A stretch of DNA of 64,000 nucleotides, from assembly GCF_900109145.1 (NCBI RefSeq), contig NZ_FNYY01000006.1, positions 124,001-188,000 on the forward strand, written 5' to 3'. Below are positions 1 through 64,000 of this stretch, in pieces; positions within the stretch are counted from its first letter, which is position 1, and each line of letters begins with the position of its first letter. The notes under the pieces are model-generated. The model was not told the DNA's origin. It did not search any database and was given only the letters and a program-made list of their open reading frames with translations. A program made the translations under genes and the position numbers. The DNA comes from Marinovum algicola. Its GTDB lineage: Bacteria; Pseudomonadota; Alphaproteobacteria; Rhodobacterales; Rhodobacteraceae.

Positions 1-26
1 AGCAGGACTGGCAGGATCTTTCCCAT
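1..26 (-). CDS. fliL: FliL, first codons only (runs off the left edge)
   Basis: Only the first eight codons are inside the window, reading MGKILPVL. The start is an ATG at 26 with a GAGGT ribosome binding site 5 bases upstream, inside the end of flgH. Hydrophobic starts of this kind are typical of FliL, the inner-membrane protein of the flagellar basal body, and fliL commonly follows flgH in Rhodobacterales flagellar clusters. The call rests on the short N-terminus and gene order, so it is provisional. Confidence 0.5.
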
Positions 27-35
27 GAGAACACC

Positions 36-770
36 TCAGAATGGCAGAATGACATCAAGTACTTGCTGGCCGATGCGGGGCTGTTGCACGTCGCTGATCT
101 GGCCCCGGCCGCCGTAGGAAATTCGCGCCGAGGCGATCTTGTCGTAGGTGATCTGGTTCTGACGCGAGATATCCTCGGGGCGGACATAGCCGGTGACGAT
201 CAGCTCGCGCAGTTCAAAATTGACGCGCACCTCCTGCACCCCCTGGATCGACAGGGTGCCGTTCGGCAGCACCTCGACCACCGTGGCGGCGATCCGCAGC
301 TCGAGCTTTTCGTTGCGCCTGACCGAGCCGTCGCCGCCGGAACTGGACGCGGAATTCAGGTTGACGGCATTGTCCAGGGTAAAGCCCGGCGGCAGGTCTT
401 CCGAGAGCCGCTGCGGCAGGCCGAGAAGCTGTGGCACCGCAAGCGATTCAGAGCCATTGCGCCCGCGGTTGGTGGAATTCGAGATTTCGGCGCTTTCGTC
501 GATCTCGATCACCACGGTGAGGATATCGCCACGTTTGACGGCGCGCCGGTCGCCGAACAGCGAGGCCTGGCCGCCATCCCAGAGCGAGGGCTCCGGCATC
601 CCCCGCCCGCGGGCGGTCTCGACCGGCAGGCCCGGGCTCAGCATGGCGAAATGCTCGGGCGTTTCCCGCGTGTCGGAGAAGGTCGGCGCACGGCCCAGGT
701 GATCGAGGCGGGCGCATCCCGGCAGCATGCCAAGCGAGATCGCCACGGCGGCGCAGGTCATTTTCCTCAT
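36..770 (-). CDS. flgH: Flagellar L-ring lipoprotein FlgH
   Basis: FlgH forms the outer-membrane L-ring that lets the flagellar rod pass through the outer membrane. The 244-residue product begins with a lipoprotein signal peptide ending in LPGC, so Cys19 is the likely lipidated residue. The body has the family features: SLWDGGQASLFGDRRA near residue 62, the GDILTVVIEID strand, and a C-terminal GYVRPEDIS segment followed by SYGGRGQISDVQQPRIGQQ. It lies 10 bases downstream of flgA in the same leftward operon. Length is normal for the family. Confidence 0.96.
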   Translation of the reverse strand: MRKMTCAAVAISLGMLPGCARLDHLGRAPTFSDTRETPEHFAMLSPGLPVETARGRGMPEPSLWDGGQASLFGDRRAVKRGDILTVVIEIDESAEISNSTNRGRNGSESLAVPQLLGLPQRLSEDLPPGFTLDNAVNLNSASSSGGDGSVRRNEKLELRIAATVVEVLPNGTLSIQGVQEVRVNFELRELIVTGYVRPEDISRQNQITYDKIASARISYGGRGQISDVQQPRIGQQVLDVILPF

Positions 771-780
771 GTCTCGGGCC

Positions 781-1203
781 TCATTGACTGACGTTGATGG
801 TGCCGTCCGGCTGAACGGTGCCGAATAGCGTGGTGCGCGACGACAGGTTCATCACGCGAATCCGGTCGCCCGCGCCGCCGCGGCCCAGCGCCCGGCCATC
901 GGCAAGGATGCGCAGACCGCCGGAGGTGAAATGCAGGGTGACGATCTGGTTGCGCGTCACCAGCGCGGGCGGGCCGATGTCGCCGGGGCGGATCGGCCGA
1001 CCGGCATAAAGCGTGACGCGGGTTTCCTGACCGATAAGCGCGGCCGGATCGGAAAACGCGCCCGGCACATCGGCGCTGCGCAGCGCCAGATCGGCGGGCG
1101 CAATGACGGTATTGGCGCGCAGGGTCCGGGCCGGCACAACCGTTTCGGACCAGGCGGCGCCGGCGAGACAGAGCAAGAGGATCGCCCAGAGCAGCCGCAT
1201 CAC
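781..1203 (-). CDS. flgA: Flagellar P-ring assembly chaperone FlgA
   Basis: FlgA is a periplasmic chaperone for assembly of the P-ring (FlgI) around the rod. The 140-residue product has a clear signal peptide (cleavage about residue 19, after AAWS) and an SAF-type domain beginning VVPARTLRANTVIAPADL. It is shorter than enterobacterial FlgA, as usual in alphaproteobacteria. Its ATG overlaps the flgG stop codon by four bases (ATGA), which indicates translational coupling. Confidence 0.92.
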   Translation of the reverse strand: MMRLLWAILLLCLAGAAWSETVVPARTLRANTVIAPADLALRSADVPGAFSDPAALIGQETRVTLYAGRPIRPGDIGPPALVTRNQIVTLHFTSGGLRILADGRALGRGGAGDRIRVMNLSSRTTLFGTVQPDGTINVSQ

Positions 1204-1985
1204 CGCACCTGCGTCGTCGCGCCCAACATCTGATCGGCGGCGGAAATCACCTTGGCATTGAGTTCATAGCCCCGCTGCGCCTCGATCAGCTCGGAAATCT
1301 CGCGCACCGCGTCGACAGAACTGTCCTCGAGATAGCCCTGCCGCAGGATGCCCAGCCCGTCCTGGCCCGGGGCCGAGGTGATCGCCGGGCCGGAGGCCTC
1401 GGTCTCGAGAAAGAGGTTCGAGCCCATCGCCTCGAGCCCCTTGGCATTGGTGAAACCGGCCAGGGTGAACTGGCCCAGCAACTGCGCCTCGACGGTGTCG
1501 TTGAAATAGGCATAGACCTCGCCATCGGCATTGATCGAGATGCTGCGTGCGTCCTGCGGGATGACGATATCGGGCACCACGGGAAAGCCGTCCGAGGTGA
1601 CGATCAGCCCCTCGGCCGAGCGTTTCAACCCGCCGTCACGGGTATAGGCGGGCTGGCCCGAGGGCAGGGTGACCTCGAGATAGCCCTTGCCGTCGATCGC
1701 CACGTCAAGATCGCTGCGGGTGGCCGAGAGCGCGCCCTGTTCGAGCTGCACCGACACCGCCGCCGGACGCACCCCGAGGCCAAGCTGCACCCCGGTGGGC
1801 AGGACCGTGCCGTCAGAGGCGCTGACGGCGCCGGCGCGGGCGTATTGCTGATAGTGCAGATCGGCAAATTCGGCGCGCCGCGCGTTGTAGCCGGTGGTCG
1901 ACATGTTGGCGAGGTTCTGCGAAATGGTCTCGACCCGCATCTGCTGGGCGGTCATGCCGGTGGCGGCGATTTTCAGGGCACGCAT
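1200..1985 (-). CDS. flgG: Flagellar distal rod protein FlgG
   Basis: FlgG builds the distal rod of the flagellum. The 261-residue product starts MRALKIAATGMTAQQ and carries the rod/hook N-terminal motif SQNLANMSTTGYNARRAEF at residues 23-41. The C-terminal helix has the family pattern ISELIEAQRGYELNAKVI, which packs against the N-terminal helix. It sits between flgF and flgA in a tight leftward operon. The length fits FlgG rather than the shorter FlgB or FlgC. Confidence 0.97.
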   Translation of the reverse strand: MRALKIAATGMTAQQMRVETISQNLANMSTTGYNARRAEFADLHYQQYARAGAVSASDGTVLPTGVQLGLGVRPAAVSVQLEQGALSATRSDLDVAIDGKGYLEVTLPSGQPAYTRDGGLKRSAEGLIVTSDGFPVVPDIVIPQDARSISINADGEVYAYFNDTVEAQLLGQFTLAGFTNAKGLEAMGSNLFLETEASGPAITSAPGQDGLGILRQGYLEDSSVDAVREISELIEAQRGYELNAKVISAADQMLGATTQVR

Positions 1986-1994
1986 GGCGGCCTC

Positions 1995-2708
1995 CTATTT
2001 GAGGAAGGTTTGCATCGCAGTGCGGATGCGTTCGTTTTCGGCGTCGAGAAAGCTCTGACCCATTTCATAGGCGCGCTGAACCGCGATCATCCGGGCGATC
2101 TGACGGATCGGATCGACGTTGGAATTCTCGAGAAACCCTTGCAACACGCGCGGGTTTTCCACCGGTGCAAAGCCCGCCTCGGCGCGGAACATCACGCCAT
2201 CCTCGCGGATCAGGTCCTGGCCCGCGACCGGGCGCACTACGCCGAGTTGCGCCAGCGGTCTGCCGTTCGAGCTGAGCGTGCCGTCGCCGCCGATGGCAAG
2301 ATCGGTGGCGTCCGGCGGTACGAAGATCGGCGCGCCGCCGGCGTCGAGCACCGGGTCGCCTTCCTTTGTCACAAGATCGCCCTGGCCGTTCGTCGAAAAA
2401 TTGCCGGCCCGGGTCAGCCTTTCGCCGGCGGGAGTCTGGACGAGGAAATAGCCGCTGCCCTCGATGGCAAAATCGAACCGCCCGCCGGTGGGCGTCAGCG
2501 CGCCCTGCAATTCCGAGGCGGCGCCGATGTTGCCGCTGGCCATCGAGATCGAGGGGCCGTTTTCGACCCGCACCACATGTTCCGAGAACACCATGTTCTC
2601 GGCACGAAAGCCGGTGGTGGCGGCATTTGCGATATTGTTGGCGACGACCTGCATCTCGCGCATCAGCCCGGCTTGGCGGGTCAGCGTGGTATAGGTGGCG
2701 TTTTCCAT
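1995..2708 (-). CDS. flgF: Flagellar proximal rod protein FlgF
   Basis: FlgF is a rod protein related to FlgG. The product has the N-terminal VVANNIANAATTGFRAENMVF motif region and a C-terminal IARMIAVQRAYEMGQ helix. I choose the ATG at 2708 (237 residues, starting MENATYTTL). A longer reading from 2723 needs a TTG codon, whereas the ATG has GAGG six bases upstream, inside the end of fliQ, and begins two bases beyond the fliQ stop. Confidence 0.94.
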   Translation of the reverse strand: MENATYTTLTRQAGLMREMQVVANNIANAATTGFRAENMVFSEHVVRVENGPSISMASGNIGAASELQGALTPTGGRFDFAIEGSGYFLVQTPAGERLTRAGNFSTNGQGDLVTKEGDPVLDAGGAPIFVPPDATDLAIGGDGTLSSNGRPLAQLGVVRPVAGQDLIREDGVMFRAEAGFAPVENPRVLQGFLENSNVDPIRQIARMIAVQRAYEMGQSFLDAENERIRTAMQTFLK

Positions 2709-2709
2709 G

Positions 2710-2976
2710 TCAGACCTCGACAATCAGGGGGATGATCCAGCTTTGGAAAAAGGCGGTGAGCCGTTCGGTCATGAAACTCATCGAGAGCCAGAAGACGGCG
2801 ACGATGGCGGCCAGTTTCGGCACGAAGGTCAGCGTCATCTCCTGGATCGAGGTGAGCGCCTGAAACAGACCGATGGTGACCCCGGCCACCAGTGCCGCCG
2901 ACAGGATCGGCAGCGACATGGTTACCGAAATCCAGAGCCCGTGGCGCATCGTGTCAAAGAAAACCGCCTCATCCAT
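2710..2976 (-). CDS. fliQ: Flagellar export gate protein FliQ
   Basis: FliQ is a small inner-membrane part of the flagellar type III export gate (with FliP and FliR). The 88-residue product has two hydrophobic segments, about residues 14-38 and 51-70, separated by the family motif GLFQALTSIQEMTLTFVPKL. It is placed between fliE and flgF with gaps of a few bases. The length is exactly that of the family. fliP and fliR are not in this window. Confidence 0.96.
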   Translation of the reverse strand: MDEAVFFDTMRHGLWISVTMSLPILSAALVAGVTIGLFQALTSIQEMTLTFVPKLAAIVAVFWLSMSFMTERLTAFFQSWIIPLIVEV

Positions 2977-2979
2977 CGG

Positions 2980-3270
2980 TCAGACCGGCATCCGCAGGAT
3001 TTCCTGATAGGCCTCGACCACCTTGTTGCGCATCGTCACCACGGTTTCGACCGCCAGTTCGGACTGCGCCAGGGCCTGCACCAGCGCATGCGGATCGGCG
3101 TCGCCGATCATGGCCGATTTGGCCGTTTCCTCGGCGGTTTGCAGCGTCCGGGCGAAATCCCGCGCGGTGTCGGCAAAGGCCGCGCCCATCGAATGGGGCG
3201 TGTCGTCCGGCTGGGTCGCAGGGCGAGAGGCCGCGTATTTCTGCGCGGCAAGGATTGAACGGACATCCAT
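2980..3270 (-). CDS. fliE: Flagellar hook-basal body protein FliE
   Basis: FliE joins the MS ring to the rod and is thought to be the first rod-side protein exported. The 96-residue product has a variable N-terminus and a conserved C-terminal half that includes LAQSELAVETVVTMRNKVV and ends YQEILRMPV, the family signature. It lies 18 bases downstream of flgC and 3 bases upstream of fliQ in the leftward operon. Confidence 0.95.
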   Translation of the reverse strand: MDVRSILAAQKYAASRPATQPDDTPHSMGAAFADTARDFARTLQTAEETAKSAMIGDADPHALVQALAQSELAVETVVTMRNKVVEAYQEILRMPV

Positions 3271-3288
3271 TCTGGGTCTCCTATCGGG

Positions 3289-3681
3289 TTATCTGCGCAA
3301 CAGCTCCATCAGGCTCGATGACATCTGGCGTGCCTGGTCGAACATCTTGACGTTGGCCTCGTAGCTGCGCTGGGCTTCCCTGGCGTCGGCAATCTCGATC
3401 ACCAGGTTGACGTTCGACCCCTCGTAATGGCCGGTGTCATCGGCCAGCGGATGCGAGGGATCGTAGATTTTGGCCAGATCGTTCTGATCCAGCCTGACGC
3501 GACCGGTGGTCACCTGGCCCCGCGTGTCGCCGTTCTGGCGCATCTCTTCGAACGGCACGGTTTTGCGCCGATAGCCGGGGGTGTCGGCATTCGCGATGTT
3601 TTCCGAAACATGGCGAAGTCGCGCTGCCTGGGCTTTCAGCCCGCTGGCAGAAACTGAGAAAGAGGATGAGAAATCGGTCAT
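3289..3681 (-). CDS. flgC: Flagellar proximal rod protein FlgC
   Basis: FlgC is a short proximal rod protein. The 130-residue product has the N-terminal motif region RHVSENIANADTPGYRRK at residues 23-40 and a C-terminal helix IADAREAQRSYEANVKMF. Length and the ENIANADTPGYRRK form identify FlgC rather than FlgB or FlgG. It follows flgB by 16 bases. Confidence 0.96.
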   Translation of the reverse strand: MTDFSSSFSVSASGLKAQAARLRHVSENIANADTPGYRRKTVPFEEMRQNGDTRGQVTTGRVRLDQNDLAKIYDPSHPLADDTGHYEGSNVNLVIEIADAREAQRSYEANVKMFDQARQMSSSLMELLRR

Positions 3682-3697
3682 GTGTCAGGGCTCCGGG

Positions 3698-4087
3698 TCA
3701 CTGGCGGCCAAGGCTCGAGCGCAGGATGTTGAGCGAGGCTCGGTAGACGGCGAGCGCCTTGTCATGCTGGCGGCGGATGTCGACCGCGCGCAGCATTTCG
3801 GTTTCGAGTGAGATAGAGTTGCCATTGGGGTCGCTGATTGCGCCCGGATCTTCCACCGGCGCGGCGGCGCCTTCGGCGCGGGCGCCGGAGAGATGACTGT
3901 CGCGGGTGGCGCGCAGCCCGAACTGGGCCTGCTGTTGCAGGACAAGCTGCGGAAAGGCGACCAGGTCGCGGGCCTTGTAGCCAGGGGTATCCGCATGGGC
4001 GAGATTGCGCGCGGCAATCGCCTGTCTGGCCCCGGCATGGCGGGCCATGGCCTGCGACATTTGCAGGACTTCGAGATTGTCGAACAT
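3698..4087 (-). CDS. flgB: Flagellar proximal rod protein FlgB
   Basis: FlgB is a proximal rod protein and the first gene of this leftward operon (flgB-flgC-fliE-fliQ-flgF-flgG-flgA-flgH-fliL). From the ATG at 4087 the product has 129 residues, starting MFDNLEVLQMSQAMARH, with AARNLAHADTPGYKARDL as the rod-protein motif. A nine-codon longer reading from 4114 uses TTG; the ATG is preceded by GAGGGAG and starts at the conserved N-terminus, so it is preferred. The C-terminal helix includes RQHDKALAVYRASLNIL. Confidence 0.93.
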   Translation of the reverse strand: MFDNLEVLQMSQAMARHAGARQAIAARNLAHADTPGYKARDLVAFPQLVLQQQAQFGLRATRDSHLSGARAEGAAAPVEDPGAISDPNGNSISLETEMLRAVDIRRQHDKALAVYRASLNILRSSLGRQ

Positions 4088-4110
4088 CGGGGCTTCTCCC
4101 TCGATTGGCT

Positions 4111-4125
4111 TCAATCAAGGCTTAA
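4111..4125 (-). promoter_or_regulatory. Candidate CtrA-type site between flgB and fliI
   Basis: On the minus strand the gap reads TTAA-N7-TTGA, close to the TTAA-N7-TTAA pattern bound by the response regulator CtrA in alphaproteobacteria. The site lies 24 bases upstream of the flgB start and 48 bases upstream of fliI. One of eight consensus positions differs. This is pattern recognition only. Confidence 0.3.
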
Positions 4126-4172
4126 CCCTGATTCCTTTAGAAATGGTTTTCAGCAGATAATGGAGGCGCACG

Positions 4173-5555
4173 ATGCAGACGCCGCGGCTGGAAGGTTTGA
4201 AAAACAGGATTGCGGGGCTCACGCCGGTCCGGCCGTTCGGCCGGGTGGCCAGCGTCGATGGCACCTATCTGATGGTGGCGGGCCTCGGGCAGAATGTGCG
4301 CATGGGCGATCAGCTGCGGTTGGTGCGTTCGCGCGGGGCGGCGCTGGGCGGCGAGGTGCTCAAGATCGCGGCTGGCGGGGTGATGATGCTGCCAGATGAC
4401 GCGCTTGAAGGGGTGGCGCTGGGCGACAAGGTGTTCCTCATGCCCGAGGCGCAGATTGCGCCGCATGCCGGCTGGATCGGCCGGGTGATCGACCCCTACG
4501 GCCTACCGCTCGATGGCCGCGCGCTGCATGGCGGGCCGGAGCTGCGGCCGATCCACGCCCGGCCACCCGATCCGGCCAGTCGCCGGCGGCTGGGGGCGCG
4601 GCTCGGTACCGGGCTGGTGCTGTTCAACACCATGCTGCCGATCGTGCGCGGCCAGCGGATCGGGTTGTTTGCCGGTTCGGGCGTCGGCAAGACCAGCCTG
4701 CTCGGCCATCTCGCCCGCAAGATGGAGGCCGATGTCGTGGTGGTCGCGCTGGTCGGCGAGCGTGGCCGCGAGCTGCGCGATTTCGTCGATGATGTCATGG
4801 GGCCGGAAGGCATGGCGCGCAGTGTCGTCGTCGCCGCCACCTCGGATCGCTCGCCGCTGGTGCGCCGCCGCTGCCCCGCCGCGGCCATGGCGATTGCCGA
4901 GCATTTTCGCGATCAGGGCCTTCAGGTGCTGCTTCTGACCGATTCGATCACCCGGCTGGCCGACGCCCATCGAGAGGTTGCCGTGGCGGGCGGCGAGGTG
5001 CCGGCGCTGCGCGGCTATCCGCCCTCGATGGCGCATATGATCATGTCGCTCTGCGAACGCGCCGGGCCGGGGCCGGAGACCGGCGGCGATATCACCGCGA
5101 TCTATACCGTGCTGGTCGCCGGGTCCGACATGAACGAGCCGGTGGCCGATGTGCTGCGCGGGGTGCTCGACGGGCATGTGGTGCTGGAGCGGGCCATCGC
5201 CGAACGCGGCCGGTTTCCCGCTGTCAACGTCCTACGCTCGGTCTCGCGCAGCCTGCCGGAGTGCGCCACCGAACGCGAGAACGCGCGTATCGGCCTCGCC
5301 CGAAAACTGCTCAGTGCCTACCACGGTTCGGAAACCATGATCAAAGCCGGGCTTTACAGCGCGGGTGGCGATCCGGTGCTCGACCAGGCGGTGCAGGTCT
5401 TTGACAAGCTCGACGGGCTGATCGCGCAGCAAGAAGACAGCATCGACAAGAGCTTTGCGCGGCTGGAGGTCGTGTTGCGGGAGGCCGAGGCCTTTCGCCC
5501 GAAATCGAAACCGCTGGCCAGGCCGCCCGCCGCGCGGCCGCAGCCCCGCCCGTGA
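4173..5555 (+). CDS. fliI: Flagellar export ATPase FliI
   Basis: FliI is the cytoplasmic ATPase of flagellar type III export. The 460-residue product has an F1-beta-like fold with a Walker A motif AGSGVGKT at 167-174, Walker B region VLLLTDSITR, and the family's VVVALVGERGRELRDF. The N-terminus resembles the F1 N-terminal barrel. The ATG at 4173 has GGAGG six bases upstream. It is transcribed away from flgB, and its end lies 5 bases from the end of the convergent DUF1217 gene. Confidence 0.96.
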   Translation: MQTPRLEGLKNRIAGLTPVRPFGRVASVDGTYLMVAGLGQNVRMGDQLRLVRSRGAALGGEVLKIAAGGVMMLPDDALEGVALGDKVFLMPEAQIAPHAGWIGRVIDPYGLPLDGRALHGGPELRPIHARPPDPASRRRLGARLGTGLVLFNTMLPIVRGQRIGLFAGSGVGKTSLLGHLARKMEADVVVVALVGERGRELRDFVDDVMGPEGMARSVVVAATSDRSPLVRRRCPAAAMAIAEHFRDQGLQVLLLTDSITRLADAHREVAVAGGEVPALRGYPPSMAHMIMSLCERAGPGPETGGDITAIYTVLVAGSDMNEPVADVLRGVLDGHVVLERAIAERGRFPAVNVLRSVSRSLPECATERENARIGLARKLLSAYHGSETMIKAGLYSAGGDPVLDQAVQVFDKLDGLIAQQEDSIDKSFARLEVVLREAEAFRPKSKPLARPPAARPQPRP

Positions 5556-5560
5556 CAGGC

Positions 5561-6361
5561 CTATTGCGGGATGTTCCGAAGCAGGGTCAGCGCCACCGAC
5601 ATGCCGGAAAGAGCGGCACTCTCCTGAAGCTGGCCTTGCAGCAGAAATTGTTCCACCAGCCGTTCCCGCAGCTCGGGATCGGCAAAATCCGCCACCTCTG
5701 ATACGCCGAACCGCGCCTGCGATTTTTCGCGGAACACGGCGAGCTGACGGTCGAGTTCGAGCTGCGAGAAGCTGTCCGGCAGGTTGAGCGCGGTTTCAAA
5801 GATTTTGCGCAGGGCAGGCACGCCCATCACCGTGTACCAGCGGCCGTTTTCGGTGGTGCCGGTGTCGGCGGCAAGTTCGGGAAGCGCGCGGTCGGCGTAG
5901 AGCGCGATCCGCAGGTTGTCATCCTGCGCGCCCACCGACGCCTCGAAGGAGGCCCGGTTGAATTTCTCCACCACGGTTTTGGCAAAATCCGCACCGGCGG
6001 TGTGGGGGCCGAGCGGCTGATCGAAACCGAAAGCCTCGGCGAATTGGGTATAGCGATCATCGGCCATCTTGTTGGCCAGCGCATCCGGCGCCAGGGTGCC
6101 GTCGGCAAGGATTTTCTGAATGAAATACCTGTTGTCGATATCCTCCTGAAGCCCGTAGGCCCCCAGCGCCACGCGCAACAAGCGGCGATCGCCGACCAGC
6201 TGTTCGGCGGTGTCGACCTTGGCGATATTGGCCGCGAAATAGGCGGTGTCGCGCGAGATCTCCGCCGACCGGTTGAGCGCGGCCTGCTGGGTTTCCATCG
6301 TCCGGCTCAGAAGCTTCCAGCCGACGAGGCCGGTGCCTGGAAGGATCGGTTGAAAGCTCAT
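5561..6361 (-). CDS. DUF1217 flagellar-cluster protein
   Basis: The 266-residue product (starting MSFQPILPGTGLVGWKLL from the ATG at 6361) matches what I know of the DUF1217 family, found in flagellar clusters of alphaproteobacteria. It is rich in helices, with segments such as YFAANIAKVDTAEQLVGDRR and a C-terminal RLVEQFLLQGQLQE. No signal peptide or membrane segment is visible. Its start overlaps the flbT stop by four bases, so it is coupled to flbT. A flagellar role is inferred from context; the molecular function is not known to me. Confidence 0.8.
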   Translation of the reverse strand: MSFQPILPGTGLVGWKLLSRTMETQQAALNRSAEISRDTAYFAANIAKVDTAEQLVGDRRLLRVALGAYGLQEDIDNRYFIQKILADGTLAPDALANKMADDRYTQFAEAFGFDQPLGPHTAGADFAKTVVEKFNRASFEASVGAQDDNLRIALYADRALPELAADTGTTENGRWYTVMGVPALRKIFETALNLPDSFSQLELDRQLAVFREKSQARFGVSEVADFADPELRERLVEQFLLQGQLQESAALSGMSVALTLLRNIPQ

Positions 6362-6762
6362 CTGTGCCCCGCGGCAAAAATTCGGTCCTCGCGCGGGATA
6401 AGCGCGCGCAGCGACTTGAGACATTGGTAGAACTGATCGCCGAGCAGGGCATCGGTCGCGGCGGTCAAGTGGCGGCGGCTGTCGGTATCGGTGAGGATCT
6501 GGCTGAGTTCCTCGATCCGCCGCAGCAGCTGCAACCGGGTTTCATCCGGTTCGGCGTCGCCGGTCAGCACAAGCTGCGTGGCGAAACAGACCCGGCGCAC
6601 CGGCGTATTCGCTTCTTCCGGATGAATGGCGTCGCGCAGGCGCAGGATATTGGCGTTTGGGGTCACGATGTTGAGCCGGCTGCGCCGGTCGCCGTTTTCG
6701 ATCACCGCGCCATTGATCAGCACTCGTTCCTTGGGCCCGAGTTTGAGAACGAGCCCGGTCAT
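6358..6762 (-). CDS. flbT: Flagellin post-transcriptional repressor FlbT
   Basis: FlbT in Caulobacter binds the 5' part of flagellin mRNA and destabilises it until assembly is ready. The 134-residue product begins MTGLVLKLGPKERVLINGAV, with the family features NGDRRSRLNI near residue 23 and a helical C-terminus with DQFYQCLKSLRALIP. The start is set by the ATG at 6762, which overlaps the flaF stop codon by four bases. It sits directly downstream of flaF and flagellin, the genes it would act on. Confidence 0.93.
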   Translation of the reverse strand: MTGLVLKLGPKERVLINGAVIENGDRRSRLNIVTPNANILRLRDAIHPEEANTPVRRVCFATQLVLTGDAEPDETRLQLLRRIEELSQILTDTDSRRHLTAATDALLGDQFYQCLKSLRALIPREDRIFAAGHR

Positions 6763-7133
6763 GTTCTCGCGCTCCCGCGACGCAAGCCGCGCAGGATCGC
6801 GGTGTTGATTTCCAGAAGCGGCACGACAGTGGCTTTCCGGGCCAGCACCTGTGCACTGTGGCGCTTGGTGAATTCCGACAGAAAGAAGATCCGCGCCTTG
6901 AGATCCTGGGGCAGGGGGTTGTCGCGATCGGCGACGTCGGCGGCGAGGATGGTCCAGAGCCTGTTGTTGCGGTGCAGGGCGCCGGCAAGACGGGGAAAAT
7001 CCGAGGTCGCCTTTTCGGCGGCGGCCTTCAATTCGTGGGTGGTGCGGGCAATGGTCTCGTATTCGGCCCGGCGATCGGTTTTCGTGGCGGCGGATTGCGC
7101 ATAGGCGCGGTGGGCCATGGACTGAGCGTTCAT
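6759..7133 (-). CDS. flaF: Flagellin assembly regulator FlaF
   Basis: FlaF works with FlbT and flagellin; in Caulobacter it is needed for flagellin synthesis or secretion. The 124-residue product starts MNAQSMAHRAYAQSAATKT and includes the characteristic ALHRNNRLWTILAADVAD and LPQDLKARIFFLSEFTKRH segments. It lies 83 bases downstream of the flagellin gene, beyond a strong hairpin, and overlaps flbT by four bases. Confidence 0.94.
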   Translation of the reverse strand: MNAQSMAHRAYAQSAATKTDRRAEYETIARTTHELKAAAEKATSDFPRLAGALHRNNRLWTILAADVADRDNPLPQDLKARIFFLSEFTKRHSAQVLARKATVVPLLEINTAILRGLRRGSART

Positions 7134-7180
7134 GCCGCATCCTTCCTTCTGGAGTATGAATTGTTGTCATCGGGCGGTCG

Positions 7181-7205
7181 GGGGGCGAAGACGGCCTTCG
7201 CCCCC
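7181..7205 (-). terminator. Hairpin after the flagellin gene
   Basis: A perfect 10-base-pair stem (GGGGGCGAAG at 7181-7190 with CTTCGCCCCC at 7196-7205, loop ACGGC) lies in the gap between the flagellin stop and flaF. No clear U-run follows on the minus strand. It could end most flagellin transcripts, protect their 3' end, or set the flagellin to flaF-flbT ratio. Confidence 0.65.
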
Positions 7206-7216
7206 GTCCGTCTCGG

Positions 7217-8485
7217 TTACCGGAAGAGCGACAGGAGCTGCTGCGGCGCCTGATTGGCGATCGAAAGCGCCTGCACACCCAGTTGCTGCTGCACCTGAAG
7301 GGCCTGGAGGCGGGCCGAGGCCTCTTCCATGTCGGCGTCCACCAGGCTGCCAATGCCCGAGGTCAGTGAATCGGCCAGGTTCATGATGAAGTCCGATTGG
7401 GTCTCGATCCGGCTTTCGACCGAGCCGAAGGCCGCCGCGGCTGACGTGGCCGCCTGGATCATGCCTTCGATATTGCCCAGCGCGGTTTCCGCGCCGGCCT
7501 CGGTCGAGACATCCATGCTGGACAGCTGCGCCAGGGCGCCGGTGCCGCGTTCCTGGGTCAGCGTGACGCCGATGCCGGTCTCGGAAGTGAGGTTCTCGAC
7601 ATCGAGCGTGCCCGCCCCGAGCGTCAGCGAGAAGTCGTTGGTATCGAGCCCGGCTTGCAGCATGCCGTTTTTCAGACCGGCCAGGACGGCATTTGCATTG
7701 TCGCCTTCCCGAACGACATAGCTGCCCTCGATATTGCCGATTTGCAGACGCATGGTATCGCCGGCGACAAGGCCGGTGGTGACCGCATTGTCGACACCCG
7801 CGTCAGAGGCCTTGAGCGCCGACGTGCCGGTTGCGCCGCCGCTCGTGTCAAGGAAGGCCGAGCCGAGCGCGATCTGGACATCGTCGTCGGTGCCGCCGTT
7901 TTCGTCCAGCGATGCGGTGTCGGCGGTGGCCGCCGTGATCGTCGTGCCGGTATCTGTCGACAGGTTCTGAGCATCGACGCCGATGTTGGACACGCTGATC
8001 GCGCCGGAATTGTCTCGGTCCAGCGACGACAGCACATCGGCGCCGAGATTGCCGTTGGAGTTGAAGGCGCCGGCCGTGCCGTTGACCAGATTCAATCCGT
8101 TGAACTGCGCGGCGCCGACCACCGATTCGATCTGGCCGATGATGGCCTGGACGTCGTCCTGAAGCGTTCCGCGATCGAGATTGTCCGCCTGGGCGCTGAC
8201 AATCAGATCCTTCATGTCGGTCAGAAGATCTGTGACGGTCTCGGAAGCGTTCCGCGCGACAGCCACGGTCGATTGGCCCAGCGAGAGATTCTCGCCGATC
8301 GACTTGAAGCCTTGCACATCGGATTCCATGACTTTGGAAATTGCCCAGATCGCGGCGTTGTCCTTGGCATTGGCCACCGATTTACCGGTCGAAATTTCCG
8401 ATTGCACATCCGAAAGGCTTTTGTTGATCCCCTTGAGGGTTTGAAGCGCGACCATTGCGCTGGAGTTGGTCAGAATACTGGACAT
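7217..8485 (-). CDS. fliC: Flagellin
   Basis: This is the filament subunit, 422 residues. The N-terminal D0/D1 region (about 1-140) begins MSSILTNSSAMVALQTLKGI and includes SEISTGKSVANAKDNAAIWA; the C-terminal D1/D0 region (about 335-422) ends QALSIANQAPQQLLSLFR. The middle (about 150-330) is a variable domain rich in Gly, Thr, Asp and Ala with no Cys. The start has GAGGA six bases upstream. A hairpin follows the gene, and flaF-flbT lie downstream, the usual alphaproteobacterial arrangement. Confidence 0.95.
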   Translation of the reverse strand: MSSILTNSSAMVALQTLKGINKSLSDVQSEISTGKSVANAKDNAAIWAISKVMESDVQGFKSIGENLSLGQSTVAVARNASETVTDLLTDMKDLIVSAQADNLDRGTLQDDVQAIIGQIESVVGAAQFNGLNLVNGTAGAFNSNGNLGADVLSSLDRDNSGAISVSNIGVDAQNLSTDTGTTITAATADTASLDENGGTDDDVQIALGSAFLDTSGGATGTSALKASDAGVDNAVTTGLVAGDTMRLQIGNIEGSYVVREGDNANAVLAGLKNGMLQAGLDTNDFSLTLGAGTLDVENLTSETGIGVTLTQERGTGALAQLSSMDVSTEAGAETALGNIEGMIQAATSAAAAFGSVESRIETQSDFIMNLADSLTSGIGSLVDADMEEASARLQALQVQQQLGVQALSIANQAPQQLLSLFR

Positions 8486-8636
8486 AGATTATCCTCATAA
8501 GCGAGACGCTTTTGCGTCAATTTCATGCCACAGCCGGTCTCCCGGCATCTCTGTCATTCTGACACTTGCAATCTGCACGAACTTCGCGTTGATTGCGCCA
8601 CCATCAGGGGTGCATCGCCACCATGGAGCCGTTGTC

Positions 8637-8651
8637 CTAAGGGTTTGCTAA
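8637..8651 (-). promoter_or_regulatory. Candidate CtrA-type site upstream of flagellin
   Basis: On the minus strand the 205-base gap upstream of flagellin has TTAG-N7-TTAG, with the spacing of the CtrA consensus TTAA-N7-TTAA and two mismatches. It lies about 150 bases upstream of the flagellin ATG, and the gap also contains the 3' side of the flgN-like gene. I could not identify a convincing sigma-28 or sigma-54 promoter in this gap. Confidence 0.28.
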
Positions 8652-8690
8652 TGCGTGCCTCATTGTTTGGCAGGATTCGCCTAAAAACGG

Positions 8691-9047
8691 TCAGGCCCGT
8701 TTTTCAAGCCGGCCTCCGGGGGATATATCGATCATCTTGCGCCGGCCGGAGCGGTCATAGGTCTCAAGCGACCTGCGCACCTTTCGAATCGCTGCGAATC
8801 TCTGTGCGACGGCCTCGATCCCCTTCATGGCGCTTTCAATAAGTTCTTGATTACGAGTGATTTTGATGCGAATCTCGTCAAGCCCTTCGGTGTCGGAGGC
8901 GGCGCATTCAGCCAGGTCACGCAGCAATTTCTCCTTGGTGTCGAGCACGCGCCCCACGGCATCAATGTCGCCCGCGAGAAGCGCCGCCCGCTCGGTCTCC
9001 AGAAGATCGTTCAATTCGTCCAGAATTGCTATGTCGCGATCAGCCAT
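8691..9047 (-). CDS. FlgN-like flagellar export chaperone
   Basis: The 118-residue product is almost entirely helical, starting MADRDIAILDELNDLLETER, with a Lys/Arg-rich tail. Size, the repeated E/L/A heptad pattern and position next to the rod-binding protein gene fit FlgN, the chaperone for hook-filament junction proteins FlgK and FlgL. FlgN sequences diverge strongly, so the assignment relies on context and shape. It overlaps the upstream flgJ-type gene by 8 bases. Confidence 0.65.
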   Translation of the reverse strand: MADRDIAILDELNDLLETERAALLAGDIDAVGRVLDTKEKLLRDLAECAASDTEGLDEIRIKITRNQELIESAMKGIEAVAQRFAAIRKVRRSLETYDRSGRRKMIDISPGGRLEKRA

Positions 9048-9321
9048 TTTCGGCCTCGATCATCGTTTTGACGAACGCTTCGCTCAGCCCCAATCCACCG
9101 GCTTCGACCATCGCATTCGCCTGCGCGCGAACGAGAAACGATGAGAATTGTTCTTCTCCTATTCCACCGTTGAAACTGTCCGGTTGTCTGCCGAATCCGG
9201 CGGATTTCAACATTTCCGCCAAAAACGTCACTTCCAATTCATGCGCCACTTGCCTTGCTTCTTCGGAGGTGGCTGGTTGCCGGGCCACATGTGGGCCAAT
9301 TGGCTGAATCAATAATGACAT
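9040..9321 (-). CDS. FlgJ-type rod-binding protein (no muramidase domain)
   Basis: The product (93 residues from the ATG at 9321) matches the N-terminal rod-binding domain of FlgJ: ELEVTFLAEMLKSAGF, then EEQFSSFLVRAQANAMVEAGGLGLSEAF. The C-terminal peptidoglycan hydrolase domain of enterobacterial FlgJ is absent, as usual in alphaproteobacteria, where a separate enzyme cuts the wall. A longer reading from 9357 would use TTG; the ATG has GAGGA about 8 bases upstream. Likely exported to cap or guide rod assembly. Confidence 0.85.
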   Translation of the reverse strand: MSLLIQPIGPHVARQPATSEEARQVAHELEVTFLAEMLKSAGFGRQPDSFNGGIGEEQFSSFLVRAQANAMVEAGGLGLSEAFVKTMIEAENG

Positions 9322-9372
9322 TGGGCAGTCCTCACAAATTGTTCCGGTTTTTTCCAATTTGCCGCAGGACCG

Positions 9373-9387
9373 GTAAAGAACTGGTAA
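9373..9387 (-). promoter_or_regulatory. Candidate CtrA-type site between flgJ-type gene and fliK
   Basis: On the minus strand the divergent gap has TTAC-N7-TTAC, with the spacing of the CtrA consensus TTAA-N7-TTAA. It lies 52 bases upstream of the flgJ-type start and 50 bases upstream of fliK, a position from which it could control both. Two positions differ from consensus. Confidence 0.3.
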
Positions 9388-9436
9388 CCGTCATGGCGGA
9401 TAAAGGCTGGAGTTGGGAAGAATTCCTGGAGTCCTT

Positions 9437-12367
9437 ATGCAAATTGAATCGATTTCCGGCGGCCTCGGGTTTCTGCGCGCTGTGCCGAAGCTCGAAGGTC
9501 TCCCTCCGGGCGCGGAGCGAACGGTCAGCTTCAGCCAGATGTTCCTGACTGGCCGGAGCGCCTTTGCTGACAAGGAGAAGGGCAACGCAGCCGCTCCTGG
9601 CGTTGGGGGAACGGGGGCTGCGCCTGATCGGAAGGGTTCGGATGCAACCGCCCCGGAGGCGGCCGTCGCCGAATTGGCCCAGCCCCCTTCCGCCAAGGTG
9701 AGCCCGCCCGAAACGATCGGGCCTGCACCGGAAGGCCGGGAAATCGCGGCGGACAAGGCTGATGCCAAGACGGTGGCCACCCTGTCCGCCGTGCCCGAGG
9801 CGGAGAGCAGCGGGTCGACCTGGCCTTTGCCTGCGGATCGGCCCGTGCAACCCGAAGCGGATTTCCTTGCCGATGGGAATATCGCTGCACGCCGTGGCGG
9901 CGACGGCTTGTCGACACAGCCGCCCGCCTTGCTGTCCGGCAACGGGGATGCGCCCGATGCAAAGTTACTAGGGCCGGTTGAGCAGACGCCGAAACCGCGG
10001 GGGCAAGGCGCTGACATGGACGCCGATACGCGGATGGCTATGTCGCGTCAACCTATTGAAGAATTGAAGAAAAACTCGGAATCTCCGACGGATTCGAATT
10101 GGAGGGAAAAGCCCGATCAGGCGGAACGTGCCTTCCGAAAAATCGATCCCTCGGAAACGGACTCCGCGCGCGGGCGCGTGCCGGATATGATTGTGCGCGC
10201 CGCCGCGGTGGAAACCAGGAATTCCTCTCGCATTGCGCCGCTGACGAGTGGCAAGCCGGCACCGCACAATTGGCCCGGACGCTCGGTTGGGCCGGAGCCC
10301 GCAGCGGCGCAACCGGCATTGGCTGATCGGCGCGCCGCCGGTGAGGCTCGCGCAGTCACGGACACGGCGATGGGCGCAGAGCGCGCCCCGAGGCAGATGA
10401 CCGCCATGCCATCGGAGCCCCTGCCGATAATTTCTGAACCGAGCCGGAAGGATGCGCGCGCGGCTTCGGGCCGCTCCGCACAGGCTTCATCTTCCCGGCC
10501 GCCTCGCGAGCCCACCGAGGTGAAATCCCCGCCGCAACAATGGCTCCAGCCGACAGACCGACAAAACACCCATGTCCCGCCTGCGGGTTCTAGTCGGTCG
10601 GCGCAGGGCGCGGAAATGCCGGATGACAGCCCCGGACATCGCAATCCGCTGTCGCAGGAGGAGGCGGTTCTTTTTCCGGCGGCAACTGCTGAACCGAAGC
10701 CGAACCCGGGGCGGGGTGCGACGGATGTGTCGGACCCGCGTTACGGCTATTCCACCCAGAACGGATCACCACGGCGCGCCGCCGTTCCGGCGCTGACGAT
10801 CCCGTCGAGCGAAGCTAGGTCAAGCGAGGTGAAACACCCGAGGTCGATGCGGCCGGCAGAACCGGAAAGCACTGGGGATATGTCGAATTTTCGGCGCGTT
10901 AGATCTCCGATGATGGCGGCTATTGGGGGCTCTGCTCTATCGGAGGGGGCATCTGGGCCGCCGTCCGCAAATTCTGCCCGAGATTTGGCCGGGCCGCGGG
11001 AACGGCCTTCGACGGAAATGATGGCCGGCGCCGAGGGCAAGACGACAGCGGCCGGGAGTAGTGCAGAGAAGAGCGGCGCCATCTCGCGGCCTCCGGGCGA
11101 CATTCCGCAGCCGGCTGCGGCGCCGGTCAAAGCGGCGGAGGCGAACCGGGGTGGGGGGGCTCGCTTTCCGGCAAATGAATACTTCTTCGAGCCGGACCAC
11201 CCGCGCCCAAAGGCCGTCCCGCGTGACGTGCAGACCGACGGCGCGCAGCTGCATTTTCGCGACCGGAACCCCCGGCTTGCCGCCATTTCAGCAGACCGAG
11301 CAACGCGCGAACAGCCCGCTGAAACCGAGCCAATGGCGCGCGAGTCCCCTGACCCTGGCCGGGCGGGGCGTCGCGCCGGGCGGGACGTTCCAACTTCGGC
11401 ACCGATGTCCGGGGCGTCCGGTGTGGTGGCGAGCCTCCCGTGGGCAAATTCCTCTGGCGGTGCCGGGACAGGCGACAAGTTTGTCGCCAGGTCAGCTGCC
11501 GATCCGGCTGCCTTTCCGCCCCGCAATGGCCTAAGCGGGCCAGACGAAACCGGCGAGGATGCTCGCAGGCCTGTAACCACAGGTGATCCTGAGGTATCGA
11601 CCCACCGCCAGCGGAGGGAGCCTGCGCCGCGAGGCCTTGATCGGATGGACGCCACGCGCCCAGGGATCTCGACCGGTTTCGACCCCTTGCCCGACCATGT
11701 GTCGACGGGCCTTCAAAATCGGGGTCCCGATCGGGGGGACGAAGCGGAAGCTCCCGGCGACCGGCTTGCAACGGGCCGTGGTGAGTTCTCCGGCCGCCCG
11801 GTTGCCGAGTTGATTGTCAGGGCTGGGGCAGGACAGGTCGCGGCGTCGGACGAGCGGGCCGCCTTGGTGAGCCCGGCCGGTTTTGCGCCAGAGACCCCGA
11901 GCGCGCCACAGGCGGAGAGCCTGCTCAGGCAGAGCGGGTCGCAGGGGCCGCCGACGGCCCACGCCGCGCAGACGATGGCGCGTGAGATTGCCCAGCAGAT
12001 GGCCCCAGTCGTGCGCGCCATGCCCGGCGAATTCACCGAAATCACCCTGCGACCGGAAGAGCTCGGGCGTGTCCAGATGCGGATGCGCGGGCAGGAGGGG
12101 CAGATCCTGCTTCAGGTTGTCACCGAACGGCCCGAAACCCATGATCTCATGCGGCGCCATATCGACGTCGTCGAACGCGCCTTCCGCGACCTCGGATACA
12201 GCGAAATCGCTTTCGAATTCTCCACCTCCGGTCAGAGCAAGCGCCAGCCCTGGTCCGAAATCCCGGCGGGTGACCCGGAAGTTTCGCCAGAAACAGCCGA
12301 GGCGGAGGATGCCGCGCCCGGGCCTGAAACCGAGGGCGCGGCCGCGCGCCTCGATATCCGTGTATAG
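9437..12367 (+). CDS. fliK: Flagellar hook-length control protein FliK, very long
   Basis: FliK measures hook length and switches export from hook to filament proteins. The product has 976 residues from the ATG at 9437 (GGAG five bases upstream; a TTG eight codons earlier is rejected). Only the C-terminal part, about residues 848-930, is a recognisable Flg_hook domain, with EFTEITLRPEELGRVQMRM and a helix ending ERAFRDLGYSEIAFEF. The preceding 840 residues are low-complexity, rich in Pro, Ala, Arg, Ser and Glu, and look disordered. Many family members have 400-600 residues, so this one is unusually long. flgD follows after 9 bases. Confidence 0.88.
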   Translation: MQIESISGGLGFLRAVPKLEGLPPGAERTVSFSQMFLTGRSAFADKEKGNAAAPGVGGTGAAPDRKGSDATAPEAAVAELAQPPSAKVSPPETIGPAPEGREIAADKADAKTVATLSAVPEAESSGSTWPLPADRPVQPEADFLADGNIAARRGGDGLSTQPPALLSGNGDAPDAKLLGPVEQTPKPRGQGADMDADTRMAMSRQPIEELKKNSESPTDSNWREKPDQAERAFRKIDPSETDSARGRVPDMIVRAAAVETRNSSRIAPLTSGKPAPHNWPGRSVGPEPAAAQPALADRRAAGEARAVTDTAMGAERAPRQMTAMPSEPLPIISEPSRKDARAASGRSAQASSSRPPREPTEVKSPPQQWLQPTDRQNTHVPPAGSSRSAQGAEMPDDSPGHRNPLSQEEAVLFPAATAEPKPNPGRGATDVSDPRYGYSTQNGSPRRAAVPALTIPSSEARSSEVKHPRSMRPAEPESTGDMSNFRRVRSPMMAAIGGSALSEGASGPPSANSARDLAGPRERPSTEMMAGAEGKTTAAGSSAEKSGAISRPPGDIPQPAAAPVKAAEANRGGGARFPANEYFFEPDHPRPKAVPRDVQTDGAQLHFRDRNPRLAAISADRATREQPAETEPMARESPDPGRAGRRAGRDVPTSAPMSGASGVVASLPWANSSGGAGTGDKFVARSAADPAAFPPRNGLSGPDETGEDARRPVTTGDPEVSTHRQRREPAPRGLDRMDATRPGISTGFDPLPDHVSTGLQNRGPDRGDEAEAPGDRLATGRGEFSGRPVAELIVRAGAGQVAASDERAALVSPAGFAPETPSAPQAESLLRQSGSQGPPTAHAAQTMAREIAQQMAPVVRAMPGEFTEITLRPEELGRVQMRMRGQEGQILLQVVTERPETHDLMRRHIDVVERAFRDLGYSEIAFEFSTSGQSKRQPWSEIPAGDPEVSPETAEAEDAAPGPETEGAAARLDIRV

Positions 12368-12376
12368 GAGAGCGAG

Positions 12377-13048
12377 ATGATCCCAGCCACCAGCCCGCAG
12401 GCACAGACCACAGCGCAGGCTGCGTCGCCGGTGCCGACCACTTCGAGCAGAGGTGCGTTGTCTTCCGACTTTGACACGTTCCTGCAAATGCTCACCGCGC
12501 AGATGCGCAATCAGGACCCGCTCAACCCGCTCGATTCCACCGAATTCGCCTCGCAACTGGCGACGTTTTCCTCTGTCGAGCAACAGGTTGTCACCAACGA
12601 CCTGTTGGGCAGCATGATCACCCTTCTGGGGGTCGGCGGGCTGGGCGATATGGCGAACTGGGTCGGTCGCGCGGTGCGCTCTGACGCGCCGGCCTATTTC
12701 GACGGCACGCCGATTGCCCTCTCGGTGGCCCCGTCGCATCTGACTGACGAGAGCTATCTCGAGGTCTATGACGACACGGACACTCTGGTGCAGCGACTGC
12801 CATTGACGCCCGGACAGACCACCTTTGAATGGGCCGGCGTCGATGACAGCGGCACGCCGTTTGTGGCCGGCCACTACAACTTTGTGGTGGACAACATTTC
12901 GCAGGCCGAATCAATCGGTCAGACACCGGTTTCGAGCTATCAGGAAGTGACGGAAGCCCGCATAAACAACGGAGAACTTGTGCTTGTGCTCAACGGTGGA
13001 TACCCCGTAGACGTGGAAAACATCACCGGAGTTCGCGCTCTGGGGTGA
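12377..13048 (+). CDS. flgD: Flagellar hook cap protein FlgD
   Basis: FlgD caps the growing hook and is lost when the hook is complete. The 223-residue product has the conserved N-terminal core DFDTFLQMLTAQMRNQDPLN at about residues 31-50, then STEFASQLATFSSVEQQV, and a C-terminal beta domain (FlgD Ig-like and Tudor-like). It is the last gene of the fliK-flgD pair and of the flagellar cluster in this window. Confidence 0.95.
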   Translation: MIPATSPQAQTTAQAASPVPTTSSRGALSSDFDTFLQMLTAQMRNQDPLNPLDSTEFASQLATFSSVEQQVVTNDLLGSMITLLGVGGLGDMANWVGRAVRSDAPAYFDGTPIALSVAPSHLTDESYLEVYDDTDTLVQRLPLTPGQTTFEWAGVDDSGTPFVAGHYNFVVDNISQAESIGQTPVSSYQEVTEARINNGELVLVLNGGYPVDVENITGVRALG

Positions 13049-13199
13049 ATGCTACACCAGTTGACCGGTATTTGAGCAGCGGAAATTGGGCACATGATGC
13101 ATTCTCGACACAAAAAACCTTGGGTCACGCCGATTTGTTGCACAAAAGACGCGGTGCGCGGGGCAGCGAATTTTCGCAGGATTTTCACGATGAACGGGT

Positions 13200-13228
13200 T
13201 TGAAACCAAAGGGCCTTCGTAGTAGCTT
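13200..13228 (+). promoter_or_regulatory. Possible sigma-70-type promoter of the small secreted-protein gene
   Basis: TTGAAA (13200-13205), a 17-base spacer and TAGCTT (13223-13228) lie 47 bases before the ATG of the small gene at 13276. The -10 match is modest. The rest of the 227-base gap after flgD shows nothing else I can name. Confidence 0.35.
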
Positions 13229-13275
13229 CTTTCCGCGTGGGGTGCGTGTTCACCCAAGAATGTCTGGAGAACATT

Positions 13276-13479
13276 ATGAAAAAATTTGCCATGGCAGCAG
13301 CAGCTGCTACTTTTATTGCGTCGGCTGCACCTGCTGTTGCTCAGCAAGCTGATACGGCCGCAGATCCCTTTGTTGCGACTCAAGGTACCACTGAACTGGC
13401 CGTTATTGGCGCCGTGACCACCTTGGTGATCATTGCAGCAGCCTCGAATGGCAGCGGCAGCTCGTCGGGCACCGACTAA
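13276..13479 (+). CDS. Small secreted or membrane protein, unknown function
   Basis: The product has 67 residues from the ATG at 13276 (GGAG six bases upstream). Residues 1-22 form a signal peptide, MKKFAMAAAAATFIASAAPA followed by VAQ. The mature part is about 45 residues: a short acidic stretch, a hydrophobic segment ELAVIGAVTTLVIIAAA, and a Gly/Ser tail ending SGSSSGTD. It has its own candidate promoter and a terminator overlapping its end, so it is probably a single-gene unit. I do not recognise the family; similar tiny exported proteins with a hydrophobic segment and Gly/Ser tail occur in Rhodobacteraceae. No catalytic motif is visible. Confidence 0.75.
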   Translation: MKKFAMAAAAATFIASAAPAVAQQADTAADPFVATQGTTELAVIGAVTTLVIIAAASNGSGSSSGTD

Positions 13480-13488
13480 GTTTTTTTT
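13464..13488 (+). terminator. Intrinsic terminator of the small secreted-protein gene
   Basis: A 5-base-pair stem GTCGG/CCGAC (13464-13468 and 13472-13476, loop GCA) is followed after four bases by eight T (13481-13488). The hairpin overlaps the last codons of the gene. Confidence 0.7.
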
Positions 13489-13597
13489 ACAGAGAATTCC
13501 TGATGCGGCGGCCCGGATGGTCGCCGTTTCTGCGTTTGGGGGCCAAAACCGAGCCGCTCGGACCTGAACGCCCCGGCCCGGGCCGTGACGCCGCCGT

Positions 13598-15133
13598 TCA
13601 GAACAGCGGCAGCAGCACGGCGGCGGTGGCGAACCCGGCAAGAAGACCGGTCGCGAGATAGGCCCACCGGGACTTGCGGCCCTTGTCGGGGGCGGGATCG
13701 GCGTTGCGCCCGGCCTCGGCGAGCAGCGCGTTTTCCACCAGCGCCGGCAGTCGCGGCCCGAACCGCGCCAGAACCTGCGCGGTGCGGGCGAGATCGCCGG
13801 CAAAGGCGCGCGGCCCGAGACTGCCGCGGATGTAATCCTCGACAATCGGATGGGCGACTTCCCAGATGTTCATGCGTGGGTTCAGCGCGCGGGCCACGCC
13901 TTCGACCACCACCATCGTGCGTTGCAGCAGGATCAGCTCGGTGCGAGTCTCCATGCCGAAACGTTCCGTCACTTCAAAGAGGTACGAGAGCAGCTTGGCC
14001 ATGGAAATGCGCGTCGCATCCATGCCGAAAATGGGTTCGCCGACGGCGCGCAGGGCGCGGGCAAATTCATCCACATCGCGGTCGGCGGGGACATAACCGG
14101 CCTCGAAATGCACTTTGGCGACGCGCTGATAGTCGCGGCGGATGAAGCCAAAGAGGATCTCGGCATAAACCCGGCGGGTGTATTCATCGATATGGCCCAT
14201 GATGCCGAAATCATAAGCGATGATATCGCCGCTCGGCGCGACCTTGAGGTTGCCGGGGTGCATGTCGGCATGGAAAAAACCGTCGCGCAGGGCGTGGCTG
14301 AGGAACAGCTGCAAGACCCGCTCGGAGAGCGCCACGCGGTCATGCCCGGCGGCGTCCAGCGCGGCGTTGTCGCCCAGCGGCACACCCTCGGCCCAGCCCA
14401 TGGTCATCACCCGGCGATCCGACAGGTGCCATTTGATCTCGGGCAGCTGAAAGCCGTCGTCGTCCTTGGTGTTGGCGGCGAATTCCGAGGCGGCGGCGCT
14501 TTCCAGCCGCAGGTCAAGCTCGCCCATCACGACGCCTTCGAAATGACGGATCACTTCCATCGGGCGCAGACGCCGCGACGAGGGCGATATCAGCTCGATG
14601 GCGCGGGCGGCGAAATAGAAGGCGTCGATGTCCTGGCGAAAGGCGCGTTCGATGCCGGGGCGCAGCACCTTGACGGCCACGGTCTCGCCGGTCTCGCGCA
14701 CCCGGGCCTTGTGGACCTGGGCAATCGAGGCGGCGGCGACCGGCGGGCTGATCTCGGCAAAGATCTCGTCGGCGGGGCGGCCCAGCGCCTGGGTGATGCT
14801 GGTGCGGGCGGCCTCGACGGTGAAGGGGGGCAGCTTGTCCTGCAAGACGCGCAGCTGTTGCGCCAGATCGTCGCCCACCACGTCCGGCCGGGTCGAGAGG
14901 ATCTGGCCGAACTTAATATAGGCCGGCCCCATCGCCGTCAGCGCCCGGGTCACCGGCGGCAGGCTGGGGTCGCCGCGAAAGCCCAGCCATTTGAACGGCC
15001 AGCCCAGGGTTTTTGCCGCAGCGCGCAAGGCCGGCGGCGCATCCAGCGCGTCGAGCACGTCGTTCATCGCGCCGGTGCGTTCCAGCGTGGCGCCGGTGCG
15101 GATCAGCCGCAGGACATTGTGCGGGCCGCGCAT
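13598..15133 (-). CDS. ubiB: UbiB, ubiquinone biosynthesis kinase-like protein
   Basis: UbiB is an atypical protein kinase-like (ADCK/COQ8) membrane protein needed for ubiquinone synthesis. The 511-residue product has the signature KFGQ at 74-77, the Ala-rich loop [13 protein letters not shown] at 131-143 replacing the usual P-loop, and VAVKVLRPG with Lys155. [11 protein letters not shown] and YDFGIMGHI are the catalytic-loop and metal-binding regions. A hydrophobic C-terminal segment (about 490-511) should anchor it in the inner membrane. Its ATG overlaps the ubiE stop codon. Confidence 0.96.
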
Positions 15134-15885
15134 CAGAGCTTCCAGCCGGAATGCAGGCAGGCAACGCCCAGCGTCAGGTTGCGATACTTGGCCTGTTCAA
15201 AGCCGGCGGTGCGGACCATCCCGAGAAAGGTGTCCTGATCCGGGAAGCGGCGGATCGATTCGACCAGATATTGATAGCTGTCGCGGTCGCCGGCGATCGC
15301 CTGGCCCATGGCGGGAATGACGTTGAAGGAATAGCGGTCATAAGCCCATTGCAGCCCGGGATTGGGAATCTGGCTGAATTCCAGCACCATGAGCCGGCCG
15401 CCGGGGCGCAGCACGCGGTAGGCCTCGGAGAGCGCCTCTTCGGGCCGGGTCACGTTACGGATGCCGAAGCTGATGGTATAGACGTCAAAGGTATTGTCGG
15501 GGAAGGGCAGGGCCATGGCGTCGCCCACCACCCAGTCGAGGCTGCCGGCCATCTGTTCGGCCTCGGCGCGCTTGCGACCTTCGATCAGCATCGGTTCGGT
15601 CAGGTCGAGCACGGTGGCATAGCCCTGGCCCGCACGTTTCAGGAAGCGAAAGGAAATGTCGCCGGTCCCGCCGGCCACGTCGAGCAGCCTGTGCCCCGGG
15701 CGCGGCGCCAGCCAGTCCATCATCGCATCCTTCCAGATCCGGTGAATGCCCATCGACATGGCGTCGTTCATCACGTCGTAGCGCGAGGCCACGGAATTGA
15801 AGACGCCCTGCACCCGGCCGGCCTTTTCCTCTTCGGGCACGGTCTGATAGCCGAAATGCGTTGTCTTCTGCGCGTCGTCACTCAT
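15133..15885 (-). CDS. ubiE: UbiE, ubiquinone/menaquinone C-methyltransferase
   Basis: UbiE is a SAM-dependent methyltransferase acting on the benzoquinol ring during ubiquinone synthesis. The 250-residue product from the ATG at 15885 begins [20 protein letters not shown]. Family motifs are [19 protein letters not shown] (residues 29-47), the SAM-binding LDVAGGTGD at 68-76, and the region [14 protein letters not shown] followed by a [11 protein letters not shown] strand. It is coupled to ubiB and divergent from mutM. The upstream in-frame reading is not conserved sequence. Confidence 0.96.
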
Positions 15886-15972
15886 GGGGGCTTGCCGTTT
15901 TATTGTCTCCGGCTTTCTTATAGAGCGCTGAATGGCCGTTACAATGCGGCCCCCCGAAAGGAAGGCCTGCCA

Positions 15973-16824
15973 ATGCCCGAATTGCCCGAAGTCGAGACGG
16001 TTCGTCGCGGCCTGGCCCCCGTGATGGAGGGTGTCGCCATGTCTCAGGTGGCGGTGAACCGGCCGGATCTGCGCTGGCCGTTCCCCGAACGGATGGCCGA
16101 GCGGTTGCAAGGGCAGATTGTTCTGCGGCTGCGGCGGCGGTCGAAATACATCCTGGCCGATCTGGGCAGCGGCGAGACGCTGCTGATTCACCTGGGCATG
16201 TCGGGGCGCATCCTGATTTCCGGCGATCCGCTGGGGCGGTTCGTGCACGACCACCCGGCGCCGGAAAAACATGACCATGTGGTCTTTGACATGGCGGGCG
16301 GAGCGCGTGTCACCTTCAACGATCCGCGCCGGTTCGGCGCGATGGATCTGATGGCGACCGACCGGGCCGAGGCGCATCCGCTCCTTGCGAAGCTGGGGCC
16401 GGAGCCTCTGGGCAACGAATTCAGCGAATCCTACCTGGTGGCGGCGCTGAAAACACGCAATACGCCGATCAAATCGGCCTTGCTAGATCAAAAGATCGTC
16501 GCGGGATTGGGCAATATCTATGTTTGCGAGGCGCTGTTTCGCACCGGAATATCGCCACGTCGCAAGGCGCGCGCCCTCTCTTCGGTCCGGGCGGCGCGGC
16601 TGGTGCCGGCAATCCGCGCCGTGCTGACGGAGGCGATTGCCGCTGGCGGTTCCTCGCTCAAGGATTTCCGCCAAGCCGATGGCGAGCTTGGATATTTTCA
16701 GCACAGCTTCGATGTTTACGGCCGCGAGGGACAGCCCTGCCGCACCCCCGAATGCGCCGGAACCGTGGCGCGGATCGTGCAATCGGGCCGCTCGAGCTTC
16801 TATTGTCCGGTGTGCCAAAGATAG
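15973..16824 (+). CDS. mutM: Formamidopyrimidine-DNA glycosylase
   Basis: MutM (Fpg) excises 8-oxoguanine and formamidopyrimidines and cuts the resulting abasic site. The 283-residue product starts [14 protein letters not shown]; after Met removal the N-terminal Pro is the catalytic nucleophile. Lys58 lies in the RRRSKYIL segment. A helix-two-turn-helix region is followed by a C-terminal zinc finger with four Cys: two in GQPCRTPEC and two in YCPVCQR at the very end. The start is 87 bases from the divergent ubiE start. Confidence 0.96.
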
Positions 16825-16888
16825 GTTGAACCGCACATTCAGAGTGATAAGCACGTGAAATCGACCGCAACAACGGAAAGCATCTGAC

Positions 16889-17665
16889 ATGGCCTATGAG
16901 ACGATCACCGTCGAAGTAGACGACCACGTTGCCACCATCACCCTGAACCGGCCGGACGCGCTCAACGCTCTCAACTCTCAGTTGCTGCGCGAGCTCTGCA
17001 AGGCGTTGGGCGAAGCATCGGCGAACGACAAGGTGCGCTGCATCATCCTCACCGGCTCGAGCAAGGCATTTGCCGCTGGCGCCGACATCAAGGAAATGTC
17101 GGAGAAATCCTTTGTGGACGTGTTTACCGAGGATTATTTCTGGACCGAGCACCAGGCGATCACCGCCACCCGCAAGCCGATCATCGCGGCGGTGGCGGGC
17201 TATGCGCTGGGCGGCGGCTGCGAGCTTGCGATGATGTGCGATTTCATCATTGCCGCCGACACCGCCAAGTTCGGCCAGCCCGAAATCAACCTCGGCGTGA
17301 TTGCCGGCATTGGCGGCACCCAGCGTCTGACCCGGCTGGTGGGCAAGTCCAAATCCATGGACATGCACCTGACCGGGCGCTTCATGGATGCCGAAGAGGC
17401 CGAGCGCGCCGGGCTTGTCAGCCGCGTGGTTCCGGCCAAGAAGCTGATGGAAGAGGCCCAGGGCGCGGCCCAGAAGATCGCCGAGAAATCCATGCTGGCC
17501 ACCGTCGCCGCCAAGGAAGCGGTGAACCGCGCCGAAGAGGTTTCGCTGTCCGAAGGTCTGCTGTTCGAAAAGCGGCTGTTCCAGTCGCTCTTTGCCAGCG
17601 AAGACCAGAAGGAGGGCATGGCGGCCTTTCAGGAAAAGCGCGAAGCGCAGTTCCGCGACAAATAG
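16889..17665 (+). CDS. Enoyl-CoA hydratase
   Basis: This 258-residue crotonase hydrates trans-2-enoyl-CoA to 3-hydroxyacyl-CoA in beta-oxidation and related pathways. The oxyanion-hole segments are [12 protein letters not shown] (59-70) and [15 protein letters not shown] (104-118); the two catalytic glutamates of true hydratases are present at Glu112 and Glu132 ([13 protein letters not shown]). Length is typical of a single-domain crotonase. It lies between mutM and rpsT and appears to be its own unit. The natural substrate cannot be told from sequence. Confidence 0.93.
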
Positions 17666-17706
17666 ACCGGAAGCGGCAAAGGCCTGGGCGACTGCGCTTT
17701 TGGCCT

Positions 17707-17734
17707 TTGCAAAGGCGGCGAAGTTCACTATATC
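17707..17734 (+). promoter_or_regulatory. Possible promoter of rpsT
   Basis: TTGCAA (17707-17712), a 16-base spacer and TATATC (17729-17734) lie about 120 bases before the rpsT start. The spacing and the -10 are good; the assignment is by pattern only. Confidence 0.4.
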
Positions 17735-17855
17735 CCGCCGCCATACATGCGCGTGCAGCCCGCTCTGGCTAGAATCATCCCCGGTGACATCAGGTCCGGG
17801 CCGGTCTGGCATCGCGTAACATCGACATACCAGACCCGCGAAAGGGAAGATCAGC

Positions 17856-18119
17856 ATGGCCAATACGCCCCAGTCCAAGAAACGCGCCCGTCAGAACGAA
17901 AAGCGCTTTGCCGTCAACAAGGCACGCCGTTCGCGCATCCGCACCTATCTGCGCCAGGTCGAAGAGGCGATCGCCTCGGGCGACAAGGATGCGGCAACCA
18001 AGGCACTTCGCGCGGCCCAGCCCGAGCTGATGCGCGGCGTGACCAAAGGCGTCATGCACAAGAACACCGCATCGCGCAAAATGTCGCGTCTGTCGGCACG
18101 GGTCAACGCAATCGGCTAA
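17856..18119 (+). CDS. rpsT: 30S ribosomal protein S20
   Basis: S20 is a primary 16S rRNA-binding protein of the small subunit. The 87-residue, Lys/Arg/Ala-rich helical product starts [18 protein letters not shown], the family signature, and ends with [18 protein letters not shown]. It has a candidate promoter of its own and a strong terminator 28 bases after the stop. Position just upstream of dnaA is conserved in Rhodobacterales. Confidence 0.98.
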
Positions 18120-18146
18120 GCCGTTCAAGTGACGTAAAGTTACGGG

Positions 18147-18171
18147 AAGCGCCCCATTGGGGCGCTTTTTT
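18147..18171 (+). terminator. Intrinsic terminator of rpsT
   Basis: A perfect 9-base-pair stem AAGCGCCCC/GGGGCGCTT (18147-18155 and 18159-18167) with loop ATT runs into six T (18166-18171). It separates rpsT from the dnaA control region. Confidence 0.93.
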
Positions 18172-18234
18172 CGTGCAATATCAGTGGGCGCAAATGGGCA
18201 TAGTGGCATTGTTGCACAGGGCTGGGGATTCTTT

Positions 18235-18243
18235 TTATGCACA
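18235..18243 (+). promoter_or_regulatory. DnaA box
   Basis: TTATGCACA is an exact match to the DnaA-box consensus TTATNCACA. It lies 376 bases upstream of the dnaA start. Confidence 0.6.
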
Positions 18244-18364
18244 ACCCGAGTCAACATTTAGTTTCGGTTGCCGCTCTACGTGCGAGGTTGCTAGTTTCGG
18301 TCTTGCGAGTCAGCTCGCACTGGGGGGACAGGCGAAGCCAGTCGATTTGCACCGACTGAATTGA

Positions 18365-18373
18365 TGTGGACAA
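18365..18373 (-). promoter_or_regulatory. Near-consensus DnaA box
   Basis: TTGTCCACA on the minus strand differs by one base from TTATCCACA. It lies 121 bases downstream of the perfect box. Confidence 0.45.
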
Positions 18374-18610
18374 GAGCCGGATACGGCCGTGTTTACAGCA
18401 TATTAGAGCATTGTGCTCGAAGCCATGTCCAAGACGGAAACACAAGGTCGCCAGGCCGAATCTCGGAGTCCATCGGTCTCCGGAGGGGAAAGGTGTTTCT
18501 ATAGGATGGCTGGTGTTGCCGGGTCCGCCCGGTATGGGGACCACCGGTCATATTTTTTAGCGCCGGTAGCCGCGAGGCCGCCGGGTACATGGGAACGGAC
18601 GCAGGGACAC

Positions 18611-20005
18611 ATGACAAAAGACCAGTGGGGAGCACTACAGGGGCAGTTGCGCGAGACCGTTGGAGCAAACAACTTCACCAATTGGATCGAGCCGCTACAA
18701 TTCGAAGGGGTGACGGACGGGGTGGCGCATTTCAATGTGCCGACCAGTTTTCTAGGCAATTACGTTCAGCGCAATTTTGGGGATTTGCTGCTGTATGCTA
18801 TGACCAATGCCGGGGCGGATGTGCGCCGGATCGAGTTTGACGTGCCGGCCAACAAGGCCAGCATGCCGGCGGTGTCGCGTGCAGCGAACACGCCCGACCG
18901 GACCGGACAAACACAAACCAAGGCGACACAGTCGATGACATCACGCGCAGATCTGGCCGACTTGCTGCCCAGCGCGCCTCTCGACAAGCGGTTCACCTTC
19001 GACACCTTTGTCGTCGGCAAGCCGAACGAGCTGGCGCATGCCGCGGCGCGGCGCGTCGGTGAGGGGGGCGAGGTGACATTCAACCCGCTGTTTCTCTATG
19101 GCGGCGTGGGCCTCGGCAAGACGCACCTGATGCATGCCATCGCGTGGGAGCTGAAAAGCCGCTCGCCGCATCTCAACGTGCTCTACCTGTCGGCCGAGCA
19201 GTTCATGTATCGTTTCGTCCAGGCGCTTCGCGACCGCAAAATGATGGATTTCAAACAGATCTTTCGCTCGGTTGATGTGCTGATGGTGGATGACGTCCAG
19301 TTCATCGCCGGCAAGGACAGCACCCAGGAGGAGTTCTTTCACACCTTCAACGCGCTGGTGGATCAGAACAAGCAGATCATCATTTCGGCCGACCGCGCGC
19401 CGGGCGAGATCAAGGATATGGAGAACCGCATCCAGTCGCGGCTGCAATCCGGTCTTGTCGTCGATCTGCACCCGACGGATTACGAATTGCGCCTTGGCAT
19501 CCTGCATTCCAAGCTGGCGACGCACCGGCTGCAATATCCCGAGCTGGAGCTCGACGAGAAGGTGCTCGAATTCCTCGCGCACCGGATCTCGACCAACGTG
19601 CGGGTGCTCGAAGGCGCGCTGACGCGGCTTTTCGCCTTTGCCTCGCTGGTCGGCCGGCCGATCACCATGGAGCTGACGCAGGATTGTCTGGCCGATGTGC
19701 TGCGCGCCTCGGAACGCAAGATCACCATCGAGGAGATCCAGCGCCAGGTGGCCGAGCATTACAACATCCGCATGTCCGAGCTGATCGGGCCGAAGCGGCT
19801 GCGGGTGTTTGCGCGGCCGCGTCAGGTGGCGATGTATCTCTGCAAGCAGCTGACCAGCCGCTCGCTGCCCGAGATCGGCCGCCGCTTTGGCGGGCGGGAC
19901 CACACCACCGTGATGCACGGGGTGCGGCGCATCGAAGAGCTCAAGGTGCAGGACGGCCAGATCGCCGAAGACCTGGAGATGCTGCGCCGGACGCTGGAAG
20001 CGTAG
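18611..20005 (+). CDS. dnaA: Chromosomal replication initiator DnaA
   Basis: DnaA binds DnaA boxes and opens the origin. The 464-residue product from the ATG at 18611 starts MTKDQWGALQGQLRETVGAN (domain I), has a variable linker (about 80-115), and an AAA+ domain with Walker A GGVGLGKT at 164-171 and Walker B VLMVDDVQF. The C-terminal DNA-binding domain has the signature GGRDHTTVMHGVRR. The start is preceded by AGGGA. dnaN follows after 161 bases, the usual core order. Confidence 0.97.
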   Translation: MTKDQWGALQGQLRETVGANNFTNWIEPLQFEGVTDGVAHFNVPTSFLGNYVQRNFGDLLLYAMTNAGADVRRIEFDVPANKASMPAVSRAANTPDRTGQTQTKATQSMTSRADLADLLPSAPLDKRFTFDTFVVGKPNELAHAAARRVGEGGEVTFNPLFLYGGVGLGKTHLMHAIAWELKSRSPHLNVLYLSAEQFMYRFVQALRDRKMMDFKQIFRSVDVLMVDDVQFIAGKDSTQEEFFHTFNALVDQNKQIIISADRAPGEIKDMENRIQSRLQSGLVVDLHPTDYELRLGILHSKLATHRLQYPELELDEKVLEFLAHRISTNVRVLEGALTRLFAFASLVGRPITMELTQDCLADVLRASERKITIEEIQRQVAEHYNIRMSELIGPKRLRVFARPRQVAMYLCKQLTSRSLPEIGRRFGGRDHTTVMHGVRRIEELKVQDGQIAEDLEMLRRTLEA

Positions 20006-20166
20006 GCGGGAAAGCACGATTGGCGGGCCGAGTGCGATCTTGGCCCGTCGTGCCCTTGACGCCCCTCTCAAACCATTGGAAACCTCTCGTAATTGCCCGA
20101 AAAGGGCTTGGAGCGCTGGGGGGATGCGGCTAACGTGCCGGTCCCGGGCTTTCGGAGGGACAGGGT

Positions 20167-21285
20167 ATGAAAATCAGTATCGAACGCGGCACGTTGCTCA
20201 AGGCCGTCGCGCAGGCGCAATCGGTTGTCGAGCGCCGCAACACAATCCCGATCCTTGCCAATGTCCTGATCGAAGCCGAGGGGGATACCGTGTCCTTCCG
20301 CGCCACCGACCTTGATATCGAGGTGGTCGACAAGGCCGCCGCCCAGGTCGAACGCGCCGGCGCCACCACCGTTGCCGCCGTCACCCTGCACGAGATCGTT
20401 CGCAAGCTGCCCGATGGCGCGCTGGTGACTCTGGCCGAAGAAGGCGCCTCGGGCCGGCTGACGGTCGAGGCCGGACGGTCGAATTTCTCGCTGGCGACGC
20501 TGCCGCGCGAGGATTTCCCGGTGATGGCGACCTCGGAATATTCGTCCAACTTCTCGGCCCCGGCGCCGGTTCTGCGGCGGCTGTTCGACAAGTCGAAATT
20601 CGCCATTTCCACGGAAGAGACGCGGTATTACCTGAACGGCGTCTACATGCATGTCGCGGATGGCGAAGAGGGCAAGGCGCTGCGCTGCGTTGCCACCGAT
20701 GGCCACCGTCTGGCGCGGATCGACGCCCCGCTGCCCGATGGCGCCGGCGAGATGCCCGGCGTGATCGTACCGCGCAAGACCGTGGGCGAGCTGCGCAAGC
20801 TGCTGGACGATGACGACATGGAAATCGCGGTCTCGGTCTCCGAGACCAAGGTGCGCTTTGCCACGCCGGACATCATGCTGACGTCCAAGGTGATCGACGG
20901 CACCTTCCCCGATTACACCCGCGTCATTCCGCAGGGCAACACCCGCAAGCTCGAAGTCGATGCCAGCGATTTCGCCCGCGCGGTCGACCGGGTGGCGACG
21001 GTTTCGTCCGAGCGGTCGCGGGCGGTGAAGATGGCGCTGGACGAGGATCGGCTGGTGCTCTCGGTGAACGCGCCCGACAGCGGCGCCGCCGAGGAAGAGC
21101 TGGCCGTGGCCTACGGCGATGAGCGGCTCGAGATCGGGTTCAACGCGAAATACCTGCTGGAGATCGCCAGCCAGGTGGACCGCGAGAACGCGGTCTTCAT
21201 GTTTAATTCCGCCGGCGATCCGACCCTGATGCGCGAAGGCAATGACACCAGCGCGGTTTATGTCGTCATGCCGATGCGGGTCTGA
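20167..21285 (+). CDS. dnaN: DNA polymerase III beta sliding clamp
   Basis: DnaN forms the ring-shaped dimer that tethers DNA polymerase III to DNA. The 372-residue product starts MKISIERGTLLKAVAQAQSV and has three similar clamp domains. Conserved pieces include VERRNTIPILANVLI, RCVATDGHRLARI and a C-terminus ending YVVMPMRV, which forms part of the partner-binding pocket. GGAGGG lies upstream of the ATG. It is followed by recF. Confidence 0.98.
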   Translation: MKISIERGTLLKAVAQAQSVVERRNTIPILANVLIEAEGDTVSFRATDLDIEVVDKAAAQVERAGATTVAAVTLHEIVRKLPDGALVTLAEEGASGRLTVEAGRSNFSLATLPREDFPVMATSEYSSNFSAPAPVLRRLFDKSKFAISTEETRYYLNGVYMHVADGEEGKALRCVATDGHRLARIDAPLPDGAGEMPGVIVPRKTVGELRKLLDDDDMEIAVSVSETKVRFATPDIMLTSKVIDGTFPDYTRVIPQGNTRKLEVDASDFARAVDRVATVSSERSRAVKMALDEDRLVLSVNAPDSGAAEEELAVAYGDERLEIGFNAKYLLEIASQVDRENAVFMFNSAGDPTLMREGNDTSAVYVVMPMRV

Positions 21286-21384
21286 GTGCCTTTCCGGCGC
21301 GGAATCTGGGCCGCAGGCCGCCGCGCCATCGCCGACCGGCCGTCTGCGGCGGCGATCGCGCGGTTTGCGCTACGTGGCTAGGTC

Positions 21385-25135
<3,751 letters not shown>

Positions 25136-25195
25136 AGGGCTGTAGGGGATGCAGGGTCACAAACGGCTCATGCTGGAGTGAGGTAAAGCGAACTG

Positions 25196-25252
25196 CCGCC
25201 ACCGCAAGTTTCGGTCTCGCGCGAGACCGGCGCCAGGCTCCGCTGGTGGCGG
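25196..25252. terminator. Nested palindrome between convergent gyrB and rpiR-type gene
   Basis: An outer stem CCGCCACC/GGTGGCGG (25196-25203 and 25245-25252) encloses an 18-base perfect palindrome CGGTCTCGCGCGAGACCG at 25212-25229. It lies between two genes that end toward each other and could stop transcription in both directions. There is no T-run, so it may act through structure or Rho. Confidence 0.5.
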
Positions 25253-25272
25253 TCGCGGTGCCGGCAACGGCG

Positions 25273-26211
25273 TTAGTCGCCCAGAGGTTGCGGGTCGGTC
25301 CGGCCGTGGTAGGCGGTAAGCGAGGCGCGGATGCGGCGCAGGTTCTCGCGGGTCTTGTCGGTGTTTTCATGCGCCACGGACAGCGCCAGCGCGTCGAGAA
25401 TGGCCAGATAGGCAAAGCGCGACGGCGTCGGTTTGAAGATGTCGCTGTCTTCCGGCAGGTCGAGGCCGATTGCGGTTTCGCAGGCGTCGGCCAGGCGAGA
25501 GCCGGCCCGGGAGATGCCGAGGGTGGCGGCGCCGTAGCTGCGCGCCACGCGGGCGGCGCCGACCACGGCGTCGGCCTCACCGCTGGAAGAAAACAGCAGC
25601 ATCACGTCACCGGGGCCCAGGGTCGCGGCCCGCATCTGCAAAACGTAGCTGTCATTGACCGACGCGCTGGGGATGCCGAGGCGAAAAAGCCGGTTGGCGG
25701 CCTCGGTGGCAAGCATCGAGGAGCCGCCGCCGATGCCGGCCGACACCACCTGCCGGGCGTGTGCCAGAAGCGTGCCGGCCGCGGCGATCTGCTGCGGATC
25801 CACCTGGTTCTGGGCGGCCGAGAGGGTGGCATAAAGCGCGCCGAGCACACGGTCGAGCGCGGTGCCGGACAGGCCGTCGTCGCCGGCGGCGATGGCGGGC
25901 TGAAGATATTGTTGGCTCACCGCCAGGTTCTGGGCCAGGCGCAGCTTGAACTCGCGAAATCCGTCGCAGCCAAGCGTCCGGCAAAACCGGATCACCGTCG
26001 GCGTGCTGACATCGGCGGCTTCGGCAACCTTGGCAATGGTCATGTCCGAGACCGTGTTCAGATTGGCTTTGACGAAATCCGCCACCTTCTGTTCCCGGGC
26101 GGCAAAATTGCCGTCGTGCTTGCGCAATTCCGAGATGACATCGGCCACCCTGGCGCGGCCGCGCACTGGCAGTTCCGACGAGGACGACAGGTCTGATCGA
26201 TCGCTTGGCAT
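25273..26211 (-). CDS. RpiR-family transcriptional regulator (HTH plus SIS domain)
   Basis: The 312-residue product has an N-terminal HTH_6 domain (about 25-100; helix region DMTIAKVAEAADVSTPTVIR) and a C-terminal SIS domain (about 140-280) with SAGIGGGSSMLATEAANRLF and LLFSSSGEADAVV. SIS domains usually bind phosphosugars or related ligands. It is divergent from the TRAP importer operon, with dyad-symmetric repeats in the gap, so it probably controls that operon and itself. The ligand is unknown. Confidence 0.92.
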   Translation of the reverse strand: MPSDRSDLSSSSELPVRGRARVADVISELRKHDGNFAAREQKVADFVKANLNTVSDMTIAKVAEAADVSTPTVIRFCRTLGCDGFREFKLRLAQNLAVSQQYLQPAIAAGDDGLSGTALDRVLGALYATLSAAQNQVDPQQIAAAGTLLAHARQVVSAGIGGGSSMLATEAANRLFRLGIPSASVNDSYVLQMRAATLGPGDVMLLFSSSGEADAVVGAARVARSYGAATLGISRAGSRLADACETAIGLDLPEDSDIFKPTPSRFAYLAILDALALSVAHENTDKTRENLRRIRASLTAYHGRTDPQPLGD

Positions 26212-26233
26212 GGGTCACCGTTTCATCCGTTTG

Positions 26234-26248
26234 CGTACCTTAGATACA
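26234..26248 (+). promoter_or_regulatory. Candidate RpiR-type operator, copy 1
   Basis: CGTACCTTAGATACA matches the element at 26348-26362 at 12 of 15 positions and has the same dyad form TGTAnCTWAGnTACA. It lies 22 bases upstream of the regulator's start. Confidence 0.45.
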
Positions 26249-26258
26249 TATGACTGAC

Positions 26259-26307
26259 AATAAAGTACATAGATGACAGGGATTTCCGCTCATACATGTA
26301 CTTTAAT
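26259..26307. promoter_or_regulatory. Inverted repeat in the rpiR-type/TRAP gap
   Basis: AATAAAGTACAT (26259-26270) and ATGTACTTTAAT (26296-26307) are inverted copies matching at 11 of 12 positions, 25 bases apart. The shared GTAC core resembles the flanking operator candidates, so it may be a further binding site or a DNA loop. Confidence 0.4.
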
Positions 26308-26347
26308 GACAAAATTGCTTGATTTTTCCCGGATGCTTCGGCAGAAC

Positions 26348-26362
26348 TGTACCTAAGTTACA
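26348..26362 (+). promoter_or_regulatory. Candidate RpiR-type operator, copy 2
   Basis: TGTACCTAAGTTACA is an imperfect dyad (TGTA...TACA) 24 bases before the first TRAP gene. It is the partner of 26234-26248; the two flank the inverted repeat at 26259-26307. Confidence 0.45.
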
Positions 26363-26386
26363 AAATGGATTCGGGGAGGGGTCATT

Positions 26387-26893
26387 GTGAAATCCTGGGC
26401 TGGAAATGTCAGTGCGCGGATTAACGCCGTGGTCGAGGCCATTGTGGCGGGCCTCATGCTGGCGCTTGTGTTCGACGTCTGGCTGGGCGTCGTCGATCGC
26501 TATTATTTCCACTGGCAGCTTCCCTGGCCCGAGGAATTTGCCCGTTATCTGATGATCTGGGCGGCGATGCTGGCGGTGTCCTGCGGTATTGCCGGGCGCG
26601 AACATATCGGGTTGACGGCCTTTGTCGACCTGCTTCCCAAGGTGCTGCGTCGGGCCAGCCTGATCGCGATGGATTTGCTGGCGCTGGCGCTTTTTCTCTA
26701 CGTGCTCTGGTACGGCATTCCCTTTGCCAATGGCGGCGCCAGCCGGCAGGCGATGATCTTTGGCACCAGCTTGCGCCCCTATTACGCGGCGATCCCGATG
26801 GCGGCGGCGATTGCCTCGCTCCAGATGGCGCTGGTGCTTCTGCGCGATCTTGGCGCCCACAGCGAACCCACCTTCGAGGAGGACGCGGTATGA
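26387..26893 (+). CDS. TRAP transporter small membrane subunit (DctQ family)
   Basis: DctQ-type proteins are the small four-helix subunit of TRAP importers, which use an ion gradient and a periplasmic binding protein. The 168-residue product has four hydrophobic segments and the family region LPWPEEFARYLMIWAAML at about residues 45-62. The start is GTG with GGGGAGGGG upstream. It overlaps the large subunit gene by four bases, as usual. Confidence 0.92.
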   Translation: MKSWAGNVSARINAVVEAIVAGLMLALVFDVWLGVVDRYYFHWQLPWPEEFARYLMIWAAMLAVSCGIAGREHIGLTAFVDLLPKVLRRASLIAMDLLALALFLYVLWYGIPFANGGASRQAMIFGTSLRPYYAAIPMAAAIASLQMALVLLRDLGAHSEPTFEEDAV

Positions 26894-28176
26894 TCTGGGC
26901 GCTGGCAGCATTTGTCTTTCTGATCCTGTTTGGCATGCCGATCGGCTTTGCCATCGGCCTGGCGGGTGTCGTCGGGTTGATCGATATGGGCGGAACCCAG
27001 TTTCTCGCCATCGGCCCGTCCAAGATCTTCAACGGCCTCAACATCTTTCCCTTTCTCGCCATGCCGTTCTTTATCCTCGCGGGTGAGGTGATGAACGACA
27101 CCGGCATCACCGACCGGCTGGTCAAGCTGGCCCGCGTTCTGGTGGGCCGGTTCCGCGGCGGGCTGGCGCATACCAACATGCTGGCCTCGGTGTTCTTCGC
27201 CGGGCTGACCGGCTCGGCCACGGCCGATGCCGCCGCCTTTGGCCGCACGCTGGTGCCGGCGATGGTCAAGGAGGGCTACAAGCGCGACTATGCCTGTGCT
27301 GTTACCGCCGCCGGCTCGATCATCGGGCCGACGATTCCGCCCTCGGGGCTGATGGTGGTCTATGGCTCGCTGATGGGCGTGTCGATTGCCGGGCTGTTCG
27401 CCGCGGGCGTCCTGCCGGGGCTGGTGATTTGCTTGGTCTGCATGTCGGTGATCGCCATCGGCGGCAACCGCGAGAACCTGCCCAAGGCGCTGCGCGGCGC
27501 CACGCTGCGCGAGGTCTGGCAGACCTTCGTGTCGTCGCTGACGGCGCTGGCGATGCCCGTCATCATCCTCGGCGGCATCCTGGGCGGCGTGGTGACACCC
27601 ACCGAGGCGGCTTCGATCGCCGTGGCCTATGCGCTCTTCATCGGCATCTTCGTCTATCGCACGCTGACCTTCCGCAGCTTCTACGGCATGCTGGTGCGCA
27701 CCGCGCGGATCACCGGGGTGATCTTCGTCATCATCGCCTTCGCCGGCATCCTTGGCTGGTGGATGAGCTTCGAGCGCATCCCGCAGATGATCGCCGAGGG
27801 CGTGCTGAGCCTGTCGGACAACCGCTATATCGTGATCGCCATCATCATCGGCCTGCTACTTGTCGTGGGCATGGTGATGGACATCACCGCCATCCTGATC
27901 ATCCTCGCGCCGGTGCTGGTGCCGCTGACCGAGAATGTCGGGCTCGAGCCGATCCATGCCGGGATCATCTTCGTGCTGGCGCTCAACATATCGCTGATGA
28001 CGCCGCCGGTGGGCGCCTGTCTCTTTGTGCTGTCCTCGGTGACGGGCGAAAAGCTCGAGCGGATCTCGCTCAAGCTCTTCCCCTTCCTGATAGCCGAGGT
28101 CGCGGTGCTCTTCATCTTCGCCTTCTGGGAGGACGCAGCGCTCTGGCTGCCGCGCCTGCTGGGATTTGCCCAATAA
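26890..28176 (+). CDS. TRAP transporter large membrane subunit (DctM family)
   Basis: DctM is the large, 12-helix transport subunit. The 428-residue product is strongly hydrophobic with family motifs: GMPIGFAIGLAGVVGL near the start, FFAGLTGSATADAAAFGRTL, the GSIIGPTIPPSGLMVVYGSL loop, and NISLMTPPVGACLFV near the end. It is coupled to the small subunit by an ATGA overlap, and the binding protein gene follows after 27 bases. Confidence 0.95.
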   Translation: MIWALAAFVFLILFGMPIGFAIGLAGVVGLIDMGGTQFLAIGPSKIFNGLNIFPFLAMPFFILAGEVMNDTGITDRLVKLARVLVGRFRGGLAHTNMLASVFFAGLTGSATADAAAFGRTLVPAMVKEGYKRDYACAVTAAGSIIGPTIPPSGLMVVYGSLMGVSIAGLFAAGVLPGLVICLVCMSVIAIGGNRENLPKALRGATLREVWQTFVSSLTALAMPVIILGGILGGVVTPTEAASIAVAYALFIGIFVYRTLTFRSFYGMLVRTARITGVIFVIIAFAGILGWWMSFERIPQMIAEGVLSLSDNRYIVIAIIIGLLLVVGMVMDITAILIILAPVLVPLTENVGLEPIHAGIIFVLALNISLMTPPVGACLFVLSSVTGEKLERISLKLFPFLIAEVAVLFIFAFWEDAALWLPRLLGFAQ

Positions 28177-28203
28177 CCGTTTCATGACAACTGGAGGATA
28201 ATA

Positions 28204-29241
28204 ATGAAACATCTCGCAACCTGTGCCGCGCTTGCCGGCATGATGACCGCCTCGTCGGCCTTTGCCGGTGGCACAATCAAGTTCGGCCATGACAACAAGG
28301 CCGACCCCTTCGAGAACCCGGCGCATGCCTGTACTGCCGTCTTCTCGAACATTCTCGAGGCCGGCACCAACGGCAGCGTCGACGTCGAGGTCTTTGGCTC
28401 GAACCAACTCGGCACCGCCGCCGAACACGTGCAGCAGGTGCGCGACGGCATCTTGCAGGCGACGCTGACCTCGACCGGGGCGTTGGCCAGCTATTACCCG
28501 CGCATCGACGTGCTGAACCTGCCCTTTGCCTTTGCCGACAACAGCTCGACGTACGAAGTCTTCGATGGTGCCTTCGGCACGGCGCTGGCGGCGGATATCG
28601 AAGAGACGCTGGGCGACGTGGTGGTCCTGGGGTTCCCGGATACCGGCGGGTTCTTTGCCGTCACCAACTCCAAGCGGCCGATTGCCGACCTGGCGGATTT
28701 CGAGGGCGTGCGGGTGCGCACCATGACCCTGCCGTCGCACCAGAAGATCATGCAGGCGCTCGGCGCCGAGGCCTATCCTCTGGCCTGGGGCGAGGTCTAT
28801 TCCGGGCTGCAAACCGGCGTGATCGACGGCCAGATGAACCCGGTGCCGATCATCTCGTTCGCGAACTTCGCCGAGGTGCAGGAATACATGACGCTCACCA
28901 ACCACCTGTTTTCGCCCTATACCTTCATGATTAACCGGGCGTTCTATGAAGATCTGACCGATCAGGAGCGGACCGTGCTGCACCACGCGGCCGAGAACTG
29001 CGTCACCGCCAGCCGTGGCATCAGCCGGATCATCGAAGCCTCGGATCGTGGTCTTGCCGGGTTGATGGACCAGATCGAGGTGACCGCCCTGACCGCCGAG
29101 CAGCGCAAGGCCATGGCCGATGCGACCCAGCCGGTGTTCGAGACCCATGTCGCCGAGAATCTGGACGCCAAGGCGGGCGAATTGCTCGAGCTTCTGAAGA
29201 CCGAGGTCTCTGCCGCCAACGGCAACACCTACCTCGACTGA
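28204..29241 (+). CDS. TRAP transporter substrate-binding protein (DctP family)
   Basis: This periplasmic protein captures the substrate for the TRAP importer. The 345-residue product has a signal peptide (cleavage about residue 21, after SSAFA) and the family core with the conserved arginine region GVRVRTMTLPSHQ at 169-180, which in DctP proteins usually pairs with a substrate carboxylate. The motif EVYSGLQTGVIDGQMNP follows. The substrate cannot be read from sequence, though a carboxylated compound is likely. Confidence 0.94.
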   Translation: MKHLATCAALAGMMTASSAFAGGTIKFGHDNKADPFENPAHACTAVFSNILEAGTNGSVDVEVFGSNQLGTAAEHVQQVRDGILQATLTSTGALASYYPRIDVLNLPFAFADNSSTYEVFDGAFGTALAADIEETLGDVVVLGFPDTGGFFAVTNSKRPIADLADFEGVRVRTMTLPSHQKIMQALGAEAYPLAWGEVYSGLQTGVIDGQMNPVPIISFANFAEVQEYMTLTNHLFSPYTFMINRAFYEDLTDQERTVLHHAAENCVTASRGISRIIEASDRGLAGLMDQIEVTALTAEQRKAMADATQPVFETHVAENLDAKAGELLELLKTEVSAANGNTYLD

Positions 29242-29301
29242 TCCCGACAATGCGGGCCGGGGGCGCTCTGCCGCCGGCCCCAAGCAGATAGGTTTCCCAA
29301 T

Positions 29302-30768
29302 ATGCGTGTTTTCTGTGCCTCCGTCGCAACGGAATGCAATACCTTCTCGCCGCTGCGGGCCGACTTCACCGATTTCGCCCAGAGCTTCTATGCTCCGCCG
29401 GGGGCGCATCCAGAGACGCCGACCCTGTGCAGCGCGGTCTTTCCGGCGCTGCGCCGGCGAGAAGCCGCCGGCGAGATCGAGCTGATCGAGGGCACCGCGA
29501 CCTGGGCCGAGCCGGGCGGCATCGTGAATGCGCCGACATGGGACCGGTTGCGCGAAGAGGTGCTGGCGCAGCTGCGCGCCGCGCTTCCTGTCGAGGCGGT
29601 GGTACTGGGGCTGCACGGCGCGATGATCGCCGAAAACTGCGTCGATTGCGAGGGCGTGCTGATCGAAAGCATGCGCGAGGTCGTCGGGCCTGATGTCACC
29701 ATCGGCGTCAGTTTCGACCCGCATAGCCACCTTAGCGCCAAACGCACGGACAACGCGGATATCGTCACTGTTTTCAAGGAATTCCCGCACACCGATTTCG
29801 TCGAAACCGGCGAGGCCTGTGTCGATCTGACCCTGCGCGCCGCGCGGGGCGAGATTGCCCCCGCGATGGCGGTGTTTGACGTGCGGCTGATGGATATCCT
29901 GCCCACCAGCCGCGATCCGATGCGCGGTTTCGTCGACCGGATGCAGGCGCTCGAGGCCTCCGGCGCGGCGCTGTCGGTTTCGGTGATCCATGGATTCATG
30001 GCGGGCGACTCGCCCGATCTGGGCGCAAAGCTCATCGTCATCACCGACAATGACCCGGCCGCCGCCGACCGGCTGGCGCGTGATCTGGGGATGGAACTCT
30101 TTTCCTTTCGCGGTGCGGCCCGGCCCGATTTCCTGACCGCCCGCGAGGCACTGCAACGCGCCGCCGCCGCGCCCGAAGGGCCGGTGGTGATCGCCGACGT
30201 CTGGGACAATCCCGGCGGCGGCGTGCCGGGCGACAGCACCATTCTGCTGCGCGAGGCGATGGCGCTGGGGCTTACCGATGCAGCCTTTGGCACGATCTGG
30301 GATCCGATGGCGGTGCGGCTTTGCCATGCGGCGGGCGAGGGCGCCCGGCTGGCGCTGCGCTTTGGCGGCAAGACCTCCTCGGTGGCGGGCGATCCGGTGG
30401 ATGCCGAGGTTCTCGTCAAGCGCGTGCAGAAAGATGCGGTCCAGAGCTTCGGCACCTCGGTCGTGCCGCTCGGCGACTGCGCGGTGATCGAAGTGCAGGG
30501 GATCGAGGTCGTGCTGAACTCGAACCGGGCGCAGGCCTTTTCGCCGGATCTGTTCAGCAACCTCGGCATCGACACCGCCGCCCGCAAGATCCTGGTGGTC
30601 AAGTCGACCAACCATTTCCATGGCGCCTTTGCTCCGATAGCGGCCGAGATCCTCTATGCCGCGGTGGACGGGCCGTACCCGAACGACCCGCGCAAAAACG
30701 CCTATACCCGCCTGACCCGGCCGCTCTGGCCGATCGTCGACAACCCGCATGAATTGGAGGCGCAATGA
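29302..30768 (+). CDS. M81-family metallopeptidase (MlrC-type)
   Basis: M81 proteins are zinc hydrolases best known from MlrC, which cuts small peptides in microcystin breakdown. The 488-residue product has an N-terminal DUF1485 region and a C-terminal MlrC_C region. The metal-binding pattern D-x-H...H is present: Asp139 and His141 in SFDPHSH, and His163 in FKEFPHTDFVETG. GLHGAMIAENC (103-113) is also conserved. No signal peptide, so it acts in the cytoplasm. It overlaps the next gene by four bases and follows the TRAP genes; most family members in such operons have unknown substrates. Confidence 0.88.
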   Translation: MRVFCASVATECNTFSPLRADFTDFAQSFYAPPGAHPETPTLCSAVFPALRRREAAGEIELIEGTATWAEPGGIVNAPTWDRLREEVLAQLRAALPVEAVVLGLHGAMIAENCVDCEGVLIESMREVVGPDVTIGVSFDPHSHLSAKRTDNADIVTVFKEFPHTDFVETGEACVDLTLRAARGEIAPAMAVFDVRLMDILPTSRDPMRGFVDRMQALEASGAALSVSVIHGFMAGDSPDLGAKLIVITDNDPAAADRLARDLGMELFSFRGAARPDFLTAREALQRAAAAPEGPVVIADVWDNPGGGVPGDSTILLREAMALGLTDAAFGTIWDPMAVRLCHAAGEGARLALRFGGKTSSVAGDPVDAEVLVKRVQKDAVQSFGTSVVPLGDCAVIEVQGIEVVLNSNRAQAFSPDLFSNLGIDTAARKILVVKSTNHFHGAFAPIAAEILYAAVDGPYPNDPRKNAYTRLTRPLWPIVDNPHELEAQ

Positions 30769-31820
30769 CGTTCCGAGAAATCGACACCCCCGCCGTCCTG
30801 ATCGACCTCGATATCGCCGAGGCCAACATCGACCGCTTTCAGGCCCATTGCGACCGCCATGGCCTGCGGCTGCGCCCGCATATCAAAACCCACAAGCTGC
30901 CGCGCCTCGCCCAACGTCAGATCGCCGCCGGCGCCATTGGCATCACCTGTCAGAAGATCTCGGAAGCCGAGGCGATGATCGCCGAGGGCGGCGTCGAGGA
31001 TGTGCTGCTGACCTACAATATCCTTGGCGCGGAAAAGCTTGCGCGGCTGCGCAAGCTGGCCGACCGGGTGCGGCTCTCTGTGGTCTGCGACAATGGGCAA
31101 GTGGCGGAGGGACTTTCAGCGGCGTTTTGCGATGCCGACGCGCCGCTGCCGGTGCTGGTCGAATGCGACACCGGGGCAGGACGCTGCGGCGTGCAGACGC
31201 CCGAAGCCGCGGCCGAGCTGGCGGCGGCAATTGCGGACCTGCCCGGCCTGCGTTTTGGCGGGCTGATGACCTATCCACCGGTCGGGCGCGAGGCCAAGGT
31301 GCAGGACTGGCTGACCCGCGCCAGAACGCTCTGCGAGGCGCGCGGCCTGACCGTCGAGGTGGTGTCGAACGGCGGCACGCCGGGCATGTGGCAGGCGCAA
31401 GAGGTGCCCGCCGCCACCGAATACCGGATCGGCACCTACATCTACAACGACCGCTCCTTGCAGGCGCGCGGGCTTTGCGACTGGGCTGATTGTGCGCTGG
31501 CGGTACTGGCCACGGTGGTTTCGGTTCCGGCGCCGGATCGGGCAATCATCGACGCGGGGTCCAAGGTGCTGACCTCCGATCTGCTGGGGCTTGAGGGTTT
31601 TGGCCATGTGCTGGGCCGTCCCGACATCACGGTTGCCGCGCTGTCGGAAGAGCATGGCACGCTCAGCGCCGCGACCATCGGCCTCGCGGTCGGCGATCGG
31701 GTGCGAATCGTGCCCAATCACGCCTGCGTCGTCACCAACATGCTGGACCGGGTCGAGCTGGTCCGCGGCGATCATCATGAAGGCCCGGCGCCGGTGGCGG
31801 CGCGGGGCCAGGTCTGGTGA
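30765..31820 (+). CDS. DSD1-family PLP enzyme, D-3-hydroxyamino acid dehydratase or aldolase-like
   Basis: The 351-residue product is a fold-type III PLP enzyme of the D-threonine aldolase / D-serine dehydratase group. It has the PLP-lysine motif RPHIKTHK at 37-44 and a C-terminal metal site PNHACVV with His319 and Cys321. His plus Cys is the pattern of eukaryotic-type D-serine dehydratase and D-threo-3-hydroxyaspartate dehydratase; D-threonine aldolases have His plus Asp. A dehydratase is therefore favoured. It is coupled to the M81 gene, and RidA follows, which would suit an enamine-producing enzyme. Confidence 0.85.
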   Translation: MTFREIDTPAVLIDLDIAEANIDRFQAHCDRHGLRLRPHIKTHKLPRLAQRQIAAGAIGITCQKISEAEAMIAEGGVEDVLLTYNILGAEKLARLRKLADRVRLSVVCDNGQVAEGLSAAFCDADAPLPVLVECDTGAGRCGVQTPEAAAELAAAIADLPGLRFGGLMTYPPVGREAKVQDWLTRARTLCEARGLTVEVVSNGGTPGMWQAQEVPAATEYRIGTYIYNDRSLQARGLCDWADCALAVLATVVSVPAPDRAIIDAGSKVLTSDLLGLEGFGHVLGRPDITVAALSEEHGTLSAATIGLAVGDRVRIVPNHACVVTNMLDRVELVRGDHHEGPAPVAARGQVW

Positions 31821-31872
31821 CGCGCCGGCCGCGTCTCTTTCACGAAACAATCACACAAACAGGTATGCTGAC

Positions 31873-32274
31873 ATGACACACCCGCACCTTATCCGGTTTG
31901 ACGGCGCCGACGCCCAGGCCGGCGGCCAGAAACGCCCCTTTTCCAAGGCCGTGAGGGCCGGGGATTTCGTCTATGTCTCGGGACAGGTGCCGACCGTCGA
32001 TGGCGAGGTCGTCACCGGCGGCATCGTCGCCCAGACCGAGCAGGTCGTGGCCAATATCAAGCAGGTTTTGGCCCTGGCCGAATGCGGGCTCGAGGATGTG
32101 ATCAAGGTCAATTGCTGGCTGGACGACGCCCGGGATTTCTCGTCCTTCAACGCGGTGTTCGAAAAGCACTTCATCGATCATCCGCCGGCCCGTTCGACGG
32201 TGCAATCGCTGCTGATGGTCGATGCCAAGGTCGAAATCGACGTGATCGCCTTCAAGCCGGTTCAACCCGGATAA
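31873..32274 (+). CDS. RidA-family enamine/imine deaminase
   Basis: RidA proteins hydrolyse reactive enamines and imines made by PLP dehydratases, releasing ammonia. The 133-residue product from the ATG at 31873 has the family core SKAVRAGDFVYVSGQVP, then NIKQVLALAECGLEDVIKV, and a C-terminal half with PPARSTVQSLLMVDAKVEID that holds the substrate-binding Arg. It lies 52 bases after the DSD1-type gene and is the last gene of the operon, consistent with clearing that enzyme's product. Confidence 0.93.
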   Translation: MTHPHLIRFDGADAQAGGQKRPFSKAVRAGDFVYVSGQVPTVDGEVVTGGIVAQTEQVVANIKQVLALAECGLEDVIKVNCWLDDARDFSSFNAVFEKHFIDHPPARSTVQSLLMVDAKVEIDVIAFKPVQPG

Positions 32275-32337
32275 GCCCGACCCCGCGACAAACCTGCCCC
32301 GCCACGCCGGAAAAGCCGCTGCGGCGGGGTCCGGGCT
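32275..32337. terminator. Long inverted repeat between convergent ridA-type and VOC genes
   Basis: GCCCGACCCCGC (from 32275) can pair with GCGGGGTCCGGGC (ending 32336) with one bulged base; the loop is about 37 bases and contains further GC-rich complementarity. It sits in the 68-base gap between two genes that end toward each other and may end both transcripts. No T-run is seen. Confidence 0.4.
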
Positions 32338-32342
32338 GGCAG

Positions 32343-32840
32343 TCATTCATAGGCGCCGGCGGAATAGGTGAGCTCGTAGCTGTGGCTGTAAAGCTCGAAG
32401 ACAATGCCGAACGGGTCTTCGACATAGACCATGCGATAGGGCTTCTTGCCGGGGAAATACTCCCGGACCGGCATGCGCTGACGGCCACCGGCGGCCACGA
32501 TCCGCTCCAGCAGGCCTTCGACATCCGGGTCCTGGATCGCGAAATGAAAGGTGCCGTGGCGCCGGTGTTCGAGGTTTTTGTCGGGGGCGTAATTGCCGGG
32601 GAACTCGAAGATCTCGATGCCGATGCCGTCGGCGGTGGCAAGATGTGCGATCCTGAGCGAGCCCCAGCCGGGGCCAAAGACATCGGTGCACATGGTGCCG
32701 ATGGCGCTGTCGTCTTCGATGGCCTCGGACGGCTGCATCACGACATAGAAACCCAGAACCTCGGAATAGAACTTTACGGCGGCCTCGAGGTCGGGAACCG
32801 ACAGGCCGATGTGGGAAAAGCTGCGGGGGGTCGGTGACAT
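32343..32840 (-). CDS. VOC-family (glyoxalase/dioxygenase fold) protein
   Basis: The 165-residue product from the ATG at 32840 (TGGAG seven bases upstream) has the paired beta-alpha-beta-beta-beta modules of vicinal-oxygen-chelate enzymes: SFSHIGLSVPDLEAAVKFYS at the start, and RHGTFHFAIQDPDVEGLLE in the middle. Metal-ligand candidates are His and Glu of FSHIGLSV, GTFHFAI, and PFGIVFELYS. The reaction is unknown; the family includes lyases, isomerases, dioxygenases and resistance proteins. It is divergent from the LysR gene. Confidence 0.85.
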   Translation of the reverse strand: MSPTPRSFSHIGLSVPDLEAAVKFYSEVLGFYVVMQPSEAIEDDSAIGTMCTDVFGPGWGSLRIAHLATADGIGIEIFEFPGNYAPDKNLEHRRHGTFHFAIQDPDVEGLLERIVAAGGRQRMPVREYFPGKKPYRMVYVEDPFGIVFELYSHSYELTYSAGAYE

Positions 32841-32944
32841 TCGATTACTCCAATCCGGTTGCGATGAGCTTGAAGTAGACAGCCGGTGCCCGCATGTGAA
32901 ATTATCAGTTTGAATGGAAATCATAACAAAACGTTTGCCTCCTC

Positions 32945-33835
32945 ATGCTGAACGCCACCTGGCTCGACACCTTCACCACGCTTTGCGAGACCGAGCATTT
33001 CACCCGCGCGGCGGAACGGCTGAACATGACCCAGCCGGGCGTCTCGCAGCATCTGCGCAAACTCGAGGCGCAACTGGGCCAGAGCCTGATCGCGCGTGAG
33101 GGCAAGAGCTTTACCCTCACCGCCGCCGGCGAGGCGGTGTTTGCGCTTGGCCGGGCGCGGCGCAACGAAGAGAAACACCTGCGCGCTGCGCTCGAGACCG
33201 ACGACCGGGATGCCGGCGAGGTGCGCATCGCCTGTTCCGGCAGTTTTGCGATGCTGCTCTATCCGGTCCTGCTGCCGTGGATGCGCGCCGCGCCCGATCT
33301 GGCGATCCACCTTCAGGCGGCGCCACAGGCGGATATTCTGGCGGGTCTGCTCGACGGGCGTTTCGATCTTGGCGTGCTCGGCGCCGATCCCGGTCATGCC
33401 CGACTCGAGGCGCGCCATCTCGGACGCGAAGAGCTGTGCCTTGTGCTGCCGGCGGATGCGCCCGACCGGGTGTCCGGCTTCGCCGATCTCGACGCGCGTG
33501 GCTTTGTCGCGCATCCCGACGGCTATGCCTATGCCGACGATCTTCTGAACCTGAACTTTACCGGCGCCTATCCCGGCGCCGACCGGATGCGGATTCGAGC
33601 CTATGTGAACCAGATTGGCCAGATTCCCGCCCCGGTGGCCGAGGGCATCGGCTATACGCTCTTGCCGCGCAGCGGGATCGAGGCCTTTGCGCGCAAGGAC
33701 CGTCTCCGGGTCGTGCCGTTGCCGCAACGGCGCTGGCACGCGCTCTGGCTGGCCGCCCGGCGCGGCCGCCCGCTCCCGGCGCGGCTGAAATATGCCCGCG
33801 ACCTGATCGTGACGTCGGCCGGCCAGTTGAAGTGA
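32945..33835 (+). CDS. LysR-family transcriptional regulator
   Basis: The 296-residue product has an N-terminal winged HTH (residues 1-60; FTRAAERLNMTQPGVSQHL is the helix-turn-helix) and a LysR effector domain from about residue 90. It starts 104 bases from the divergent VOC gene and precedes the peptide-type ABC operon on the same strand, so either or both may be its targets. The effector is unknown. Confidence 0.94.
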   Translation: MLNATWLDTFTTLCETEHFTRAAERLNMTQPGVSQHLRKLEAQLGQSLIAREGKSFTLTAAGEAVFALGRARRNEEKHLRAALETDDRDAGEVRIACSGSFAMLLYPVLLPWMRAAPDLAIHLQAAPQADILAGLLDGRFDLGVLGADPGHARLEARHLGREELCLVLPADAPDRVSGFADLDARGFVAHPDGYAYADDLLNLNFTGAYPGADRMRIRAYVNQIGQIPAPVAEGIGYTLLPRSGIEAFARKDRLRVVPLPQRRWHALWLAARRGRPLPARLKYARDLIVTSAGQLK

Positions 33836-33983
33836 CCGGTCCGTAGCCAGCGCGATGCCCTGCCGGCCGGCTGCTCTGACGGCTGCCGCATGCCTTCATG
33901 CAAGTGTCACGCAACCGTAGTGCCGGCGTCACCAAAGCGGGCATATTGCGGTGCTCATCCTGCATCTCACCTGGAGCAAGCAC

Positions 33984-35540
33984 TTGAAACTATTGTCCGC
34001 CCTCGCAGCGGCCAGCATCGGACTGGCCGCCACCTTCGGCATGTCCGCGGCCAAGGCCGAAAGCCGGCCCGATATCGTCGTTGCCGTTCCCGACCTGCCG
34101 CCGACGCTGGAGCCCGCCAAGGAGCTGTCCAACATCGGCACGCGCATCACCTATGACATCTTCGATACGGTCATCCGCCGGGATTTCCTTTCGGCCGAGG
34201 ATGGCTCCGGTGCCGAATTGACACCGGCGCTGGCCGAAAGCTGGGCCTGGACCGATCCGCGCACCCTGGTGCTCGATCTGCGCGCCGGCGTGAAATTCCA
34301 CAACGGCGAAACCCTGACCGCCGAAGACGTGGCCTTTACCTTTTCCGCCGAGCGGCTGTCGGGCCCGGAATCGATCATGGCCAACGGCCGCGGCTATTTC
34401 GGCAATATCGAGAGTGTCGATGCCACCGGCCCGCTGCAAGTGACCTTTTCCCTGAAAGTCGCCGATCCGATCTTTGAACAACGGCTCGCCTCCTGGACCG
34501 CCTGGGTGGTGAACAAGAAGGACTGGCAGGCCAACGCCGGTGACAGCTATCCGCAGTTTCCGGTCGGCACCGGCCCCTTCATGCTCGACGACTACAAGGC
34601 CGATCAGTCGATCCGTCTGGTGGCCTTCGACGATTACTTCGGCGGCACGCCCAAGGCCGCCTCGGTGACCTTTGTGAAAGTGCCGGAGGAAGCGGCGCGG
34701 ATTGCCGGGCTTGTGGCCGGCGATTTCGACATCGTCACCACCATCGGCCCGGATCAGATCGGCCAGATCAACGCTTACGACACGGTCGAGGCCCGGTCGG
34801 TTGTCCTGTCGAACTCGCACGTGCTGGTCTACAATACCGAACACCCGACGCTGGCTGACAAGCGCATTCGCCAGGCGATGAACCTGGCGATCGACCGCGA
34901 GCTGCTGGTCAAGGCGCTCTGGGCCGGCAAGACGGTTGTGCCGCTGTCGCACCAATACCCGGAATACGGTGCGCTGTTCGACCCGAGCCGCGACGGCCTG
35001 GTCTATGACCCGGAGCGGGCGCGCGCGCTTCTGGCCGAGGCCGGCTATGACGGGGCACCGATCCACTACAACACCAACCCCAATTACTACGTCAACACCG
35101 TGCCCGCCGCGCAGGCGATCATCGAGATGTGGAAAGCCGTGGGTCTCAACGGCAAGCTGAACCTTGTCGAGGACACGCGCGGCGGACCGGAAGACACGCT
35201 GATGGTGCGCACCTGGTCCAACACCACCCGTTTCCCCGATCCGGCCGGCGGGTTGTGGAACCTCTGGGGCCCGCATCAGAGCACGCAGCGCAACAAGGAA
35301 TGGGTGCCGGCGGCGTTCAACGCTCTGGGTGAAACGCTGGACAAGACGCCCGAGCCGGCCGCGCGCAAGGAGGTCTTTCACCAGATGCTCGATATTTGGG
35401 AAGACGAGGCGCCCGGCACCATCCTCTATCAGCCGCTGGAAACCTATGGCGTGCGCAAGAGCCTGAAGTGGCAACCTTATTCCCACTTCTACCTCGATCT
35501 GCGCAACGACAACTTCGAAGACATGGCTGTCTCGCAGTGA
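33984..35540 (+). CDS. Dpp/Opp-type ABC transporter substrate-binding protein
   Basis: This periplasmic SBP_bac_5 family protein binds peptides or other solutes for the importer encoded downstream. I choose a TTG start at 33984 (518 residues): GGAG lies seven bases upstream, and it gives a normal signal peptide (KLLSALAAASIGLAATFG, cleavage after AKA near residue 25). A GTG at 33951 would add 11 residues with no ribosome site. Family features include the LRAGVKFHNGETLTAEDVAF segment. Its stop overlaps the GTG start of the first ATPase gene. Confidence 0.9.
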   Translation: MKLLSALAAASIGLAATFGMSAAKAESRPDIVVAVPDLPPTLEPAKELSNIGTRITYDIFDTVIRRDFLSAEDGSGAELTPALAESWAWTDPRTLVLDLRAGVKFHNGETLTAEDVAFTFSAERLSGPESIMANGRGYFGNIESVDATGPLQVTFSLKVADPIFEQRLASWTAWVVNKKDWQANAGDSYPQFPVGTGPFMLDDYKADQSIRLVAFDDYFGGTPKAASVTFVKVPEEAARIAGLVAGDFDIVTTIGPDQIGQINAYDTVEARSVVLSNSHVLVYNTEHPTLADKRIRQAMNLAIDRELLVKALWAGKTVVPLSHQYPEYGALFDPSRDGLVYDPERARALLAEAGYDGAPIHYNTNPNYYVNTVPAAQAIIEMWKAVGLNGKLNLVEDTRGGPEDTLMVRTWSNTTRFPDPAGGLWNLWGPHQSTQRNKEWVPAAFNALGETLDKTPEPAARKEVFHQMLDIWEDEAPGTILYQPLETYGVRKSLKWQPYSHFYLDLRNDNFEDMAVSQ

Positions 35541-36574
35541 CGCTGGTCGATGATATCTCGTTCGCCGGCACCCGCCGGCGGACGTCCTCGGGCCCGACCG
35601 GCCCCGCCGTCGGGCCCGAGCCGCTTCTGCGTCTCGAGGGGGTGAGCGTCGGCACCGATCGCGTCGATCTGGTGATGGATGTCGATCTTTCGCTCGCGCC
35701 CGGGGAAACCCTGTGCCTTGTCGGCGAAAGCGGCTGCGGCAAATCGCTGACCTGTCTGGCAGCCATGGGGCTGCTGTCGGCGCCGGTGCGGTGCACGTCG
35801 GGGCGGGTGCATTTTGCCGGGCAGGAGATCTCGGCCCTGACCGAGACCCAGCTTCAGGCGCTGCGCGGTCGCGATATCTCGATGATCTTTCAGGATGCCA
35901 CGGCGGCTCTGAACCCGGTGCGCCGGGTCGGTGACCAGGTGGCCGAAGTGCTCGTGCTGCACGAGGGCCTGACCTGCCACGCCGCCCGTGCCCGCGCCGC
36001 CGCGTTGTTCGACATGGTCGGCATTCCCGATCCGCGCGCCCGGCTACGTGCCTATCCGCATGAGCTTTCGGGCGGGATGAACCAGCGGGTGATGATCGCC
36101 ATGGCGCTGGCCTGCCGCCCGAAGCTGATCGTTGCCGACGAGGCGACAACGGCGCTGGATGTCACCACCCAGGCGCAGATCCTCGACCTGCTGCGCCAGC
36201 TCCAGGTCGAGACCGGCGCGGCAATGATCTTTGTCACCCATGATCTTGGCGTCGTGGCCGAAATCGCTGACCGGGTTGCGGTGATGTATTCCGGCCGGAT
36301 TGTCGAGGTCGCCACCGCCGATGCGCTGTTCGAGGCGCCGCGCCATCCCTATACCCGCGGCCTGATGGCCTGTCGCCTGCATGTGGCCACACCCAGCGCC
36401 GGGCGGCTGGCCGCGATCGAAGGCGTGGTGCCGCCGCCATCGGCACGGCCCGCCGGCTGCGCCTTTGCGCCGCGCTGCCCGAAGGCCGAAGCGGTCTGTG
36501 CCAACCGGCCCGCGTTGCTGGGCGTCGGGGCGGCGCAGGCGGTGGCCTGCCACTCGATCGGGCCCGCGCGATGA
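35537..36574 (+). CDS. Dpp/Opp-type ABC transporter ATPase (DppD/OppD-like)
   Basis: The 345-residue product from a GTG at 35537 (GTGA overlap with the upstream stop) is the first of two ATPases of this importer. It has Walker A GESGCGKS at 63-70, the signature [14 protein letters not shown], Walker [13 protein letters not shown], and the C-terminal oligopeptide-ABC region with Cys residues ([15 protein letters not shown]) typical of the DppD/OppD iron-sulfur or structural loop. The first 28 residues before the ABC domain are an unusual Pro/Gly-rich extension. Confidence 0.93.
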
Positions 36575-37410
36575 GCGGCGCCGGTCTGAGCCTGCGCGGG
36601 ATCACGCGGGTCTATGGCGGGGGTCTCTGGCGCCGGGTCGCCGCAGTGCGTGCGGTGGATGACGTCAGCCTCAGCCTCGCCCCGGGCGAGGTTCTGGGCA
36701 TCGTCGGTGAAAGCGGCTCCGGCAAGTCGACGCTGGGCCGGATCGCCGCCCGGATCGAAAGCCCCACCGCAGGCGAGGTGCTGATCGATGGTCAGCCGGG
36801 GCCGAGGATCGGCTCTGCCGCCTGGCGCCGCGAGCGCGCGCAGGTGCAGATGATCTGGCAGAACCCGTCGCGCGCGCTCGATCCCCGGATGTCGGTTGCC
36901 GCTCAGATCGAAGAGGCGATGGCCACTCATGCCATCGCCGGCCGCCGCGACCGGCGCGACAAGGTGGCGGAATATCTGGAGCTGACCGGTCTGGGCGGTC
37001 TGGGCGACCGCTTTGTCCACCAGCTGTCCGGCGGGCAGCAACAGCGCGCGGTGATCGCCCGCGCCCTGTCGCTCCGGCCGCGGCTGGTGATCTGTGACGA
37101 GGCGGTCAGCGCGCTGGATGTCTCGGTTCAGGCCCAGATCATCAACCTGCTGACCGACCTGCGCGCCCGGTTCGGCATGAGCTACCTGTTCATCTCGCAC
37201 GACCTCGGCGTCGTGCGCCACATCTCTGACCGGATTGCCGTGATGCGCCATGGCAAGCTGGTCGAGGAAGGTGAGGCCGATCGCGTCTTTGCCACGCCGC
37301 GCCATCCCTACACCCGCGCGTTGCTTGCCGCCGTGCCCGCCGCCACACCCGCCGCCCGGCGGGCGCGCGACACGGCGCAGCAGCGCCGCCAGGAAAGAGC
37401 CCTGACATGA
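36571..37410 (+). CDS. Dpp/Opp-type ABC transporter ATPase (DppF/OppF-like)
   Basis: The second ATPase of the importer, 279 residues. It has Walker [10 protein letters not shown], the signature [14 protein letters not shown] and Walker [13 protein letters not shown]. It lacks the longer C-terminal Cys-containing segment of its partner and is somewhat shorter than typical DppF. It is coupled by four-base overlaps to the genes on both sides. Confidence 0.93.
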
Positions 37411-38144
37411 GCCAGCCCCTGTTGATTGCCCATCGCGGCGCCTCGGCCCAGCACCGCGAAAACGCCCCCGCCGCCTGGCAGGCCGCCATTGCCGCCGGTG
37501 CCGCGATGATCGAGGCCGACGTCCGCATGAGCGCCGACCACCGCATTGTCATCTGCCATGACGCCGATCTTGCCCGCATCGCAGGCAGCCCCGATGTGAT
37601 CGCCGAGACGCCCTTTGCCGAGCTGCAACGCCACAGTGCCGAAGACGCCCCCGCCGCGCCGCCGCTGTCGCAACTGTTCGCCACCGTGCCGCCGCGCCAG
37701 CCGATCCTGTTCGACGTCAAGGACGAACGCCCCGTGGCGCTGGCGCTGCTGGTCGAGGCCGCATTGGCCAGCGGGCGCGAGAACCTGACTTTCGGGCTGC
37801 ACCGGGTCGAGGGCCTGCGGCGCCTGCGGGCGCTGGGCTGGCGCGGCGATGTGCTGGGCCTGCTGCGCGACATGTCTGAAGCCGAGGCCTTTTTCGCCGA
37901 GGGCGGCACCATCCTGCGTCTCTGGGAAGGCCCGGCGCTTGCCGATCCCCGCAGCCTGGCGGCCCATGTCGCCGCCCACCGGCCGGTCTGGATCACCACC
38001 GGCGGCTGTGACGGTCGCAGGGCCGGCGATCACGCCGATGCCAGCCTGAGGCAGCTGCGCGACCTGGGCGCCACGGGCTTTCTGGTGAACGACCCGGCCG
38101 CCTGCCGCGCGGTACTGACACGATACGCGGAGCCGCAGGCATGA
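37407..38144 (+). CDS. Glycerophosphodiester phosphodiesterase-family protein
   Basis: GDPD enzymes split glycerophosphodiesters into glycerol-3-phosphate and an alcohol. The 245-residue product has a TIM-barrel start AHRGAS with catalytic His9-Arg10, Glu18-Asn19, the metal-binding MIEADV (Glu36, Asp38) and catalytic His51 in ICHD. No signal peptide, so it is cytoplasmic. It is placed inside the ABC importer operon with four-base overlaps on both sides, which suggests it processes the imported compound. A deviation is Asp in FDVKDE where many family members have Glu. Confidence 0.87.
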   Translation: MSQPLLIAHRGASAQHRENAPAAWQAAIAAGAAMIEADVRMSADHRIVICHDADLARIAGSPDVIAETPFAELQRHSAEDAPAAPPLSQLFATVPPRQPILFDVKDERPVALALLVEAALASGRENLTFGLHRVEGLRRLRALGWRGDVLGLLRDMSEAEAFFAEGGTILRLWEGPALADPRSLAAHVAAHRPVWITTGGCDGRRAGDHADASLRQLRDLGATGFLVNDPAACRAVLTRYAEPQA

Positions 38145-39076
38145 GCCCCGGATTTCTCACCCTCAAGCTGCTGCGCGGCCTGCTGACGCTGTTTCTCGCG
38201 GTGACCTTTGTCTTTGTGATCCTGCGTCTGGCGGGCGACCCGCTGCGGCTGATGCTGCCCGATGACACGCCGCCCGATGTGATCGACCATTACCGCCAGC
38301 TCTATGGGCTCGACCGGCCGCTGCCGGAACAATACCTGCGCTATCTTCAGGGGCTGATGCAGGGCGATTTCGGCTATTCCTTCCGCGACCGGCAGCCGGC
38401 GCTCGACACGGTGCTGAGCCGGATTCCGGCGACCCTGCTGCTGGGGCTGACAAGCTTTGTGGTTTCGACCCTGATCGGCCTGGTGGCGGGGATCGTCGCG
38501 GCGCTGCGCCGGGGCAGCCTTGTCGATCAGGCGGTCATCAGTTTCTCGATCTTTGGTCATTCGATGCCGAGCTTCTTTCTCGGCATCCTGATGATCCTGC
38601 TGTTTGCCATGACCTGGCGCATCCTGCCAAGCGCCGGCATGGGCAGTGCCGCGCATCTGGTGATGCCGGCCATCACGCTGGGGGTGGGTGGCGCCGGGGC
38701 GATTGCCCGTTTCACCCGGTCGTCGATGCTCGAAGTGCTGAACCAGCCCTACATGAAAACCGCCCGTGCCAAGGGCGTGCCGGTCGCCACCCGGGTGCTG
38801 CGCGACGCGGTGCCCAATGCGGCGATCCCGGTGGTCACCGTTCTGGGGTTGCGCATGGGCGGGCTGATCTCCGGCACCGTGGTAGTCGAAACGGTCTTTG
38901 CCTGGCCCGGCATCGGGCAATTGCTGGTGACGGCCGTGGGGCAGCGCGATCTGGCGGTCGTCCAGACCATCGTGATCCTGGTGGCGCTGACCATGGTGGT
39001 GGCCAATTTCGCCGTCGACGTGGCCTATCGCTGGCTCGATCCGCGCATCGCCGGCGCCGGAAAGGAGGCGACATGA
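38141..39076 (+). CDS. Dpp/Opp-type ABC transporter permease (DppB-like)
   Basis: The 311-residue inner-membrane permease has an N-terminal segment followed by YRQLYGLDRPLPEQYLRYLQ, the periplasmic loop typical of DppB/OppB, then six helices. The EAA-like coupling loop is near KTARAKGVPVATRVLRDA. It is the first of the two permeases of this importer and follows the GDPD gene directly. Confidence 0.93.
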   Translation: MSPGFLTLKLLRGLLTLFLAVTFVFVILRLAGDPLRLMLPDDTPPDVIDHYRQLYGLDRPLPEQYLRYLQGLMQGDFGYSFRDRQPALDTVLSRIPATLLLGLTSFVVSTLIGLVAGIVAALRRGSLVDQAVISFSIFGHSMPSFFLGILMILLFAMTWRILPSAGMGSAAHLVMPAITLGVGGAGAIARFTRSSMLEVLNQPYMKTARAKGVPVATRVLRDAVPNAAIPVVTVLGLRMGGLISGTVVVETVFAWPGIGQLLVTAVGQRDLAVVQTIVILVALTMVVANFAVDVAYRWLDPRIAGAGKEAT

Positions 39077-39972
39077 CCGCACCCGACCTCTCGCTCCCGC
39101 AGCGCCGCCGTTGGCGGGGTTCGCGGGCCCGGAATGCCTCTGCGCCCGGCCCGCTGGTGATCTTGTCGCTGGTCTGGCTGGCGGTGATTGTCTTTGTGGC
39201 GATCTTTGCCGATCTTCTGGCCCCGTATTCTCATACCGAACAAAGCCTGCTGTCGCGTCTAATGCCGCCGGCCTTTGCCGGCGGCGACCCGGCCTATCTC
39301 CTGGGCACCGACAATCTCGGCCGCGACGTGCTGAGCCGGCTGCTGCATGGCACAAGGATGAGCGTGATCATCGCGCTGGCCGGGTCGCTGATCGGTGCCA
39401 GCGTCGGCACGCTGATCGGCATCCTCGCGGCGCATTTCCGCGGCTGGGTGGAAGAGACGATCATGACCCTGGTCGATCTTCAGGCCGCCATGCCATTTCT
39501 GATCATCGTGCTGGCGATCCTGGCCTTCTTTGGCAATTCGATCGAGCTGTTCATCCTGATCATCGGCCTGCACGGCTGGGAAACCTATGCCCGGATCACC
39601 CGTGGCCTCGTGCTTCAAGCCAACAGTCAGAGCTATGCCTTTGCCATCCGCACCCTCGGCGTGCCGCCGGTCAGGATTTATCTGCGTCACATCCTGCCCA
39701 ATATCCTGTCGGTGCTGATCGTGCAGGTGACGCTGAATTTCCCCGATCTCATCCTGCTCGAGACCTCGTTGAGCTTTCTCGGGCTGGGCATCCAGCCGCC
39801 GCAGACCAGCCTCGGCCTCGCGCTGGGCGAGGGGCGCAGCTATCTCGCCACCGCGTGGTGGATCGGCGTGCCGGCGGGGGTCGTGATCTTTCTCACCACC
39901 CTGTCGATCAGTCTGGCGGGCGATTGGTTGCGCGACCGGCTCGACCCGACATTGAAGCGGGCCGACCACTGA
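39073..39972 (+). CDS. Dpp/Opp-type ABC transporter permease (DppC-like)
   Basis: The 299-residue second permease has the N-terminal cytoplasmic segment, the loop LLGTDNLGRDVLSRLLHGTR characteristic of DppC/OppC, and a coupling loop with FAIRTLGVPPVRIYLRHILPN. It is the last gene of the operon (binding protein, two ATPases, GDPD, two permeases), each joined by an overlap of about four bases. Confidence 0.94.
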   Translation: MTAPDLSLPQRRRWRGSRARNASAPGPLVILSLVWLAVIVFVAIFADLLAPYSHTEQSLLSRLMPPAFAGGDPAYLLGTDNLGRDVLSRLLHGTRMSVIIALAGSLIGASVGTLIGILAAHFRGWVEETIMTLVDLQAAMPFLIIVLAILAFFGNSIELFILIIGLHGWETYARITRGLVLQANSQSYAFAIRTLGVPPVRIYLRHILPNILSVLIVQVTLNFPDLILLETSLSFLGLGIQPPQTSLGLALGEGRSYLATAWWIGVPAGVVIFLTTLSISLAGDWLRDRLDPTLKRADH

Positions 39973-40031
39973 AAGGCAGCATCTGACAGGCGTTCCGGCC
40001 TGGGGTGGCCGGAATTCCTGAGCGAAACGGT

Positions 40032-40060
40032 TTGACCGGGGCGCAATATCCGACTAAATA
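40032..40060 (+). promoter_or_regulatory. Promoter of the siderophore-type importer, with a candidate operator
   Basis: TTGACC (40032-40037), a 17-base spacer and TAAATA (40055-40060) precede the binding protein gene. A dyad TCCGA-N9-TCGGA (40049-40067) overlaps the -10 and the expected start point, where an iron-responsive repressor could sit. It is not a classical Fur box, and the identity of the regulator is unknown. Confidence 0.5.
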
Positions 40061-40080
40061 AATCGGAATTAAGGAGGCGG

Positions 40081-41025
40081 ATGTCTCCACCCCTCGAACC
40101 GCAGGCAGATTTCATGAAATTCCCCACTGTTTTCCTTGCGCTTGCCCTGGCCGCCGGCGCGGCCCAGGCGCGTGACGTGACCCATGAGCTTGGCACCACT
40201 GACGTGCCTGACAGCCCCGAGCGCATTGTCGTGCTGGAGTTTTCCTTTATCGACGCGCTCGCGGCGCTGAACCTTGCGCCGGTGGGCATCGCCGATGACG
40301 ATCAGCGCGACCGGGTCCAGCCGGTCTGGTCAGAGCGGATCGGCGACGACTGGACCAGCGTCGGCACCCGCAAGACGCCGAACCTCGAGATCATCGCCTC
40401 GCTTCAGCCGGATCTGATCATTGCCGACAAGTCGCGCCATGCAGCGGTCTACGAGACTCTCGGCCAGATCGCGCCGACCGTCGTCTATGACAGTCTTACC
40501 GGCGATTACGAGGACATGCTGGCCGTCGCCGATGAGATCGGCACCGCGCTTGGCCGGGCCGAGGAAATGGACGCTTTCCAGGCCGGCCACGGCGCCCGCA
40601 TGGATGCGCTGCGGGCCGACGTCTCGGAGCAGACGCAGGGCGATGACGCGCAGTTTGGGGTGATCAACGCCAATGGCCTCTGGCTGCACAGCCCGAAATC
40701 CTATGTCGGCAGTCTGCTGGCCAGCTTCGGCTTTGCCCCGGCCATGCCGCTGACCGGCTCCGACAGCTATGGCGAGCTGTACCAGAAGACCACGCTGGAA
40801 CAGCTTTCGGCGCTTGATCCGGGGCTGCTCATTCTCGGCAAGAGTGGCGATGGCCGCACCCTCGATCAGGACTGGAACGCCGACAGCCTGTGGCAGCAGA
40901 TCGACGCGGTCGAGCGTGGCCGGTTGTTCAATGTGTCGTCTGACCTGTGGTCGCGTGCCCGTGGCATGCTGACCGCCGAAGAGATCGCGGCTGACATCCG
41001 CGACATTGCCGCCACGCTGAAGTGA
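40081..41025 (+). CDS. Iron-siderophore-type ABC transporter substrate-binding protein (FecB-like)
   Basis: The 314-residue periplasmic protein belongs to the class III (helical backbone) binding proteins of iron-siderophore, heme or cobalamin importers. Two starts are possible: ATG 40081 has AAGGAGG only three bases upstream, and ATG 40114 gives a compact signal peptide starting MKFPTVFLALALAAGAAQA. I list the first because of the strong ribosome site and promoter. Family features are VTHELGTTDVPDSPERIVVL and IIASLQPDLIIADKSRH. Its stop overlaps the next gene's start. Confidence 0.87.
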   Translation: MSPPLEPQADFMKFPTVFLALALAAGAAQARDVTHELGTTDVPDSPERIVVLEFSFIDALAALNLAPVGIADDDQRDRVQPVWSERIGDDWTSVGTRKTPNLEIIASLQPDLIIADKSRHAAVYETLGQIAPTVVYDSLTGDYEDMLAVADEIGTALGRAEEMDAFQAGHGARMDALRADVSEQTQGDDAQFGVINANGLWLHSPKSYVGSLLASFGFAPAMPLTGSDSYGELYQKTTLEQLSALDPGLLILGKSGDGRTLDQDWNADSLWQQIDAVERGRLFNVSSDLWSRARGMLTAEEIAADIRDIAATLK

Positions 41026-42065
41026 CCGACCTGACGTTCAGCCGCACCGGTCGCCCGTCGCGTATCCGCCTCTCCCGGGGCGGGATGCGCGGGGCGGTCC
41101 TGACCTGCGTCCTCGCCGCGGGGGCGCTGGCCTCGCTGTTGACCGGCGGCCGCGACGATGTGGGGCTGGCGCAGCTGGCCGGGCTCTTTGCCGGGGAGGC
41201 CGCCAGCCCGGCGGAACAGACGATGCGCGACATTCGCCTGCCGCGGACGCTGGCCGCGGCAGGTCTCGGGATCAATCTCGGGGTGGCGGGCCTTCTGTTG
41301 CAGGCGGTGACGCGCAATCCGCTGGCCTCGCCGGCGATCCTGGGGATCAACCAGGGCGCGGCGCTGGGCATCGTCCTGGGGCTCACCGTTCCGGCGCTGG
41401 CGGTGGTGCCGGGCTGGCTCCTGGCGTCGGTCTTCGGACTGGCGGCGGCCTGCCTGACCTTCGCGATTGCCGGTCTGGTCTCGGGGCGGATCGACTCGAT
41501 GCGGTTGATCCTCGGCGGCGTCGCGGTCGGCGCCATCGGCTTTTCCGCGGTGCGGCTGGGCTACACGCTGGAGGATGACATCGCCCGAGAAGTGGTGCGC
41601 TGGACGGTCGGCGACATCGCCGACCTGCGGATCGATGCGGCGCTGCGGCTGCTGGCCTTTGCAGTGCCGGGGCTGGGGCTGGCCTATCTCATGGCGCATC
41701 GGTTGAACCTGATGGCCATGGGCCATGCCGCCAGCCACGGGCTGGGCTTCGATCCGCGGGCGACCCTGGTGCAGGGCACCGTGCTTGCCGCGCTGTTGAC
41801 CGGGGTGTCGATTTCGGTGGCCGGGCCGATTGCCTTTGTCGGTCTGGTGGCGCCGCATATCGCGCGCTGGCTGTGCGGCGCCGATCACCGCCGGCTGCTG
41901 CCGGTCGTGGTGTTGATCGGTGCCACGCTCACCATCTGGGCCGATGCGCTGTCCAAGCTCTTGCCGCAGGCCGAGGAAGCCCCCGTCGGCATCGTCGTGG
42001 CGATGCTGGGCGCGCCCTGGCTGCTGGTGTCGGTTCTGCGCCGGTCGGGCACCGCCCATGTCTGA
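41022..42065 (+). CDS. Iron-siderophore-type ABC transporter permease (FecC-like)
   Basis: The 347-residue permease has about ten membrane helices and FecCD/BtuC family motifs: MRDIRLPRTLAAAGLGINLG, LLLQAVTRNPLASPAILGIN and GPIAFVGLVAPHIARWL. Its GTG start overlaps the preceding stop (GTGA). It pairs with the next gene to form the membrane pore. Confidence 0.93.
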   Translation: MTDLTFSRTGRPSRIRLSRGGMRGAVLTCVLAAGALASLLTGGRDDVGLAQLAGLFAGEAASPAEQTMRDIRLPRTLAAAGLGINLGVAGLLLQAVTRNPLASPAILGINQGAALGIVLGLTVPALAVVPGWLLASVFGLAAACLTFAIAGLVSGRIDSMRLILGGVAVGAIGFSAVRLGYTLEDDIAREVVRWTVGDIADLRIDAALRLLAFAVPGLGLAYLMAHRLNLMAMGHAASHGLGFDPRATLVQGTVLAALLTGVSISVAGPIAFVGLVAPHIARWLCGADHRRLLPVVVLIGATLTIWADALSKLLPQAEEAPVGIVVAMLGAPWLLVSVLRRSGTAHV

Positions 42066-43074
42066 CGCCCGGCGCCCCGAGTTCCCCGGCCTGCGCGGTC
42101 CGGTCACGCTGGCGCTGCTTGGCGCGCTCTTGCCGGTGCTGATGTTCGCCGGTCTCTTTGCCGGCGCCATACCGCTCGAGATCGAGACCGTGGTCAACAG
42201 CCTGCTGGGCCGCGACGGGCCCCGGCAGGATTTCATCGTGCTGCAATCGCGCCTGCCGCGCGCCCTGCTGGCGGCGCTGGCCGGCGGCGCTCTGGCGCTC
42301 TCGGGGGCGTTGATCCAGGCCTTGATGCGCAATCCGCTGGCCAGCCCCAAGATCGTCGGAATCAACTCTGGCGCGGCCTTTGCCGTGCTGGTCACCGCCT
42401 TCTACATCCCGGCGCTGCCACATTCGCTGCTGCCGGTCCCGGCGGCGCTGGGCGGGCTGATGGCCGGGGCGCTGGTCTGGTGGTGCGCACAGCGCGGCGA
42501 TATCGACCCCCGGCAGCTGACGCTTGTCGGGCTTGCCGTCGGGCTGACGCTGGACGCCGGGGTCGATGCGCTTCTGGTGGCCAACACCGGGCCGGAATCC
42601 TCGGCGCCGCTGATCTGGCTGACCGGCAGTCTCTGGGGCCGGGGCTGGACCCATCTGGCCAGCGTCGCGCCGGTGCTGCTGACGCTGGCGGCCGCTGCCC
42701 TGATCCTGGCTTTCCGTCTCGATCTTCAGGCGTTGGGGCCGCGTCGCGCCGCCGGCCTCGGTGTGCGGATCGGGCTGGAGCGGACGCTGGCGCTGCTGGC
42801 GGCGGTGATCCTGGCTTCGGTCGCCGTCAGCGTGGTCGGCGTGCTCGGCTTTGTCGGGCTGATGGCGCCGCATGTCGCCACCCGGCTTGTCGGTGGCCGG
42901 CACCGGATCATGCTGCCCACCGCCGCGCTGTTCGGCGCCGTGCTGACCGTGGGTGCCGATACCCTGGGCCGCGCCATCCGCCCGCCGCTCGAGATCTCGG
43001 CCGGTATTCTCACCGCGCTGATGGGGGCGGCGTTTTTCATCTGGCTGCTGATCGCCGAAGACCGGAGGATATAG
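42058..43074 (+). CDS. Iron-siderophore-type ABC transporter permease (FecD-like)
   Basis: The 338-residue second permease starts at ATG 42058, overlapping the previous gene by 8 bases. It repeats the family motifs: LQSRLPRALLAALAGGALAL, LIQALMRNPLASPKIVGINS and LGFVGLMAPHVATRLVGG. The ATPase gene follows after two bases. Two different permeases of the same family in tandem are usual for siderophore importers. Confidence 0.93.
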   Translation: MSDARRPEFPGLRGPVTLALLGALLPVLMFAGLFAGAIPLEIETVVNSLLGRDGPRQDFIVLQSRLPRALLAALAGGALALSGALIQALMRNPLASPKIVGINSGAAFAVLVTAFYIPALPHSLLPVPAALGGLMAGALVWWCAQRGDIDPRQLTLVGLAVGLTLDAGVDALLVANTGPESSAPLIWLTGSLWGRGWTHLASVAPVLLTLAAAALILAFRLDLQALGPRRAAGLGVRIGLERTLALLAAVILASVAVSVVGVLGFVGLMAPHVATRLVGGRHRIMLPTAALFGAVLTVGADTLGRAIRPPLEISAGILTALMGAAFFIWLLIAEDRRI

Positions 43075-43076
43075 GC

Positions 43077-43871
43077 ATGATCGACCTCGAGAACGCCGTC
43101 GCGGGCTACACGTCGTTTCGGCTGGCGCCGACCACGCTCACCTTTGCCGAGGGCCGGTTTTCCGCTCTCATCGGCCCCAACGGCTGCGGGAAATCGACCC
43201 TGTTGCGGATGATCTCGCGCCAGCTTGCGCCGCTCTCCGGCGCGGTGCGGATCGGCGGGCGCGCGGCCGCGGGGCTGAGCCAGAAAGACCTCGCCCGGCG
43301 GATCGCGCTCCTGCCGCAGGAAAACATCGCTCCGGCCGGGATCAGCGTCGCCGATCTGGCCGGCTATGGCCGTGCGCCGCATCAAAGCCTGCTGGGCATC
43401 GCCAGCGACACAGACCGCGCCCATGTCGCCCGGGCGCTGCACCGCATGGATCTGGCGCATCTGGCGCAGGCGCCGGTGGCCAGCCTCTCGGGCGGCCAGC
43501 GCCAGCGCGCCTTTCTCGCCATGCTGCTGGCCCAGGACACCCCGGCGATGCTCTTCGACGAGCCGACGAACTGGCTCGACATCCAGCACCAGGTGCAGGT
43601 GCTCACGCTGATCCGGAGCCTCGCCGCCGAGGGCCGTACCTGTGTCGCGGTGCTGCATGACATCGCCCAGGCGGCCCGGTATGCCGATCACCTGGTGGTC
43701 ATGAAGGATGGTGCGATCGTGGCCCAGGGCGCCCCGGCCGAGGTGGTGACGGCCGAACTTGTCGCCGAGGTCTACGAGATCGCGGTCGAAATCTACCCCG
43801 ATCCGGTCAGCGGCACCCCGGTGCCCTATCCCTGCCAGCCCCGTACCGGTGCCTTGGCGGCCGCCGGCTGA
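43077..43871 (+). CDS. Iron-siderophore-type ABC transporter ATPase (FecE-like)
   Basis: The 264-residue ATPase from the ATG at 43077 has Walker A GPNGCGKST at 33-41, the signature LSGGQRQRAFLAMLLAQD and Walker B AMLFDEPTNWLD, with the H-loop in VLHDIAQAARY. It completes a four-gene importer for an iron-siderophore or similar complex. No TonB-dependent receptor is seen in the window. Confidence 0.94.
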   Translation: MIDLENAVAGYTSFRLAPTTLTFAEGRFSALIGPNGCGKSTLLRMISRQLAPLSGAVRIGGRAAAGLSQKDLARRIALLPQENIAPAGISVADLAGYGRAPHQSLLGIASDTDRAHVARALHRMDLAHLAQAPVASLSGGQRQRAFLAMLLAQDTPAMLFDEPTNWLDIQHQVQVLTLIRSLAAEGRTCVAVLHDIAQAARYADHLVVMKDGAIVAQGAPAEVVTAELVAEVYEIAVEIYPDPVSGTPVPYPCQPRTGALAAAG

Positions 43872-43941
43872 CCCCTTCGGCCGGGCCCGGGCCGGCAGGC
43901 GGTGGCGGTCTGCCCCGAGATCCCTTGAGGTGCTTGGAAAA

Positions 43942-44017
43942 TGGTGCCGGTGATAGGACTCGAACCTACGACCCCATCATTACGAATGACGTGCTCTACC
44001 AGCTGAGCTACACCGGC
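43942..44017 (-). tRNA. tRNA-Thr (anticodon CGT)
   Basis: The minus strand folds as a complete 76-base cloverleaf with encoded CCA: acceptor stem GCCGGTG/CACCGGC, D arm GCTC/GAGC, anticodon stem CGTCA/TGATG with loop TTCGTAA, and T arm GTAGG/CCTAT with loop TTCGAGT. The anticodon CGT reads the threonine codon ACG. The gene lies in the gap between the siderophore importer and nadA, in reverse orientation. No truncated copy or integrase suggests it is used as an attachment site. Confidence 0.97.
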
Positions 44018-44142
44018 GCCGGTCAGGCAATTAGCACCGGCCCAGGCCCCTTGCAAGCCGCGTTTCGCCTCTCGGGCACCCGAGGGAAGCCGTGACACAC
44101 CGGGGCAGAGGCGATATTCCCCGGTCTCGTGGAAACAGGCTT

Positions 44143-44171
44143 TTGACCTTGGGTCACATCCGACATATGTA
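44143..44171 (+). promoter_or_regulatory. Promoter of nadABC with an overlapping dyad
   Basis: TTGACC (44143-44148), a 17-base spacer and TATGTA (44166-44171) lie 55 bases before the nadA start. The perfect dyad TGACC-TTG-GGTCA (44144-44156) overlaps the -35, a good place for a repressor of NAD synthesis. Confidence 0.5.
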
Positions 44172-44226
44172 AGCCGCTCTTGTATCTCGGGCCCTTGGCC
44201 CTGCCCCTTGGCAAAGGACATCTCCG

Positions 44227-45276
44227 ATGCTCGATCACCTCGACATGCGCAGCACGCTTGCCGAACATTATGATCTCGCCCCCTCGCTCGATCTCGCCGA
44301 AGACATGGCCGCGCTCTATGCGCCGATGAAGCCCTCGCTCACCCTCCCCGACTGGGCGATGTACGCGCCCTATGTGGCGGCGATCAACCGCTTGAAAAAA
44401 GAGCGGAATGCGGTGATCCTGGCGCATAACTACATGACGCCTGAGATCTTTCACGGCATTTCCGACGTGGTGGGTGATAGCCTGGCTCTGGCGGTCAAGG
44501 CCAAGGAGGTCGAGGCCGATGTGATCGTGCAATGCGGCGTGCATTTCATGGCCGAGACCTCGAAGATCCTGAACCCGTCCAAGACCGTCCTGATGCCCGA
44601 CATGAACGCCGGCTGTTCGCTGGCCGAATCGATCACCGCAGACGGCATCGCCGAGATGCGGGCGAAATACCCCGGCGCGCCGGTGGTGAGCTATGTCAAC
44701 ACCACCGCCGAGGTCAAGGCGGCGTCGGACATCTGCTGCACCTCGGCCAATGCGCTGCAAATCGTCGAGGCGATGGAAAGCGACACCGTCATCATGACGC
44801 CCGACCAGTATCTGGCCCAGAACGTTGCGGCGCAGAGCTCGAAGAAGGTCGTCTACTGGCCCGGTTCCTGCGTGGTGCACGAGCTTTATACCGCCGATGA
44901 GCTGAACGCCTATCGCGATGCCAATCCGGGCACCAAGATCGTGGCCCACCCCGAATGCAAGCCCGACGTGGTGCAGGCCGCTGATTTCACCGGCTCGACC
45001 ACCGGCATGGTCGACTGGGTGCGGCAGAACCGCCCCGAAAAGGTGATGCTGGTGACCGAATGTTCGATGGCTGCCAATGTGGCCGAGGAACTGCCCGAGG
45101 TCGAGCTGACCAAGCCCTGCAATGCCTGCCCCTACATGAAGATGATCACGCTGGAAAAGGTGCTCTGGTCGCTGCACACGATGACCGAGCCGGTCGAGGT
45201 TGATCCGGCCATCGCCGAAAACGCCCGTGTCGCGGTCGAGCGGATGATCGACCTGTCGCGCAAGCTGGGGCTCTGA
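44227..45276 (+). CDS. nadA: Quinolinate synthase NadA
   Basis: NadA condenses iminoaspartate with dihydroxyacetone phosphate to quinolinate, using an oxygen-sensitive [4Fe-4S] cluster. The 349-residue product has the cluster cysteines in the expected places: Cys130 (DMNAGC), Cys215 (WPGSC) and Cys301 (CNACPYMKM). Other motifs are ILAHNYMTPEIFHG and the C-terminal LTKPCNACPYM. First gene of nadABC; nadB starts 5 bases after it. Confidence 0.97.
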   Translation: MLDHLDMRSTLAEHYDLAPSLDLAEDMAALYAPMKPSLTLPDWAMYAPYVAAINRLKKERNAVILAHNYMTPEIFHGISDVVGDSLALAVKAKEVEADVIVQCGVHFMAETSKILNPSKTVLMPDMNAGCSLAESITADGIAEMRAKYPGAPVVSYVNTTAEVKAASDICCTSANALQIVEAMESDTVIMTPDQYLAQNVAAQSSKKVVYWPGSCVVHELYTADELNAYRDANPGTKIVAHPECKPDVVQAADFTGSTTGMVDWVRQNRPEKVMLVTECSMAANVAEELPEVELTKPCNACPYMKMITLEKVLWSLHTMTEPVEVDPAIAENARVAVERMIDLSRKLGL

Positions 45277-45281
45277 TCCGG

Positions 45282-46853
45282 GTGCAGGTGGTCGAGACCG
45301 GCCGCACTGTCATCATCGGCGCCGGGCTGGGCGCGCTTTACGCGGCGCTGAAACTGGCGCCGCACCCGGTGGTGATGATCTCGCCCGAGCCGCTGGGTGA
45401 AGGCGCAAGCTCGGCCTGGGCGCAGGGCGGCGTGGCGGCGGCGATGGACCCGGCCGACAGCCCAGAGGCCCATGCCGGCGATACCGTCAGCGCGGGTGCC
45501 GGGATTGTCGATGGCGCGGTGGCCGATCAGATTGCGCGCGCGGCGCGCGAGCATATCCTCGATCTGACCGAGCTTGGCGCGCCTTTCGACCGTACGGCGG
45601 CGGGCGGGTACGTGCTTTCGCGCGAGGCGGCGCATTCCTTTGCCCGGGTGGTGCGGGTCAAGGGCGATCAGGCCGGGGCCGAGATCATGAAGGCGCTGGT
45701 GGCGCAGGTGCGGGCGACGCCCTCGGTGCAGGTGATCGAAGGCGTGCTGGCCACCGGCCTCGAGGTCGCCGACGGCCGGGTCACCGGTGTCACGCTGGCG
45801 CGCGCCTGCGATCAGGGCTCGGCGCCGCTGACCCTTCGCGGATCGGCGGTCCTGCTGGCCGGAGGCGGCTCGGGCGGGCTCTATGCGCTGACCACCAATC
45901 CGCGCCGCATCAGAGGCCAGGTGATCGGCATGGCGGCCCGCGCCGGCGCGGTGATCGCCGACCCGGAGTTCGTCCAGTTCCATCCCACGGCCATCGCCTC
46001 GGGCGAGGATCCGGCACCGCTGGCCACCGAGGCGCTGCGCGGCGAAGGCGCAGTGCTGATCAACCGCGACGGGTCACGCTTCATGGTCGCGGCCCATCCC
46101 GACGCCGAGCTGGCCCCCCGCGATGTCGTCGCGCGCGCCGTCTATGCCCAGACCCAGGCCGGGCTGGCGCCGGCGCTCGACACGCGCGAGGCCCTGGGCG
46201 CACGCATCCTGACACTGTTTCCGGGAGTGGCCGAGGCCTGCCTGCGGGCCGGCATCGACCCGGCGACCCAGCCGATCCCGGTGGCGGCGGCGGCGCATTA
46301 CCACATGGGTGGCATCGACACCGACGCCGAGGGCCGGGCCAGTCTCGGCAATCTCTGGGCCTGCGGCGAGGCGGCCTCGACCGGGCTGCATGGCGCCAAC
46401 CGGCTGGCCTCGAACGGGCTGCTCGAGGCGCTGGTCTATGCCCGCAACTGCGCGCTGGGCATCGCCGCGACGCTGGCCCCCGACACGGACCCCGCCCCGG
46501 AGGTGACGCTGACCTTCGAGAAGGGCGGGCAAGCGCCCGATGAGCGCGCGGTGGCACGGCTGCGGGCGGCGATGACGAGCCATGTCGGCGTGATCCGTAC
46601 CGCCGGCGGGCTGCGCCGCGCCCTGACCGAAATCGCCCGGCTGGAGGCCACGTTCGGCACCAGCCCGACATTCAGAAACATGACCGCCACCGCGACGCTG
46701 ATCGCTGCGGCCGCGCTGTTGCGCGAGGAAAGCCGCGGCGCGCATTTCCGCGAGGATTTTCCGGCCGCCGCCCCGGACGCGCGGCGCAGCCGGATCACCC
46801 TGACCGAGGCGCTGGCCCTGCGGCGCAAGGTGGCAGAAGAGGAAATCGCATGA
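45282..46853 (+). CDS. nadB: L-aspartate oxidase NadB
   Basis: NadB oxidises L-aspartate to iminoaspartate for NadA. The 523-residue flavoprotein has an N-terminal FAD-binding motif IIGAGLGALYAALKLA, the catalytic region RGEGAVLINRDGSRFM, and the conserved FAD-binding YHMGGIDTDAEGRASL and LWACGEAASTGLHGANRLAS. The start is a GTG at 45282 and its stop overlaps nadC by four bases. Slightly shorter than the enterobacterial enzyme but complete. Confidence 0.95.
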   Translation: MQVVETGRTVIIGAGLGALYAALKLAPHPVVMISPEPLGEGASSAWAQGGVAAAMDPADSPEAHAGDTVSAGAGIVDGAVADQIARAAREHILDLTELGAPFDRTAAGGYVLSREAAHSFARVVRVKGDQAGAEIMKALVAQVRATPSVQVIEGVLATGLEVADGRVTGVTLARACDQGSAPLTLRGSAVLLAGGGSGGLYALTTNPRRIRGQVIGMAARAGAVIADPEFVQFHPTAIASGEDPAPLATEALRGEGAVLINRDGSRFMVAAHPDAELAPRDVVARAVYAQTQAGLAPALDTREALGARILTLFPGVAEACLRAGIDPATQPIPVAAAAHYHMGGIDTDAEGRASLGNLWACGEAASTGLHGANRLASNGLLEALVYARNCALGIAATLAPDTDPAPEVTLTFEKGGQAPDERAVARLRAAMTSHVGVIRTAGGLRRALTEIARLEATFGTSPTFRNMTATATLIAAAALLREESRGAHFREDFPAAAPDARRSRITLTEALALRRKVAEEEIA

Positions 46854-47701
46854 CCGCCCATACATCCCTTCCCGATCTGGTGCTGGAACCGATGCTGCGC
46901 ATGGCGCTGGCCGAGGATCTGGGCAGCTACGGCGATATCACCACCCGCACCGTGATCCCCGCCGGCACCAGCTACACCGCCCGGCTGACCGCGCGCGAGG
47001 CGGGGGTCGTTTCGGGCATGCAGGTGGCGGCGCTGGCCTTTCGGCTGGTCGATCCCGCGCTGGCGCCGGTGACCCGCCTGACGGATGGCAGCCCCTGCGT
47101 GCCGGGCGACGTGCTGATGGAGATCGCGGGCGACGCCGCCGCGATCCTGACCGCCGAGCGCGTGGCGCTGAACTTTGCCGGGCGGCTTTCGGGCATCGCC
47201 AGCCTGACCGCGGCCTTTGTGGCAGAGACCGCCGGCACCGCGACCCGCATCACCTGCACCCGCAAGACCACGCCTGGACTGCGCATCGTCGAGAAACTGG
47301 CCGTGTTGCATGGCGGCGGCTTCAACCACCGCTTCTCGCTGTCGGATGCGATCCTGATCAAGGACAATCACATCGCCGCCGCCGGTGGCGTGCGCCCGGT
47401 GCTCGAGGCCTGCAAGGCGCGGGCCAGCCACATGATGCGCGTCGAGATCGAGGTCGATACACTGGACCAGCTTGCGGAGGTGCTCGAGACCGGCGGCGCC
47501 GATGTCGTGCTGCTCGACAATATGGACAGCGCGACCCTGCGCGAAGCCGTGGCGCTGGTGTCGGGGCGGCTGGTGACCGAGGCCTCCGGCAACATGCGGC
47601 TCGACCGGATCGCCGAAGTGGCGGCGACCGGAGTGGATTACATCTCTTCCGGCGCGCTTACCCATTCGGCGCAGACCCTGGACCTCGGCCTCGACTTCTG
47701 A
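46850..47701 (+). CDS. nadC: Nicotinate-nucleotide pyrophosphorylase NadC
   Basis: NadC (quinolinate phosphoribosyltransferase) converts quinolinate and PRPP to nicotinate mononucleotide, CO2 and pyrophosphate. The 283-residue product has [19 protein letters not shown] near the start, [20 protein letters not shown] with the substrate-binding basic residues, and the C-terminal [20 protein letters not shown]. It is the last gene of the nad operon. Confidence 0.97.
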
Positions 47702-47714
47702 ACCGGCGCTGGAC

Positions 47715-47776
47715 CCGGGACTTGCCCGTCCCGGCCCCTCTCGGCCAGCCAGGGGGCCCCGGATCACGTCCGGGGC
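47715..47776. repeat. Paired GC-rich palindromes, copy 2
   Basis: Two hairpins, CCGGGAC/GTCCCGG (47715-47721 and 47728-47734) and GCCCCGGA/TCCGGGGC (47756-47763 and 47769-47776), lie just after nadC. They are the same stem pair as at 22512-22594 and 50357-50416, here with the CCGGGAC half inverted. Confidence 0.75.
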
Positions 47777-47960
47777 GCGGGCTGCGATGGTGCCGCGCGG
47801 CTTTGTCCGGTTGAAACGCGGGCGGGGCTGGTCTATGCGACCAGTGATCGAAGTATTTGGCGATACCCCGGTTGCGTCCAGGCGAGGGCCTGGCTTTCCT
47901 GCCGACCGCCACACGCCAGAGCCGCAAGCGTTTCCACTGTCAGAAAAAAGGCAATACATC

Positions 47961-50174
<2,214 letters not shown>

Positions 50175-50194
50175 TCAGGGCTCGAAATCCACGA

Positions 50195-50225
50195 AAGCCG
50201 TCCGGGGGGACCCGGGCGGCTTTTT
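50195..50225 (+). terminator. Intrinsic terminator of icd
   Basis: A 12-base-pair stem, AAGCCGTCCGGG (50195-50206) with CCCGGGCGGCTT (50211-50222), one G-T wobble pair and loop GGGA, runs into five T. It lies 20 bases after the icd stop. Confidence 0.95.
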
Positions 50226-50356
50226 CATGGCGGCGGCACCCGCGCGCGAACGGCCCCGAAGGCGCCCGACGATCGCCATTCCGCAGACCGGCACTCGCGC
50301 GGCCTGTGCCGACGTCTTTCAAAAGGCGAGATTTTCGATCGACCTTCGCGGCACCC

Positions 50357-50416
50357 GTCCCGGGCCTGACCCGGGACCTCGCCGCCCGCCATGAGGCCCC
50401 GGATCAGGTCCGGGGC
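50357..50416. repeat. Paired GC-rich palindromes, copy 3
   Basis: GTCCCGGG/CCCGGGAC (50357-50364 and 50370-50377) and GCCCCGGA/TCCGGGGC (50396-50403 and 50409-50416) form two adjacent perfect hairpins. They sit in the 248-base gap between the convergent icd and ureG and end seven bases before the ureG stop. Apart from the icd terminator I see nothing else in the gap. Confidence 0.78.
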
Positions 50417-50422
50417 GCGACC

Positions 50423-51055
50423 TCACGCCACACAAGCCAGCTCGCGCAGCCCGGCCAGCGCGCAGATCGCCTTGAGCACCTCGTCCGGTCCCCGGTCATG
50501 GCGCAGCGCGGTAAAGAGAAATGGCCGTCCCTGGCGCATCCGTGTCGCATCCCGCTCCATCACCTCGAGCGAGGCGCCGACATGCGGCGCCAGGTCGGTC
50601 TTGTTGATGATCAGCAGGTCCGACTTGGTGATCGCCGGCCCGCCCTTGCGCGGAATCTCCTCGCCGGCGGCGACGTCGATCACGTAGATGGTGAAATCGG
50701 CAAGCTCAGGCGAGAAGGTGGCGGACAGGTTGTCGCCGCCCGATTCCACCAGCACCACTTCGAGATCCGCGTGGCGTTGGCGCATCTTGGCGATGGCGGC
50801 GAGGTTGATCGAGGCATCCTCGCGGATCGCGGTATGCGGGCAGCCGCCGGTCTCCACCCCCATCACCCGGTCGCCCGGCAGCACCTGCATGCGCATCAGC
50901 GCCTCGGCGTCCTCCTGGGTGTAGATGTCATTGGTGATCACCCCGATCGAATAGCCGGGATGCATCAGCCCTGCCAGTTTGGCGGTCAGCGTGGTCTTGC
51001 CGGCGCCGACGGGGCCGCCGATGCCGATGCGGAGGGGTCCGTTCATCCGGGTCAT
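50423..51055 (-). CDS. ureG: Urease accessory GTPase UreG
   Basis: UreG is the SIMIBI GTPase that drives nickel delivery to urease. The 210-residue product has the P-loop GPVGAGKT at 14-21, the nickel-binding [14 protein letters not shown] region (Cys-Pro-His) and the G4-type motif [10 protein letters not shown]. The ATG overlaps the ureF stop by four bases; it is the last gene of the leftward urease operon. Confidence 0.97.
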
Positions 51056-51693
51056 GAGCGAAAGATCCTTGGTTGCAGGGTTTCATGCGCCATCGCCGCC
51101 ACATCCGACAGGAAGGCATTGGAATAGAGGTCGTCCGCCGTGGCCTCGGCGGTCTCGCCGGCGACCCGGGCGCAGAGCGGGGTGAGCGCGGCCAGCGCCG
51201 CCTGGCCCTCGGTCTGGCCCAGCGGCACCAGCCGGATCGCCGCCGAGGCCAGGTTGGCGGCAAAGGCGTGCAGATACATGGCGCCAGTCTGCTCCAGCGG
51301 CAGGCCGGCCAGCCGCGCGGCGCGGCCGAGCGCCACCGGCAGCATCAGGTCGGGCAGGTCATGGCCCCAGACATCGCGCAGCGTCTTGCAGAAGGCCGCG
51401 CCTTGCAGCTCTGCTTCCATCAGCCGCTCGGCCGAAGCGGCAAAGGCCCGCGCCGTGGCATCGACCTGATCGAGCGTGGCCGCATCCTCGGCCTGCCAGC
51501 CGAGCGAGACCAGCACCGCGTCAGCCCGGCCGCTGCCGTCCTCGAGCAGCGCCGCCAGCCAGTCGCGCAGGCTGTCGCCGGAGTTTACCCAGCCGCGGGA
51601 AATCGCGCTCTCCAGCCCGTGCGAATAGGCGAAGGCGCCCAGCGGGAAGGCGGGCGAGAGCCAGTGTTGCAGGGTCAGAAGGTCAATGGGCAT
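51052..51693 (-). CDS. ureF: Urease accessory protein UreF
   Basis: UreF bridges UreD(H) and UreG during activation of urease. The 213-residue, all-helical product starts [20 protein letters not shown] from the ATG at 51693; the sequence [16 protein letters not shown] is the family signature. In-frame codons further upstream overlap ureE and are not conserved. It overlaps ureE by 11 bases and ureG by four. Confidence 0.94.
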
Positions 51694-52147
51694 GGGCCGT
51701 ATGCCCGTGTTCATGCGCATGGGTGCGGCCATGGCCATAGGCGCCGCCCTCCGGGGTGAAAGGCTCGGTGACTTCGGTCAGCGTGGCGCCGAGATGTTCG
51801 AGCATATGCCCGATCACCGGGTCGCGCTGGATCAGCAGTCGGCTGTCGTCGATCTGGCAGGGGGTGTGGCGGTTGCCGATATGCCAGGCCAGCCGGGTGA
51901 GATCGGGGCCGGTGACGGCATAGAGGTCTTCCGCGGCGGCGATGACCTCGATCCGGATGCCGTCGGGCAGCGCAAAGGCCTGGCCGTGATCGACCGAGGT
52001 CGTGTGTTCGAGATCGACGAGAAAGCGCAGGCCGGCCTCCGAGACCAGCACCTTGCGGCGCAGGAACCGGTCGTCATAGGAGAGCTGCACGCGGTCGGTG
52101 CAGGTGTCGACGTGGGGGATCAGGGTCTGGGTAACGGGGAGGGACAT
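51683..52147 (-). CDS. ureE: Urease nickel metallochaperone UreE
   Basis: UreE brings nickel to the urease assembly complex. The 154-residue product has the N-terminal peptide-binding domain and the nickel-binding domain with LAWHIGNRHTPCQI. The C-terminus is His-rich, [15 protein letters not shown], as in many UreE proteins. It lies 80 bases downstream of ureC, a longer gap than between the other genes of the operon. Confidence 0.95.
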   Translation of the reverse strand: MSLPVTQTLIPHVDTCTDRVQLSYDDRFLRRKVLVSEAGLRFLVDLEHTTSVDHGQAFALPDGIRIEVIAAAEDLYAVTGPDLTRLAWHIGNRHTPCQIDDSRLLIQRDPVIGHMLEHLGATLTEVTEPFTPEGGAYGHGRTHAHEHGHTAHAH

Positions 52148-52227
52148 GGTCTAATCCGGTTATAAGGGAAGAAGAGGAACGCGCCGCGCGTGGGGGCAGG
52201 CCGGCCGGGAGTGCATCCCGGAAGGCC

Positions 52228-53988
52228 TCAGAACAGAAAATACCTTTGCGCCATCGGCAGCACCTCGGCCGGCTGGCAGGTCAGCAGCTCGCCGTCGGCG
52301 CGCACCTCGTAGGTTTCGGGATGCACCTCGACCTGAGGTGTGGCGGTGTTGAGTTTCAGGTCCGACTTGCCGATCTTGCGGGTGTTTTCCACCGCCACGG
52401 TCTGCTTCGCCAGGCCCCAGGTGTCGCGGATGCCTTCGGCCTGGGCGGCGGCCGAGACGAAGGTCACCGCGGAGTTCTCGACCGAACGGCCATAGGCGCC
52501 CCACATCGGCCGCGAATAGACCGGCTGCGGCGTCGGGATCGAAGCATTGGGATCGCCCATCTGCGCACAGGCAATGGTGCCGCCGAGCAGGACCATCTCG
52601 GGCTTCACCCCGAAGAACGCCGGGTTCCAGAGCACCAGGTCGGCGCGTTTGCCGACCTCGATCGAGCCGATCTCGTGCGACAGCCCATGCGCGATGGCCG
52701 GGTTGATGGTGTATTTGGCGATATAGCGGCGGACGCGGAAATTGTCGTTGTCGCCGGTCTCCTCGGAGAGCCGCCCGCGCTGTTTCTTCATCTTGTCGGC
52801 GGTCTGCCAGGTGCGGATCAGCACCTCGCCCACCCGGCCCATGGCCTGGCTGTCCGACGCGATGATCGAAAACGCGCCCATGTCGTGCAGGATGTCCTCG
52901 GCGGCGATGGTTTCGCGCCGGATGCGGCTCTCGGCAAAGGCCACATCCTCGGGGATCGACTTGTCGAGGTGGTGACAGACCATGAGCATGTCGAGATGTT
53001 CTTCGAGCGTGTTCACGGTAAACGGCCGCGTCGGGTTGGTCGAAGACGGCAGAACGTGCTCTTCGCCGCAGATCTTGATGATATCGGGGGCGTGGCCGCC
53101 GCCCGCGCCCTCGGTGTGAAAGGCGTGGATGGTGCGGCCTTTCATGGCCTTTACCGTGTGCTCGACAAAGCCGCTCTCGTTGAGCGTATCGGTGTGGATC
53201 ATCACCTGCACGTCCATGTCATCGGCCACGCTCAGGCAGCAGTCGATGGCGCCGGGGGTGGTGCCCCAATCCTCGTGCAGTTTCAGCGCGCAGGCGCCGC
53301 CCTTGACCTGTTCGACCAGCGCTTCGGGCAGTGAGGCATTGCCCTTGCCGGCAAAGGCCAGGTTCATCGGAAAGGCGTCCGCCGCCTGCAACATCCGCCC
53401 CATATGCCAGGGGCCGGGGGTGCAGGTGGTGGCCAGCGTTCCATGCGCCGGGCCGGTGCCGCCGCCCAGCATGGTGGTCAGGCCGGAATGCAGCGCATCC
53501 TCGATCTGCTGCGGGCAGATGAAATGAATGTGGCTGTCGAAACCGCCGGCGGTCAGGATGCGGCCTTCGCCGGCGATTACCTCGGTGCCGGGCCCGACGA
53601 TGATGGTCACGCCGGGCTGGGTGTCGGGGTTGCCGGCCTTGCCGATGGCGGCGATCCGGCCGTCTTTCAGGCCGACATCGGCTTTCACGATGCCGGTGTG
53701 ATCCACGATCAGCGCATTGGTGATGACGGTATCCACCGCACCGCCGGCCTGCGTGACCTGGGCTTGGCCCATGCCATCACGGATCACCTTGCCGCCGCCG
53801 AACTTGACCTCTTCACCGTAGGCGAGGGCGTTCCGACCCTCGCCCCCGGTGAGCGCGGCCCCGGCCTGCTCGGCGGTGAGGTCGCGTTCGACTTCGATGA
53901 TCAGGTCGGTATCGGCCAGCCGCAGGCGGTCGCCGACGGTGGGGCCGAACATGGCGGCGTAATCGGAGCGTTTGATCGTGGCGGGCAT
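52228..53988 (-). CDS. ureC: Urease alpha subunit UreC
   Basis: UreC carries the nickel active site that hydrolyses urea to ammonia and carbamate. The 586-residue product has all expected active-site residues: His153 and His155 (HIHF), the carbamylated Lys236 (ALKLHEDWG), His238, His265, His291, the flap Cys338 and His339 ([12 protein letters not shown]), and Asp379. Length is slightly above the usual 565-570. It starts one base after the ureB stop. Confidence 0.98.
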
Positions 53989-53989
53989 C

Positions 53990-54295
53990 TCAGAGGTCTC
54001 CCATCACATGTTGATTGAAACCAAAGATCCGCCGCGCCCCGGAAATCGGGATCAGGCTGACCTCGCGCCGCTGGCCCGGTTCGAACCGGACGGCGGTGCC
54101 GGCGGCAATGTCCAGACGTCGCCCGCGCGCGGCGTCACGGTCGAACTCCAGCGCGGGATTGGCCTCGGCAAAGTGGTAGTGCGAGCCGACCTGCACCGGG
54201 CGGTCGCCGGTATTGGCGACCATCAGGGTGAGCGCTTCGGCGCCCGGGTTGAGCGTCAGCGTGCCGGCGGCGGGAATGAGCTCGCCCGGGATCAT
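53990..54295 (-). CDS. ureB: Urease beta subunit UreB
   Basis: UreB is the small structural subunit of urease. The 101-residue product starts [18 protein letters not shown], and has the signature [20 protein letters not shown] and [18 protein letters not shown]. Its ATG overlaps the stop of the small membrane protein gene upstream by four bases. Confidence 0.97.
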
Positions 54296-54459
54296 TTGCG
54301 CAGCACCATCAGCGCGGCGGCGACGGCGATGAGGCCCAGCGCCATTGCAACGGTCAGCCAGTTGCCGGAGTCATGCGGATGCAGATGGGCGCCGGAATGG
54401 GCGAGGGCCGGGGCAGTCGAAAGGGTTAGGGTGAAAAGCGGGGCGAGCAGGCGGGTCAT
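54292..54459 (-). CDS. Small His-rich membrane protein in the urease operon
   Basis: The 55-residue product from the ATG at 54459 (GGAG eight bases upstream) begins [20 protein letters not shown], a signal peptide or first membrane helix. A short periplasmic stretch [14 protein letters not shown] with four His follows, then one membrane helix [19 protein letters not shown] and a tail RK. It is coupled to ureB by an ATGA overlap and lies between ureA and ureB. The His-rich exterior segment near a membrane start resembles the N-terminus of nickel permeases such as HupE/UreJ, so a role in nickel handling is possible but unproven. Confidence 0.75.
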
Positions 54460-54480
54460 GGGGAATTCTCCTGTTGGGGC

Positions 54481-54499
54481 GGTGGGTTGCAAACCCACC
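54481..54499. repeat. GGTGGGTT hairpin between ureA and the small gene
   Basis: GGTGGGTT (54481-54488), loop GCA and AACCCACC (54492-54499) form a perfect 8-base-pair hairpin followed by CTACGGG. It lies inside the urease operon, 7 bases before the ureA stop (read leftward, just after ureA). The sequence looks like a widely dispersed palindromic repeat. Confidence 0.6.
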
Positions 54500-54506
54500 C
54501 TACGGG

Positions 54507-54809
54507 TCAGCGGATCGGGTTGTGGACGGTGACAAGCTTGGTGCCGTCGGGAAAGGTGGCCTCGACCTGGACCTCGTGGATCATCTCCGGCACGCCTTCC
54601 ATGCAATGGTCGCGGGTGATCACCTGCGCGCCCGCCTCCATCATGTCGGCGACAGACCGGCCGTCGCGCGCGCCTTCGACCACCGCGTCGGTGATCAGGG
54701 CAATCGCCTCGGGGTGGTTCAGCTTGACGCCTCGGTCGAGCCGCTTGCGGGCGATCTCGGCCGCCATGGCGACCAGAAGCTTGTCCTTTTCGCGGGGGGT
54801 CAGGTTCAT
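54507..54809 (-). CDS. ureA: Urease gamma subunit UreA
   Basis: UreA is the smallest structural subunit. The 100-residue product from the ATG at 54809 starts [20 protein letters not shown] and has [16 protein letters not shown] and [20 protein letters not shown], the family signatures. It follows ureD by 4 bases. Codons upstream in the same frame overlap ureD and are not conserved. Confidence 0.97.
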
Positions 54810-54813
54810 GAGG

Positions 54814-55698
54814 TCACAATCTCCAGGAAACAGGCAGGGTATCGCCCGACAGACGGTCCAGCACCGGCAGCAGATGCTGCCGCAGCACATGGCTGTCAGG
54901 GCATAGAAGACGCAGCACCAGCACATCCGGCGCCAGCAGGCTGGCGCCGCCGCAGGTGGCAAGCTGGGCGCGGACGGCGGCCAGATGCGCCTCGGCGTCT
55001 GGCGCGACATAGACCAGCGAGGCCATCGCCCCGGCGCCATCGCCGATCGGGCGCCGGGCCAATTGTCGGCTGATGTCGCCCTCGAGCCGCACCGCATCGC
55101 AATAAAGCGGCTGGCCCGCCCGGCGCAGGGTGATCCGGTCGTGAAACCGGGCGTCGGTCAGGGTTTCGCCCATGGCGGCGCGCCCGAAGATCACCGGTTC
55201 GACCATCAAGAGCCGTGCATCGGCGGCCAGATCGACGCTCAACCGCCGCCGCAGCGCGCAGCCGTCATAAAGAATGAGTTCCTGCGGCAGCCAATGCAAT
55301 GTCGCACCGGCAGCCACCTGAAGCGTGCTGTCGACCCGGCCGAATTCGCCGTCGCGGCTGCGATAGGCGCGCTCGGCCGCCTGCGTCGTCAGCCCCAGCG
55401 CCGCGCCCGGCCCGGCGCTGGCAGTCAGCGACAGTCGGTCGCCACCGGTCACGCCGCCGGCGGTATTGATGCAGATCGTCTGCAACATCGCGCCCGCCCG
55501 CGGAAACAGCGCCTTCATCGCGCCGGCCTGGCGCAACCCGTCGATCACGCTGCGCCCGCCATGGCGTTTCGCCGACAGCACGATCTCCCCGCGCGCCCGG
55601 GGCTGGGCGTCAAGCGGCTGAAACGCTTGGGGTATCGGGGGATGCAGGGTGATGGGCTTGCTCCGCTTGGATGACGTGATCTGCTGCGGATTGAGCAT
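54814..55698 (-). CDS. ureD: Urease accessory protein UreD (UreH)
   Basis: UreD is the scaffold that binds urease apoprotein and receives UreF and UreG. The 294-residue product has [20 protein letters not shown] (77-96), [10 protein letters not shown], and [20 protein letters not shown], which are family features. It is the first gene of the leftward operon ureD-ureA-small-ureB-ureC-ureE-ureF-ureG and faces urtA. Confidence 0.94.
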
Positions 55699-56053
55699 AT
55701 GGGCGCCGCCAATGGCCAGATTCGCGGCAGTTTGGAAGCAAGTGCCGGGCCATTTCGCCTAATTTTTAGACAAAAGTGGTTAACAGCGCCCGGAAATGGG
55801 GCAATTGCCGAGGAGCGGCCTGAAATCCTCCCGGCAGAATTGATCCATTCGCCGCAATGCAGAACTCATGTCCTTGCTCACGCAACGGTGACATCCCGCT
55901 AGGGCAACCGGCGCAGGGCGTGTGACGGCCAAGAGAACTGGCATTCGTAGCGGCCGCCACACTTTCGCAACATGAACGTTGCAGGGCTTTCTGTAGGCCG
56001 CCGCGCCCGCTGGCGCAATGGCCCCACAGCCGCTCTGCGGGGAGAGACAAGAT
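55699..56053. promoter_or_regulatory. Divergent control region between ureD and urtA
   Basis: This 355-base gap should hold the promoters for the urease operon (left) and the urea importer (right). I find one inverted repeat, GCAAC-N6-GTTGC (55967-55982), about 75 bases before urtA, and an AT-rich stretch near 55760-55785. I could not find a convincing sigma-54 or NtrC site. A small rightward ORF at 55699-55902 looks accidental. Confidence 0.5.
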
Positions 56054-57340
56054 ATGACCCGTATCAGCAAGACATTCACCTCTATCGCCGCACTTGGCAT
56101 GTTCGCCGCCGCGCCCGCGCTGGCGCAACAGGACTGCCCGATCAAGGTCGGCGTGCTGCACTCGCTCAGCGGCACCATGGCCATTTCCGAAACCACGCTG
56201 AAAGACACCGTCGAAATGCTGGTCGAACAGCAGAACGACGCCGGCGGCCTGCTGGGCTGCGAGCTTGAAGCGGTTGTCGTCGATCCGGCCTCGGACTGGC
56301 CGCTGTTTGCCGAAAAGGCGCGCGAGCTGCTGAGCGTGCATGAGGTCGACGTGATCTTCGGCAACTGGACCTCGGTCAGCCGCAAATCCGTCCTGCCGGT
56401 GATCGAAGAGCTGAACGGCCTGCTGTTCTACCCGGTGCAATACGAAGGCGAGGAAAGCTCCAAGAACGTCTTCTACACCGGCGCCGCCCCCAACCAGCAG
56501 GCGATCCCGGCCACCGATTACTTCCTCGAAGAGCTCGGCGTCGAGAAATTCGCCCTGCTCGGCACCGATTACGTCTATCCCCGCACCACCAACAACATCC
56601 TGGAATCCTACCTGAAATCCAAGGGCATCCCCGAGGAGGACATCTTCGTCAACTACACCCCCTTCGGGCATTCGGACTGGGCCACCATCGTGGCGGATGT
56701 CGTGGCGCTCGGCGCCGATGGCAAGCAGGTCGGCGTGATCTCGACGATCAACGGCGACGCCAATATCGGCTTTTACAAGGAACTGGCCGCCGCCGGCGTT
56801 TCGGCCGACGACATCCCCGTCGTCGCCTTCTCGGTGGGTGAGGAAGAGCTCTCGGGCCTCGACACCTCCAACCTCGTCGGCCACCTCGCCGCCTGGAACT
56901 ACTTCCAGTCCGCTGAAACCGAGGCCAATGCCGCCTTCATCGACACCTGGAAGGCCCGCATGGGCGCGGAGCGTGTGACCAATGACCCGATGGAGGCCCA
57001 TTACATCGGCTTCAACATGTGGGTGAACGCGGTCACCGATGCCGAAACCACCGAGGTCGATGCCGTCCGTACCGCGATGTACGGTCAGGAATTCCCGAAC
57101 CTGACCGGCGGCACCGCGGTCATGCTGCCCAACCATCACCTGGCCAAGCCGGTGCTGATCGGCGAGATCACCGAGGACGGACAATTCGACATCGTCAGCC
57201 AGACCGAGGAAGTCCCGGGCGACGCCTGGACCGATTTCCTGCCGGAATCGGCGGTGCTGAAGTCCGATTGGAAAGACCTCGGCTGCGGCATGTACAACAC
57301 CGAGACCTCGACCTGCGTCCAGATCAAGTCGAACTACTGA
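56054..57340 (+). CDS. urtA: Urea ABC transporter substrate-binding protein UrtA
   Basis: UrtA binds urea in the periplasm for the UrtBCDE importer. The 428-residue product from the ATG at 56054 has a signal peptide (cleavage after ALA near residue 24) and the Peripla_BP_5 family form: CPIKVGVLHSLSGTMAISET, NWTSVSRKSVLPVIEELNGL and LFYPVQYEGEESSKNVFYTG, the last two near the ligand site in UrtA. GGGGAGAG precedes the start. First gene of the importer operon. Confidence 0.96.
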   Translation: MTRISKTFTSIAALGMFAAAPALAQQDCPIKVGVLHSLSGTMAISETTLKDTVEMLVEQQNDAGGLLGCELEAVVVDPASDWPLFAEKARELLSVHEVDVIFGNWTSVSRKSVLPVIEELNGLLFYPVQYEGEESSKNVFYTGAAPNQQAIPATDYFLEELGVEKFALLGTDYVYPRTTNNILESYLKSKGIPEEDIFVNYTPFGHSDWATIVADVVALGADGKQVGVISTINGDANIGFYKELAAAGVSADDIPVVAFSVGEEELSGLDTSNLVGHLAAWNYFQSAETEANAAFIDTWKARMGAERVTNDPMEAHYIGFNMWVNAVTDAETTEVDAVRTAMYGQEFPNLTGGTAVMLPNHHLAKPVLIGEITEDGQFDIVSQTEEVPGDAWTDFLPESAVLKSDWKDLGCGMYNTETSTCVQIKSNY

Positions 57341-57409
57341 TCTGACCTCCCGAGGGGCGTGGCCATCGTGCCGCGCCCCCGCTCTCCTCGACAGAACAGG
57401 CCCCTGAAT

Positions 57410-59392
57410 ATGCACCGCGTTCTTTTCGCGTGCCTGACCCTTCTGTGCCTGCCGCTGATGGCAGCGGCGCAGGATCAGGCCCCGAACTCCTCACAATCGT
57501 CCACCACCGACGCCGCCCTGCAAGCGATCCTGCAAGAGCATGCGCCACTTGTCGCCAAACCGTCGCGCCGTACCATTGGCACGGTGCTCGATGCGCTCAC
57601 GGCCTCCGGCCTGCCGCAGGTGCCGGTCTTCCTGAACCGCTACGCCGAAAAGGAGGTCTGGCAGCGCGAGGCGGATGGGGTGTTCTTCTATGCCGAGGAA
57701 ACCGGTGACGCCTATGCCCTGACCGACATCGACAGCGGTGACGTCCTGGCCGAGGTGGACGGCGACGGCCTGAAGAACATCAAGCCCAACGGCGGTGTCC
57801 GGCGCGAGATCGGCGCGGCATTGGTGCAGTTCCAGCTCTCCGATCCCGACATCACCCGCCGCCGCGACGCGCTCGACGCGATCTCGCGCAATCCCGATCC
57901 CTCGCAGCTCGCCGCGCTGACCGCCTCGATCGAGGGCGAGACCGACGCCGGCCTGCGCAGCCGCAAGGCGCGGCTCGCCACCTATCTCACCGCCCGTTTC
58001 GGCGACACTTCCGAAGCCCGGATCACGGCTATCCGCACCCTGTCCGACGACCTCAGCGTCGAAGGCCGCGCGGTGCTCAACCAGATCCTCGCCACGCGTT
58101 TCGCCGCGGCGCAATCCCTGCCCGGCGACAGCAATATCGCCCGCGTGCTTACCCCGGGCGAGGGCATCGACCGCGACACCGCCTATGCCGCCCTGGTCGA
58201 TGCCGATCTCGCCCCGCCGCTGGTTGATGCCGGCGCGGTCCGCGCCGCGCTCGAAGCCAACATCACCGGAGGCCGGGTCGGCGGCATCCCGCTCGGCCAG
58301 CTCGGCACTGCCGAAGCCCGCGCCAGGGCCTATGCCGCTCTGGCCGCCGAAGGCACGGTGCCGCAACAGGTCACCGAAGCGGACATCGACGCCGCCCTCG
58401 CGGCGCATGTCTTCTTCGACAGCTACGAAGAGACCGATCCGGCGATCACCGGGGCCGCCGAGGACACGCTGGCCGCCGTGCGCACCCGCGTCGGCGTCGG
58501 CCAGACCATCGATCTGACGATGGATGCGGTGTCGCTGGCCTCGATCTACTTCCTCGCCGCCATCGGCCTCGCCATCACCTTCGGCGTCATGGGGGTGATC
58601 AACATGGCGCATGGCGAATTCATCATGATGGGCGCCTATACCGGCTATGTGGTCCAGCTCTTCGTGCCCGATTACACCCTGTCGCTGGTGGTCGCCCTGC
58701 CGCTGGCCTTCGCCGTCACCTTCGCCGCCGGCGTCGCGATGGAGCGGCTGGTGATCCGCTGGCTCTACCACCGCCCGCTCGAGACGCTGCTCGCCACCTT
58801 CGGCATCTCGATCGCCCTGCAACAGCTGGCCAAGAACATCTTCGGCACCCAGGCCCGCCCGCTGACCTCGCCGGGCTGGCTCGATGGCGCCTGGGTGCTC
58901 AACGACGTGGTGCAGATCGCCTATATCCGCATCGCGATCTTCGTGCTGGCGCTGCTGTTCCTCGGTCTGCTGCTCTTCATCCTCAAGAAGACCCGCCTCG
59001 GGCTGGAAGTGCGCGCCGTGACGCAGAATCCGCGCATGGCGTCGTCGATGGGCATCAATCCCGACCGGATCAACATGCTGACCTTCGGCCTCGGCTCGGG
59101 CATCGCCGGCATCGCCGGCGTCGCCATCGGCCTTTACGCCAAGGTCACCTCGGAAATGGGCGCCGATTACATCGTGCAGAGCTTCATGACCGTGGTCGTG
59201 GGCGGCGTCGGCAATGTCTGGGGCACGCTCGCCGGCGCCACGCTGATCGGCTTCCTGCAAAAGGGCATCGAGTTCTTCAACCCGTCGAACACGCTCGCCG
59301 CCCAGACCTACATGATCCTCTTCATCATCCTCTTCATCCAGTTCCGTCCCAAGGGCATCGTCGCCCTCAAGGGCCGCGCCGCAGGAGACTGA
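57410..59392 (+). CDS. urtB: Urea ABC transporter permease UrtB
   Basis: UrtB is a LivH-type permease of the urea importer. The 660-residue product from the ATG at 57410 has a signal peptide (about 1-20) and a long periplasmic N-terminal domain (to about residue 375) made of repeated helical stretches, a feature of UrtB that is absent from amino acid LivH proteins. The membrane part begins SLASIYFLAAIGLAITFGVM and includes the family motif GVINMAHGEFIMMGAYTGYV. It ends QFRPKGIVALKGRA. Confidence 0.95.
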   Translation: MHRVLFACLTLLCLPLMAAAQDQAPNSSQSSTTDAALQAILQEHAPLVAKPSRRTIGTVLDALTASGLPQVPVFLNRYAEKEVWQREADGVFFYAEETGDAYALTDIDSGDVLAEVDGDGLKNIKPNGGVRREIGAALVQFQLSDPDITRRRDALDAISRNPDPSQLAALTASIEGETDAGLRSRKARLATYLTARFGDTSEARITAIRTLSDDLSVEGRAVLNQILATRFAAAQSLPGDSNIARVLTPGEGIDRDTAYAALVDADLAPPLVDAGAVRAALEANITGGRVGGIPLGQLGTAEARARAYAALAAEGTVPQQVTEADIDAALAAHVFFDSYEETDPAITGAAEDTLAAVRTRVGVGQTIDLTMDAVSLASIYFLAAIGLAITFGVMGVINMAHGEFIMMGAYTGYVVQLFVPDYTLSLVVALPLAFAVTFAAGVAMERLVIRWLYHRPLETLLATFGISIALQQLAKNIFGTQARPLTSPGWLDGAWVLNDVVQIAYIRIAIFVLALLFLGLLLFILKKTRLGLEVRAVTQNPRMASSMGINPDRINMLTFGLGSGIAGIAGVAIGLYAKVTSEMGADYIVQSFMTVVVGGVGNVWGTLAGATLIGFLQKGIEFFNPSNTLAAQTYMILFIILFIQFRPKGIVALKGRAAGD

Positions 59393-59394
59393 CC

Positions 59395-59520
59395 ATGACC
59401 CATCCAGTCCTTCCTCTTGCCGAAAATACCGCGGGGGAGTCCGCTGCAAGCGGACGGGGGCAGAGCCCCCGCCCCCGGCGACGCCAGAGGCGGCGCAACA
59501 TGAAAGGCGCAGCCCAATGA
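59395..59520 (+). CDS. Possible 41-residue coupled ORF between urtB and urtC
   Basis: An ATG two bases after the urtB stop, with GGAG seven bases upstream, opens a frame that ends in a TGA overlapping the urtC start by four bases. The product would start MTHPVLPLAENTAGESAASG and be Arg-rich in its second half (SPRPRRRQRRRNMKGAAQ). Its DNA contains two adjacent hairpins, so the frame may be the accidental reading of a repeat inserted in the operon. Even so, the start, ribosome site and overlap make coupled translation into urtC possible. Confidence 0.3.
   Translation: MTHPVLPLAENTAGESAASGRGQSPRPRRRQRRRNMKGAAQ
59439..59470. repeat. Tandem hairpins between urtB and urtC
   Basis: GTCCGCT/AGCGGAC (59439-59445 and 59449-59455, loop GCA) is followed directly by GGGGGC/GCCCCC (59456-59461 and 59465-59470, loop AGA), then another C-rich run. 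The two perfect stems with no gap suggest a dispersed palindromic repeat, and could lower read-through or protect upstream mRNA. Confidence 0.6.
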
Positions 59521-60749
59521 CCCGATCCTTCCTCTTCCGCAACCCGTCGGTGATGTGGTTCCTCGCCGCATTGGCGCTTTTCACCCTCGGGGTCACCGCG
59601 CTCAGCGAGGCCACCGGCGTGGGCTTTGTCTCCACCAGCTTCGTCAAGACCCTGGGCAAGACCCTCTGTCTCGCGCTCATCGCCATCGCCATGGACGTGG
59701 TCTGGGGCTATTGCGGCATTCTCTCGCTTGGCCATTTCGCCTTCTTCGGCATCGGCGGCTATGCCATCGGCATGTGGCTGATGTATGCCCGCACCGAGGG
59801 CATCGTGCTCGAAAGCCTGCAAGCCGGCGCCCTGCCGCCGACGCCCCAGGAGATTTCCGACGCTATCGCCGGCCAGATCTTCGGCGTGGTCGGCGCCTCG
59901 GAACTGCCGGGCCTGTGGAGTTTCGCGCATTCCCTGCCGCTGCAACTCATCGCCGTCATCCTCGTCCCCGGCCTCCTGGCCCTGGTCTTCGGCTGGCTCG
60001 CCTTCCGCAGCCGCGTCACCGGCGTCTACCTGTCGATCCTGACCCAGGCGATGACCCTGGCGCTGTCGCTCTACCTCTTTCAGAACGACACCGGGCTCAG
60101 GGGCAACAACGGCCTCTCCGGCCTGCAAAACATCCCCGGCTTCGAGGACACGCCGCAGGCGATGATCTCGATGGCCTTCTTCTGGGGCTCGGCGCTGGCT
60201 TTGGGGCTGGGCTACCTGCTCTTTGCCGTCGTGGTCGACGGCAAGATGGGCAGCGTGATCCGCGCGATCCGCGACAACGAGGCGCGGGTCCGCTTCCTCG
60301 GCTACCATGTCGAGAGCTACAAGCTCTTTGTCTTCACCCTGACCGCCATTGTGGCGGGCATTGCCGGGGCGCTGTATTACCCGCAGGCCGGCATCATCAA
60401 CCCGGCCGAGATCGCGCCCATCGCCTCGATCTACCTCGCCGTCTGGGTGGCGATCGGCGGCCGCGGCCGGCTATACGGCGCGGTGATCGGCGCCGCCTTC
60501 GTCTCGCTGCTGTCGAGCTGGTTCACCGGCGGCGGCGCGCCGGCCATTCCGCTGGGCTTCTACACCATCCAGTGGACCGACTGGTGGCTGGTGTTGCTGG
60601 GCCTGTCGTTCGTCGCCGTCACCCTGTTCTTCCCCAAGGGCATCGGCGGCCTCTTCGATTACATCACCATCCGCCATCCGATCCCCGACCGTGTGGGCGA
60701 TTACGGACCCGACGGCGGCGCACGACGCAAGGAGGAGGGCAAGCCATGA
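59517..60749 (+). CDS. urtC: Urea ABC transporter permease UrtC
   Basis: UrtC is the LivM-type permease that pairs with UrtB. The 410-residue product is strongly hydrophobic with family motifs DVVWGYCGILSLGHFAFFG (61-79), FRSRVTGVYLSILTQAMTLA, and AIRDNEARVRFLGYHVESYK, the coupling loop. The start overlaps the small ORF by four bases, and the end overlaps urtD by four bases. Confidence 0.95.
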   Translation: MTRSFLFRNPSVMWFLAALALFTLGVTALSEATGVGFVSTSFVKTLGKTLCLALIAIAMDVVWGYCGILSLGHFAFFGIGGYAIGMWLMYARTEGIVLESLQAGALPPTPQEISDAIAGQIFGVVGASELPGLWSFAHSLPLQLIAVILVPGLLALVFGWLAFRSRVTGVYLSILTQAMTLALSLYLFQNDTGLRGNNGLSGLQNIPGFEDTPQAMISMAFFWGSALALGLGYLLFAVVVDGKMGSVIRAIRDNEARVRFLGYHVESYKLFVFTLTAIVAGIAGALYYPQAGIINPAEIAPIASIYLAVWVAIGGRGRLYGAVIGAAFVSLLSSWFTGGGAPAIPLGFYTIQWTDWWLVLLGLSFVAVTLFFPKGIGGLFDYITIRHPIPDRVGDYGPDGGARRKEEGKP

Positions 60750-61486
60750 CAACGCTGCTCGAAATGTCAGGGGTCTCGGTCAGCTTCGACGGCTTCAAGG
60801 CGATCAACAACCTGAGCTTCCAGATCGGCGAGCCGGAGCTGCGCGCCATCATCGGACCCAACGGCGCCGGCAAGACCACCTTCATGGACATCATCACCGG
60901 CAAGACCCGGCCGGACGAGGGCCGCGTGCTCTTCGGCGAAAAGTCCGTCTCGCTTCTGAAGATGAGCGAAAGCCAGATCGCCCGCGCCGGCGTCGGCCGC
61001 AAGTTCCAGAAACCCACGGTGTTTGAGGCCCAGACCGTGCGCGAGAACCTCGCCATGGCGCTGGCCAACAAGCGTGGCCCCTTCGACGTGCTGTTCTATC
61101 GCAAATCGAAACGCGGCGCCGAACGGATCGAGGAGATCGCCGAGCTGATCGGGCTGACCGAAGAACTTACCCGGCTCTCCGGCGAACTCAGCCACGGCCA
61201 GAAGCAATGGCTCGAGATCGGCATGCTGCTGGCGCAGGATCCGCGCCTGCTTCTGGTGGATGAACCGGCGGCAGGGATGACCCCGGCGGAACGCGAAAAG
61301 ACCACGACGATGCTGGTCGAGGCAGCCCGGAAACACGCGGTGGTGGTGGTCGAGCACGACATGGAATTTGTCCGCCGCCTGAACTGCAAGGTTACGGTGC
61401 TGAACGAAGGCTCGGTGCTGGCCGAAGGCTCGCTCGACCACGTGACCAACAACAAGGAGGTCATCGATGTCTATCTCGGACGGTAA
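60746..61486 (+). CDS. urtD: Urea ABC transporter ATPase UrtD
   Basis: UrtD is the LivG-type ATPase. The 246-residue product from the ATG at 60746 has Walker A GPNGAGKTT at 37-45, the signature LSHGQKQWLEIGMLLAQD, and Walker B LLLVDEPAAGMTP, with the switch His in VVEHDMEFVRRL. The SHGQKQ form (in place of SGGQ) is characteristic of UrtD. ATGA overlap with urtC. Confidence 0.96.
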   Translation: MTTLLEMSGVSVSFDGFKAINNLSFQIGEPELRAIIGPNGAGKTTFMDIITGKTRPDEGRVLFGEKSVSLLKMSESQIARAGVGRKFQKPTVFEAQTVRENLAMALANKRGPFDVLFYRKSKRGAERIEEIAELIGLTEELTRLSGELSHGQKQWLEIGMLLAQDPRLLLVDEPAAGMTPAEREKTTTMLVEAARKHAVVVVEHDMEFVRRLNCKVTVLNEGSVLAEGSLDHVTNNKEVIDVYLGR

Positions 61487-62186
61487 GCCGATGCTGGAAA
61501 CCCGCGACCTGACGCTGAAATACGGCCACAGCCAGATCCTGCACGGCATCTCGATGCAGGCGCGGGCCGGCGAGGTGACCTGTGTCATGGGCACCAATGG
61601 CGTCGGCAAGACAAGCCTGCTCAAGGCGATCTCCGGCAGCCATCCCCGCGCCGGCGGCGATCTGTCGATCGACGGCGAGGTGATCCCGCCGGCGCCGGCG
61701 CATGTGTTGGCGCAGAAAGGCGTGGGATATGTGCCGCAGGGTCGCGACATCTTTCCGCTGATGACGGTGATGGAGAACCTCGAAACCGGGTATGCCTGTC
61801 TGCCGCGCGCGGAGCATTTTGTGCCCGACGAGATCTTCGAGCTGTTCCCGGTGCTCAAGCAGATGCGCGCCCGCCGGGGCGGCGATCTCTCGGGGGGTCA
61901 GCAGCAGCAGCTGGCGATTGCCCGCGCGCTGATCGCCAAGCCCAAGCTGCTCTTGCTCGACGAACCGACCGAGGGCATCCAGCCCAACATCATCCAGCAG
62001 ATCGGCGAGGTGATCAAATACCTGCGCGGCAAGGGCGAGATGGCGATCGTGCTGGTCGAGCAGTTCTTTGACTTCGCCTATGGTCTCGGCGATCATTTCG
62101 TGGTGCTGAAACGCGGCGAGGTGGTGCTCGAGCGGGACCGCGCCAGCGCCGAACGCGATGTGCTGCTGGAGCATGTCTCGGTCTGA
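61467..62186 (+). CDS. urtE: Urea ABC transporter ATPase UrtE
   Basis: UrtE is the LivF-type ATPase and the last gene of the importer operon. The 239-residue product has Walker A GTNGVGKTS, the signature LSGGQQQQLAIARAL, and Walker B LLLLDEPTEGIQPN, the last typical of UrtE. The ATG at 61467 has AAGGAGG six bases upstream and overlaps urtD by 20 bases; an ATG eight codons later has no such site. Confidence 0.96.
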   Translation: MSISDGKPMLETRDLTLKYGHSQILHGISMQARAGEVTCVMGTNGVGKTSLLKAISGSHPRAGGDLSIDGEVIPPAPAHVLAQKGVGYVPQGRDIFPLMTVMENLETGYACLPRAEHFVPDEIFELFPVLKQMRARRGGDLSGGQQQQLAIARALIAKPKLLLLDEPTEGIQPNIIQQIGEVIKYLRGKGEMAIVLVEQFFDFAYGLGDHFVVLKRGEVVLERDRASAERDVLLEHVSV

Positions 62187-62273
62187 GCCGGCCCGCGCAA
62201 TCGTGAGACAGCCTGTCAAATTCTCGCCATAACATTCACAAGAATGGTGGGACGGGATTCGGAGGTATGTTTC

Positions 62274-64000
62274 ATGTTGAGAACGGTCTGGATGGCCCTG
62301 TGTCTGGGGCTCGGATTTGCCGGCGCGGCCCCAGCGCAGGAGGAGCGCTCGGTCAGGGCCTATGTCTGGGGCAATTCGCTGATCAATCATCCCACCGCAT
62401 CGGAGGGCACCGCGGTGCCCTGGTGGCTGGCGCGGATGGCCGGGGCAGCGGGGCGCGAGCTGGCGCTCAGCGGGCAATATGCCTTTGGCGGGCAATTCCC
62501 CGACAAGCTGCCGCCGCTGCCGGAATGGGGGTTTCCGGGAGTCACGCCCAGCTATGAGCCCGGCCGCGCATTTGGCGATGCGCGGATTGATACCCTGTTG
62601 ATAAATCCCGAGAACTTTATCCAGTACAAGGGCCCGTCAGAGCCGTATGACGGCGATCACAGCGACGGCCGCAGCCCGGTCAGCGGCACTGTGGCGCTTG
62701 CCGCCTGGGTGGTCGATCAGGGGTTGTCGCCGACGGTCTTTCTTTATGAAGGATGGGCCGAGATGGAGCGTTTCCCGCCCACCCGGCGCGCCTATCGCCG
62801 CTATCAGGCCTTTACCACCGGCGATTACCACGACTGGTATCTCGATTATCACGCCGCCGTGGCCGCGGCACTGCCCGCGCTCGATGTGCGGCTGATCCCG
62901 GTCGGGCCGATCCTGACCGGTCTCTTGACCGAGGGCCCGTTGCAGGAGCTGCGCCCGACCGATCTCTATACTGACAACGCCCCGCATGGCACGCCGGCAA
63001 CCTATCTGATCGCCGCCATGATCACCTATGCCGCGCTCTACAACGCGCCGCCGCCGGTCCTCGAGCTGCCCGAGGACGTGCATCCGGTGCTGGCAGAGAG
63101 CTATGGCGCCGCGGCGGATTACATCTGGCAGGAAATGCAGGGATTTGCCGCGCCGCGCCGGGCCGCTGCCCTCGATGCCCCGCCGCAGGACGTGCCGGCC
63201 ACGGCGCAAGTGGCGCCGCAGCCGCAGTTCGCCCCGGCCTCGACCGGTGTCGGACTGGCCAACCCGTCGATGGCCGTGGGGCTGAACGGCATTGCCGACT
63301 GGTCCACACAACAGCCCTTCATCGACGTGATGAAGACCGCGCGGCACTGGGTCGGGCATCTGCCGGGGCAATGGGGCGGTGTCTCGGCCGAGGATATGGC
63401 GGCGCAGGGGGCGTTGGATGCGCATGGCTGGCTGACCCGGATGCCGGCGGGTGTCGACCGGGTCGAGGCCTTTCTGCTGACCGATATGCCGCCCGAGGCG
63501 GTCTCGCTGAAAGGCCGCTACCGGGTGACATGGGAGGGCAGCGGCGAAGTCACCGTCGTCGGGCGCGCCCGGGTGCAGCAGAAGGAGGCGCGCGCGCTCT
63601 GGTTTCTTTATGAACCGGGGGAGGGGACGGTTGCGGTCCAGATCAGATCGACCGATCCGAACGGCACCGGCGATTACATCCGCAACATCCGCGTGATCCG
63701 CGAGGCGCATCTGCCGCTGGATGAGGCCGGGGTGGTGTTCAACCCGGATTTCATCGACCGCATCAAGGATCTCCGCGCCCTGCGCTTCATGGACTGGATG
63801 TTCACCAACGGCTCGCCCAAGGTGGCCTGGCAGGACCGTGCGCGGATTGGCGATTATTCCTATTTCCATCGCGGCGTGCCGGTCGAACATCTGGTGGCGC
63901 TGGCCAATCTGGTGGGCGCCGATCCGTGGTTCACCATGCCGCATATGGCCGATGACGGCTATCTCCGGGCCTATGCCACGGCGGTGCGCAGCGGGCTCGA
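62274..64000 (+). CDS. Large secreted protein, SGNH-hydrolase-like N-terminus, unknown (runs off the right edge)
   Basis: The frame opens at ATG 62274 (GGAGG eight bases upstream) and is open to the window end, 575 codons. Residues 1-22 are a signal peptide ending AAPAQ. AYVWGNSLINHP near residue 30 resembles the GxSL block of SGNH hydrolases, and YTDNAPHGTPATYLIAA near 235 resembles the D-x-x-H block that supplies Asp and His. A Pro/Ala-rich linker (about 290-320) leads to a second part with TWEGSGEVTVVGRAR (beta-rich), then RALRFMDWMFTNGSPKVAWQ. That last part resembles conserved proteins with a barrel-type glycoside hydrolase fold. I do not know the substrate. Confidence 0.7.
   Translation, partial: MLRTVWMALCLGLGFAGAAPAQEERSVRAYVWGNSLINHPTASEGTAVPWWLARMAGAAGRELALSGQYAFGGQFPDKLPPLPEWGFPGVTPSYEPGRAFGDARIDTLLINPENFIQYKGPSEPYDGDHSDGRSPVSGTVALAAWVVDQGLSPTVFLYEGWAEMERFPPTRRAYRRYQAFTTGDYHDWYLDYHAAVAAALPALDVRLIPVGPILTGLLTEGPLQELRPTDLYTDNAPHGTPATYLIAAMITYAALYNAPPPVLELPEDVHPVLAESYGAAADYIWQEMQGFAAPRRAAALDAPPQDVPATAQVAPQPQFAPASTGVGLANPSMAVGLNGIADWSTQQPFIDVMKTARHWVGHLPGQWGGVSAEDMAAQGALDAHGWLTRMPAGVDRVEAFLLTDMPPEAVSLKGRYRVTWEGSGEVTVVGRARVQQKEARALWFLYEPGEGTVAVQIRSTDPNGTGDYIRNIRVIREAHLPLDEAGVVFNPDFIDRIKDLRALRFMDWMFTNGSPKVAWQDRARIGDYSYFHRGVPVEHLVALANLVGADPWFTMPHMADDGYLRAYATAVRSGL

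Follow-up and report, generated by a model that had tools for sequence, protein, structure and literature searches.

The dnaA gene (18611..20005, + strand, 464 aa) lies in a 64-kb stretch of DNA, hereafter the window, which corresponds to positions 124001-188000 of contig C38 in a Rhodobacteraceae genome of 62 contigs and 5.40 Mb. The closest relatives of its product in the named collection are the DnaA proteins of Phaeobacter sp. J2-8, a Rhodobacteraceae MAG, and Primorskyibacter aestuariivivens (87-90% identity). The gene located 5' of dnaA (17856..18119, + strand), which from its protein sequence we take to be rpsT, encoding ribosomal protein S20, is separated from dnaA by 491 bp, and a cluster of GANTC sites falls inside this gap. 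As described in the first-pass annotation, five GANTC sites are present within the 244 bp of 18227-18470 (at 18227, 18248, 18307, 18458, and 18466), and its figure of about one expected site is right by local composition (0.94 mononucleotide, 1.15 dinucleotide); at the real density of the window, the expectation is about 0.27 per 244 bp. GANTC is strongly avoided in the window (70 observed versus 289 in shuffles), of which 18227-18470 is the densest 244-bp GANTC cluster; with 70 sites placed at random, at least five fell together in some 244 bp in 0.85% of 20,000 trials. Genome-wide avoidance and intergenic enrichment of GANTC have already been published for Alphaproteobacteria (PMC3973325). 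At gathering scores, no Rfam family was matched in the cluster region. An in-frame upstream extension of DnaA (ORF from 18413) was rejected, as its length differs among relatives.

The first three sites (18227, 18248, and 18307) are part of an element of about 105 bp between rpsT and dnaA, and conservation in relatives was found for these three and not for the sites at 18458 and 18466. GANTC4 (18458..18462, + strand) and GANTC5 (18466..18470, + strand) are located outside the conserved element: CCGANTC is placed like GANTC4 in all four genus members (the window, L002, L003, and L004), at -153 to -162 from the ATG, so that GANTC4 is held at genus level only, and GANTC5 is found in the window alone among these four. 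The exact GANTC trio, with spacings of about 21 and then 58-59 bp, is present in 83 and absent in 15 of 98 intergenic regions of at least 300 bp lying 5' of dnaA, four of which are duplicated through the use of two collections.

For the ~105-bp core, a model relying on sequence alone (R1) was derived from 54 of the 80 distinct sequences that carry the trio; it is thus biased to GANTC. Searched under Infernal's stricter filters against 196 sampled genomes of the order, all within one GTDB family, it detected the element once per genome in 192 genomes and in 86 of 88 genera, with no element in G067, G167, G198, and G199. The genome studied here holds a single copy even with the E-value limit raised to 10, in a search that scored 150 of 658 first-look candidates. 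Among 140 genomes of the class, a set that excludes our own genome and one family member (25 are named, all outside the family, and the other 115 are assumed to be outside likewise), five gave weak R1 matches (E 0.006-0.09), which are not above chance at that threshold and show no dnaA in the fetched locus. At 31 element loci, comprising our own genome and the 30 best hits, dnaA adjoins the element in 28 and the contig ends in three, and rpsT is reported at 29.

Column, tree, and spacing counts are based on alignment A2, which contains 93 matches obtained from the window plus 94 of 110 dnaA loci (95 sources) and includes regions without the trio; five of its rows are cut off at site 1. The sources omit L009, which lies at a contig start; L082-L085, which duplicate the window and L002-L004; and eleven loci that are either oppositely oriented or truncated by a contig end. 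When re-checked, ten of these eleven matched R1 and L096, which is without upstream DNA, did not, and the contig end of G006 upstream of its dnaA also gave a match; these 11 late matches stay outside the column counts. L110 and L111 had no R1 match. Loci in the other orientation are also omitted from the intergenic trio, conservation, and DnaA-box counts.

According to the column counts, the 93 rows share one order of blocks: GATTCTTTT, a variable stretch, GAGTCAAG, a short variable stretch, GAAGWTC, GTTGC, a variable spacer, TTGnTA, 10 or 11 bases, GCGANTC, about three bases, TCGC, and then TGGGGGGACAGG. GANTC1 (GATTC, 18227..18231, + strand), at a predicted -77 to -73, reads GANTC in 87 of 88 alignable rows, the five cut-off rows being additional; GANTC2 (GAGTC, within GAGTCAAS, 18248..18252, + strand) starts 21 bp after it in the window, at a predicted -56 to -52, and reads GANTC in 86 of 91 alignable rows. 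The two lie upstream, two helical turns apart, with distances of 20, 21, and 22 bp in 27, 54, and 6 of 87 rows. They are followed by a proximal upstream block (18259..18265, + strand; consensus GAAGWTC by column counts), the window copy of which, TAGTTTC, is divergent; a -35 element, TTGCCG (18268..18273, + strand), with T, T, and G in 93, 90, and 93 of 93 rows; and an extended -10, TG-C-TAGTTT (18289..18297, + strand), with T in 92 and G in 93 rows at 18289-18290 and TA in 93/93 at 18292-18293. The spacer from the -35 hexamer to the -10 is 18 bp in all 93 aligned rows, and the bases between GTTGC and TGnTA have each undergone 23-42 inferred changes with no gain or loss. A regular expression applied to unaligned rows returned 18 bp in 75 of 89 and larger values in 14, which we take to be matches to another TTG. 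A strict sigma-70 consensus scan found no promoter on either strand. Because TTG and TGnTA are conserved at a constant 18-bp spacing of freely changing sequence, the element reads as a sigma-70 promoter with an extended -10. None of the three GANTC sites lies between the -10 and the -35.

From the position of the -10, transcription should start at the base before GCGA or at its G, that is, at about 18304 (18303..18305, + strand); the distance from TA to GCGA is 10 or 11 nt in 89 of 93 rows. GANTC3 (GAGTC, 18307..18311, + strand) would then occupy about +4 to +8; it reads GANTC in 89 of 93 rows and follows GANTC2 at 58 or 59 bp in 84 of 91. It is contained in a putative 5'-terminal hairpin, GCGA-GTCAGC-TCGC (18305..18318, + strand), the four stem pairs of which are standard in 99.2% of cells, mostly without variation. 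Covariation in the stem was not above that of shuffled alignments (117 of 500 shuffles were as high), and a 5' mRNA hairpin is plausible, not proven. The predicted dnaA leader (18304..18610, + strand; about 307 nt from the inferred start to the ATG) is poorly conserved in sequence and, measured from the end of the G tract to the ATG, is 175-419 nt long in 79 relatives. The G tract TGGGGGGACAGG (18321..18332, + strand) at the start of this leader resembles the dnaA ribosome-binding site (18601-18610 in the window); in 25 of 94 relatives, GGGACA[GA] lies no more than 12 nt from the ATG. The G tract may be read as a decoy, a standby site, or the common target of an antisense RNA. A leader peptide after the G tract was rejected, a start codon being present within the next 12 nt in just 14 of 69 regions.

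Changes at the three sites were counted by parsimony on a tree of DnaA proteins with alignment A2. For the positions G, A, N, T, and C, the counts are 0, 0, 0, 0, and 2 at site 1; 3, 3, 0, 0, and 0 at site 2; and 0, 1, 14, 0, and 2 at site 3. Since the middle base of site 3 is free (at least 14 changes) and the other four, which define the motif, are held (three changes together), the GANTC motif is itself under selection there. The T and C of site 3 lie in the hairpin loop, and the stem does not account for them. The middle base is T at site 1, G at site 2, and T or G in 86 of 93 rows at site 3. L002, which belongs to the window's genus, has lost site 1, and L031, L060, L078, and L094 have lost site 3; at site 2, GA is lost in L027, L064, L098, L099, and L106 (and, by eye, in L107), and GTCAA is kept in 93/93 rows. 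The fixed middle bases of sites 1 and 2, together with GTCAA outlasting GA, suggest a reader of more than GANTC at these positions, and methylation there may be incidental. Such conservation of extra bases fits a methylation-sensing factor with its own preference, and an ordinary factor is a live rival. GANTC reaches about 29 per kb in the core (280 sites in the 88 regions with an anchor; 6 of 94 are without one) and 2.5 per kb in the rest of the same dnaA-upstream regions, which is below the whole-region shuffled mean of 3.7 per kb (178 in 48,058 bp). Selection thus holds GANTC in the promoter, clearly so at site 3, and sites 1 and 2 hold other bases as well.

A RAMA domain (PF18755) was matched in all 31 genomes examined, including our own, where the open frame is 395 aa; the CcrM-type assignment was made from this domain. 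GcrA matches were also obtained in all 31. The flanks of the three dnaA sites depart from YGAKTCK, the motif known for GcrA in Caulobacter: A precedes site 1 in 80 of 85 rows, follows site 2 in 93 of 93, and follows site 3 in 81 of 92. For comparison, GANTC was counted within 200 bp 5' of readable start codons at 33 loci each of ccrM and gcrA. At least one site is present upstream of ccrM in 31/31 loci and at least two in 30/31 (two loci unread), and gcrA has a site in 7 of 28 (five unread), a count that distant gcrA sites would escape, given that the dnaA triad itself is about 300-380 bp from the ATG. A separate GANTC triad is found upstream of ccrM in 27 of 31 loci, with the sites exactly 23 and 11 bp apart in 22 and one of them between an apparent -35 (TTGAC) and -10. 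This triad was seen around TTGAC-N17-CATCCT with TTGATTCAAAAAA upstream (L116-L119, L247-L275), and a single site, GATTCG, is present about 105 bp 5' of gcrA at the same distance in three genus members (L113-L115). Work on a Paracoccus demonstrated that its CcrM methylates GANTC and is indispensable (PMC3925955), GANTC was reported to be enriched near ori and ter in Dinoroseobacter (PMC6473078), and PMC2877005 counts GANTC upstream of cell-cycle genes without drawing a conclusion.

The one perfect and one near-perfect DnaA box reported earlier were confirmed. The perfect box TTATGCACA (18235..18243, + strand) lies between GANTC1 and GANTC2 and is the sole zero-mismatch TTATNCACA in the 64 kb, and the near-perfect DnaA-box-like TTGTCCACA is at 18365..18373 (- strand); neither was seen in the three congeners, and boxes with at most one mismatch are no commoner in the window than chance predicts (9 against 9.9). 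Among 94 distinct dnaA-upstream regions, a perfect TTATNCACA is present in 4 (0.67 expected), and 40 boxes with at most one mismatch are found in 32 (expected 24.9 in 21.6). Of 38 placeable boxes, 23 fall -45 to -15 of GTCAA, i.e., around GANTC1; nine of these share one form and seven another, each partly common to relatives. DnaA autoregulation, as the first-pass annotation had suggested, is weakened by these data, the window's boxes not being conserved even within the genus and the box-like enrichment near GANTC1 being mild and spread over several lineages. Autoregulation through conserved DnaA boxes was accordingly rejected as a conserved feature and is kept as a possibility for single lineages, among which DnaA binding here may have been gained and lost.

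The origin was sought by means of parS (TGTTTCACGTGAAACA), hemE, GC skew, and GGGNAGGG skew. In our own genome, parS is 55 kb from the element. In eight relatives, the distance is 84 kb (G006), 104 kb (G101), 119 kb (G133), 188 kb (G021), 210 kb (G016), 315 kb (G012), 478 kb (G208), and 644 kb (G074), the single contigs of G006 and G074 being treated as circular; G062 and G078, which also carry both the element and parS, were left out of this list. The element thus travels with dnaA and not with parS. GC skew, sampled in G006, G074, and our own contig, is noisy and makes no clear turn at dnaA. As a guide to oriC, hemE was discarded: among the seven relatives where a single contig carries both hemE and parS, the distance between them exceeds 170 kb in six and is 4 kb in the seventh, G198, a genome in which no element was found. 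In sampled stretches of G006, GANTC was counted at 43-45 per 20 kb in 3440001-3480000 and 3538758-3558757, near parS and just before dnaA, at 39 in one other stretch, and at 13-31 nearly throughout the rest. That the region is the chromosomal origin or a part of it, as had been raised in the earlier annotation, finds some favor in its perfect DnaA box and in its GANTC sites, which are also present in alphaproteobacterial origins. The dnaA gene has also been reported near ori in Rhodobacterales (PMC8116508). However, the DnaA boxes are neither conserved nor clustered, and the element stays with dnaA at the above distances from parS, with no clear turn in the noisy skew, so that an origin at this place is extremely improbable.

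The object at this locus is therefore larger and more precise than a cluster of sites: it reads as a family-wide dnaA promoter with three GANTC in nearly fixed places. Its anatomy, its conservation, its single-copy link to dnaA, and the presence of CcrM-type and GcrA genes are established. The control of dnaA by methylation, on the model of Caulobacter, remains the best reading of the cluster as far as the three 5' sites are concerned, as these are conserved on an apparent promoter in a group where CcrM-type and GcrA matches were both found in 31/31 genomes. We consider it fairly probable, judging from sequence, that the element is a CcrM-methylation-responsive dnaA promoter with a new layout. 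This reading is favored because the element is present as one copy in 192/196 genomes and adjoins dnaA, its spacer is fixed at 18 bp, GANTC3 shows at least 14 changes at its middle base versus 3 at the others, and GANTC is dense in the core; the ccrM triad and the published work on CcrM in a Paracoccus and on the Caulobacter dnaA promoter point the same way. Weighing against it are the unchanged middle bases of sites 1 and 2, the persistence of GTCAA where GA is lost, flanks unlike the GcrA motif, the lack of a GANTC between the -10 and the -35, the negative strict promoter scan, hairpin covariation at the shuffled level, and the published doubts discussed below on methylation control in Rhodobacterales and on some earlier Caulobacter effects.

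Besides an origin, three other explanations were weighed against it. A sequence-specific transcription factor could use the two upstream sites, GATTCTTTT and GAGTCAAG at a distance of 21 bp, as operator half-sites, their fit to GANTC being incidental and methylation having no role. The unchanged middle base at sites 1 and 2, the persistence of GTCAA in every row though GA is lost in five, and the conservation of the flanks TTT and AAG are all in line with such a factor, but a methylation-sensing factor could equally read extra bases. An ordinary operator would also leave unexplained GANTC3, where the non-N bases alone are held, and sits poorly with a GANTC1 that is complete in 87/88 rows when GANTC is strongly avoided elsewhere in the window; on balance, this explanation is somewhat unlikely. 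Alternatively, GANTC3 may be kept for a 5' RNA hairpin and its loop instead of DNA methylation. The nearly always standard GCGA/TCGC stem and the conserved loop TC with the following A are what an RNA could require; the covariation, however, is no better than shuffled, and it is precisely the TC needed to complete GANTC that is retained in the loop, against at least 14 changes of the middle base, so that we regard this as unlikely.

It is also conceivable that a divergent minus-strand promoter, with site 2 as its -35 (TTGACT) and site 1 as its -10 (GAATCT), competes with the dnaA promoter or makes an RNA towards rpsT. GTCAA is TTGAC on that strand, in 93/93 rows, and site 1-2 distances of 20, 21, and 22 bp would give spacers of 16, 17, and 18. 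The match to a -10 is nevertheless poor, with an invariant G as the first base and with the less critical -10 bases fixed, unlike in a usual -10; little is conserved further left except the rpsT terminator region, and the strict scan was negative on both strands. Such a promoter is thus decidedly unlikely.

Beyond the anatomy, we infer promoter function, the start site, methylation of the sites, a reader, and the direction of the effect. In the preferred reading of a methylation-responsive promoter, the housekeeping sigma factor would use TTG as the -35 and TGnTA as the extended -10, and an mRNA from about 18304 would begin with a small 5' hairpin followed by a leader some 300 nt long. Two of the GANTC sites, at about -75 and -54, would serve as operators on one helix face, with the third at the first transcribed bases, and all three would be methylated by CcrM. 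Passage of the fork through dnaA would leave the sites hemimethylated until CcrM returns, and promoter activity would differ between the two states by means of a reader, which might be GcrA or another factor or, at the third site, the polymerase itself. Such two-state activity could limit or time DnaA synthesis after initiation. Replication may in this way signal when the cell makes more initiator, through three methylation sites in the dnaA promoter.

A comparable period after replication is found in E. coli, where dnaA and oriC are under Dam/SeqA control; the hemimethylated period could likewise limit DnaA synthesis here, with a different methyltransferase and motif. In Caulobacter crescentus, the dnaA promoter has a GANTC whose methylation state affects transcription (PMC3973325, PMC4287350), whereas the triad here is nearly fixed in position, its third site falling within the first transcribed bases and the other two far upstream. 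According to PMC3973325, the change from full to hemimethylated GANTC causes a small but significant change in the activity of the Caulobacter dnaA promoter, and some effects reported earlier were not significant in its ccrM deletion. The GcrA-dependent methylated sigma-70 promoters are similar in that GcrA is matched in 31/31 genomes and the middle bases are T, G, and T/G, but their YGAKTCK motif (PMC7987155) is not matched at the flanks here and no site is located between the -10 and -35. The ccrM triad of Rhodobacterales also places three GANTC upstream of a gene of the same circuit, and its TTGATTCAAAAAA resembles the reverse complement of AGATTCTTTTT; it differs in that the sites are inside or beside the apparent -35/-10 region, at 23 and 11 bp in 22/31 loci. 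No published description of the element or of such a layout was found in the literature searched, which was mostly without subscription papers.

From the case of ctrA, where the motif is present in 45% of promoters only, PMC8116508 suggests that replication-linked methylation may lack a major role in gene control in Rhodobacterales; our observations on dnaA and ccrM suggest otherwise. A more speculative proposal, which is possible if doubtful, is that Rhodobacteraceae have a two-gene replication clock built on the GANTC triads at dnaA and ccrM and largely bypassing gcrA and ctrA. In this proposal, a reader with its own extended motif would bind the two same-face upstream sites, and methylation of the third site, in the initially transcribed hairpin, would affect promoter escape or the earliest transcription steps. 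There are few bacteria in which the feedback of replication on DnaA synthesis has been worked out in detail. So tightly held a family-wide promoter gives the exact bases to mutate and predicts that dnaA and ccrM, more than gcrA and ctrA, are the replication-timed genes of the family. If this is true, the view based on ctrA, in which GANTC methylation is of little importance to gene control in Rhodobacterales, would need correction.

Finally, two further features were observed in the window. A strong Rfam match (136.5 bits) to the 5' ureB sRNA (RF02514) is present at 53497-53784, and perhaps merely reflects an overlap of this Rfam family with conserved urease coding sequence. A second GANTC-rich stretch at 8089-9450, where eight sites fall in the 800 bp starting at 8089 and eight in those starting at 8674, covers a gene that by eye is flagellin-like (7217-8485, minus strand) and its upstream region, and contains pairs of GANTC 35 bp apart at 8089/8124 and 8287/8322.
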